Of a stretch of DNA of 40,246 nt, positions 1 through 40,246 are shown piece by piece. Below the pieces are notes generated by a model. The model worked only from the letters and a program-made list of their open reading frames with translations, was not told the origin of the DNA and ran no database searches. The position numbers and the translations under genes were made by a program. Each line of letters starts with the position of its first letter. Position 1 is the first letter of the stretch. The DNA comes from Acidimicrobiia bacterium (GTDB taxonomy: Bacteria; Actinomycetota; Acidimicrobiia; Acidimicrobiales; JANYDT01): positions 1-40,246 of the forward strand of contig JANYDT010000065.1 of NCBI GenBank assembly GCA_025359845.1, read 5' to 3'.

Positions 1-120
1 GTCACGATCACGCGCCTACGCCACGGAAGCGGAGCTTCGTGAGGGCCGGTGCCGCCTTGGACGGATACCCCACACCCACCCACGAACCCGTCACAAGAGA
101 CGAAAAGGGAAAAAAACAGT

Positions 121-1557
121 ATGGACCCCACTGACCTCGCCTACGCCGGGGCGGCCGAACAAGCCCGCTTGATTAGCGACGGCGTCGTTTCTGCACGCGA
201 ACTCGTTTCGGTCACGCTCGAGCAGATCGCGGCTTTGAACCCACAGCTTAACGCGTACCGAGTCGTCTTCGCCGACCGCTCCCTGGCCGAGGCCGATGCC
301 GTGGACAGGCGTGGTACGCCAAACGAGAGCGGCCCGTTGCGCGGGGTGCCCGTCGCCATCAAAGACGATGCCGATGTGGCCGGCGAAGCGACGCCGTGGG
401 GTACCGACGCGTACGGTGCGCCGAAGTCGGTCGACTCCGATGTGGTCGCCCGGCTGCGCGCCGCGGGCGCGATCATCATCGGTAAGACGCACGTGCCCGA
501 GATGACGCTGTGGCCGTGGACCGCATCCAAGACGTGGGGCGTGACGCGCAACCCCTGGGCCGCCGACCGCACCCCGGGCGGATCGTCGGGTGGTTCCGCG
601 GTAGCCGTGTCTACGGGAATGTGCGGTATGGCTTTGGGCTCCGACGGCGGCGGATCGATCCGCTATCCGGCGGCGCTGACGGGATTGTTCGGCCTGAAGC
701 CGCAACGCGATCGCGTCCCGCTCGGGCCTGATCATCTTGGTGCCTGGAACGGCCTCATCGTTTACGGACCACTCGCCCGCACGGTCCGCGACGCCGCCGT
801 GTTCTTGGACGCCACCGCCGCCGACGCACCTGTCGGCGGATTTTGCGTCGCGCTCGATGCACCGTTTGAACGGTTGCGCATAGCGGTCTCGTTCGAGGCT
901 CCGCCCGGCTCGCTCGGCCGCCTCACCGAGGAACGGCGCGTCGCGCTTGAGCAGACGGCGGAGTTGCTGCGCTCGCTCGGCCATGACGTCTTCGAGCAGG
1001 AAGTGGAATACGGCTTCAAAGCGATGGCCAACGTCTCGGCGCGCTACCTCAAGGGTCTCCAACACGATTTAACGACGATGGCTCGCCCCGACCACTTGGA
1101 ACGCAACACTCGCCGCCTTGGCGCGCTTGGCCGTCTCATTCCTCAACGTTCGCTCACGGCCGCACGCCAAACGGAGAGGGCGATCGCGCAACGAATGAAC
1201 CGCATTTTCGAGCGGGCTGATGTCGTGCTCACGCCCATGGCCGGTGGCCCGCCTCCACTCATCGCCGACGTGGTGGGCCACGGTTTGATCCGGTCGCTCT
1301 ACCAGTCCAAAGTGGCTGCTTGGGCCGCTCCTTGGAACGCCATAGGCCAACCGGCCGCGTCGGTCCCCGTCGGCTTGGATAGGTTGGGGTTGCCTCTGGC
1401 CGTGCAGCTGTGTGGTCGGCCCAGCGATGAGGTCACGTTGCTGCGAGTCGCGTCGCAGCTCGAGGAGGCCCGTCCGTGGGCGCAACATCGCCCACCCGAC
1501 GCGCGTGTTGGAAACAACGCGCGTGCTGCAACTCACTACCGTGACGCACATGAATAG
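121..1557 (+). CDS. Amidase (amidase signature family)
   Basis: Cytosolic amidase of the Ser-cisSer-Lys class, which hydrolyses carboxylic amides to acid and ammonia. The protein is 478 residues, normal for the family. The triad is visible: Lys81 in PVAIKDD, cis-Ser155 in the GGSSGGS loop, and nucleophile Ser179 in GGGSIR. An in-frame ATG lies at 49, but the family-like N-terminus begins at 121, preceded by an AAAAGGGA ribosome site at about 103-110, so 121 is preferred. The substrate cannot be read from sequence; a Glu-tRNA(Gln) GatA role is unlikely because no gatB or gatC is adjacent. Bases 1-42 could encode the last codons of an upstream gene ending at a TGA at 40-42, but this is too short to name. 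Confidence 0.9.
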   Translation: MDPTDLAYAGAAEQARLISDGVVSARELVSVTLEQIAALNPQLNAYRVVFADRSLAEADAVDRRGTPNESGPLRGVPVAIKDDADVAGEATPWGTDAYGAPKSVDSDVVARLRAAGAIIIGKTHVPEMTLWPWTASKTWGVTRNPWAADRTPGGSSGGSAVAVSTGMCGMALGSDGGGSIRYPAALTGLFGLKPQRDRVPLGPDHLGAWNGLIVYGPLARTVRDAAVFLDATAADAPVGGFCVALDAPFERLRIAVSFEAPPGSLGRLTEERRVALEQTAELLRSLGHDVFEQEVEYGFKAMANVSARYLKGLQHDLTTMARPDHLERNTRRLGALGRLIPQRSLTAARQTERAIAQRMNRIFERADVVLTPMAGGPPPLIADVVGHGLIRSLYQSKVAAWAAPWNAIGQPAASVPVGLDRLGLPLAVQLCGRPSDEVTLLRVASQLEEARPWAQHRPPDARVGNNARAATHYRDAHE

Positions 1558-1645
1558 CGCGTCGCCCATCAACTCTGGCGGTTGCGTGTTGACGCCGACA
1601 GTCGATAGGGTCGCTCGGCCAGTCCTGCGAACCGAGGAGACTCCG

Positions 1646-2485
1646 ATGCCTACCCGTACAATAAACGCTGTCGAGCTGTGGTACGAAGACACGGGCGGCG
1701 CGGGGGAAGTGATCCTGTTTCACCACGGTTACACGGGCAGCCACGACAGCTGGCCACCGATCATCGAGAAGCTGCGAGACCGCTACCGCTGCGTGACGTT
1801 GGACGCCCGCGGTGCCGGCGACAGTTCGCACCCGGCCGATGGCTACTCGCTCGATCAATACGCTCTCGACGTCATCGCGATGGTCGACGCGCTCGGTATC
1901 GACCGATTTACTTACGTAGGGCACTCCATGGGGGGCGGTGTCGGCTATGTGCTTGGCCTCGAGTATGCGCACCGCCTCGACCGCCTTGTGCTTGTGGCCC
2001 CGATCTCGTCGGGCGGGGTAGCGGTCGTGGCCGCATTGCGAGATGCAAATCGCAAACTGTGGTTCGACCGCAACGAAGACGAATTGGTACGCCAGCGCGT
2101 TGTTGGCGCCGCCCGTCCGGAGAGTGTTGATGAGGTGCGGGCGAAGGCCGGCGTGAGTCGGGCATTGTCGGTGTCGGAAGGGCATTACGAACAGTCATGG
2201 CAATCTATGTGCGACTTCAACGTGACCGACCGGTTGGGCGAGATCTCGACGCCGACACTGATGATCGCCGCCGCCGCCGATTCTCTCATCCGAGCCAATG
2301 TTTCCGACTATCTACTGCTGCCCAACGCCACCTTGCACGTCTTCAATCGCGTCGGTCATCTCATCCCGCAGGACGAGCCCGATCAATTTGCCGCGGTGCT
2401 GGGCGACTTCATGGCGCACGGCGTCGTAACGGCCGCGACATTGGCCGAACGCGTGGCTCGGCCCCCGACGACGAATATCGGCTAG
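1646..2485 (+). CDS. Alpha/beta hydrolase
   Basis: Alpha/beta-hydrolase-fold enzyme of 279 residues, probably an esterase, lactonase or C-C hydrolase in the cytosol. Visible motifs are the oxyanion HHGYTGS stretch near residue 27, the nucleophile elbow GHSMGG with Ser94, a candidate acid in AADSLIR and the terminal His in VGHLIPQDEP. The frame is open further upstream, but ATG 1646 has a strong GAGGAG site at 1634-1639 and the usual family N-terminus. It follows the amidase by 88 bases on the same strand, so co-transcription is possible. It converges with the cupin gene, 32 bases away. The sequence does not reveal the substrate. Confidence 0.88.
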   Translation: MPTRTINAVELWYEDTGGAGEVILFHHGYTGSHDSWPPIIEKLRDRYRCVTLDARGAGDSSHPADGYSLDQYALDVIAMVDALGIDRFTYVGHSMGGGVGYVLGLEYAHRLDRLVLVAPISSGGVAVVAALRDANRKLWFDRNEDELVRQRVVGAARPESVDEVRAKAGVSRALSVSEGHYEQSWQSMCDFNVTDRLGEISTPTLMIAAAADSLIRANVSDYLLLPNATLHVFNRVGHLIPQDEPDQFAAVLGDFMAHGVVTAATLAERVARPPTTNIG

Positions 2486-2517
2486 CGCTCGGTTAGTGCC
2501 GGCTGGTGCCCCGCGTG

Positions 2518-2874
2518 TCAGGCTTCGTCGAGGTGGACGAACAGGCACGTTCGGGGTTCACCGCCGACGTTGCGGCTGATGTGGCCTTGACCGGTTTTGT
2601 CTTCCGCGAGAAGGATCGATCCGGGGCCCAATATGCGCTTCTCTCCAGTGCCGATCTCGATCTCGACCGACCCCGTGAGATTCACCACAAGCTGACGCCG
2701 AGGGGCGACGTGGAAGTCGAGGTGGTAATCGCCATCCACTTCACGGAACTGAACCCCTGTGCCCGGCCATCGTTTCGAGATCCGCCCCATCGATGCCAGG
2801 TCGTCGAGGTCCACCGTCAGATTTTCGAAATGTGACTGCCCGTCGGGTCCCGTGAATATGCGCACGATGTTCAT
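2518..2874 (-). CDS. Small cupin-domain protein
   Basis: Single cupin (beta-barrel) protein of 118 residues. The pattern PRRQLVVNLTGSVEI followed by LGPGSILLAEDKTGQGH matches the second-strand region and the G-x-GS-x-L turn of cupins. The usual metal-binding histidine pair is thin: one His lies in YHLDFH and another in QGHIS, so metal binding is uncertain. A TTG three codons further upstream is possible, but ATG 2874 sits better after an AGG about 11 bases upstream. The gene lies 33 bases downstream of the dehydratase gene on the same strand and is probably in its transcript. A binding or regulatory role in the same catabolic step is inference. Confidence 0.75.
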   Translation of the reverse strand: MNIVRIFTGPDGQSHFENLTVDLDDLASMGRISKRWPGTGVQFREVDGDYHLDFHVAPRRQLVVNLTGSVEIEIGTGEKRILGPGSILLAEDKTGQGHISRNVGGEPRTCLFVHLDEA

Positions 2875-2907
2875 GAGGTGCAACCTAGCGTCCTGTGGTC
2901 GGCGGCT

Positions 2908-4230
2908 TCATTTACCCGATCGCCGTCCTCGTGATGCCTTCAATTCATTGTGGCGGGTGAACATCTTGGTGGCGTCGCGTTGGATTTCGCCGGCGACGTT
3001 CGGCAACACCACAGGACCCGCGACGCGCGACGGCAACGCCACGGTCGCAGTGGCGTACGCGGTTTCGGTGTCGCGCTGATTCACCATGTGGAATTGCAGG
3101 TCGACGAGGTGGCGCCCGTCCTCCTCTCGCTTGCCGACGACCGAACCGGTCAAGAATTGGGTGTCACCCATGTAGTTGAACTTGCGGATCGAATCTTCGA
3201 GCCGAACGATGAAACCGTCGTCGCCGGCCCAATCCGAAAGTTGATGGTAGAACCAGCATTGGCGCATGACCCCGTAGTCGTAAGACATCGGGTTGCCAAT
3301 CGCCTTGGCCCATTGAGAATCCCAGTGCAGGCGCTGAGCCACGTCCCAAACCCCGTTCTCGTTGCGGACGTAGAAGGGCGCGATCCGTTTGCGATTCTGG
3401 TAGCCGAGCCGGCCCGCCTTCAGGCCGTAGGGCACGAAGCCATACCCGCCCGCGTGAAAGGCAATGATCTCGGTGACCGTCAACGGACCTTTCACCATGG
3501 GTTGAATTTCATCGCCGGCTGACACATCCTCCCAATAACGGGTCTCGGCGCCGCGTGCCTTCTCGGCCCCGTAGATCGCGTCGATGCGCTCGTAGTCGTC
3601 GTCGGTGTATTTGGCCGGCTCGATCGCGGCATTCGTGCCCCGATCGCGCGCCGTTTTTCGCTCCGTAAGGACGCGCAAGGTTCGGTATACGCCGACCACT
3701 TCGCCGCGCTGGTTGATGGTCACCCTGCGGCTCACTTGTATGACCGAACGCCCGGCGAACTCCGATTTCTTGACGTCGATACTCTCCTCGCCCCCGAAGC
3801 TGAGGATGGAGTCGCCGGCCATCACCGGGCGGTACCAATCCCAGGTGCCTCCCGACACGAAGACGTGGATGCCCCGAAAGAGGCTCTTCGTGGCTTTCTT
3901 GATTTCGTCGGGGACTCCGTCGCCGAGCATCGGGGCGCCGAGGTGGCCGGCCATTGTGCCGTGCCCTATCTGAGCTCCCCACCGCGTGCCGCGGCCGTAG
4001 TCTTCGTCGGTATAGAGGGGGTTGTCGTCGCCGCTTCCCATGGCCCAGTTGCGAAGCGCATCGGGGGTCGCGACAGTGTTGAGCTGATGGTTGCGTGACG
4101 GTGTGTAGACGCCGAGCAGCAGCTTCGCCCGCTCGATGTCGTCGTCGTTGAATTCGTAGGCGATCGCCTTCTCGAACTCTTTCTCCAGTGCGTCGTCGAC
4201 CTTCAGCGATGCGGCGGTTTCCGATGACAT
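2908..4230 (-). CDS. Two-domain MaoC/FAS1-like acyl dehydratase
   Basis: Double hot-dog protein of 440 residues, likely hydrating or dehydrating an acyl-CoA thioester. The N-terminal half carries a hydratase-2-type signature, GDDNPLYTDED at residues 67-77, followed by GHGT at about 89-92; the usual His of the NPLH element is Tyr here. The C-terminal half (about 215-440) is the second hot-dog domain, with YWEDVSAGD at its start as in MaoC-like domains. Start ATG 4230 has a clean AAGGAG (plus-strand CTCCTT 4236-4241) 5 bases upstream. The same frame stays open through the neighbouring gene, but that extension is antisense shadow. It is divergent from the LLM gene, with operator-like palindromes between them. 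Confidence 0.88.
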   Translation of the reverse strand: MSSETAASLKVDDALEKEFEKAIAYEFNDDDIERAKLLLGVYTPSRNHQLNTVATPDALRNWAMGSGDDNPLYTDEDYGRGTRWGAQIGHGTMAGHLGAPMLGDGVPDEIKKATKSLFRGIHVFVSGGTWDWYRPVMAGDSILSFGGEESIDVKKSEFAGRSVIQVSRRVTINQRGEVVGVYRTLRVLTERKTARDRGTNAAIEPAKYTDDDYERIDAIYGAEKARGAETRYWEDVSAGDEIQPMVKGPLTVTEIIAFHAGGYGFVPYGLKAGRLGYQNRKRIAPFYVRNENGVWDVAQRLHWDSQWAKAIGNPMSYDYGVMRQCWFYHQLSDWAGDDGFIVRLEDSIRKFNYMGDTQFLTGSVVGKREEDGRHLVDLQFHMVNQRDTETAYATATVALPSRVAGPVVLPNVAGEIQRDATKMFTRHNELKASRGRRSGK

Positions 4231-4280
4231 GGTTGCTCCTTGACTCGAAGTGACTAGATGTGGCTGGATGATGCGACACA

Positions 4281-4312
4281 GGCACCAGGTGCCGCACTTG
4301 ACAGTACTGTCA
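4281..4312. promoter_or_regulatory. Two palindromes in the divergent dehydratase/LLM promoter region
   Basis: Bases 4281-4293 read GGCACC-A-GGTGCC, a perfect inverted repeat with 6-bp arms. Bases 4299-4312 read TGACAGTACTGTCA, a perfect 14-bp palindrome that also contains a TTGACA hexamer at 4298-4303. The second ends 5 bases before GTG 4318. Size and symmetry suit a dimeric repressor such as a TetR-family protein, though no regulator gene is in the window. A near copy lies at 6301-6325. Confidence 0.55.
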
Positions 4313-4317
4313 CGTTC

Positions 4318-5241
4318 GTGCGTTTCGGAATCCAACATGCCATGGGCGATCCCAACTGGGTGCCCGCCATCCTCGCCCCCGAGGCGTTGCGCCGCTTCGC
4401 CCGTTGCGCGGAGGACGGTGGGTGGGATGCGCTCGCGTTCACCGATCACCCTGCCCCGTCGATGCGGTGGGTCGCCTCGGGAGGCGAGGGCGTGGCCGAT
4501 CCGTTCAGCTCGCTCGGCTTCTGCGCGGCCTTGACCGACCGCATTCGGCTGCTGACGTGGGTGCTCGTGGCGTCGTATCGCAATCCTCTGCTGGCCGCGC
4601 ATCAAATCGCGACGCTTGATGCAATTAGTGGAGGTCGCGTCACCCTCGGTCTTGGCACGGGATACCTCAAGTCGGAGTTTCATGCCGTCGGTGCCGATCC
4701 GAATGTCAGGCGAGAGCAATTCGACGAGGCCGTGGCCGTCATGAAGATGGCGTGGACCGGAGAGGACGTGACCGTCGACGGCAAAGGATTCTCGGCGCGG
4801 GGCGTCACTGTTCAGCCGCTGGTCGTGCAGCAGCCCCATCCGCCGTTGTGGATTCACGGCAACGGTCCGTGGGGCATCGAGCGGGCCGCCCGGATGGGTC
4901 AGGGGTGGGTCGCGATGATGACCAACGAAGTGCGGGAGAGTACGATCCGAACGTTGCCGATTCGCGACCTCGACACGTTGGCCCGGCGCGTCGGCGAGTT
5001 GCGGACCGCGATGCTGCGCTTCGATCGTGATCCCGACGATATCGAAGTGATCCTGTCGGGCCACTGGCCCATCCTCGACGTGCGTGTGGGCTGGGACACC
5101 GCCGCTCGGCTCGAAAAGGTGGCCCGACTCGAGGCGCTCGGCGTCGACTGGTTGGTCATGACCGTCTGCGGCGACGACCCCGGCGCGGCCGAAGAAACCG
5201 TGAGCGCGTTCGCTGAACAAGTCGTTCGTCCGGCGCAGTAA
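4318..5241 (+). CDS. LLM-class (F420-type) oxidoreductase
   Basis: Luciferase-like TIM-barrel oxidoreductase of 307 residues, using F420 or FMN. Family features are the start VRFGIQH, the FTDHPAP stretch, a GRVTLGLGTGYL segment and the PPLWIHGNGP strand. The frame is open from 4258, but family proteins begin at the first beta strand, so GTG 4318 is chosen; no Shine-Dalgarno sequence is visible and the palindrome at 4299-4312 occupies that place. Divergent from the acyl dehydratase and followed 58 bases later by an SMP-30 lactonase, it probably belongs to the same catabolic set. Substrate unknown. Confidence 0.85.
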   Translation: MRFGIQHAMGDPNWVPAILAPEALRRFARCAEDGGWDALAFTDHPAPSMRWVASGGEGVADPFSSLGFCAALTDRIRLLTWVLVASYRNPLLAAHQIATLDAISGGRVTLGLGTGYLKSEFHAVGADPNVRREQFDEAVAVMKMAWTGEDVTVDGKGFSARGVTVQPLVVQQPHPPLWIHGNGPWGIERAARMGQGWVAMMTNEVRESTIRTLPIRDLDTLARRVGELRTAMLRFDRDPDDIEVILSGHWPILDVRVGWDTAARLEKVARLEALGVDWLVMTVCGDDPGAAEETVSAFAEQVVRPAQ

Positions 5242-5299
5242 ACCTCGCGGCTACGTTTCGCTTTTGCGTGCCAGGGTTCGGTGCGGGCAATGTGAGGCT

Positions 5300-6211
5300 A
5301 TGCAAACAAAGTCGCTCGTCGATGTCGAACTCGTAGCCGAAGGGCTCAAGTTTCCGGAGGGCCCCGTTGTGCTACCCGACGGGTCCGTACTCGTCACCGA
5401 GATCTTGAGCGGTTGTTTGGTACGCGTTGGTCTGGACGGGACGAAGACTGTCGCCGCCGATGTTGGCGGCGGGCCGAACGGCGCCGCGATAGGACCCGAC
5501 GGCGCGCTGTATGTGTGTAACAACGGCGGCATCGGAGCGGGCCCACGAGGGCTCCCGGGCGTTCAGCGGGTTGATCTGCGCACGGGCGAGTCCGCTTATC
5601 TGTACACCGAGAGCGGCGGCCGACCTCTGGTGGCGCCCAACGACATCGTGTTCGACACGGCGGGAAACTTCTATTTCACCGATCTTCGCGGTGACGCGAT
5701 CCACTACGCCTCGATCGACGGATCGTCGATCAAGCCGGTTGTGACGCGAATCCCCCGGCCCAACGGGGTTGGCCTCTCACCCGCAGGCGATGTCTTGTAC
5801 TGGGCCCAAACCGAGTCTCGACAGGTGATGCGCCGCCGCATCACTGATCCCGGGGTCATCGTCGCGTCGGCCGGGTGCTCGGTCAACGCCGTTTTCGCCG
5901 GCCTTGAACCCGATCGTTGGTCATTGGTGGTCGGTCTGCCCGGCTGCCAGGAGTTCGACTCGTTGGCTGTTGATTCGGGCGGGTCCGTCTGCGTGGGCAC
6001 GCTCATCGACGGGGGCATCACCGAAGTGAGCCCCGATGGTGGACTCGACGCTGTGGTCCGTTGGCAACTCCCCGATTCGCTCTACGACGCAATGGTGACC
6101 AATATCGCGTTTGGGGGTCCCGACCTCACGACGGCGTACCTCACGTGTTCGGCGAAGGGTCGTCTCGTGCGCTGCACGTGGCCCCGCCCAGGACTAAGGC
6201 TCGCCTACTGA
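5300..6211 (+). CDS. SMP-30/gluconolactonase-like hydrolase
   Basis: Six-bladed beta-propeller lactonase of the SMP-30/gluconolactonase/LRE family, 303 residues, opening sugar or other lactones with a single divalent metal. Visible are the metal-binding Glu in FPEGPVVLPDG, the NDIVFD strand (Asn ligand), PNGVGLSP and DSLAVDSGGSVCVGT (Asp ligand). An upstream in-frame start at 5264 exists, but ATG 5300 is preceded by GAGG at 5294-5297 and gives the family N-terminus. Its place after the LLM enzyme suggests it may open a lactone made by Baeyer-Villiger-like or hydroxylating chemistry; this is inference. Confidence 0.87.
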   Translation: MQTKSLVDVELVAEGLKFPEGPVVLPDGSVLVTEILSGCLVRVGLDGTKTVAADVGGGPNGAAIGPDGALYVCNNGGIGAGPRGLPGVQRVDLRTGESAYLYTESGGRPLVAPNDIVFDTAGNFYFTDLRGDAIHYASIDGSSIKPVVTRIPRPNGVGLSPAGDVLYWAQTESRQVMRRRITDPGVIVASAGCSVNAVFAGLEPDRWSLVVGLPGCQEFDSLAVDSGGSVCVGTLIDGGITEVSPDGGLDAVVRWQLPDSLYDAMVTNIAFGGPDLTTAYLTCSAKGRLVRCTWPRPGLRLAY

Positions 6212-6300
6212 GGACGTGGGGCCCAGGCACACCGGGGGCCGGCCAATCGTCGCGCGTGGAATGGGCTCGCTGCGTCCGGCCTAACAGGCGCGCCCGTGTC

Positions 6301-6325
6301 ACTTGACGGCAGTGTCATGTTTGTG
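6301..6325 (+). promoter_or_regulatory. Near copy of the 4296-4320 operator-like element
   Basis: Bases 6301-6325 match 4296-4320 at 20 of 25 positions. The shared frame is ACTTGAC, then five or six variable bases, then TGTCA, five bases and GTG. The half-sites TTGAC (6303-6307) and TGTCA (6313-6317) are kept and the GTG codon is at the same distance in both. Overlap with the start region suggests a repressor site that blocks transcription or initiation, or a shared promoter element. Confidence 0.5.
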
Positions 6326-8422
6326 TTGGAGACCAAGAGGAGCTTCTGTCGTATCTGTATCGCCAGTTGCGGAACACTCGTAACTATCGATGGAGACACC
6401 GTGGTGGATGTGCACGGCGATCCCGATCATCCCCTCTCGCAGGGGTACCTCTGCCCGAAAGGCCGCGCCCTCGGGGCGATGCACCACGACCCGGCCCGAC
6501 TGAGCGGCAGTTTCGTGCGCCGTGAAGGGATGCTCGCCGCTACTGATCACCGAGTGGCGGTCGAAGCGGCCGCCGGCGCGATCGCGCTCGTCATTGCTGA
6601 ACACGGACCAGGGTCTGTCGGATTTTTCCTCGGATCCGGAGGATTCCTCGATCCGGCGGCGGCTTTCGTAGCCCGCAAGTTTCGTCAGGGCCTCGGCACT
6701 GATCAGGGGTACTCGACCGCGACCGTCGACTCCATTGCCAAAGTTCTCGTGGCCGCGCTGATGGCCGGTACCACGGCGCTGGTCCCGCATCTCGACGAAT
6801 TCTCGACGCTCGTCTTGATGATCGGATCAAACCCGGTGGTTTCTCACGGGCAGAGCACCGGTTTTCCCAATCCCGTCGAATGGATTCGCCGCGCTCGCGC
6901 TCGAGGCGAGGTGTACGTGATCGACCCCCGCCGAACCGAGACGGCCCGTCAGGCCACGCACCACGTGGCGATCCGGCCCGGCACCGATCATGCCCTTCTC
7001 GCCCATCTCGTGCGCGACGTGATTCGGCGCCGGGGCGTCGACGTGGCCGAACTGGAGCTGCGGGCGCGCGGCTTCGAAGAACTTGCCAACGCCGTTGACC
7101 GCTACGACGCCGACCTGACCACAAAGGTGACCGGACTCGCCCCCGCCGACCTCGTCCGTCTCACCGATGCCGTCCACAACGCGCCCAGACTGGCGGTTGT
7201 GACAGGCACCGGGACGACGATGTCGGTGCCCGGCAACCTGGTCGAGTGGCTGGCGTGGTCGCTGATGATCCTCACCGATTCTTTCGACCGGCCCGGCGGT
7301 ATGTGGTTCAACCCCGGCTACTTCACTCGCCTGGACGAGCGGCCGACACTTCCGGCGACGCCGAGCACCCTGCCGTCCGCGCCGTCTCGACCCAGTGTTC
7401 TCAACGTCGCCGGCGAGTGGCCGGCGGCGCTGGTCCCCGAAGAGATCGAATCCGGACGGCTCCGCGCTCTGATCGTGCTCGGCGCGGGTCTGACGACGGC
7501 CCTGCCCGACACCGACCGCCTTCGGAGCGCTCTCGGCACCCTTGATGCGCTGATCGTCCTTGACATCTTGGCCAACGAAACGACCGCCCACGCGACCCAT
7601 TTGTTTTCGTGTCACGACCAACTCGAACGGGCCGACGTGCTCGCCATGGACCTCTACGCGCCGGCCCGTTACTCGCACTACACCGACGCAGTGGTGGCGC
7701 CCGGTGAGGGTCGCCATGCGGCCTGGCGGGTGCTCGCCGAGATCGCCGCCGGCGTTGGTGTCGAGGTGATCGGCAAGGGGATCGATCTTGGCTCGGTGAC
7801 CACCGACGACGTGCTCGCTCGCGTTGCCCGCAGGGCCGATATTACTGCCCTGCGGGCGCTGGAAGGGGTGCCCATCATGGCCGAGAAAGCCGTCTACGAC
7901 TGGGCCCAACGACGTTTGCCGAACCACGTGTGGGATCTAGCGCCAGCATCGCTGGTCGTCCAGTTGGTCGCCCAAATCGAGACCGACACGGCGACGACCG
8001 GCCCCGGATTGGTGCTCATTCCGAGGCGCCAGTTGCGACGCGAAAACGCCCACGCCTATCGTTCGGGCGAGACGGCCGATGTGTGGATCCATCCCCGCGA
8101 TGCGCACGTCCGCTCCGTGATCGAGGGCGCGCGAGTCGAGGTGCGATCGTCGGTGGGCCGGGTTTTCGTCACGGCCAGAGTGACCGACGCCATCACTTCG
8201 GGCTGCGTGTCGCTCCCGCACGGATACGCCGAAACCAACGTCAATCGGCTGATCAGCTCGGTCGACCTCGACAGCCTCTCCGGTATGCCTCGGCTGTCGG
8301 GCACCATCGTCGAGGTGACCGACTGCGCCCTCGGCGACAGCGGCGCGGGGCTCGGAGCCGCGGCATTGGGCTCTGCGGTCCCGGACACTGCGGTCCTGAG
8401 TGGGGTGGGTGCGCCAAGTTGA
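6317..8422 (+). CDS. Molybdopterin-dependent oxidoreductase with N-terminal [4Fe-4S] cluster
   Basis: DMSO-reductase-superfamily enzyme of 701 residues binding bis-MGD and one [4Fe-4S] cluster. Cluster ligands are Cys11, Cys14, Cys18 and Cys46 (FCRICIASCG and YLCPKG). GSNPVVSHG and VIDPRRTETA are cofactor-binding elements of the central domains. The C-terminal part, from about residue 560, has the dinucleotide-binding domain with RRENAHAYRSGE and ADVWIHPRDA. There is no twin-arginine signal, so the protein is cytosolic. ATG 6317 or GTG 6323 could start it; GTG is the codon conserved with the other operator copy. Its stop overlaps the start of the amidohydrolase (TGATG). Substrate unknown; formate dehydrogenase, acetylene hydratase or another redox role are all possible. 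Confidence 0.88.
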   Translation: MFVLETKRSFCRICIASCGTLVTIDGDTVVDVHGDPDHPLSQGYLCPKGRALGAMHHDPARLSGSFVRREGMLAATDHRVAVEAAAGAIALVIAEHGPGSVGFFLGSGGFLDPAAAFVARKFRQGLGTDQGYSTATVDSIAKVLVAALMAGTTALVPHLDEFSTLVLMIGSNPVVSHGQSTGFPNPVEWIRRARARGEVYVIDPRRTETARQATHHVAIRPGTDHALLAHLVRDVIRRRGVDVAELELRARGFEELANAVDRYDADLTTKVTGLAPADLVRLTDAVHNAPRLAVVTGTGTTMSVPGNLVEWLAWSLMILTDSFDRPGGMWFNPGYFTRLDERPTLPATPSTLPSAPSRPSVLNVAGEWPAALVPEEIESGRLRALIVLGAGLTTALPDTDRLRSALGTLDALIVLDILANETTAHATHLFSCHDQLERADVLAMDLYAPARYSHYTDAVVAPGEGRHAAWRVLAEIAAGVGVEVIGKGIDLGSVTTDDVLARVARRADITALRALEGVPIMAEKAVYDWAQRRLPNHVWDLAPASLVVQLVAQIETDTATTGPGLVLIPRRQLRRENAHAYRSGETADVWIHPRDAHVRSVIEGARVEVRSSVGRVFVTARVTDAITSGCVSLPHGYAETNVNRLISSVDLDSLSGMPRLSGTIVEVTDCALGDSGAGLGAAALGSAVPDTAVLSGVGAPS

Positions 8423-10161
8423 TGTTCGACACCATTATTGCCAACGGGACCGTCGTCGACGGTATGGGCGGCGAACCTTACGCCGCAGATCTCGGCGTCC
8501 GCAACGGAATGATCATTGCGATTGGGCCCAAGTTGGGTACCGATGCGGGCGAAGTGATCGACGCAACGGGAAGGATCGTCACCCCCGGTTTCGTCGACAT
8601 CCACACGCACTTCGACGGACAAGTCACGTGGGACGCGGTGCTGGAACCGGCCAGTAATCACGGGGTCACCACCGTCGTGACCGGAAATTGCGGCGTCGGA
8701 TTTGCCCCCGTCCGCCCCGGCGCCGAACGCGACCTCATCGACCTGATGGAGGGCGTGGAAGACATTCCGGGAGCGGCCCTCGTCGAAGGCATGGAGTGGC
8801 GGTGGGAGTCGTTTCCGGAGTATCTCGACGTGCTTGATCAACGGCGTTGGACGGTCGACGTGGCGACACAGCTTCCGCACGGTCCGTTACGAACGTATGT
8901 CATGGGTCGCGACGGCGCCGAGAACCGCCAGGCATCATCGGATCAGACCGCGGAAATGGAACGCCTCGTGCGAGAGGCCATCGAGGCCGGCGCATTCGGA
9001 TTCACTTCGTCGCGGACGCTGGGTCATCGGGCCCTCGACGGCACACCCGTGCCCGGCACGTACGCGGGCGAAGACGAACTGACGCAGATCGGACGGGCCG
9101 TCGCCGCAGCCGGCGGAGGGGTCCTCGAGTTCGCGCCGTCGGGATTGGCGCCGCGCGACCGACCAGACGTCGTGGCCGAGGAGTTCGAATGGTTGGGCCG
9201 ACTGGCCGCCGAAACTGGGCTGCCGACATCGTTCATCCTGCTCCAGTGCCACGAGGCCCCCGAGCGGTGGCGGGCGGAACTCGAACAGGCGTCTCGGTGG
9301 CGCTCGCGCGGGGCGCGGGTGACGCCCCTCGTGGCCGGCCGACCGTTCGGCGTCATATGGGGCTGGGATGTGCGCCACCCGTTCTCGGCTCGCCGCACCT
9401 ACCGCTCGATCGCCCATCTCCCGCTGTCGCAACGGCTCGTCGAGTTGCGCCGGGCCGACATCCGCAGCCGGATCCTTTCGGAACTTGACGAGCCCCAAGA
9501 TCGGGCCGAGAAAGGGCAGTTGGCCTACATCCGCAGCGTCCTTGGCGATTGTTTCGTGCTCACCGGCATTCCCGACTACGAACAGCCTCGCCAGCAATCG
9601 GTCGGGGCGCGAGCCGAAGCCGCCGGTTTAACCCCTGAGGCGATCACTTACGACGCGCTCGTGGCCGACGACGACGCCATGCTCCTGTACTCGTTGTACA
9701 ACTACGCGGCCGGCGACTACGGCGTCCTTCACGAACAGCTCGAAGACCCCGAAACCGTCGTCGGCCTCAACGACGGCGGCGCCCATTGCGCTTTCATCTG
9801 CGACGCCTCGATCCCAACGTTCATGCTCACCCATTGGGCCCGAGACCGTTGGCGCGGGCCTCGGGTGACTGTGCCCGAAGTGGTGCGGCGGCTCACCTCG
9901 CAACCCGCCGATCTCTACGGCCTGTCCGATCGCGGGCGTTTGCGGATCGGGCATCGCGCTGATGTGAACGTCATCAATTTCGATGAGCTCAACCTCGGCG
10001 TGCCGCGGGCGGTGCATGATTTACCGGCGGGCGGTACTCGCTTATTGCAGAGTTCGTGCGGTTATGACGTGACCATGGTTGCCGGAACCGTGACACGGCG
10101 CAATGGAGTTGACTCCGGTGCCCGCCCCGGGCGGCTCCTGAGGGCCGGCGCCTTCACCTGA
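8422..10161 (+). CDS. N-acyl-D-amino-acid deacylase-type amidohydrolase
   Basis: Metal-dependent amidohydrolase of 579 residues in the D-aminoacylase group. N-terminal beta-sandwich (MFDTIIANGTVVDG), then the metal site DIHTHFDGQ, the bridging-type Cys in GNCGVGFAP, and the late Asp motif in LNDGGAHC. The C-terminal sandwich strand GHRADVNVINFD closes the family architecture. ATG 8422 overlaps the preceding TGA by one base, a classic reinitiation arrangement. Coupling to a molybdopterin oxidoreductase suggests the two act on one compound, for example an N-acyl or cyclic amide, but this is inference. Confidence 0.88.
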   Translation: MFDTIIANGTVVDGMGGEPYAADLGVRNGMIIAIGPKLGTDAGEVIDATGRIVTPGFVDIHTHFDGQVTWDAVLEPASNHGVTTVVTGNCGVGFAPVRPGAERDLIDLMEGVEDIPGAALVEGMEWRWESFPEYLDVLDQRRWTVDVATQLPHGPLRTYVMGRDGAENRQASSDQTAEMERLVREAIEAGAFGFTSSRTLGHRALDGTPVPGTYAGEDELTQIGRAVAAAGGGVLEFAPSGLAPRDRPDVVAEEFEWLGRLAAETGLPTSFILLQCHEAPERWRAELEQASRWRSRGARVTPLVAGRPFGVIWGWDVRHPFSARRTYRSIAHLPLSQRLVELRRADIRSRILSELDEPQDRAEKGQLAYIRSVLGDCFVLTGIPDYEQPRQQSVGARAEAAGLTPEAITYDALVADDDAMLLYSLYNYAAGDYGVLHEQLEDPETVVGLNDGGAHCAFICDASIPTFMLTHWARDRWRGPRVTVPEVVRRLTSQPADLYGLSDRGRLRIGHRADVNVINFDELNLGVPRAVHDLPAGGTRLLQSSCGYDVTMVAGTVTRRNGVDSGARPGRLLRAGAFT

Positions 10162-10191
10162 CCGACGTGTTCTTACCTCGAGGAGTAATTC

Positions 10192-11260
10192 GTGATTCTT
10201 GACTCTCTGACCATTGATCCCGAAGCGTTTGCAGCACGGACCGGATGGGCGATCAAACCCGAAGGCGCCTGTAAGGGTGAGGTATGCGTTGCGCTGCCGG
10301 GTGCTCGTCAGGCCGACGGGCTGCTCGACGCTCGTGTCGTCGCGCAACGATTGGGCATGCCGCTCCTGAGCGACGCGGCGCACGGCCTGTATGCGCTGGG
10401 CCCCGAATCGGCAATCAGCGGCCGAGCGTTGACCACCGCCGAGGCGCCCGATATTTCACTGCCCGACCTGACCGGCACGATCGTTCGCCTCGCTGATCTT
10501 CGTCCGATGAAGGTGGTGTTGGTCGCTTGGGCCTCGTGGTGAGGGTGTCGCATGGATCTGCCCGTGTGGCAGGCACTGCGAACCCAACTCCATTCCAAGG
10601 GTGTCGAGATCGTGACGGTTGCGCTTGACACGGCCGGGGCCGAAGCGGCCGCCCGTGGATCGAGGCGGCCGCTCCTGAGCACCCATCATTGATCGACGCC
10701 GGCCATATTCTCGACGAGCGTTTCGGTGTGATCAATGTGCCTAACGGTGTCTGGATCGACGAGCGCGGCATAATCGTGCGTCCGGCCGAGCCGGCGTGGC
10801 CGGGTAGCACGCCGGTGCTCGACATGTTGAAGGAGCCCGGCCGCGCTGATCTCCCTCCGGCGAGCGTGGAAGTACGCGACCAGATCGCCAAGATGCACAT
10901 CGACCCGCAGCGATATCTCGACATGCTGCTCGATTGGGCTGAGAAGGGCTCGTCGAGTCAGTACGTGTTGACGCCTGAGCAGGTGATCGCCCGCTCCGAG
11001 CCGCGGTCGGCCGATGCGGCTCGGGCGGCGGCGCATTTCGAGTTGGGCCAGCATCTTCACCTCGCCGGTGATCACCTCGCGGCGGTGCCTCATTTTCGTG
11101 AGTCCCATCGGCTCCAGCCCAGCAATTGGACGTACAAGCGCCAAGCGTGGAACCTCGAATCGGTCGACACCGTCACCGGCGTCAGTGCCTACGAAGGGAG
11201 TTGGTTGGCCATGTGCTGGTTATCGGTGCTGACAATTACTACCCGGCGATTGAGGCATAG
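10192..11260 (+). pseudogene. Redoxin with in-frame TGA at the catalytic Cys (probable Sec); two later frameshifts
   Basis: Thioredoxin-fold redoxin of an actinobacterial group with a long N-terminal region and a C-terminal helical tail. GTG 10192 follows GAGGAG at 10180-10185. The frame runs to ...VLVAWASW, then TGA at 10540-10542, then GCRMDLPVWQ in the same frame. From memory of the family the site normally reads WASWCGCR, so the TGA sits on the first Cys (position 117). Later, one base is missing near 10645-10655 (family text EAARPWIEAA needs it) and another near 11209-11213, before VIGADNYYP and the TAG at 11258-11260. Restoring both bases gives 357 codons. Either the gene is decaying or the sequence holds two indel errors; the TGA itself looks like selenocysteine. 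Confidence 0.72.
10548..10581 (+). promoter_or_regulatory. Candidate bacterial SECIS hairpin
   Basis: Directly after the TGA at 10540-10542 the RNA can fold as an outer 5-bp stem (TCGCA 10548-10552 with TGCGA 10577-10581), a small internal loop, and an inner stem (CTGCC 10558-10562 with GGCAG 10568-10572, extendable by a U-G pair). The apical loop is CGUGU. The apical loop begins 20 bases after the UGA and has a G among its first two bases, both within the bacterial SECIS pattern. Hand-folded only. Confidence 0.55.
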
Positions 11261-11357
11261 AGGACGGACCTGGGAGGTGGCGGAAGCCGACCTGAACTGA
11301 TCTCGTCGCCCGGCGTCGGTTCGCTTCCACGTAGCCGAACGTGATGATCTACTGACC

Positions 11358-12293
11358 ATGATCGCGGTCCTCGACGTCGCCGCTGGACCGCGTCTGCGGG
11401 CGATCCTCGACGCTCACAGCCGTGTTGACCTGCGGATCGTCGACTGCGGCCGTCACGACACCACGAGGTTTGGGCGGCTGCTCGGCGATGCCGACGCCGT
11501 ACTCCATGTGCTCGATCCGTTCAACCGGGCCGACTTCGACGCCGCGCCGAAGCTGCGGCTCGTGCAGAAGCTCGGGGTCGGCGTCAACACCATCGACTTG
11601 GGCGCAGCGAAGGAGCGGGGTGTCGCGGTGGCCAACCTCCCGGGCGTGAACGCGCCGGCGGTGGTTGAAGCCACCTTGGCGGGAATGCTCGCCGCTCTAC
11701 GCCAACTGCCCGTCTACCATGAGGCCACGCGAGAGGGGAGAGGCTGGACGTTATCGCCGTCGCTGGGCGAAGGATCGGCGGAGATTCGGGGCAGGACGGT
11801 TGGCCTCATCGGATTCGGCGCGATAGCGTCCGCTCTCGCCGTCGTTCTCGAAGCGCTCGGGGCAACTGTGCGACACCACGCCCGGCGCGCGGATCGAACG
11901 GGCTGGCTCCCGCTCGACGAGTTGCTGGCGACGAGCGACATCGTCTCGCTGCACGTGCCCTTTGACGACTCGACCCGCGGACTTTTGAGCCGGGACCGGA
12001 TCTTGACCATGAAGCCCGGAGCGGTGTTGGTCAATACTGCTCGCGGGGGACTGGTCGATCAACGGGCGTTGATCAGCGCCCTTACGACGGGCCATCTGCG
12101 GGCCGCCGCCCTCGACGTTTTCGCAGAAGAGCCGATCGCCGCGAATGACCCGCTGCTGGCGCTTCCGAATGTGGTGTTCACGCCGCACGTGGCGTGGCTG
12201 ACTCTCGAGACTTTGGAACGCAGTGTCGGGCGGGCCATAGATAACCTCGCCCGGCTGGCCGCCGGCCACCCGATCTTGCACCGCGTGGTCTGA
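11358..12293 (+). CDS. D-isomer-specific 2-hydroxyacid dehydrogenase
   Basis: NAD(P)-dependent dehydrogenase of 311 residues that interconverts a 2-oxo acid and a D-2-hydroxy acid. The nucleotide site is GLIGFGAIAS near residue 147. The catalytic set is complete: Arg229 in NTARGG, Glu258 in FAEEP and His277 in TPHVAW. There is no C-terminal ACT domain, so it is closer to hydroxypyruvate/glyoxylate reductases than to feedback-regulated SerA. Three bases separate it from the kinase, and it opens a run of four tightly packed genes. A glycerate-like product passed to the kinase is inference. Confidence 0.88.
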   Translation: MIAVLDVAAGPRLRAILDAHSRVDLRIVDCGRHDTTRFGRLLGDADAVLHVLDPFNRADFDAAPKLRLVQKLGVGVNTIDLGAAKERGVAVANLPGVNAPAVVEATLAGMLAALRQLPVYHEATREGRGWTLSPSLGEGSAEIRGRTVGLIGFGAIASALAVVLEALGATVRHHARRADRTGWLPLDELLATSDIVSLHVPFDDSTRGLLSRDRILTMKPGAVLVNTARGGLVDQRALISALTTGHLRAAALDVFAEEPIAANDPLLALPNVVFTPHVAWLTLETLERSVGRAIDNLARLAAGHPILHRVV

Positions 12294-12296
12294 ACC

Positions 12297-13334
12297 GTGA
12301 TCGACCCCGACGCAAATGGTGATGGCGACCAGGTCGTGCCCCATTGGTTGGCTTCCGCGCTCGTAGCGTGTGGGCTGGCGACTGCGGATGAGGCGGAAAC
12401 GTGTAGGGGCGAACCCCTGACCGGAGGGGTCTCGTCCGACATCTGGGTCGCGCGGTTGGCCGGCGGGCCCGTTTGTGGCAAGCGGGCGTTGGCTCGTCTG
12501 CGGGTGGCGGCGCTGTGGGAGGCGCCGACCGAGCGGTCGGCCAGTGAAGCCGCTTGGCTCGCCCGCGGCCACCGGATCGACGCCGACGCCGTGCCGCCTC
12601 TGCTCGGCTACGACCCGGCCACCCGCGCCCTCGTGTTGGGCTGGCTGGATCCGGCCGATCATCGGCAGTGGAAGGCCGAGCTGTTGGCCGGTCGCATCGA
12701 CCCGTCCGTGGCCGGGGAACTCGGCGATCGCCTCGGCCGCCTTCACGGTGCGATGACTCGTGAAGCGGATCCCGACGCAGAGGTCGGCTTCGCCAACAAT
12801 GCGCTGTTCGACGCGCTACGACTCGAGCCGTATTTTGGCACGACCGCGAAAGCGCACCCCCGTTTGGCGGCTCGGCTGGCGGCACTCCGAGAGCAGTTCG
12901 TCAACGCCGCAGCCACGGTCGTACACGGTGACGTAAGCCCCAAGAACGTCCTCGTTGGGCCACGCGGACCTGTCCTGCTCGACGCCGAATGCGCAGCGTG
13001 GGGAGATCCGGCCTTCGACCCTGCGTTCCTTCTTACCCATCTGCTCCTCAAGGCGCGCCACGAGCCCACCATGGCCTCGCCGTTGCGACGCTCTGCCGCG
13101 TGGTTCTGGTCGGCGTACGAGGCGCGGATCAATTGGGAAGAGGCGGTGGCGTTGGAGGGCCGGGTGGCGGCGTACTGGGCCGCGCTGGTGCTGGCCCGCA
13201 TCGACGGCAGCTCGCCGGTGGAGTACCTGACTGAAGCGGTGCGATGTACGGTGCGCGCCGACGTGGTCGTATATGTAGAACGGCCGCCGGCCCGTCTGTC
13301 CGACCTCGACCCCCTCTGGACGTCTGCGACATGA
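12297..13334 (+). CDS. APH-fold phosphotransferase (small-molecule kinase)
   Basis: Aminoglycoside-phosphotransferase/choline-kinase-fold kinase of 345 residues. The catalytic loop is HGDVSPKN, with His210 and Asp212, and the metal-binding Asp is in LLDAECAAWGD near residue 228. Start GTG 12297 lies 3 bases after the upstream stop, and its last codons overlap the next gene as ATGA. The family phosphorylates hydroxyl groups of small molecules; antibiotic resistance is only one role. Between a hydroxyacid dehydrogenase and an enolase paralogue, the natural guess is phosphorylation of the 2-hydroxy acid, giving a 2-phosphoglycerate-like substrate. That is inference. Confidence 0.82.
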   Translation: MIDPDANGDGDQVVPHWLASALVACGLATADEAETCRGEPLTGGVSSDIWVARLAGGPVCGKRALARLRVAALWEAPTERSASEAAWLARGHRIDADAVPPLLGYDPATRALVLGWLDPADHRQWKAELLAGRIDPSVAGELGDRLGRLHGAMTREADPDAEVGFANNALFDALRLEPYFGTTAKAHPRLAARLAALREQFVNAAATVVHGDVSPKNVLVGPRGPVLLDAECAAWGDPAFDPAFLLTHLLLKARHEPTMASPLRRSAAWFWSAYEARINWEEAVALEGRVAAYWAALVLARIDGSSPVEYLTEAVRCTVRADVVVYVERPPARLSDLDPLWTSAT

Positions 13335-14656
13335 AGGTCGACGATGTGATCGTGCGGCGGGTGTGGGACTCGCGAGGTCGGCCCACGGTGGAGGTTGAAC
13401 TCCGGGCCGGGGCGGCGATCGGACGGGCCATCGCGCCGTCGGGCGCGAGCACCGGCCGCGGTGAAGCGGCCGAACGGCGCGACGGCGGATCCCGACTCGG
13501 CGGCTTCGACGTAAGCGACGTTCTCGACCACGCCGGGCCGCTATTGCGGGCCGCGCTCGTCGGTCTGGACATCAATGACCAAGCGGCGATCGACCGGCGG
13601 CTGCGCGAACTCGAACCCGACAAACACCATCCGATGATCGGTGCCAACGTGACGATCGCGACGTCCATGGCCGCCGCGTGGGCTGGCGCCTCCGCGGTGA
13701 GTCGACCCTTATGGCGCCACTTGAGCGACACGCTGGGGGGACCGGCGCGACTGCCTCTCCCCGAGATCCAGATCCTCGGCGGAGGGGCCCATGCCGACGG
13801 GCGCCTCGACATCCAAGACTTGCTCGTCGTCGCCCCGGGCGCCTCCAGTGTGGTGCAAGCGCTGGAATGGACGGCCGAGGTATACCTGTGCGCCGGCGCG
13901 CTACTGCAAGAGGGCGGACGCCGCGGTGGGGTGGCCGACGAGGGCGGGTGGTGGCCGCGATTCGACAGCAACGACGATGCGCTGGCGCTCCTCACCAAGG
14001 CGATCGAGCGGGCCGGCTACGAAGCGCCGAACCAGGTCGCAATCGCACTCGATATCGCCGCGTCACAATTGTGGGACGGGGCGCGGTACCAGTTGCGCTG
14101 TGACCACGTGGCCCTCGACGGGCCGGAGATGGTGACCACGCTGGTCGGTTGGTGTGATCGATATCCCATTGTCTCGGTGGAGGACCCGCTGGCCGAACAC
14201 GACGCGGCGGGGGTCTCGGCATTCACGCGAGCGGTGACTGGTCGCGTGCAAGTGGTGGGCGATGATCTCCTCGTGACCGACGCCGCCCTCGTTCGATCCA
14301 TCGGCGATTCAGTCACCACGATGCTGCTCAAGCCCAACCAGGCGGGCACGCTCACCGAGGCGGCCGCGGCCCTGGCCGCGGCGCGCGCCGCGGGGTTGAC
14401 GGTCATCGCGTCGGCCCGTTCAGGCGAGTCCGAAGATGTGACCATCGCCCATATCGCTGTCGGATGGGGTACCGAAGGGTTGAAGGTCGGCTCGATCACT
14501 CGTGGCGAGCGCACGGCCAAATGGAACGAGTTGCTGCGCATCGAGGAGGCGGTCGTGGCTTCCGGGGGGAGCTTCGTCGGGCGGGCCGCGCTACGGGGGA
14601 CGGCCGCCGCCCCTCAGGCGGATCAATGGTCAACTCCTCGAAACGGAAACGAATGA
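13331..14656 (+). CDS. Divergent enolase paralogue
   Basis: Enolase-family protein of 441 residues, close to the usual 420-440. Kept features: VWDSRGRPTVEVE at the N-terminus, SGASTG near residue 37, His154 in GGGAHADG, Glu204 in VADEGG, the metal ligands in ALDIAAS, SVEDPLAE and VVGDDLLV, and base Lys334 in LLKPNQAGTLTE. Two catalytic positions differ: QEF is IQD here (Asp163), and SHRSGE is SARSGES (Ala362), removing the His that contacts the phosphate in canonical enolase. The insert-rich, diverged sequence suggests a paralogue with a different substrate rather than the glycolytic enzyme. It overlaps both neighbours by ATGA. Confidence 0.85.
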   Translation: MKVDDVIVRRVWDSRGRPTVEVELRAGAAIGRAIAPSGASTGRGEAAERRDGGSRLGGFDVSDVLDHAGPLLRAALVGLDINDQAAIDRRLRELEPDKHHPMIGANVTIATSMAAAWAGASAVSRPLWRHLSDTLGGPARLPLPEIQILGGGAHADGRLDIQDLLVVAPGASSVVQALEWTAEVYLCAGALLQEGGRRGGVADEGGWWPRFDSNDDALALLTKAIERAGYEAPNQVAIALDIAASQLWDGARYQLRCDHVALDGPEMVTTLVGWCDRYPIVSVEDPLAEHDAAGVSAFTRAVTGRVQVVGDDLLVTDAALVRSIGDSVTTMLLKPNQAGTLTEAAAALAAARAAGLTVIASARSGESEDVTIAHIAVGWGTEGLKVGSITRGERTAKWNELLRIEEAVVASGGSFVGRAALRGTAAAPQADQWSTPRNGNE

Positions 14657-15693
14657 ATCAGCCATGGCTACCGCTTCTACCGACGAGCTTGGTCGGTAGC
14701 TATCCGCAACCGAACTGGCTGATTCGCCGTGATCTGCTGACGAAATCGCTGCCCGTGCGAATCGTTCGAGAAGACCTTTGGCGGATCGCCCCGGCGTTGC
14801 TCGACGAGGCGATCGATGACGCCGTCCTCCTCTCCATATTCGACCAGGAGCGGGCGGGGCTCGACATCGTCACCGACGGCGAGGCGCGGCGCGAGAGCTA
14901 CTCGAACCATTTCGCCAACGCGCTCGAAGGTATCGACCACGAGCATCCGGGCGAGGCAATGGACCGCACGGGGGCGCCGGTGCCGGTGCCGCGGGTGAGC
15001 GGTCCGATCGTTCGCAGTCGCCCGGTCGAGGTGGAGGCCGTCCGGTTTTTGAGGGCGCACACGACTCACCCGATCAAGGTCACTGTGCCCGGCCCGTTCA
15101 CGATGGCGCAGCAGGCGCAGGACGACTTCTACGGCAACCGATCGGCGCTGGCAATGGCCTACGCGGCGGCCGTCAATGACGAGCTGCTCGACTTGTTTGC
15201 AGCGGGCGCCGACTTCGTGCAGATCGACGAGCCGTATCTCGAGGCCCGTCCTGACGAAGCTCGGGCCTACGCGATACCGGTCATCAATCGCGCCCTTCGC
15301 GGCGCCCCGGGCCCGACTGTGCTTCACATCTGCTTTGGCTATGGAATCCACGTGGCCAAGAAGGCCAGCACGTATCGGTTTCTCGGCGAGCTGAACGACT
15401 GTGTGGTGACCGAAGTGTCGATCGAAGCCGCTCAACCCAAGCTCGACCTCGGCGTACTTGGTGAACTCGCGGGCAAGACCGTCCATTTGGGCGTAATCGA
15501 CCTTCGCTCGCCCGACGTCGAAACCCCCGAGATCGTCGCCTCCCGAATTCGGGCGGCCCTTGAGTACCGGTCGCCCGAGCGGCTCGGGGTGGCGCCCGAC
15601 TGCGGCCTGAAATACCTGCCACGCGATATCGCCTTCGCCAAGATGGCGGCCATGGCCGAGGGTGCCCGAATCGTGCGCGCCGAACTCGCTTGA
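14653..15693 (+). CDS. MetE C-terminal-like zinc methyltransferase
   Basis: Cobalamin-independent methionine synthase II-type protein of 346 residues, corresponding to the catalytic C-terminal barrel of MetE. It begins LPTSLVGSYPQP, typical of the family. Zinc ligands are intact: His225 and Cys227 in HICFG, Glu258 in VSIEAAQP, and Cys317 in APDCGLKYLP. The family activates a thiol on zinc for alkyl transfer; members make methionine or, as epoxyalkane:coenzyme M transferases, attach other groups to thiols. It has no N-terminal folate-binding half. It is the last gene of the four-gene run, coupled by ATGA to the enolase paralogue. Confidence 0.85.
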   Translation: MNQPWLPLLPTSLVGSYPQPNWLIRRDLLTKSLPVRIVREDLWRIAPALLDEAIDDAVLLSIFDQERAGLDIVTDGEARRESYSNHFANALEGIDHEHPGEAMDRTGAPVPVPRVSGPIVRSRPVEVEAVRFLRAHTTHPIKVTVPGPFTMAQQAQDDFYGNRSALAMAYAAAVNDELLDLFAAGADFVQIDEPYLEARPDEARAYAIPVINRALRGAPGPTVLHICFGYGIHVAKKASTYRFLGELNDCVVTEVSIEAAQPKLDLGVLGELAGKTVHLGVIDLRSPDVETPEIVASRIRAALEYRSPERLGVAPDCGLKYLPRDIAFAKMAAMAEGARIVRAELA

Positions 15694-15723
15694 CGCGACT
15701 TCGCCCTTACGTCCCTTACGACC

Positions 15724-16299
15724 TCACGTCACCACGAGCGTACCGGTCATGGACGGATGAATGTTGCAATGGAACTTGAATGTGCCGGGCTTGGCGACGG
15801 TGAGGGTCGCAGTCTGTTTTGGGCCCACGCTCTCGCTGAACGAACCATCGTCGGCCGTGACTGTGTGCGCATCTCCGTCCTGATTGGTGATGGATACCGG
15901 GCCGACCTTGACCGAGATTGAACGGTCACCAAACGAGAAGCCGACGATGTTGATGCCGCCGACGACGGCTGCTGGTCCTGCGGCTGAGGTCGGGGTCGCG
16001 GGCGGGGTCGTGGGCACGCTGCCTGTCGATGACGATGGAGCCGTCTCGGGGGTAGTGGAAGCGACCGTCGTCAGTGCGGCTGCGGTGGACGCGACAGTCG
16101 TGACCGCGACTGTGGTGACCGCGGCGGTCGTGGGGATGGCGATTGGTTTTTTCGCCGCCTTCGTGGTGGTGACCTTGGGCTTCTTTGCCTTCTTCGTCAC
16201 GGATTGTGCGGGTATGGCGGAAAGGCCGATCACCGTCGCGCCAATGAGGGCAAGGGTCAGTGGCCGCCGGGCAATTCGAGTGGTGGTTGAGCGGTCCAT
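15724..16299 (-). CDS. Secreted or anchored blue-copper (cupredoxin) protein
   Basis: Plastocyanin/azurin-like protein of 191 residues. After Arg-rich N-terminal residues comes a hydrophobic stretch LTLALIGATVIGL and a likely signal-peptide cut near AIPAQS. A Lys-rich and then Thr/Ala/Ser/Pro-rich linker spans about residues 35-105. The last 90 residues are the cupredoxin domain, with copper ligands His in GDAHTV and Cys, His and Met in FHCNIHPSM. The linker suggests the domain stands off the cell surface. GTG 16308 is an alternative start; neither has a clear ribosome site. The gene begins within 20 bases of the HD gene stop, so translational coupling is likely. Probable role: electron transfer or copper binding outside the membrane. 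Confidence 0.85.
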   Translation of the reverse strand: MDRSTTTRIARRPLTLALIGATVIGLSAIPAQSVTKKAKKPKVTTTKAAKKPIAIPTTAAVTTVAVTTVASTAAALTTVASTTPETAPSSSTGSVPTTPPATPTSAAGPAAVVGGINIVGFSFGDRSISVKVGPVSITNQDGDAHTVTADDGSFSESVGPKQTATLTVAKPGTFKFHCNIHPSMTGTLVVT

Positions 16300-16317
16300 G
16301 GAATGCACAGCGAACCG

Positions 16318-16908
16318 TTAGGGCCGGTGTCCGAGCATTTCGTGAATGAGGGGCACAAAGTGTTCGAGGGGCTCGCTGCGATAGTCGGCGTCAAAGGCCA
16401 CCGAGTCGTACTTGGCGCAGAACTCGGCGGTGTATTCGAAGTATTCGGTGCCCCGGAACTCTTCTCGCGCTTGGCTGTCGAGGCCGATATGGTCCCAGAA
16501 ATAATACCCCTGGAAGACTCCGTGCTTCTCCACCATCCAGTGGTTGGCGGGCGACACGAACGGCTTGAGGATGGCGGCGGCGATGCTCGGATGGTTGTAA
16601 GGCGTCAGCGTGTCGCCGATGTCGTGCAGCAGCGCGCACAAAAGGTATTCGTGATCGCGACCGTCGCGCTCGGCTCGAGTGGCGGTTTGTAGGCTGTGCT
16701 CCAGGCGGTTCACGGGAAACCCGCCGTGATCAAACGCCAGCGCCTGCATGAGCCCGACGACCCGATCGGGCACGTAGCTTTGCGTGACGGCGATCTGTGG
16801 GGTGATGAGATCCCAGTCCTCTTTGGTCGACTCCGCGAAAGACTTGAACTTGGCCCGCGGGGCGACGGCGTGAGGATCGAGCGTGACGGCTTCGGCGAGA
16901 TCAGTCAT
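16318..16908 (-). CDS. HD-domain protein, possibly a diiron oxygenase
   Basis: Protein of 196 residues with an HD metal-binding signature: His71 in LEHSLQTA, the His95-Asp96 pair in ALLHDIGDTLTP, His106 in NHPSIAA and a likely later Asp. Most HD proteins are phosphohydrolases, but the LEHSLQTATRA and LLHDIGD pattern also resembles the small PhnZ and inositol-oxygenase group, in which the same fold holds a mixed-valent diiron centre and uses O2. Which applies cannot be told by eye. ATG 16908 is chosen; GTG 16935 is possible. It is co-oriented with and immediately upstream of the cupredoxin gene. Confidence 0.75.
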   Translation of the reverse strand: MTDLAEAVTLDPHAVAPRAKFKSFAESTKEDWDLITPQIAVTQSYVPDRVVGLMQALAFDHGGFPVNRLEHSLQTATRAERDGRDHEYLLCALLHDIGDTLTPYNHPSIAAAILKPFVSPANHWMVEKHGVFQGYYFWDHIGLDSQAREEFRGTEYFEYTAEFCAKYDSVAFDADYRSEPLEHFVPLIHEMLGHRP

Positions 16909-17006
16909 GGTCTCAACGATAGTGGGCCCAGCCACCGCCAGGAGTCGCCCCGTCGGGCTCCACGGCGCGATGATTGGGCGTCCGACGCCATATTGAGGGG
17001 ACTTTC

Positions 17007-17123
17007 ATGCACGATCTTTTGATCAGGAACGCCACCATCGTGGAGGGTCCGGGTGGCGCGCCGGGTTTCTTCACGACCGGGTTGGCGTCGCTCGATCTCG
17101 ACTTCAAGGCAGTACGGGCATGA
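17007..17123 (+). pseudogene. 38-codon amidohydrolase N-terminal stub
   Basis: Short ORF with a good GAGGGG site (16995-17000) seven bases before ATG 17007. Residues 1-16 (MHDLLIRNATIVEGPG) are the first beta strand of a D-aminoacylase-type amidohydrolase, but the remaining 22 residues do not continue the family and the ORF stops after ...FKAVRA. The TGA overlaps the crotonase ATG as ATGA. It looks like the remnant of a gene whose middle was deleted, still serving as the translated leader of the crotonase. Confidence 0.45.
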
Positions 17124-17950
17124 CCACGGAGGGGCGCGGCGCGTCAACTTATACTGACATCGAGGTGGAGGTGGCCGATCCGGTGGCGATAATCCGCCTG
17201 AACCGGCCGGAGCGGCTCAACGCCCTTACCTACCCGATGCTGGCCTCGATCCGACTCGCAGTAGACGACGCCGTCGCCAATCCTTCGGTCGTGGGTATCA
17301 TCGTCACGGGCAACGGACGGGGGTTCAGCTCAGGGCTCGACTCCGAAGTGCTGAAGGCGACCACGGCGGCCGGCAGCTCCGGGCGGGCCAGGCCGGCCGA
17401 AGGCGAGTTGGCGGGCATGTTCTCCTATTTTCTGCACGTGCCCAAGCCGATCATCGCGGCGGTTAACGGGGTCGCCGCCGGCGGAGGGTTCGTGCTGGCG
17501 GCCATGGCCGATCTGCGTATCGCATCGCCGGCCGCGTCGTTCACCACGATCTTCTCGAAACGGGGCCTTACGTCAGAACACGGCACGAGCTGGATTCTGC
17601 CCAAACTGGTCGGCCCGGGCAGGGCCCTCGACCTGCTGTGGTCGTCGCGGCGCATCGACGGGGCCGAGGCGCTGCGGATGGGTTTGGTCGAGTACTTGTG
17701 TTCCGACGGCGAGGATCCTGTGGAGAGGGCTCGCGCCTACATCGCCGATCTGGCGGAGAACATTTCGCCGACCTCGATCGCCGACATGAAGCGCCTCGTC
17801 TACCGACACCTCGACACGATGTATCCAGAGGCGCTGGCCGAGGCCGACGTGGCGACGTGGCAGGCCCTCGATCGGCCTGATTCGAGGGAGGGGGCAATGG
17901 CCCTCATCGAGAAGCGGGCGCCGAACTTTCCCCGGTTAGGGGTGTTGTGA
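17120..17950 (+). CDS. Enoyl-CoA hydratase/isomerase (crotonase) family
   Basis: Crotonase-fold protein of 276 residues acting on acyl-CoA thioesters. Oxyanion-hole segments are GRGFSSGLD and NGVAAGGGF, and the catalytic-Glu position is filled by Glu in GLTSEHGTSW, followed by the typical LPKLVG. The hydratase, isomerase or lyase activity cannot be separated by eye. It is coupled upstream to the amidohydrolase stub (ATGA) and downstream to the sulfatase (GTGA), so the three are one transcript. The arrangement suggests the sulfatase and crotonase serve one degradation route. Confidence 0.9.
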   Translation: MTTEGRGASTYTDIEVEVADPVAIIRLNRPERLNALTYPMLASIRLAVDDAVANPSVVGIIVTGNGRGFSSGLDSEVLKATTAAGSSGRARPAEGELAGMFSYFLHVPKPIIAAVNGVAAGGGFVLAAMADLRIASPAASFTTIFSKRGLTSEHGTSWILPKLVGPGRALDLLWSSRRIDGAEALRMGLVEYLCSDGEDPVERARAYIADLAENISPTSIADMKRLVYRHLDTMYPEALAEADVATWQALDRPDSREGAMALIEKRAPNFPRLGVL

Positions 17951-20268
17951 CCGACTCTGGGGGCGCCGCCGCCGATGCCCCGTTTGGTCCCGATAGCCGT
18001 ATCGGGCGGGTGATGGGCGCGTCGGAACCGTGGTGGCCGACCCGCCCGTCGGCCAAAGGCAAGCCCAACGTGATAATTGTCCTCGTCGACGACGTCGGCT
18101 TCAGTGACATCGGCTGCTTCGGCTCCGAAATCCTCACGCCCGTCATCGACGCAATGGCGGCCAACGGACTCCGGTTCACCAACTTTCACGTCAATCCGAT
18201 GTGCTCGCCCACCCGCGCGTCGCTATTGACCGGGCTCAACTGTCACAACGTCGGGTTCGGCCATGTCGCGAACTCCGACCCGGGGTATCCCGGCTACTGG
18301 AGCGAGCTGCCCGAAAATGTATCGACCCTGGCCGAGATCCTTCAATCAGCCGGATACGCCACCCTCATGACCGGTAAATGGCACTTGGCACGCGACGCCG
18401 ACATCTCGGCCAAGGGGCCGAATCATTCGTGGCCGTGTCAGCGGGGTTTCGACCGGTTCTATGGCATCCTTGACGCGTTCACCAACGTGCACCATCCTCA
18501 CCATTTGGTCGAAGACAATCACGTCGTCGAGGTCGAACGCTACCCCGACGGCTACTATTTGACCGATGATCTGACCACCAAAGCAATCCGTCTGATCAAG
18601 GAGCGCAAGGCCAACGACCCGGCGCAGCCTTTCTTCTTGTACATGGCCCATCCTGCGGCCCACGCCCCGCTCCTGGCCAAAGACGCCGACATCGCCAAGT
18701 ACGCCGAAATGTATGGGATGGGCTGGGACTGGCTACGGGAACAGCGTTTCGCCCGCCAAGTGGCGGCTGGGGTGGTGCCCGACGGAGCAGTGATGGCGCC
18801 TCGCAACCCGGAACCAGGGGCCGAAGTCAAGCCGTGGGATTCGCTGACCGCGGAAGAGCAGCGGCTGTACGCCCGTTATATGGCGGTGTTCGCGGCCATG
18901 ATCGATTCCGTCGATCAGAACATGGGCCGGCTGCGTGACGAGTTGACGGCCATGGGGGAGTGGGATGACACGATTGTGTTGTTTCTTTCCGACAACGGGG
19001 CCAGTCGCGAAGGCGAGCACGTCGGTACGACGAGCTATTACAACGACCTGCGCCCGGTTGGGACGGGCGTGGTGGAACCTCGTCCTAGCGACCTTAGTCG
19101 CATCGGTGATATTGGCTCACCCCGGGTTATGGCGCACTATCCCCAAGGCTGGGCGATGGCCGGCAATACCCCTTTCCGGTTGTACAAGACGTTCGCTCAT
19201 GCCGGTGGTCACCAGGTTCCCTGCGTGCTGCATTGGCCCAATGGTGGACTCGAAGCGGGAGGCATCCGCACGCAATACCAACACGTCATCGACGTCGTGC
19301 CCACCCTCCTGGACTTGATCGGCATCAAAGCTCCGACGATCCGCCGCGGTGAGCCGACCAAGCCCATCCAGGGCGCGACTTTCCGGGGCGCACTGGCGTC
19401 CGCCGACGCGCCGTCCACCCGACAGTCGCAGCATTACGAGTTGGGCGGGCATCGGGCCTTCATGCGCGATGGATGGGAGGTTGTCACGCTGCATCGCCCG
19501 CAGACGTCGTTCGCCGATGAGGCGTGGGAGCTCTTCGACCTCGCTCATGACTCGACCCAGGTTCACGATTTGGCAGCGGCCCATCCCGACCGGGTCCGGG
19601 AGCTGGTCGAGGGATGGGAGTCTGCCGCAAGAGCCAATCAGGTGTACCCGCTCGACGAGGGCACCGGCTACCGATGGGCCGTCCGGGCGCCCTATGTCGA
19701 AGACCTCGAGCAGTCGATCACCCTGTGGCCGGGCACGCCCACGCTCGAGCCATGGCGGTCGCGGCGCCTCATCTGGATGCGCTCCTTCGATGTGATCGCC
19801 GATCTCGATTTCCGGCCCGGCGACCGTGGTGTCTTGGTCTCGCACGGGGATCAGGGCGGAGGGTATCTGCTGTACGTCCACGACGATCGCCCGGTGTTCC
19901 ACTTCAACGACGGTCGCGGTGGGGCGCACGTGCTGACGGGCCCGTCGCTGGCTTCGGGCGAGCGGGTGCTGACGGTGTCGGTATCGGCGGCCGAGGCTTT
20001 GCAATGGGCCGTGACCCTGCTCATCGACGGAGCCGCCGCCGGGTCGCTGGCGGCTCTGCCCGCGCTGTTCCCGATGGCGCCGTTCGAAGGAATCGACATC
20101 GGCATCGACCGTAGGTCGCCCGTGTCGTGGGAGCTGGCGCACAGGGAGGGCTCATTCGCCTATTCGGGCACGCTGCGGCGGGTGCGCTACGAGGTGGGCG
20201 AGCCCGGCCCCATCAACCCAGCCAAGTTTGTCGCGATGATGCGGACGGTGGCCGCCCGCTTCGCCTGA
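17947..20268 (+). CDS. Arylsulfatase
   Basis: Alkaline-phosphatase-fold sulfatase of 773 residues, the size of long actinobacterial arylsulfatases. Metal-binding VLVDDVGFSDIG at about 44-55; the activation motif is CSPTR at residues 86-90, where Cys86 must be oxidised to formylglycine by a maturation enzyme not in this window. TGKWHL and FLSDNGAS complete the active site. Residues about 560-773 form the C-terminal beta-rich extension common to this subgroup. No signal peptide is seen, so it is probably cytosolic. GTG 17947 overlaps the crotonase stop (GTGA). It releases sulfate from a sulfate ester, perhaps as part of a sterol- or aromatic-type substrate route (inference). Confidence 0.92.
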   Translation: MTDSGGAAADAPFGPDSRIGRVMGASEPWWPTRPSAKGKPNVIIVLVDDVGFSDIGCFGSEILTPVIDAMAANGLRFTNFHVNPMCSPTRASLLTGLNCHNVGFGHVANSDPGYPGYWSELPENVSTLAEILQSAGYATLMTGKWHLARDADISAKGPNHSWPCQRGFDRFYGILDAFTNVHHPHHLVEDNHVVEVERYPDGYYLTDDLTTKAIRLIKERKANDPAQPFFLYMAHPAAHAPLLAKDADIAKYAEMYGMGWDWLREQRFARQVAAGVVPDGAVMAPRNPEPGAEVKPWDSLTAEEQRLYARYMAVFAAMIDSVDQNMGRLRDELTAMGEWDDTIVLFLSDNGASREGEHVGTTSYYNDLRPVGTGVVEPRPSDLSRIGDIGSPRVMAHYPQGWAMAGNTPFRLYKTFAHAGGHQVPCVLHWPNGGLEAGGIRTQYQHVIDVVPTLLDLIGIKAPTIRRGEPTKPIQGATFRGALASADAPSTRQSQHYELGGHRAFMRDGWEVVTLHRPQTSFADEAWELFDLAHDSTQVHDLAAAHPDRVRELVEGWESAARANQVYPLDEGTGYRWAVRAPYVEDLEQSITLWPGTPTLEPWRSRRLIWMRSFDVIADLDFRPGDRGVLVSHGDQGGGYLLYVHDDRPVFHFNDGRGGAHVLTGPSLASGERVLTVSVSAAEALQWAVTLLIDGAAAGSLAALPALFPMAPFEGIDIGIDRRSPVSWELAHREGSFAYSGTLRRVRYEVGEPGPINPAKFVAMMRTVAARFA

Positions 20269-20330
20269 CGGCGGCGACAATCGGTCGCTGTTCGGCTGCG
20301 TTTCAGTTGACGCGGAGTCGACGGCGTGCA

Positions 20331-20921
20331 TCAAATGACGCTCGCACCGCCGAGGGTATGGCGCAGGCGGTCTCTCACCTCCATGAGGGCGAACCCGAGC
20401 AGGTTCAGGCCCTTCCACTCGGCCACCTGACCAGCGAGCGGGTCGTCAGCGGCGAGCCCGATGCCCCAGATACGATCGACCGGACTCGCCTCGGCGAGCA
20501 CCCGTTCGCCGGTCGCGAGCAAGTAATCGCCCAACACGCGGTTCTGCCCGAACTTCGCCGTGTTCGCGTCGACGACGATGGCGAATCGTTGGGCGTCCCA
20601 GGCGTTCGAATCGAACCCTCTCACGCTCCGTCCCAAGGCCTTGGCCTCGCCCGGCGTCCGGGCCGCCATGATGGCTGCCAGCGCGACTTGGTCGGCAAAG
20701 AGGCGGGCCTTTTCCGCCATCATGTAATGCTCCGCGGTCGCGTACCTTTGGTCGGCCACCTCGAAGGGAACCGGGAACCATTGACTCAACCAGTGTGGCC
20801 CCGGCTCGTCGCCGGCTCCGTCGTGACCCCAGAACAACACGAACTTGAGCCGCTCGCCCCGTATCTCGGCCTCCAGCAGGGCTTCAAGGCGTTCGTCGGA
20901 TGTTCGCACACGACACAGCAT
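20331..20921 (-). CDS. NADAR (YbiA-like) N-glycosidase family protein
   Basis: NADAR-domain protein of 196 residues. Family marks are FVLFWGH near residue 27, LSQWFPVPF, the TAEHYMMAEKA helix at about 62-73, and the C-terminal VDRIWGIGLAADDP and GLNLLGFALMEVR. Family members cleave N-glycosidic bonds, including toxic early riboflavin intermediates (YbiA/RibX) and ADP-ribose on nucleic acid. The function here is housekeeping damage control or ADP-ribose removal; no toxin gene is adjacent, which favours the former. ATG 20921 is divergent from the next LLM gene and the stop converges with the sulfatase. Confidence 0.88.
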   Translation of the reverse strand: MLCRVRTSDERLEALLEAEIRGERLKFVLFWGHDGAGDEPGPHWLSQWFPVPFEVADQRYATAEHYMMAEKARLFADQVALAAIMAARTPGEAKALGRSVRGFDSNAWDAQRFAIVVDANTAKFGQNRVLGDYLLATGERVLAEASPVDRIWGIGLAADDPLAGQVAEWKGLNLLGFALMEVRDRLRHTLGGASVI

Positions 20922-21013
20922 GGCCCAGGACGCAGTGTTAGTTTCTGAGGGCCGCCGGAAGGCCGTATGACTTCGTAACCGGCACTATTCTCGAACGAAC
21001 CTAGGAGTTCACC

Positions 21014-22216
21014 ATGGAATTTGGGGTTTTTCTCAACGGGTACCTGCCCGGGCCCGGCGCCCACAACACGAAGACCGAGCACATGATGCTCATGCGAGAG
21101 GCGCAATACGCCATCCACGCCGACAAGTTCAATTGGAAATATGCCTGGTTCGGCGAGCATCACTCGCTGACCGAATATAGCCATATGTCGGCGCCCGAGG
21201 TAGTCATGGGGTACGTCGCCGCCCGAACCAACCAGATTCACCTGTCGAGCGGCATCAACAGCCTGTCACCCCGCAAAGAGCACCCGGTGCGGTATGCCGA
21301 GCGGGCGGCCATGCTCGACCACATCACCGAGGGCCGCTATGAGTGGGGGACTGGTCGCGGGGCCGGCAGTCACGAGTTGGCGTCGTTCAACATCATGGAG
21401 CCCAACTCGACCAAGAGCGAGTGGGAAGAGGTCGTTCGGGAGATCCCGCGTATGTGGGAACAGCGCGACTACAGCTATGAGGGCAAGCACTTCACCGTGC
21501 CAACGCCGCACAACATTCTTCCGAAGCCCTACGGCGACGGCCACCCGCCGATCTGGGTCGCGGCGGGCAATCCGCCTACGTTTGGCCGGGCCGGAGAGGC
21601 CGGTATTGGCGCCATAGCATTCAACTTCGAACCTATCTACAATCTGCAGGACCGCGTGAATGCCTATAAAGAAGGTATCTCGCGTTGCACCGAGCCGATC
21701 GGCCAGTTCCTGCACGATAACCTGATGATGACCAACGGTATGGTCTGTCTCAATGACCGCAAACGGGCACGCGAAATTGCTGTATCGAGGGGCCGTGGCT
21801 ATCTGGTATCGATGGTCAATCTCTACCACGACACCATGCCCTCCAACCCCATGGTGCCGACGTGGCCCAACCCGCCCCATCCCATCCCTCAAGACGATGA
21901 GACGCTCGACTATCTCATCGCTAACGGCTTCATGCTGTGCGGCACTCCGGAGGAAGTCTCCGAGCAGATCAAGGCGTACGAAAAGGTGGGCTGCGATCAG
22001 TTGGTGTTTGGGCTGCCCGGCGAGGGTCTCGAACACGAGGAGGTGCTCGAGATGATCGAGATCTTCGGTTCGAAGGTAATTCCCGAATTCGACACCGATC
22101 CGATGCACCGCTCGACCCGCGCCCGACTCAACGCCAATCGGAAATACCCCGACTTCCAACATACGCCGCCGACCGTCGAGACGCCTGTCCTTCCGGCCAC
22201 GATCTTGCTGCCATGA
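21014..22216 (+). CDS. LLM-class flavin-dependent oxidoreductase (monooxygenase-like)
   Basis: Bacterial-luciferase-like protein of 400 residues. It begins MEFGVFLNGYLPG and has WFGEHHSLTEY, the segment common to luciferase-type monooxygenases, followed by INSLSPRKEHPVR, YEWGTGRGAGS and PPIWVAAGNP. AGGAG at 21003-21007 fixes ATG 21014. A TATTCT box at 20986-20991 may be the promoter -10. It is the first gene of an operon with an EthD-like protein (ATGA overlap) and a cyclase-family hydrolase. Probably an FMNH2- or F420H2-dependent oxygenase on an organic substrate; substrate unknown. Confidence 0.88.
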   Translation: MEFGVFLNGYLPGPGAHNTKTEHMMLMREAQYAIHADKFNWKYAWFGEHHSLTEYSHMSAPEVVMGYVAARTNQIHLSSGINSLSPRKEHPVRYAERAAMLDHITEGRYEWGTGRGAGSHELASFNIMEPNSTKSEWEEVVREIPRMWEQRDYSYEGKHFTVPTPHNILPKPYGDGHPPIWVAAGNPPTFGRAGEAGIGAIAFNFEPIYNLQDRVNAYKEGISRCTEPIGQFLHDNLMMTNGMVCLNDRKRAREIAVSRGRGYLVSMVNLYHDTMPSNPMVPTWPNPPHPIPQDDETLDYLIANGFMLCGTPEEVSEQIKAYEKVGCDQLVFGLPGEGLEHEEVLEMIEIFGSKVIPEFDTDPMHRSTRARLNANRKYPDFQHTPPTVETPVLPATILLP

Positions 22217-23031
22217 CGTACGCGCTGAAGGCCGGCGGGCGCGACGACTATCCGGTAAAGGTGGGCAGCATGCTTCTCACGATGGTCGATCCCAACCCCG
22301 GGTTCGAGAAGGCCTATAACCGATGGTACGAGCGCGATCATTACTACACCGGGTGCATGGTCGGCCCGTGGCTGTTCGCCGGAAGTCGCTGGGTCGCTCC
22401 CCGCGAGCTCAAAGACCTCCGGTGGCCCGAAGACGACACGGTCGCCAAACCGTACACGGCGGGTTCGTATGTCGCCATCTACTGGGTCGAGGAAGGGCGC
22501 CACGCTGAACACTTCAACGACTGGGCCGTGCCCCAAGTGCAGAAGATCTATGCCGAGGGACGGGGTTTCTCGGAGCGCCGCCACATTCACACGAGCCTCT
22601 TCAACCGCGTGGGCGTGGTGTACCGCGACACCGACGGCGTGCCGCTCGACCTGGCCCTCGATGCCCGCTACGACGCGATGGTAGCGGTGTGGTTGGATGG
22701 CAAGAAGGGGCGAATCGCGGCCGATCTGCACGCCGCGCTGGTGCCCGCCATGCAAGCGCTCGTGGATGGGTCGTCGATCGAGAGCGTGTCATCGTGGTCG
22801 CCCTGCCCGGCCGAGAGCGGTCCGAGGGATGCCCCGATGGATCTGGGCAGTCCCGCCGGAGGCCCTAACCGTTTGTGTCAGCTGCTCTTCGTTCGCGGTG
22901 ATGTTCGTCAGGTGCTCGCACGGGTGCGCGCATATACCGAAACCGTATCAGGCTATGCTGACGTACGACTGGTCGCGCCCTTCTTCGCTACGGTGGTCGG
23001 CACTGACAAATACGCAGAGGAGCTCTGGTAA
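22213..23031 (+). CDS. EthD-like/dimeric alpha-beta barrel protein of unknown function
   Basis: Protein of 272 residues with no name I can give. The start region, FEKAYNRWYERDHYY near residue 35, resembles dimeric alpha+beta barrel proteins of the EthD/stress-barrel type, and a second similar half begins near CQLLFVRGD at about residue 219, so it may be a two-barrel protein. ATG 22213 overlaps the LLM stop as ATGA, and only two bases separate its TAA from the cyclase ATG, so it is translated from the same message. Barrels of this type often accompany oxygenases as helper or small enzymatic units; a role with the upstream LLM enzyme is inference. Confidence 0.7.
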   Translation: MTYALKAGGRDDYPVKVGSMLLTMVDPNPGFEKAYNRWYERDHYYTGCMVGPWLFAGSRWVAPRELKDLRWPEDDTVAKPYTAGSYVAIYWVEEGRHAEHFNDWAVPQVQKIYAEGRGFSERRHIHTSLFNRVGVVYRDTDGVPLDLALDARYDAMVAVWLDGKKGRIAADLHAALVPAMQALVDGSSIESVSSWSPCPAESGPRDAPMDLGSPAGGPNRLCQLLFVRGDVRQVLARVRAYTETVSGYADVRLVAPFFATVVGTDKYAEELW

Positions 23032-23033
23032 AG

Positions 23034-23966
23034 ATGGCCCTTCCCGATTGGTTTCACGAACTCGCCGGCAAGGTCCGCAACTGGGGCCGTTGGGGAGCCG
23101 ATGACGAGATCGGCACCATCAACCTTATCGACAATGCGGCCCGCCTGCGGGGTGTCGCGTCGGTCAAGACGGGGCGTCCGTTCAGCCTGGCCATGCTGCT
23201 CCACGAAGACGGCGTGCAGACCGGCGTCATCCCCGGTCGCATCAACCCCATCCACGCCATGGTCGCTATCAACTCGCCCATGAGCGGCGACCCATCGGAA
23301 TTCTGCACGAGCGACGACACCATCCATATGGGCGTCCAGGCCGCGACCCATTGGGACGGGCTGGGCCATGTGAGCTACGACGCCAAGATGTACAACGGCT
23401 ACCCGGCCGCTTCGATTACCGAGGCTGGCGCATCGAAATGTGGAATCGAGAAGATCACCAGCATGGTGTCGCGCGGGGTGCTGCTCGACATCGCTCGCCT
23501 GAAAGGCGTCGATTGTCTCGAGGGTAGCTACGCCATAACCGGCGATGATCTTGATGCCGCGTGCGAGATGGCAAGGGTAAAGATGGTCCCCGGTGACATC
23601 GTCTTGGTGCGTACGGGTAAGGGGAAATTTCTGGCGCAGTCGCCGCCTGACAAGTTTGGTTACATGTTCCCGAATTCCGGTCCGTCGCTCAAGTCGGTTG
23701 AATGGTTCCGGCGTCATGACGTCGCCGCGGTGGCCAACGACACGCTCACGTTCGAGGTGTATCCGTGTGAAGACGAGGCCGCGCAACTACCCGTCCACCT
23801 GTTGCATCTCGTCGATATGGGCATGACGCAGGGCCAGAACTTCGTGCTCGACGCGCTCGCCGCGGACTGTGCCGAGGACGGGCAGTACACATTTCTGCTC
23901 GAAGCCTCGCCGCAGCCCATCCTCGGCGGTACGGGCTCGATGGTGAACCCCGTCGCGATCAAATAG
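23034..23966 (+). CDS. Cyclase-family (kynurenine-formamidase-like) metal hydrolase
   Basis: Protein of 310 residues of the cyclase family (PF04199 type), metal-dependent hydrolases that include bacterial kynurenine formamidase and isatin hydrolase. The metal motif is ATHWDGLGHV near residue 104, a variant of the usual H-x-G-T-H-x-D-x-x-x-H. The region GDIVLVRTGKGKF is also typical. GAGGAG at 23017-23022 is 11 bases before ATG 23034. Third gene of the LLM operon, it probably opens an amide, lactone or cyclic diketone product (inference). Confidence 0.85.
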   Translation: MALPDWFHELAGKVRNWGRWGADDEIGTINLIDNAARLRGVASVKTGRPFSLAMLLHEDGVQTGVIPGRINPIHAMVAINSPMSGDPSEFCTSDDTIHMGVQAATHWDGLGHVSYDAKMYNGYPAASITEAGASKCGIEKITSMVSRGVLLDIARLKGVDCLEGSYAITGDDLDAACEMARVKMVPGDIVLVRTGKGKFLAQSPPDKFGYMFPNSGPSLKSVEWFRRHDVAAVANDTLTFEVYPCEDEAAQLPVHLLHLVDMGMTQGQNFVLDALAADCAEDGQYTFLLEASPQPILGGTGSMVNPVAIK

Positions 23967-23986
23967 CTTCCCCGAACGCCTCGTCG

Positions 23987-23992
23987 TAGGAT
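23987..23992 (+). promoter_or_regulatory. Candidate -10 box for a leaderless transcript
   Basis: TAGGAT (TANNNT type) lies six bases before GTG 23999 and no ribosome site is visible. This is the geometry of actinobacterial leaderless transcripts; no convincing -35 hexamer is seen. Confidence 0.35.
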
Positions 23993-23998
23993 CCGGCC

Positions 23999-25027
23999 GT
24001 GCTCCAATTCCGTCGGCTCGGGGTTGACGACGCCGGCGAGGCTCTGACTTTGCAGCGCGCCGCGTTCGTTTCCGAGGCGGCCTTGTACGAAACGGTTCGG
24101 ATCCCACCATTGATCGACACCATCGACGACCTTCGCCGCGAACTGGCCGCGACCATTACGACAGGGGCCTTCCTCGACTCGCGCCTTGTCGGTTCCGCGA
24201 GGCTTACGTTGGAGTTGCCAACCGGATGGATCAGCCGCGTCGCCGTGGCCCCTGACCAACAAGGCCGCGGGTTCGGCTCCGCCCTGCTGCGGGAAGTCGA
24301 GCGCACTGCCCCCGCAACCGTGCGGCGATTTCAGCTGGCCGCGGCCAATCGCAGCGCGAACAACATTGGCTTGTACGGACACCTCGGCTACGTCGAGTTC
24401 GGGCGCGGGCCCGACGCCGTCGGCATCGAGATGGTTTTCATGGTCAAGCCCCGCGTGCCTGGCGTATTGCTGATATCGGGCAGCCTGCGGACCCGGTCGG
24501 TCAACAGCGCCGTGCTTCGTACTCTTGCCGACGTGGCCGGGCTCGTGGGGCTGACGGCGAGCATCTTCGACGCCACGACTGAGTTGCCCTATTTCGATCC
24601 CGATTGTGACGATGACCACCTTCCCCGGTCGGTGGCCGCACTCCGCCGGGCCATCGGTGCGGCCAACGCGCTCGTGTTCTCCACGCCCGAGTACGCCGGG
24701 GCGCTCCCTGGTGCATTCAAGAATTTGCTGGACTGGACGGTCGGCGGAATGGAAATGGCCGACAAACCGGTGGGGTGGGTCAACGTGTCGAACAACCCAG
24801 GCCGGGCCGCCGCCACCTACTCCTCTCTCGAGACGGTGCTCGGGTACGTCAACGCCGACGTCGTGCCCGGGGCCTGCGTGGCCATTCCGCTCAGCCACAC
24901 CGCGGTCGGCCCGGACTCGATGATTGCCGAGGCCCCGGTCCGAACCGAGCTGACAAAGGTGTGTGTCGCCCTCAGGGCCCGAATCGACGACCGAGCCCTG
25001 GTTGAGTGGCGCGCCGGCCAGCGTTGA
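23999..25027 (+). CDS. GNAT acetyltransferase fused to NADPH-dependent FMN reductase
   Basis: One 342-residue protein with two folds normally separate. Residues 1-150 are a GNAT N-acetyltransferase: VAPDQQGRGFGSALL near residue 85 is the acetyl-CoA pyrophosphate loop and IGLYGHLGYVEFG the closing strand. Residues 151-342 are a flavodoxin-like NADPH:FMN reductase: LISGSLRTRSVNSAV at about 157-171 binds FMN phosphate and TPEYAGALPGAFKNLLDW near 229 contacts the ring. No stop or frame change occurs at the join. The reductase half could supply reduced flavin to the LLM oxygenase upstream; the acetyltransferase substrate is unknown. Confidence 0.85.
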   Translation: MLQFRRLGVDDAGEALTLQRAAFVSEAALYETVRIPPLIDTIDDLRRELAATITTGAFLDSRLVGSARLTLELPTGWISRVAVAPDQQGRGFGSALLREVERTAPATVRRFQLAAANRSANNIGLYGHLGYVEFGRGPDAVGIEMVFMVKPRVPGVLLISGSLRTRSVNSAVLRTLADVAGLVGLTASIFDATTELPYFDPDCDDDHLPRSVAALRRAIGAANALVFSTPEYAGALPGAFKNLLDWTVGGMEMADKPVGWVNVSNNPGRAAATYSSLETVLGYVNADVVPGACVAIPLSHTAVGPDSMIAEAPVRTELTKVCVALRARIDDRALVEWRAGQR

Positions 25028-25076
25028 ATGAACCCACGTTCGACGCGGACCGCGCTCTTGGGTCAGGATGGGCGCT

Positions 25077-25934
25077 GTGTCGTCACTGATTTGGGAAGTC
25101 GACCGCTCCGGGTGGGAGCTTCAGCGCCCTGTGGTCGTTCTCGCGTTCGCGGGATGGTTCGACGCGGCGACCGTCGCCACGGCGGCCCTCGAAAATCTCG
25201 CGTCGGTCACCGGTGCGAAGGCGGTTGCTCGTATCTCGTGTGAGGAGTACCTCGATCTGCGAACCCATCGTCCTCGGGTCTTTCTCGCCGACGATCACAC
25301 CCGTCGCATCGAGTGGCCCGACACGCTGGTGCGGTGGGCCCCAGCCGCAGAGGGCGCTCGAGACATCTTTCTGATCGGCGGCCCCGAGCCCGACTATCGG
25401 TGGCGCCATTTCGTCGATGATGTTTTGTCGGTCGCCGATGCTGTGGGGGCCGAGTTGGTGCTGACGTTGGGGGCGATGGCGGGGCGGGTGCCGCATACCC
25501 GTCCCGCGACGGTTTCGGCCAGCGCCACCACTGTCGAACTGACCCACGCATTGGGACTGTCGCTGCCCCGCTATGCAGGCGTAACGGGGGTCGTTGGGGT
25601 CTTGCAGCAAGCCATGGGAGCAACCGGACGCGACGGAATCTCGTTGCGAGTTGACGTACCCTTTTACCTCGGAGGCGCCGGATTTCCGCCCGGCACGGCC
25701 GCGCTGCTCGAACGGGTCGAGCAACTTCTCGGCGTGTCGACCGGACAGGGCGGGCGCCGTGAAAGAATTGCCGAATGGCATTCCGCGGTAGCCGAGGGCA
25801 TGGCCGAGAATCCCGAAGTGCGCCGCCAAATCGGGTGGCTCGAGTCCGCCTATGACCGCGCCCAGGCGCCCGACGCGGGCAACCTTTTCGCCGACCTCGA
25901 ACGGTATCTCGGAGCCCGGCGCGAGGAGGAGTGA
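25077..25934 (+). CDS. PAC2-family protein
   Basis: Protein of 285 residues of the PAC2 (proteasome assembly chaperone 2-like) family, common in Actinobacteria. Characteristic segments are VLAFAGWFDAATVATAALE near residue 22, the IFLIGGPEPDYRWRHF strand and the LGAMAGRVPHTRP stretch. GTG 25077 is chosen because AGGA at 25065-25068 is correctly spaced; ATG 25068 overlaps that site. The acidic C-terminus ends ARREEE. Bacterial members have no settled function. Its final GAGGAG doubles as the ribosome site of the aminotransferase. Confidence 0.85.
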   Translation: MSSLIWEVDRSGWELQRPVVVLAFAGWFDAATVATAALENLASVTGAKAVARISCEEYLDLRTHRPRVFLADDHTRRIEWPDTLVRWAPAAEGARDIFLIGGPEPDYRWRHFVDDVLSVADAVGAELVLTLGAMAGRVPHTRPATVSASATTVELTHALGLSLPRYAGVTGVVGVLQQAMGATGRDGISLRVDVPFYLGGAGFPPGTAALLERVEQLLGVSTGQGGRRERIAEWHSAVAEGMAENPEVRRQIGWLESAYDRAQAPDAGNLFADLERYLGARREEE

Positions 25935-25942
25935 CCGCGCCC

Positions 25943-27310
25943 ATGAGGCCTTCGACCGGGCTGAGCGCAAATGTGCCGGCTGATGGTCCGGGCTGCGCAA
26001 GACTGGGGCCGATGCGCAAGAACCTGATCAAGAAGGGCGACGAGCACCTCCGCTACGAGATCCGCGAGATCGTGGAGATCGCGAATGAGATCGTCGCCAT
26101 GGGTGTACCGATGATCTGGGAGAACATCGGAGACCCGGTGGCCAAGGGCGAGCGCCTCCCAGTGTGGATGAAGCACGTGGTCGAAGAGGCGGTTCGAGAC
26201 GACCGGACCTACGCCTATTCGCCGACCAAGGGCGACCTCACGGCCCGCCGCTTCGTGCTCGACTACTTCAGCAACGATCACCTGTGCACGGAGGAGGAGA
26301 TCATTTTCTTCAACGGCCTCGGCGATGCGATCAACAAGATCTTCTCGAACCTTTCGACCAGCGCTCGGGTGATCGGACCGAACCCCACCTATCCGTCGCA
26401 CGCCACGGCCGAGGCGATGCACTTCGGCGGTGACCACATCACCTATCCGCTCATGCTCGACCAAAATGGACGGATCGATCTGGCCACGCTCGAAGCGACG
26501 GTGAAGGGCAACGAAGACATTGTGGGCATCCTCGTGATCAACCCGAACAACCCGCTGGGCGTGGTCCATTCCCGAGAAGACCTGGTCGAGGTCGTGCGCA
26601 TCGCCCGAGAGAACAGCTGCTTCCTTTTGTTCGACGAGATATACCAGCATCTCGTGTTCGATCCATCCAAAATCGTGCGCCTCAGCGAAATCATCGGCGA
26701 TGTGCCCGGCATCTCCATGAAGGGCGTCAGTAAAGAGATCCCGTGGCCCGGCAGCCGGTGCGGTTGGATCGAGATCTACAACATCAATGCCGACGAGAAC
26801 TTTAGAGGCTATATCCACACTATTTTCGTGAGCAAAATGCTCGAAGTGTGCTCAACCACTCTGCCCCAAGTGGTGTTCCCCAAGATCGTTACTCACCCCG
26901 AGTTCCAGGCCTTTCTCGCCACGCGGCTCGACAAGTACCGCCGCCGGGCCGCGACCGCGCTGGCCATCTTCGACGGTTGTGCGGTGCTCAAGCCCATTGT
27001 GCCTGACGGAGTGTTCTATCTCACGGTCGTGATCGACACGGTCACCTTTCCGAACACTGTCGACTTGGCGGCCCGCAACGACGACGTACGCAACTATCTC
27101 GACAAGCTCGAAGGCGATCCGACGCTGCGGACCGACAAGCGGTTCGCGTACGAACTGATGGGTGCCGAGGGCGTCTGCGTGGTGCCGCTGTCGGGCTTCT
27201 CCAGTCCCGTCGACGGCTTCCGCATGACGTTGCTGGAGGAGGACGAGGCGTTGTTCGAAGAAACATGTCGGCGCATCCGCCGCGGGGCGCAGGCGTACTT
27301 CCGGGCGTAG
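25943..27310 (+). CDS. PLP-dependent class I/II aminotransferase
   Basis: Fold-type-I aminotransferase of 455 residues if ATG 25943 is used, which follows the GAGGAG at 25926-25931. ATG 26012 (432 residues) gives a more family-like start, MRKNLIKKGDEHLRYEIREIV, and is a real alternative. PLP site: YAYSPTKGDLTAR helix, INPNNPLGVVH, FDEIY (Asp binding pyridine N), and the Schiff-base lysine in GVSKEIPWPGSRCGW (Lys264 from 25943). The Arg of SGFSSPVDGFRMT binds the substrate carboxylate. Likely an amino acid or related aminotransferase; specificity unknown. Convergent with the universal stress protein gene. Confidence 0.88.
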   Translation: MRPSTGLSANVPADGPGCARLGPMRKNLIKKGDEHLRYEIREIVEIANEIVAMGVPMIWENIGDPVAKGERLPVWMKHVVEEAVRDDRTYAYSPTKGDLTARRFVLDYFSNDHLCTEEEIIFFNGLGDAINKIFSNLSTSARVIGPNPTYPSHATAEAMHFGGDHITYPLMLDQNGRIDLATLEATVKGNEDIVGILVINPNNPLGVVHSREDLVEVVRIARENSCFLLFDEIYQHLVFDPSKIVRLSEIIGDVPGISMKGVSKEIPWPGSRCGWIEIYNINADENFRGYIHTIFVSKMLEVCSTTLPQVVFPKIVTHPEFQAFLATRLDKYRRRAATALAIFDGCAVLKPIVPDGVFYLTVVIDTVTFPNTVDLAARNDDVRNYLDKLEGDPTLRTDKRFAYELMGAEGVCVVPLSGFSSPVDGFRMTLLEEDEALFEETCRRIRRGAQAYFRA

Positions 27311-27330
27311 TGCGGCGGCGTACTTCCGGG
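27292..27330 (+). repeat. Tandem duplication at the aminotransferase stop
   Basis: GGCGTACTTCCGGG occurs at 27292-27305 and again at 27317-27330, 25 bases apart, each followed by a GTAG or CGTAG. The first copy contains the stop codon region. A short local duplication rather than a mobile element. Confidence 0.6.
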
Positions 27331-27333
27331 GTA

Positions 27334-27347
27334 GCCGGTCGCCCGGC
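27334..27347. terminator. Weak hairpin between convergent genes
   Basis: GCCGG-TCGC-CCGGC can form a 5-bp stem with a 4-base loop between the convergent aminotransferase and stress-protein genes. There is no T run on either side, so it is at most a weak bidirectional terminator. Confidence 0.2.
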
Positions 27348-27375
27348 GAGTCCGACGCTCAATAATACGGCGTGC

Positions 27376-27810
27376 TCAAGTCGTGCGAACGATGAGCACG
27401 CTGCACGGGGCGTGGTGGGCGATGCGGTTCGGGACGGATCCGAGCACGAATCGTCCGAGCCCTTTCATGCCCCGGTTTCCGACGACGATGAGATCGGCCT
27501 TGAGTCTTTCGGCGAGCGCGATGATGGTCGTGGCCGGGTCGCCGTCGAGGGCGTGTTCGTGCACTTTGGCCCCGAGGTCGCGTACGAGTTCGCCCACCCG
27601 TGACAGTGCCGTGGCGGCTTCTTGATGCTGCGACTCGGTCCAGTTCGGCGGTAGGGGAGCACCCTGGGCTGCGAGTGCGGCCGACATGGGTGACACTACG
27701 GAGACGATATGCAAATCGGCGTTGTGGGTAACGGCCAGCGCCGCCGCCGCCTTCACTGCTTCGGTGGCAGTGTCCGATCCATCGGTGCCGGTAACGATAA
27801 TCTCATACAT
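27376..27810 (-). CDS. Universal stress protein (UspA family)
   Basis: Single-domain Usp protein of 144 residues. The first strand IIVTGTDGSD supplies the nucleotide-binding Asp, and the ATP loop GNRGMKGLGRFVLGSVPNRIAHHAPCSVLIV carries the G-x2-G-x9-G-[ST] pattern (residues about 110-140), so it should bind ATP. ATG 27810 is preceded by a GGAAG purine stretch. It has its own promoter region, shared divergently with the methyltransferase. Expected to be induced by starvation or stress; role in the cytosol. Confidence 0.9.
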   Translation of the reverse strand: MYEIIVTGTDGSDTATEAVKAAAALAVTHNADLHIVSVVSPMSAALAAQGAPLPPNWTESQHQEAATALSRVGELVRDLGAKVHEHALDGDPATTIIALAERLKADLIVVGNRGMKGLGRFVLGSVPNRIAHHAPCSVLIVRTT

Positions 27811-27941
27811 AAGGACTTCCTTCACAAGAGAGGGACGGACGAGACGGAGACTACGAGTAAAACGCCGGCCGCGCATCGAAGCCAGTCGATGCCCGCAAAT
27901 ATTTGATTGACACGCGCACTCGAAGCGGTGAGGTGTTGATC

Positions 27942-27970
27942 TCGACTGTTACTGGGCCGGGCCCTACTGT
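27942..27970 (+). promoter_or_regulatory. Candidate leaderless promoter of the O-methyltransferase
   Basis: TCGACT at 27942-27947 and TACTGT at 27965-27970 are 17 bases apart and the GTG start is 8 bases downstream of the -10. No ribosome site is visible, so transcription probably starts at the GTG itself. Confidence 0.4.
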
Positions 27971-27977
27971 TGGCCGC

Positions 27978-28637
27978 GTGAACTTGCGCACCGGCCCTTG
28001 GATCGATCCGAACATCAGCGACTACCTTCGAGCCCACGCCGCCGCGCCTGACGCGGCGCAGGAGTGGATCAACGAGCGGACGGCCGAGCTGGGCGGTATC
28101 TCGCGCATGCAGATCGGATCCGATCAAGTGGTGTTCATGACGATGCTCACCAAGTTGGTCGGTGTTTCGTTCGCGGTCGAAGTCGGTACCTTTACTGGCA
28201 CCTCGGGGCTGGCGATCGCCCGCGGACTAAAGCCTGGGGGTCGGCTGCTCTGCTGCGATATCAACGAGGAGTGGACGACGATCGCCCGCGACGGCTGGAC
28301 CCGGGGCGGCGTGGCTGATCGCGTGGAGCTGCGGCTCGGGCCCGCCCTCGAGACGCTGCGAACGTTGCCTGCCGACACCCTCGTCGACCTCGCCTTCATC
28401 GATGCCGACAAGACCAACTATCTCGCCTATGTCGAAGCGTTGCTGCCCCGCCTGCGCTCCGGCGGGCTGCTGCTCATCGACAACACGATTTGGTACGGGG
28501 CGGTCGTCGACCCGTCCCGAGACGATGCCGATACGGTCGCCATCCGAGCCGTCAATGACTTTGTGGCTGCGGATGCTCGCCTCGAGTCGGTGATTGTGCC
28601 GATCGGCGACGGGCTCACGGTCGCCCGGAAACGCTGA
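27978..28637 (+). CDS. SAM-dependent O-methyltransferase (CCoAOMT-like, family 3)
   Basis: Class I methyltransferase of 219 residues. SAM motif I is VEVGTFTGTSGLAIA near residue 60; the acidic second loop is CCDINEEW; the metal/substrate motif is FIDADKTNY near 139 with a following LLIDNTIWYG, both typical of metal-dependent catechol-type methyltransferases. Start GTG 27978 has no Shine-Dalgarno and follows a TACTGT box. Likely substrate a catechol-like hydroxyl; unlinked by orientation to an obvious operon, although the importer follows 100 bases later. Confidence 0.9.
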   Translation: MNLRTGPWIDPNISDYLRAHAAAPDAAQEWINERTAELGGISRMQIGSDQVVFMTMLTKLVGVSFAVEVGTFTGTSGLAIARGLKPGGRLLCCDINEEWTTIARDGWTRGGVADRVELRLGPALETLRTLPADTLVDLAFIDADKTNYLAYVEALLPRLRSGGLLLIDNTIWYGAVVDPSRDDADTVAIRAVNDFVAADARLESVIVPIGDGLTVARKR

Positions 28638-28649
28638 GTCTCCTGAGAA

Positions 28650-28679
28650 TTGCACGATGGGTCCGAAGTCTGCTGTAAT
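28650..28679 (+). promoter_or_regulatory. Candidate promoter of the importer operon
   Basis: TTGCAC at 28650-28655 and TGTAAT at 28674-28679 are 18 bases apart, ahead of the 60-base leader of the substrate-binding protein gene. Sigma-70-like by eye only. Confidence 0.4.
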
Positions 28680-28737
28680 TCGATACTTCAAAACGAGATC
28701 TCTCGCGCCCAAAAAACCAAGGGAAAGACTTACAGCC

Positions 28738-29961
28738 ATGAAAACAGGAGTAACGCGCCTAAATGGCGTCGCTATCGTATTGGCAGCGGCAATGGCCGCA
28801 CCGGCTTTGATTGCCGGCGCTGCGTCTGCGGCCACCAAGACAGCCGTCAAGACAATCAAGATCGGTTACGTCAACAACGAAGGGGCGGCGTTTTCGCTGC
28901 CGGAGTTTCGGATCGGGGGCGAGGTGGCGATCGACTATATCAACAAGCACGGTGGCATCAAAGGCCTGAAAATCGAAGAGGTTAAGTGCATCGCCGATGC
29001 ATCGCCCGAGTCGTCGATAAGCTGCGCGAACAAGTTTATTGAGCAGAAGGTCACCATTGCTTATGCCGGAATCGATGTTGCTTCCGACGCGGCACTTCCG
29101 TTGCTCTCAAAGGCTGGCATCCCGTATGTCACGAGCAACTCGTGGGGTACCGCCCAGAAGAACGACCCGGATTCGTTCATCCTTCATGCGGCGAGTGCCG
29201 CGTACACGATCGCTCCCCTCAAGGTGCTCCAGGGCCTCGGGGCGAAGAAGGTGGCGGTGATCCTTGAAGACACGCCTTCGGGCCAAGATTTCATCAAGAA
29301 CGTGGTTAAGCCGATCGGCGAAGGAAAGTTGGGGCTCCAGATCACTCCAATCACCGTCGATCCCGCCAACCCTGACTGGACGGCAGCCGTTACCACGGCG
29401 ATGGCCGGAAGTCCCGACGCGATTTGGGGCCAGCTCACCGAGCCTGGATGCATCGGAATGACCACGGCCACGAATGCCCTCGGGTTCAAGGGGCCGGTGT
29501 TTGCCGGTTCCTGTTCGCTGTACATCACTGTCGTGGGCGCTAAGGCCATCGGCACCTATACATCCGGTGACGTTTATAACCTTGAACAGTCGAAGTTTGC
29601 ATCGCCCAGAATCCAAAAGAATCTGGCTGTGTACGCCGCTGCGATGAAAGCCGCCGGTCAGGAAAAGTACATCAACGGATTTGCCGCTGCTCCCTATTCG
29701 TCGATGTTTGAACTGAAGTCGATCATGGAGACGATCAAGGGCCCTATCACGCCGACATCATTCAAGGCGGCCATGAATGCCGGCAAGACGACCCCCGGTC
29801 ACCTCGGCGCGGATCTCAAGTGCGGACAGAAGCCGTGGCCCACTGAGACGTCGCACTGCCGGGCCGACATTCTTATCTGGAAGGTCGTGGCCGGGCCTAA
29901 CGGTCCCACCCGTGAGCCCGCGGTTGCGGGGTTCCAGGACTACTCGAGCCTGGTGAAGTAA
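28738..29961 (+). CDS. ABC substrate-binding protein, LivJ/LivK type
   Basis: Periplasmic-binding-fold type I protein of 407 residues for a branched-chain-type importer. A Sec signal peptide ends near AGAASA-ATK; no lipobox Cys is visible, so anchoring is by other means or not at all. The mature protein starts IKIGYVNNEGAAFSLPEF, the binding-pocket strand, and keeps the two-lobed pattern (GGIKGLKIEEV, YAGIDVASDAALPLL). A GGGAAAG purine stretch lies about 12 bases upstream. Codon and base use are noticeably less GC-rich than the neighbouring enzymes. In this family ligands range beyond amino acids to amides and aromatics. Confidence 0.88.
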   Translation: MKTGVTRLNGVAIVLAAAMAAPALIAGAASAATKTAVKTIKIGYVNNEGAAFSLPEFRIGGEVAIDYINKHGGIKGLKIEEVKCIADASPESSISCANKFIEQKVTIAYAGIDVASDAALPLLSKAGIPYVTSNSWGTAQKNDPDSFILHAASAAYTIAPLKVLQGLGAKKVAVILEDTPSGQDFIKNVVKPIGEGKLGLQITPITVDPANPDWTAAVTTAMAGSPDAIWGQLTEPGCIGMTTATNALGFKGPVFAGSCSLYITVVGAKAIGTYTSGDVYNLEQSKFASPRIQKNLAVYAAAMKAAGQEKYINGFAAAPYSSMFELKSIMETIKGPITPTSFKAAMNAGKTTPGHLGADLKCGQKPWPTETSHCRADILIWKVVAGPNGPTREPAVAGFQDYSSLVK

Positions 29962-29984
29962 GCCAGGACCAATAGGAAACGTCA

Positions 29985-32852
29985 GTGAGCCAATACGTCC
30001 TCTTCGCGCTTGTCGGTCTCGGCACCGGAGCCATCTACGCCGCCCTCGGGGTCGGATTGGTCGTCACCTTCAAGGGCACCGGGATCATCAATTTCGCCGG
30101 CGGGGCGATGGGGATGTGGAGCGCGTATGTCTTCGACGAGATGCGCCGCAACGGCGATCTGACGTTTCCTGTGGTGATTGTGCCGCACAAGATCCACCTC
30201 GCCGCCCACGTCGCCTTCGCCCCGGCGCTGGTGATGGCGCTGGTGTCGTCGGCATTGCTGGGCATCCTGGCCCACCTACTCGTGTTTCGACCCCTGCGCA
30301 AGGCTCCGGCCCTCGCTAAGGTCGTGGCCTCGGTTGGGCTGATGATCACGATTCAGGCTTTGGTGGTCTTGAATTTCGACGCCACACCGAGACGGGTCGA
30401 CCCCATCCTTCCCGAAAGCACCTTCAAATTGAGCGGGATTTCCATCCCTCGCGACCGGCTCTGGCTCACGCTCATCACCGTGCTCCTCGGTTCCGCTTTG
30501 TGGGCGTACTTTCGGTTCACACGGTTGGGGTTGGCGACACGGGCCGCCGCGGAGAACGAGCGGGCGGCCTCGTTGGCGCGTTTTTCTCCCCAGTTCCTGG
30601 CCGCTACGACATGGCTCATCTCGTCCACCGTTGTGGGCCTGCTTTTCATCCTCGCCTCGCCCTCGACCGGGCTGAACGCGATTGGGTTCACCCTCATCGT
30701 CGTTCCTGCGCTGGCGTGTGCACTGGTCGGGAGGCTGACCTACATCGGTGTCGTGATCGCCGCCGGCCTGGCGCTGGGCGCGATCCAGTCCGAAGCCACG
30801 TTGCTCGGAACCAAGGCCTGGTGGCCGACGTGGGCGAGGACAGGCTTCGGCGACGCCCTGCCCTTCCTCGTCGTCATCGCGGTCCTGTTCGTGTCCGGCC
30901 GCTCGCTGCCGAGCCGCGGCGCAGTGGAAGCGGATCCGCTCCCTGAGGTCGTCATCCCCCGGAACCGGCCGAAGGTCGTCATTTCCGTCACGTTGGTCGG
31001 AATGTTGTTGCTGATCGTGACGAAGGGTAGCTACCGCTTCGGTCTGATCACCAGCATGATCGTTGCCGTCATTGCGTTGTCGCTGGTGTTGCTGACGGGT
31101 TTCATCGGACAGATATCGCTCGCGCAGGCGGCTTTCGCCGGCTCGGCGGGATTCGCGGTGTCCAAGCTTGCATCCGATGCGCACATCGCCTTTCCGATTT
31201 CCACCGTGATCGCGGTGGCGATGGCCACGATCCTGGGTGTCGTGGCCGGCCTCCCCGCCCTGCGGATCCGGGGCGCTCAGCTCGCGGTCGTCACCCTGGC
31301 GTTGGCCGTTGCCCTCGAACGGTTCGTGTTTCGAAACCCCAATTTCACGAAGTTGTCGGGCAATTTGATCCCCGATCCGAAAGTGTTCGGCGTCGACTTG
31401 AGTGTGCGGAGCAGTTCGAGTATCGCCCGCTTGCCGTTCGGACTCATGGTGCTGGCAATCCTCGTCGCGGTGTCGGTGGCGGTGGGCAATCTGGCGCGGG
31501 GCTCCACCGGGCGTCGGTTCCTTGCCGTGCGTTCCAACGAGCGGGCCGCAGCCTCGCTTGGGATCGACGTATCAATGACCAAGCTCACCGGATTTGCCAT
31601 CGCCTCCGGCCTCGCCGGGCTCGGAGGCACGCTCATCGGATACAGCCGGGGTCAGCTGTCCGCGGACTCGTTCGGGGCACTGGTCGGCGTGAGTTTTCTG
31701 GCGTTTGCGTATCTCGGCGGCATCACCTCCATCAGCGGCGCGTTGGTGGCAGGAACGTTCGCGCCATTGGGAATCACCTATGTGATCTTCAACCGCCTCT
31801 TCGAGAACCTCGGTACCGCGTACCTGCTCATCAGTGGGGTGAGCCTGATTCTCACTGCGATCTTCAACCCGATCGGCATCGCCGGGGCAACCCGCCAGAA
31901 CTTCGCTCCCCTCGTGGCGCGTTTCGCCAAGCGCCGCCACGCTGACGAATTACCGCAGGGCGTGACCGAGGCACCCACTCTTCTGACTTCAAGTGGCAGT
32001 GGTTCGAGCGGACATCGATCCCGCGTCGACGAAACGCCGACGGTTCTGCTCGCAACGGATGAGTTGTCGGTCGCCTACGGCGGCCTTGTCGCCCTGGATG
32101 GCGTTTCGATCAAGGTGATGTCTGGCCAGATTGTCGGCCTCATAGGACCGAATGGGGCCGGGAAGACAACGTTCATCGACGCGCTGACCGGGTTCGTCGC
32201 GTCGCGTGGATCGGTGCAATTCAGTGGGCGGACCCTCAACGCGATGGCGGCCCACGACCGGGCGCGGCTGGGGCTGGCTCGAACGTGGCAGGCGATGGAA
32301 CTGTTCACTGATCTCACCGTCCGCGACAACGCATTGGTTGCGTCAGAAACGGCCACGTTGCGCGCCGTCGTAGCCGATCTGATCCGCCCGACCCGGGTCG
32401 GCGATACGAACAGTGTCGATTGGGCGCTCGACCTGGTTGGGCTCACTTCGCAGGCTGGTCGCAAGCCGGCGATGTTGTCGCTCGGGCAGCAGAAGCTGCT
32501 CGGTGTGGCCCGGGCGCTCGCCACCCGGCCCAAGGTGGTACTGCTCGACGAACCGGCGGCCGGTCTCGACACGGCGGAGAGCGAAACGCTGGGGCGGCGT
32601 CTCCACGATATCGTCGACCATGACATCGCCGTGCTCTTGATCGACCACGACATGAGCCTTGTGCTCGACGTGTGCGACTATATTTATGTGCTGGAATTCG
32701 GCGCGCTGATAGCGGAGGGCACGCCGGCCCAGATCCGAGTAAATCCGCGTGTCGTGGAGGCGTACCTGGGGAGTTCGGCGGTCGATGTACCCCGCGGCGC
32801 GGCGTCATCCTCGGGTACGTCGCCCATCGCGGCCCCGGCGGTGATCGGTTGA
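29985..32852 (+). CDS. Fused LivH-LivM permeases with LivG ATPase
   Basis: A single 955-residue polypeptide carrying three importer subunits. Residues about 1-310 are the LivH permease, with the [16 protein letters not shown] coupling region; 328-640 the LivM permease, with [17 protein letters not shown]; a hydrophilic Ser/Gly/His linker spans 640-685; 686-955 is the LivG ATPase. ATPase motifs: Walker A GPNGAGKT near 720, signature LSLGQQK near 831, Walker [12 protein letters not shown] near 852 and H-loop LIDHDM. GTG 29985 is used, with AGGA about 8 bases upstream. Its TGA overlaps the LivF TTG. One chain would pair with LivF and the binding protein to form the importer. Confidence 0.92.
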
Positions 32853-33601
32853 GCGCCATCGAGGTGGACGCCTTGGTGGCCGGGCATGTCGGCATCCCGT
32901 CCGTCCGAGGTCTCGACCTCCACGTCGAACGGGGTGAATTGGTGGCCCTCCTCGGCCCGAATGGCGCCGGCAAGAGCACCACACTGTGGACGATCGCCGG
33001 TGCGCTTCCGATCATCGGGGGCGACGTCAGAGTCCTCGGGCGATCGATACGCGGCACCAGCGCCCACATGGTGGCCCGCCGCGGTGTCGCCCTCGTGCCC
33101 GAAGACCGGGGCCTTTTCTTCCAACTCAGCGTGGCGGAGAACATGCGCCTCCACTGCCACCGCGCCAGCACCGTTACCGTGGATCAGGTGCTGGGCTACT
33201 TTCCGGCGCTGGAGAACCTGCAGCCCCGCAAGAGCGGATTGCTCTCCGGGGGTGAACAGCAGATGCTCGCAGTGGCCTGTGCGCTGCTGTCGGACCCCCA
33301 AGTGCTGATGATCGACGAGATGAGCCTGGGCCTTGCCCCCATCATCGTCGAACGTCTTCTTCCGGTCGTGCGCCAGATCGCCGACGACCGAAACATGGCG
33401 GTCCTGTTGGTGGAACAACACGTGCAGGCGGCGCTCGGCGTGGCCGACCGGTGCTACGTGCTCAATCATGGAGAGCTCGTCATGTCGGGCACGCCGGCTG
33501 CCGTGCTGGCCGACGGACACCTGTTAGAAGCCAGTTACCTCGGAGTCCATACCGATCCGGTTTCGTCGACCGACCCAACGCCAGCAACCAGTGGTCCGTG
33601 A
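32849..33601 (+). CDS. livF: LivF ATPase of branched-chain-type importer
   Basis: ABC ATPase of 250 residues. Walker A GPNGAGKS near residue 37, LSGGEQQML near 131, Walker [13 protein letters not shown] and H-loop LVEQHVQ match LivF, the second ATPase of the Liv importer. TTG 32849 overlaps the TGA of the fused permease gene (TTGA) and no better start lies in the first 15 codons; ribosome reinitiation would fit. The 3-prime 120 bases are overlapped on the opposite strand by the read-through of the DUF4276 gene. Confidence 0.88.
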
Positions 33602-34256
33602 ATTTCCACAAGGAGTACGTCATGATCGTCGTCGGAAACGCGCGAGGAGTGACTTCGAACGTTGCGCGCGAGGGGTGACCCGGCAAGCTAAAGGTTGGCG
33701 GCAAACCGATCGATGTTCGCAGCAAGATATCGCGGTGCCGATCGAAGTCCCTGACAAATTGCTTCCGGCGACGACCCGTCCCACCACTGGCCGCGAGCAG
33801 TGCGTTCTTCAGCATCTCCTTCGGATTCGCGATGGTCTCGGCCTGCTTCCAACCCGGTAGCTCCAGCGGTTGCCGGCCGTCGGGGCGGCCGTCGACGCGC
33901 CTTACTGCAGCCTCGTCAAGAAGCAACCATGCTTCGGTCATCCGGACAGGAACCACGGGGACAACCCTCGAGGTGAATCCGACTACGCGAGCGGCGGCGG
34001 CCTCGATCTCGGTTCGCCGGCTGGCCGACGTTTGCGCCTCGGCATCGCGGTGCACAAAGGCTACTTCGATGCGGTCGCCGGTGCGCAGTAGCGCGCCCAG
34101 GCGATCGGCTACACCCCTTGACGATGCGCCGAAGCGCATGGGGTCGGGGGTGTCGACGCGTACATCAACGCCGCGCTCGTTGCAGAGGTCCTGCAAGTGC
34201 TCAGCGAGCGGCAGATCGGTCGATCCGTCGGCGATGAACACGCCTCGCAGAGTCAT
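33480..34256 (-). pseudogene. DUF4276-family gene with a lost 3-prime end
   Basis: The first ~190 residues are DUF4276-like: FIADGSTDLPLAEHL near residue 7, the VPVRMTEAWLLLDE stretch and NPKEMLKNALL, followed by a GRRRKQF tail. The family is probably a TOPRIM-like nuclease partner of AAA ATPases in defence modules. After about RHRDILLRTS the normal family C-terminus does not follow; the frame instead runs through the antisense of a small plus-strand ORF and the last 120 bases of livF to a TGA at 33480-33482. ATG 34256 overlaps the ATPase stop (ATGA). Truncated rather than intact is my reading. Confidence 0.65.
33622..33678 (+). pseudogene. 18-codon ORF downstream of livF, probable gene stub
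   Basis: AAGGAG at 33610-33615 is six bases before ATG 33622, an excellent ribosome site, yet the ORF ends after MIVVGNARGVTSNVAREG. It follows livF by 20 bases. Such a strong start without a body suggests the original next gene of the importer operon was cut off here when the ATPase/DUF4276 island arrived, or that this is a coupling leader. No homologue is recognisable. Confidence 0.35.
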
Positions 34257-35655
34257 GCAACGTCATCGAAGAGCCGAAGCTGCGCCCCCGGCGGAGGAGT
34301 GAGGTAGTCGATCAGTCCGATCTTCAAAACTCCATTCTCGCCGTTTCGCCACGTGCTGCGTAATCCTTCGGCGCAAAGGCTTCGCTTGCGCGTGGGTGGT
34401 CGCCCAGGTTGCTCAGTTGCGTAAAGGATCTCGTCGGGCTGCACGAGTTGCACAACGGCAGGTGAATGGGTGTTGACGATGACCTGACGGAGCGGGTTGT
34501 CCGGGCCGGGGACATCCATCGGATCGACAGCAATGTCTCGAATAAGACTGACGATCTCGTGCAGGCTGCCAGGGTGTATTCCGTTCTCGGGTTCTTCCAT
34601 ACAGACGAGCCCCGTGACGCCGAAGTCCTCGAGCATGACGCAAAGAGCGAGGTACCGGAGGGTACCTTCCGAAAGCGACCGAGCTGGGAACTCGTTGCCG
34701 TTCCGATCGGAGATTACGAGGGTTAGCATTTGCCGTGAATCGTCCTCGTCGACTCGAAGCGCCATGACGCCGATTCCGGACAATCCTGCGAGTCGACTTG
34801 CCACCCGTGCATAGACGTTCTCGGGCTCAATAAACCCGTCCGAATTTGGGGTCATGGCGATGCGATGGAGTGAGGCCGCCAGGTGGCCACCGTCAGAGGT
34901 CAAATTTACGGGATCCACGAATCGATCGGCTGCCCGCATTGCGGTGGGTTCGAGGGCGAGCCTGCGCCAACTCTGCATTTCCCGCCGCAAAGCGAGAATT
35001 GTTGGGTCGTCAGCGCTGTTGATCGTGCTGACGACCGTCGTGTTTGCGTTGGCCGGCAGGGCGCGTTTTGGTCGTCCGCGGCTACCGCCGTCCTGGTGAA
35101 CGGTAATCGCCCCATCCTGAGTCGAGATAAAAGCACCACCGCTGCGCCGACCGGTAACGATATGGTCCCGAAAAGCCTTGCTGTGCGGAAAACGAATATG
35201 CGTTCGGGCTTGACCACGGTTGATGTGATCCAGCTTTTCACTCCGTACGACCAATCGACCATGGCGCTGGGGAGCGCTCGCCGATTCGAAATCGATAACC
35301 ACTTCGTAACGCAGGAACGTGATCGCCGGTTTAACGGAAACACCGAAGTCGTCCTCGACGAGACCCGGTACGATCGTTTCGACACAAAACCGCATTGGAC
35401 CGCTTTCGGGCTGCCCATCGCGGAAGAGATGCTGAGGTTCCCCAGCCGCGTCTTCCCGAGTCGATCGAATCTGGCGTGCTGCGTCCATCAGACCGCCGTC
35501 GGCAATTCGGGCCAGGAATTCGATAGCGTCGAATATATTCGACTTTCCGACGCGACGCCGTTCGTACCAATAATGCAGGTGAAAGCGCCGAACTCGGCGA
35601 ATCCTTCGAGATTCTTGAAGCCGTCAACCTCCAATCGCGTGAGCACGATGGGCAC
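34253..35655 (-). pseudogene. AAA ATPase (AAA_15/21, OLD-like) broken by a 5-bp tandem duplication in the P-loop
   Basis: Likely start GTG 35655. The N-terminus reads LTRLEVDGFKNLEGF, then FTCIIGTNGV, where the P-loop should read GTNGVGKSNIF. Instead CGACG is repeated twice at 35548-35557 (plus strand), adding 5 bases and shifting the frame; that frame soon stops at a TGA. Deleting one copy restores GKSNIFDAIEFLARIADGG and 466 codons. The rest is intact: SARSLSEGTLRYLAL (ABC-type signature), LVCMEEPENGIHPG (Walker B and D-loop) and VNTHSPAVVQLV (switch His). It is coupled by ATGA to the DUF4276 gene, a pairing of the split-OLD/nuclease defence type. As written the ATPase cannot be made. Confidence 0.72.
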
Positions 35656-35815
35656 CGTACCCGACGGGCGATCGGTGCACCAGATCCGTGACCTCGTACG
35701 GGTTACGCTCGTGACCCTGCGTGCGGACCATCGGGACCGAACAAGTGGACTTTATGACCATGCTCACCCGTCCGATCTACGGGGCGTGACCTTCGTTTCT
35801 CGGGCCCCGACGCCC

Positions 35816-35821
35816 TAGTCT
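35816..35821 (+). promoter_or_regulatory. Candidate -10 box for the acyl-CoA dehydrogenase operon
   Basis: TAGTCT (TANNNT) ends 8 bases before GTG 35830, and no ribosome site is visible. The downstream genes run as one operon to 39326. Confidence 0.3.
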
Positions 35822-35829
35822 GACGGGTC

Positions 35830-37008
35830 GTGTTCCTCGCCGAAACCCCTGAACAGCTCGCGTTGCGCAAGGAACTGCGAGAGTACTTCGCCCGTCTCCT
35901 CACCCCCGAGGTGCGCCTGGCGCTGGGTGAGCCGGGGGAGGGCAGCAAGATGTTTCGACCCATCGTGCGCCAGATCGGGGCCGACGGCTGGCTTGGTCTC
36001 GGCTGGCCCAAGGAGTACGGCGGGCAGGGGCGCCCGGCCACCGATCAGTTCATTTTTTTCGACGAGATCCAACGGGCCGACGCGCCATTCCCGTTCGTCA
36101 CGGTGAACACGGTGGGTCCCACTCTTATGGCGTTCGGCTCGGAGGCCCAGAAGCGGCGATTCCTGCCAGCGATGCTCGCCGGCGAGATGAACTTCGCCAT
36201 TGGCTACACCGAGCCCGAGTCGGGCACCGACCTAGCCTCGCTGCGCACGCGGGCCGTCCTCGACGGTGAGGAGTGGGTCATCAACGGCGCCAAGATCTTC
36301 ACGAGCGGCGCCAACCAAGCCGACTACGTGTGGTTGGCGTGTCGGACCGACCCCGACGTCGCCAAGCACAAGGGCATCTCGATCATCATGGTGGCGACCG
36401 ATTCGCCCGGTTTCTCGTGGACACCGATCGTCACGGTCGGAGGCATCATGACGACGGCCACGTTCTACACCGACGTGCGCGTGCCCAAAGACAGTCTTGT
36501 GGGCGAGATCAACAGCGGATGGCGCATGATCACGACGCAACTCAATCATGAGCGGGTCGGGCTCGCGGCGTTGGCTGGGCGCACCTTTCGGATTTTCGAC
36601 GAGATCGTCGCGTGGGCTGCGGCCGAGCCCGCGACGGGAGGGGGCCGGGTGATCGACATCGGGTGGGTGCAGGCCGACATCGCCCGCAGCCATACCATCC
36701 TCGAAGGGTTACGGCTCTTGAATTGGCGCATGGCCCTCGACGTGGCCGGCGGTACTCTCAGTCCGGCTGACTCGTCGGCCGTAAAAACCTTCGGGACCGA
36801 AGGCGTGGTCGAGGTGTACCGGCTTCTGCTCGGGGTGGTGGGAGCCGCCGGACTGCTGTCGCCGGGGTCGAAGGGAGCGGTGATCGAAGGACAGCTGGAG
36901 CGGATGGGACGATTGGCGCAGATCAATACTTTCGGCGGGGGGGTCAACGAGGTTCAACGCGACATCGTGGCCAGCGTCGGCCTCAAGATGGCCCGATCGG
37001 CTCGGTGA
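35830..37008 (+). CDS. Acyl-CoA dehydrogenase (first of a pair)
   Basis: Acyl-CoA dehydrogenase of 392 residues, FAD-dependent. Recognisable segments are LGLGWPKEYGGQG near residue 57, AIGYTEPESGTDLASL near 127 (FAD and substrate loop), GVWVINGAKIFTSG-type strand (here EEWVINGAKIFTSGAN) and the C-terminal helix ending in NTFGGGVNEVQRDIVA. GTG 35830 is used, with a TAGTCT box upstream. It ends 8 bases before the second dehydrogenase. Such adjacent pairs often make an alpha2beta2 complex in actinobacterial steroid-type catabolism, where each gives only part of the active site; this is inference. Confidence 0.9.
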   Translation: MFLAETPEQLALRKELREYFARLLTPEVRLALGEPGEGSKMFRPIVRQIGADGWLGLGWPKEYGGQGRPATDQFIFFDEIQRADAPFPFVTVNTVGPTLMAFGSEAQKRRFLPAMLAGEMNFAIGYTEPESGTDLASLRTRAVLDGEEWVINGAKIFTSGANQADYVWLACRTDPDVAKHKGISIIMVATDSPGFSWTPIVTVGGIMTTATFYTDVRVPKDSLVGEINSGWRMITTQLNHERVGLAALAGRTFRIFDEIVAWAAAEPATGGGRVIDIGWVQADIARSHTILEGLRLLNWRMALDVAGGTLSPADSSAVKTFGTEGVVEVYRLLLGVVGAAGLLSPGSKGAVIEGQLERMGRLAQINTFGGGVNEVQRDIVASVGLKMARSAR

Positions 37009-37016
37009 GGAGGCCC

Positions 37017-38288
37017 ATGGACTTCACGTTGTCCGAAGCGCAGATCGCAGCTCGCGATCTTGCCGCCCAACTGTTCGCCGGTATGGCTACCACCGACCGC
37101 GTGAAAGCCGTCGAGGCCACCAACGACCGCGTCGATCACTACCTCTGGAAGGCCCTTGCGGACGCCGGTCTTCTCGCCCTTGTCGTGCCCGAAGCCCATG
37201 GTGGGAGCGGGTTCGGGGTCATCGAGGCGTGCCTGGTGCTGGAACAGCAAGGGCGGCGGGTGGCGCCCATCCCGCTGTGTTCGACAGTGGCAGGAGCCCT
37301 GACATTGGCCGCGTATGGGACCGACGCGCAACAGGCGAAGTGGCTGCCCGGCGTCGCGTCGGGAGCCGTGATATTGGCTACCGCGTTGGACGAAGCTGGC
37401 GGAAACGATCCGTTCACGTCGTCGGTCGTGGCGTTGCCCGCCGGCGCTGCGGGCGGGGCCGGAGCCGGGTGGGTATTGACAGGAGTCAAGCCGGCGGTGG
37501 CCGCCGCGCATGTGGCTGACGCGATCCTTGTGCCGGCGTATTTGTCCGACGGCGCCCTCGGCGTGTTCATCGTGGCTCAGGGCGCACCCGGGCTTTCGGC
37601 CACGACGGCCGTTTCGACCAACCGACAGATTCTCAGCACGCTGACGTTCGAGTCGGTATCGGTCGGGGTCGACTCGCTCATCGGTTTTCCCGCAGCCTCG
37701 GCATCGGATGGCGCCGCCCTGACTTATCTGGTCTACGCCACGATCGTCATGCTGGCCGCGCAGCAAGTCGGGATCGTCGAGGAAGTGACGGCCCTGGCGG
37801 CGGCTTACACCTCGACTCGCAACCAGTTCGGCAAACCGCTGTCGACGTTCCAGGGCGTCTCTCATCGCCTCGCCGACAACTACATCAACACCGAGGCCAT
37901 GCGAGTCACCATGCAAGCCGCGGCCTGGCGCATCGCCAACCGGCTCGACGCCACCAGCGAGGTCATGGTGGCGAAGTGGTGGTCCGCCGAGGGCGGGCAC
38001 CGGGCCATCCACGGAGCGCAGCATGTGCACGGTGGTATGGGCGCCGACGTCGAGTATCCATCGCATCGGTACTTCTTGTGGGGCAAGCAGATCGAGATGG
38101 CCATGGGCGGAGCCAGCGCCTGGCTGGCCCGCCTCGGTGCTGTCCTCGCCGTCCAGGCAGTGGCCGTGGGTGGGTCGTCGACGGGGGCGGCCGTCGTGGG
38201 TGGGTCGTCGACGGGGGCGGCCGTCCTAGAGGGGTCGTCGACGGGGCGCACGACCACCGTGGGCGCGAAGGCCGGCAGGAGTAGCTGA
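37017..38288 (+). CDS. Acyl-CoA dehydrogenase-like protein (second of a pair) with repeat C-terminus
   Basis: Acyl-CoA dehydrogenase fold, 423 residues. ATG 37017 has a clean GAGGAGG at 37007-37013. LALVVPEAHGGSG near 48, the STRNQFGKPLSTFQGVSH helix near 271 and QHVHGGMGADVEYP near 342 are typical. The Glu/Gly loop used by the canonical catalytic base is weak, as expected of the non-catalytic member of a heteromeric pair. The last 45 residues are a Gly/Ser/Thr/Ala run made by a 30-bp tandem repeat and are not part of the fold. It is followed without a gap by the LLM gene. Confidence 0.87.
   Translation: MDFTLSEAQIAARDLAAQLFAGMATTDRVKAVEATNDRVDHYLWKALADAGLLALVVPEAHGGSGFGVIEACLVLEQQGRRVAPIPLCSTVAGALTLAAYGTDAQQAKWLPGVASGAVILATALDEAGGNDPFTSSVVALPAGAAGGAGAGWVLTGVKPAVAAAHVADAILVPAYLSDGALGVFIVAQGAPGLSATTAVSTNRQILSTLTFESVSVGVDSLIGFPAASASDGAALTYLVYATIVMLAAQQVGIVEEVTALAAAYTSTRNQFGKPLSTFQGVSHRLADNYINTEAMRVTMQAAAWRIANRLDATSEVMVAKWWSAEGGHRAIHGAQHVHGGMGADVEYPSHRYFLWGKQIEMAMGGASAWLARLGAVLAVQAVAVGGSSTGAAVVGGSSTGAAVLEGSSTGRTTTVGAKAGRSS
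38166..38248 (+). repeat. 30-bp minisatellite in the dehydrogenase C-terminus
   Basis: Two perfect 30-bp units (38166-38195, 38196-38225) and a third partial unit to about 38248. Each unit encodes ten residues, VGGSSTGAAV, in frame, so changes in copy number keep the frame. It codes, has no spacers, and is not a CRISPR. Confidence 0.85.
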
Positions 38289-39326
38289 ATGGTCACCCTC
38301 GCCATCCGGTACGACCTGCGCAACCCCGAGTTTGCGGGCACGTCCATGCAGGACCGATACGATGCCGCCCTCGATCAGATCGAGTGGGCCGACCGGATGG
38401 GTTTCGCCGCGGTCACGCTCAGCGAGCACCACGGGGTTGACGACGGCTACCTCCCGTCCTTGTTTCCGTTCGCGGCCGCCGTCGCGGCCCGCACGAAGAC
38501 GATACGTATCCAACTGGGCGCGCTGATCGCACCATTCCACGATCCGCTGCGAGTGGCCGAAGATGGCGCTGTGGTCGACCTCTTGAGTCACGGTCGACTC
38601 GGGGTGGTGATCGCCAACGGTTACGTCCCGGCCGAGTTCGCGATGTTCGGACGGGCTCTGAGTGATCGCGCCAAAGCGGTGACCGAAATGGTGGCGGTGC
38701 TACGAGCGGCCTGGACGGGCGCGCCGTTCGTTTACCGCGGTCGTCAGGTCACGGTGACGCCCCGTCCGAGCCAACCTAACGGCCCACCGATCATGCTGGG
38801 CGGTAGCTCGCCCGCCGCCGCCCGCCGCGCCGCGCTTATCGCCGACGGCTTCCTCCCGTCCACGGCCGACCTTTGGGAGCCCTACCGGACGGAGTTGCGG
38901 ATATTGGGAAAACCCGATCCAGGACCGGCTCCTCCCAGTGTCCCGATGTTTCTTCACGTGGCGCGCGACCCTGACGCCGCCTGGAAACAGATCGCGCCGC
39001 ACGCGCTCTACGAGATGAACGCCTACGGCCGGTGGGCGGCGGAGTCGGGCACCGTGACGGGGTACGCGCCCATCGAAGACGCGGCCACGCTGCGGGCCAT
39101 GGGTCTGTACAAAGTCGTCACGCCCGAGGTTTGCGCAGCCGAGCTGACGAGCAAGGGACCGGCCGCCCTGCTCATGCTCCATCCACTGATGGGTGGACTC
39201 CCGCCGGAGTTGGCCTGGGAGAGTCTTCGCCTCATTGAATCCGAGGTCCTGCCCCTCCTAAAAACCGCGAATGACAGCTCGGGTTCGCAACCATCGCCTC
39301 ACGTATTTAGAGAAAGGAATGAATGA
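38289..39326 (+). CDS. LLM-class flavin/F420 oxidoreductase
   Basis: Luciferase-like TIM-barrel protein of 345 residues. AGGAG at 38277-38281 precedes ATG 38289, which follows the previous TGA directly. Features are TLSEHHGVDD near residue 44, IQLGALIAPFHDPLR near 74, GRLGVVIANGYVPAEF near 100 and PPIMLGGSSPAA near 165. The run ends with a charged C-terminal tail, and its TGA overlaps the next ATG as ATGA. With the acyl-CoA dehydrogenase pair it forms an operon likely oxidising one carbon skeleton. Confidence 0.87.
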   Translation: MVTLAIRYDLRNPEFAGTSMQDRYDAALDQIEWADRMGFAAVTLSEHHGVDDGYLPSLFPFAAAVAARTKTIRIQLGALIAPFHDPLRVAEDGAVVDLLSHGRLGVVIANGYVPAEFAMFGRALSDRAKAVTEMVAVLRAAWTGAPFVYRGRQVTVTPRPSQPNGPPIMLGGSSPAAARRAALIADGFLPSTADLWEPYRTELRILGKPDPGPAPPSVPMFLHVARDPDAAWKQIAPHALYEMNAYGRWAAESGTVTGYAPIEDAATLRAMGLYKVVTPEVCAAELTSKGPAALLMLHPLMGGLPPELAWESLRLIESEVLPLLKTANDSSGSQPSPHVFRERNE

Positions 39327-39879
39327 GAGTTCGAAGTATGAATTCGTCTCGGCTTGCGCTCCCGTTCACGATGGCTATGGTGGCATCCGTGCCGGCGGTA
39401 TCGGTAAACGCTGTGTCATCAAGCCCGACGACAGTGTCTGGTGTCTGACTTTAAACTGTCGCGAATCCTTTGCGATCCTTCCTCCGGTTCGAAGGGTTGA
39501 TGGCTTTGAAGTATTGTTAGGTGCTGTGGCGCTGCAATTGGATCAGGTCTTGGCGCCGACTCGGTCAGAGTTTAACGAGCCGGCGGCGCGTCTTTTTGCA
39601 AAGACGGGACTTGTGGTCCGGCCTGATGGCGACGTAATGGAGATCCGTTTGAGGCCACGGTCCCGTGACCATGCGCGCATCGCATGGGGTTGGCGACCTG
39701 CCGTTCTCGGCGTCGTTGTGAGGGTTCCTCGCTGCCCTGCACGAGACGGCAGGCAGTGGTTAGCGTTCCCTGGCGGGTATTACGTGGAGAAGGAATCGTG
39801 CATCGATCTTGAAGTTCGAAAGGGTCGCCAGATTAAGCGGTTCTCGATAGGGGTTGGTGTTCCCTGTCCCGGGAACTGA
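39323..39879 (+). pseudogene. Small secreted-protein gene with a broken frame
   Basis: ATG 39323 overlaps the LLM stop (ATGA) and follows AAAGGA at 39313-39318. Its frame opens with a convincing signal peptide: MRVRSMNSSRLALPF, a hydrophobic VASVPAVSV core and an Ala-x-Ala-like SVNA end, then a Thr/Ser-rich stretch and a TGA at 39446. The body is read in another frame to 39879, ending CIDLEVRKGRQIKRFS. GTGTCTG is duplicated in tandem at 39434-39447, exactly where the frame is lost, though removing it alone does not reach the body frame, so more than one change is needed. The region is less GC-rich than its neighbours. Function not recognised; ATG 39319 in the body frame is an alternative start without signal peptide. 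Confidence 0.45.
39859..39876. terminator. Hairpin at the convergent 3-prime ends
   Basis: GTTCCC-TGTCCC-GGGAAC forms a perfect 6-bp stem with a 6-base loop across the end of the secreted-protein gene and just before the amidotransferase stop. No T run follows; possible bidirectional terminator. Confidence 0.25.
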
Positions 39880-39891
39880 AGCAACTACCTG

Positions 39892-40246
39892 TTACCGGGG
39901 CGAGTTGGTGGTCGCTCCCACCAACGCGGCAAAGAGGGCTTGCTGCTGCGGGTCGTCGTGGGCCGTCCGCTCGGGATGCCATTGCACGGCCACACACCAG
40001 CCGGCTGAACTCAACGGTTCGACGGCCTCGATGATGCCGTCCTCCGAGCGTCCCGTCACCACCAACCCTGGAGCCAGACTGTCGATGGATTGGTGGTGGA
40101 AGCTCCACGCCGCGTTCACCTCCGAGGCCCCTCCGATGGCCTTCGCCAGTCGTGACCCCGGCTCGACTTCCACGCCATGGCGACCATGTCCGAGATTGGC
40201 CCGTCCGTGGTTGATGGTGCTGTGGTCGGCCATGTGCTGATGGAGG
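39892..40246 (-). CDS. Class I glutamine amidotransferase, PuuD-like (C-terminal part)
   Basis: Reads off the right edge of the window; the start and the nucleophilic Cys lie outside. The visible 117 residues have the C-terminal pattern of gamma-glutamyl-gamma-aminobutyrate hydrolases and related class I amidotransferases: VEVEPGSRLA, the FHHQSID stretch, DGIIEAVEP, and the catalytic His-Glu in CVAVQWHPE. Expected to cleave a gamma-glutamyl amide, as in polyamine catabolism. Stop TAA at 39892-39894, 12 bases beyond the convergent secreted-protein gene. Confidence 0.82.
   Translation of the reverse strand, partial: LHQHMADHSTINHGRANLGHGRHGVEVEPGSRLAKAIGGASEVNAAWSFHHQSIDSLAPGLVVTGRSEDGIIEAVEPLSSAGWCVAVQWHPERTAHDDPQQQALFAALVGATTNSPR

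Follow-up and report, generated by a model that had tools for sequence, protein, structure and literature searches.

An in-frame UGA and two frameshifts in an Acidimicrobiia member of the WAxxUGC family of ResA/TlpA-like redoxins

Positions 10192 to 11260 of the window (the whole 40,246-nucleotide stretch of DNA that was analyzed) almost certainly encode a WAxxUGC-type, ResA/TlpA-like oxidoreductase, whose UGA codon at 10540 through 10542 would be read as selenocysteine (Sec) by way of SelB, tRNA-Sec, and the adjacent hairpin. The UGA, its position, the SECIS element, the Sec machinery of the genome, and the family assignment were all identified by sequence analysis, and on this footing Sec recoding at the codon is as good as established computationally. 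The original prediction of a probable selenocysteine redoxin is supported, every computational check that it named having turned out favorable. The gene is a further member of a selenoprotein family recognized since 2008 and not a new one; it adds a well-supported member, with its genome context, to the little-studied Sec-x-Cys redoxins and opens no new mechanism.

Gene boundaries and family assignment

Translation from the GTG at 10192 reaches the TGA and continues beyond it as GCRMDLPVWQ (same-frame sequence past the TGA, GCRMDLPVWQALRTQ...), which confirms that the codon lies in one frame within WASW-TGA-GCR; the WAxxUGC motif, with UGA at the U position, occupies 10528 through 10548 (WASW-TGA-GC). 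The gene had been expected to run from 10192 to about 10600 in a single frame. Its start and the frame of the TGA are borne out, but the end was misplaced: homology extends as far as a TAG stop at 11258 through 11260, giving the whole gene the span stated above, and the single frame gave way to two shifts of the −1 type, at about 10651 and 11207 through 11212 (Table 1). Standard gene callers would split such a gene at 10542 and again at both frameshifts.

In hmmscan searches, the NCBIfam family NF041054 (WAxxUGC_long; ResA-like WAxxUGC motif-containing protein) is matched by both pieces at E ∼1e-67: 10192 through 10695, with TGA read as Cys, covers profile positions 2 through 153 (227 bits), and 10689 through 11300 covers positions 166 through 338 of 354 (228 bits). 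The curated cut-off of 300 bits is reached by neither piece alone, only by counting both together. All ten sequences of our alignment A2 also match this family. At the level of Pfam, the first half matches AhpC-TSA (39.9 bits) and the second half gives weak TPR matches. The window copy shares with NF041054 the N-terminal GW-x-x-KPEG-x-C-K-x3-C motif, the WASWUGCR active site, the thioredoxin domain, and the TPR-like C-terminal part, spanning nearly all of the profile; it differs in being split by the two frameshifts and is otherwise an ordinary member, at most 63% identical to the family members found.

A “Prx-like (UGC-containing)” selenoprotein family of 46 sequences was listed in 2008 from Global Ocean Sampling data (PMC2398784); a UGC-containing family was again in print in 2022 (PMC9312934), and a “UGC-containing TlpA disulfide reductase family protein” followed in 2026 (PMC13188914). 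The pfam00578/cd02966 domain and the UGC motif are shared with the first and last of these (PMC2398784 and PMC13188914), and no difference was found. We equate the published UGC families with NF041054 on the basis of domain and motif.

Table 1. Features of the selenoprotein gene (window coordinates)
Feature	Position	Strand	Remarks
Probable ribosome binding site, GAGGAG	10180..10185	+	6 nt upstream of GTG; read from the sequence
Selenoprotein gene, piece 1	10192..10650	+	N-terminal domain (contains conserved Cys pair) followed by start of ResA/TlpA-like thioredoxin domain
UGA, predicted Sec codon (WASW-U-GCR)	10540..10542	+	Alignment with relatives: TGA 93, TGC/TGT 12
Bacterial SECIS region	10543..10587	+	Hairpin including variable lower stem, from fold of 10540–10587; lower stem unconserved in family
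Conserved apical hairpin	10558..10572	+	Stem CUGCC (10558–10562)/GGCAG (10568–10572), loop CGUGU (10563–10567)
Frameshift 1, −1 type	10651..10652	+	Frame 1 to frame 3; profile match changes frame
Gene, piece 2	10653..11207	+	Remaining thioredoxin domain and helical, TPR-like C-terminal part
Frameshift 2, −1 type	11207..11212	+	C-terminal motif IGADNYYP in frame 2, preceding part in frame 3
Gene, piece 3	11210..11260	+	C terminus HVLVIGADNYYPAIEA; natural stop TAG 11258–11260; matches family C terminus (IGAENYYP)

The UGA codon, its hairpin, and the Sec machinery

The active-site codon was compared across 105 relatives, these being family members from elsewhere with the window copy left out of the count; it is TGA in 93 and TGC or TGT in 12. 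The Cys of the Cys-containing homologs falls at the TGA position when they are aligned around 10540, as had been anticipated, and with so many relatives sharing the TGA the concern that it might be limited to one strain is set aside. A quick family tree requires at least six changes between Sec and Cys.

The hairpin that had been described at 10548 through 10581, with a CGUGU apical loop, exists. The segment 10540 through 10587 folds at −23.1 kcal/mol (z = −3.2; 1 of 200 shuffles equally good), 10549 through 10582 at −14.4 kcal/mol, and the apical part alone (10557 through 10573, a 17-nt tip) at −7.5 kcal/mol (z = −2.4). A longer fold (10530 through 10600) favors a different, competing pairing, so the fold of a single sequence is not decisive and comparison across the family is needed. 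Because no Rfam model reached its gathering threshold anywhere in the window, the element was assessed against the published limits of the bSECIS model, namely a loop of 3 to 9 nt on an upper stem of 4 to 16 bp, a G at loop position 1 or 2 that is mostly followed by G or U, a UGA-to-loop distance of 16 to 37 nt, and a minimum free energy of −7.5 kcal/mol or lower (PMC13188914). The hairpin behind the TGA lies within all four: it has a 5-nt loop on a stem of 5 to 6 bp; the loop reads C-G-U-G-U, with G at position 2 and then U; 20 nt separate the UGA from the loop (10543 through 10562, counted on the sequence); and the energies run from that of the 17-nt tip down to that of 10540 through 10587.

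Across the family, the apical stem is complete, with all five of its pairs, in 92 of 93 distinct Sec sequences vs. 7 of 12 Cys sequences, and every Sec form has G at the second loop position. Stem and loop together (G[G/U/A] at loop positions 2 and 3) are found in 92/93 Sec vs. 3/12 Cys forms (Fisher 7e-10, uncorrected for relatedness); under a looser loop rule, which accepts a G at loop position 1 or 2 provided that G or U follows it, 92/93 Sec vs. 6/12 Cys forms pass. Judged from these alignments, most Cys forms show decay of the apical stem or of the loop. Once the Sec sequences are thinned to 39, pairing in a six-pair apical stem extends to 98.3% of the cells, and two of the six pairs show compensatory changes on both sides; the observed pairing and covariation scores were reached by no shuffle, and slid versions were much worse on pairing. 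The outer apical pair is C-G in 33 of these sequences, U-A in 4, and U-G in 2, and is never unpaired. The hairpin is therefore not only stable on folding, as originally expected, but also covarying in the family. The apical stem is partly encoded by the codons of a conserved Leu-Pro-x-Trp-Gln (LPxWQ) stretch, so its conservation is only partly evidence for RNA structure; given this coding constraint, the strongest argument comes from the outer pair, where the choice of bases is coupled, together with the decay in Cys forms. A conserved lower stem (columns 9 through 13 with 38 through 42) was also considered and was rejected, being unpaired in most relatives.

The genome (4.69 Mb, 93% complete) carries all four of the Sec genes whose presence had been proposed as a check, and hence the bacterial Sec-decoding trait. 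selA (382.5 bits) and selB (259.5 bits) are adjacent and intact on contig C4, selD (362.8 bits) is on contig C50 (L024, G000:C50:4617-5555), and tRNA-Sec (selC; 68.3 bits) is on contig C97, with an anticodon that reads TCA in the sequence (a UCA tRNA). Among the genomes of 25 relatives, selA was found in 13/13 with the Sec form vs. 1/12 with the Cys form, and a tRNA-Sec scoring above 60 bits in 12/13 vs. 0/12. The selD gene of the window's genome has an in-frame TGA of its own at the active site (HGAG-U-ACK), the known selenoprotein form of SelD. In one relative (L107, genome G163), selA scores 603 bits despite a Cys family member, and a strong tRNA-Sec was not found.

The alternative that the TGA simply terminates translation, or arose from TGC or TGT by point mutation, and that the hairpin is there by chance was weighed against these data. 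TGA is a single base away from the Cys codons and is thus reachable by mutation, and the fold of the one sequence is only moderately significant; the recurrence of TGA at this very codon in 93/105 relatives, accompanied by a covarying SECIS element and Sec machinery, refutes the ordinary-stop reading, and we consider this whole alternative exceedingly improbable. Under the Sec reading, SelB with tRNA-Sec would decode the UGA, with the hairpin directly 3′ of it directing Sec insertion. We infer that the resulting protein would use its Sec-Gly-Cys pair as a selenylsulfide/selenol redox center, probably in the cytoplasm, as no signal peptide was seen by eye.

In the genus g123, two genomes (G085 and G171) combine the Sec form with selA, and two (G112 and G204) have Cys and a changed SECIS loop (GCUCU). 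selA was undetected in the latter pair, an absence that is uncertain because these genomes are 88% and 74% complete. The pattern (L061 and L063 vs. L062 and L064) is a recent Sec-to-Cys switch. Such natural switching among relatives, with SECIS decay and absence of selA, helps to calibrate selenoprotein annotation.

Origin of the two frameshifts

Family profile positions 4 through 156 follow frame 1 to about 10653 and positions 155 through 326 follow frame 3 from about 10647; with the second shift further downstream, the window copy has no single uninterrupted reading frame. What the frameshifts affect is the question of function, the ancestry of the copy being untouched by them. In the assembled sequence, a ribosome reading through the UGA would stop at a second in-frame TGA (10690 through 10692) after about 166 residues, and the predicted product is a truncated selenoprotein in which the remainder of the thioredoxin domain is missing.

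Conservation of the protein is high on either side of each shift, so the lesion is either recent or an assembly error. The decay of an old pseudogene was rejected: 66 of 69 highly conserved family columns are kept, and the end branch of the window copy is of ordinary length (0.36; median 0.2), two intact paralogs having longer ones (0.46 and 0.62). We give an even chance to both frameshifts being real and recent, which would make the window copy a young pseudogene in a genome with four paralogs that are uninterrupted except for the TGA; the UGA and SECIS element would then persist because too little time has elapsed. Two −1-type shifts fall within one 1.07-kb gene and nothing comparable interrupts 20 further ORFs of the window, each of which is matched by its Pfam family in a single open frame; random errors both striking the same gene would be unlikely. 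Against a young pseudogene, the conserved columns and the branch lengths just given reveal no sign of decay besides the two indels.

Evidence for an intact gene comes from the protein conservation flanking both shifts, from the presence of the natural stop, and from the draft state of the assembly (254 contigs). That assembly or sequencing errors produced the shifts, the gene being whole in the organism, falls by a hair short of an even chance in our estimate; the lack of comparable frame breaks in the 20 other ORFs weighs against it. The locus could represent a selenoprotein gene early in loss, one of five Sec-encoding paralogs just broken by two indels with UGA and SECIS intact, a proposal that we advance tentatively and hold to be somewhat less than evenly likely.

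Structural relatives, distribution, and neighborhood

In the AlphaFold2 model built for one relative (L041, with Sec replaced by Cys; pLDDT 82.6), a thioredoxin domain is accompanied by a helical C-terminal region. The best matches to this model among solved structures are Bacillus ResA entries (2f9s and 1st9), with TlpA and StoA lower down; the thioredoxin-like fold is shared with ResA at a TM score of 0.75 to 0.78 over ResA. ResA is anchored in the membrane, and two residues separate the redox residues of its CxxC active site. In the present family a single residue separates them, as Sec-x-Cys (UGC), and there are additional N-terminal and TPR-like C-terminal parts. Near the N terminus lie two further Cys residues (C27 and C32 in the numbering of P0001) that never vary in alignment A2; they might participate in electron transfer.

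Sampling 395 genomes of the class to which the window belongs turned up the family in 117, most copies having one in-frame TGA. Close relatives come mainly from metagenome-assembled genomes (MAGs) labeled Ilumatobacteraceae, Acidimicrobiaceae, and Actinomycetes, and further ones carry the labels Chloroflexia, Proteobacteria, Pseudomonadales, or Gammaproteobacteria. The genome of the window itself holds four more TGA-bearing members (L018 through L021, on contigs C164, C156, C140, and C193), which are 44 to 59% identical to the window copy over the first part and are scattered across the tree on different branches; the family has thus expanded to five Sec-encoding paralogs in one genome. On a single 8.8-kb contig of an Ilumatobacteraceae MAG (L041), three TGA-bearing members occur, at 4337 (+), 5427 (+), and 4395 (−). 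Similar members in MAGs labeled Pseudomonadales and Gammaproteobacteria (L047 and L048) are nested in a mostly actinobacterial branch, a placement that may reflect horizontal transfer or mis-binning.

A conserved neighborhood was sought around 21 loci; once overlapping shadow frames and members of the family are set aside, no neighbor recurs in more than 6 of them, and none therefore points to a function or substrate. Elsewhere in the window, one ORF (23990 through 25024) combines a GNAT acetyltransferase domain with an NADPH-dependent FMN reductase domain.
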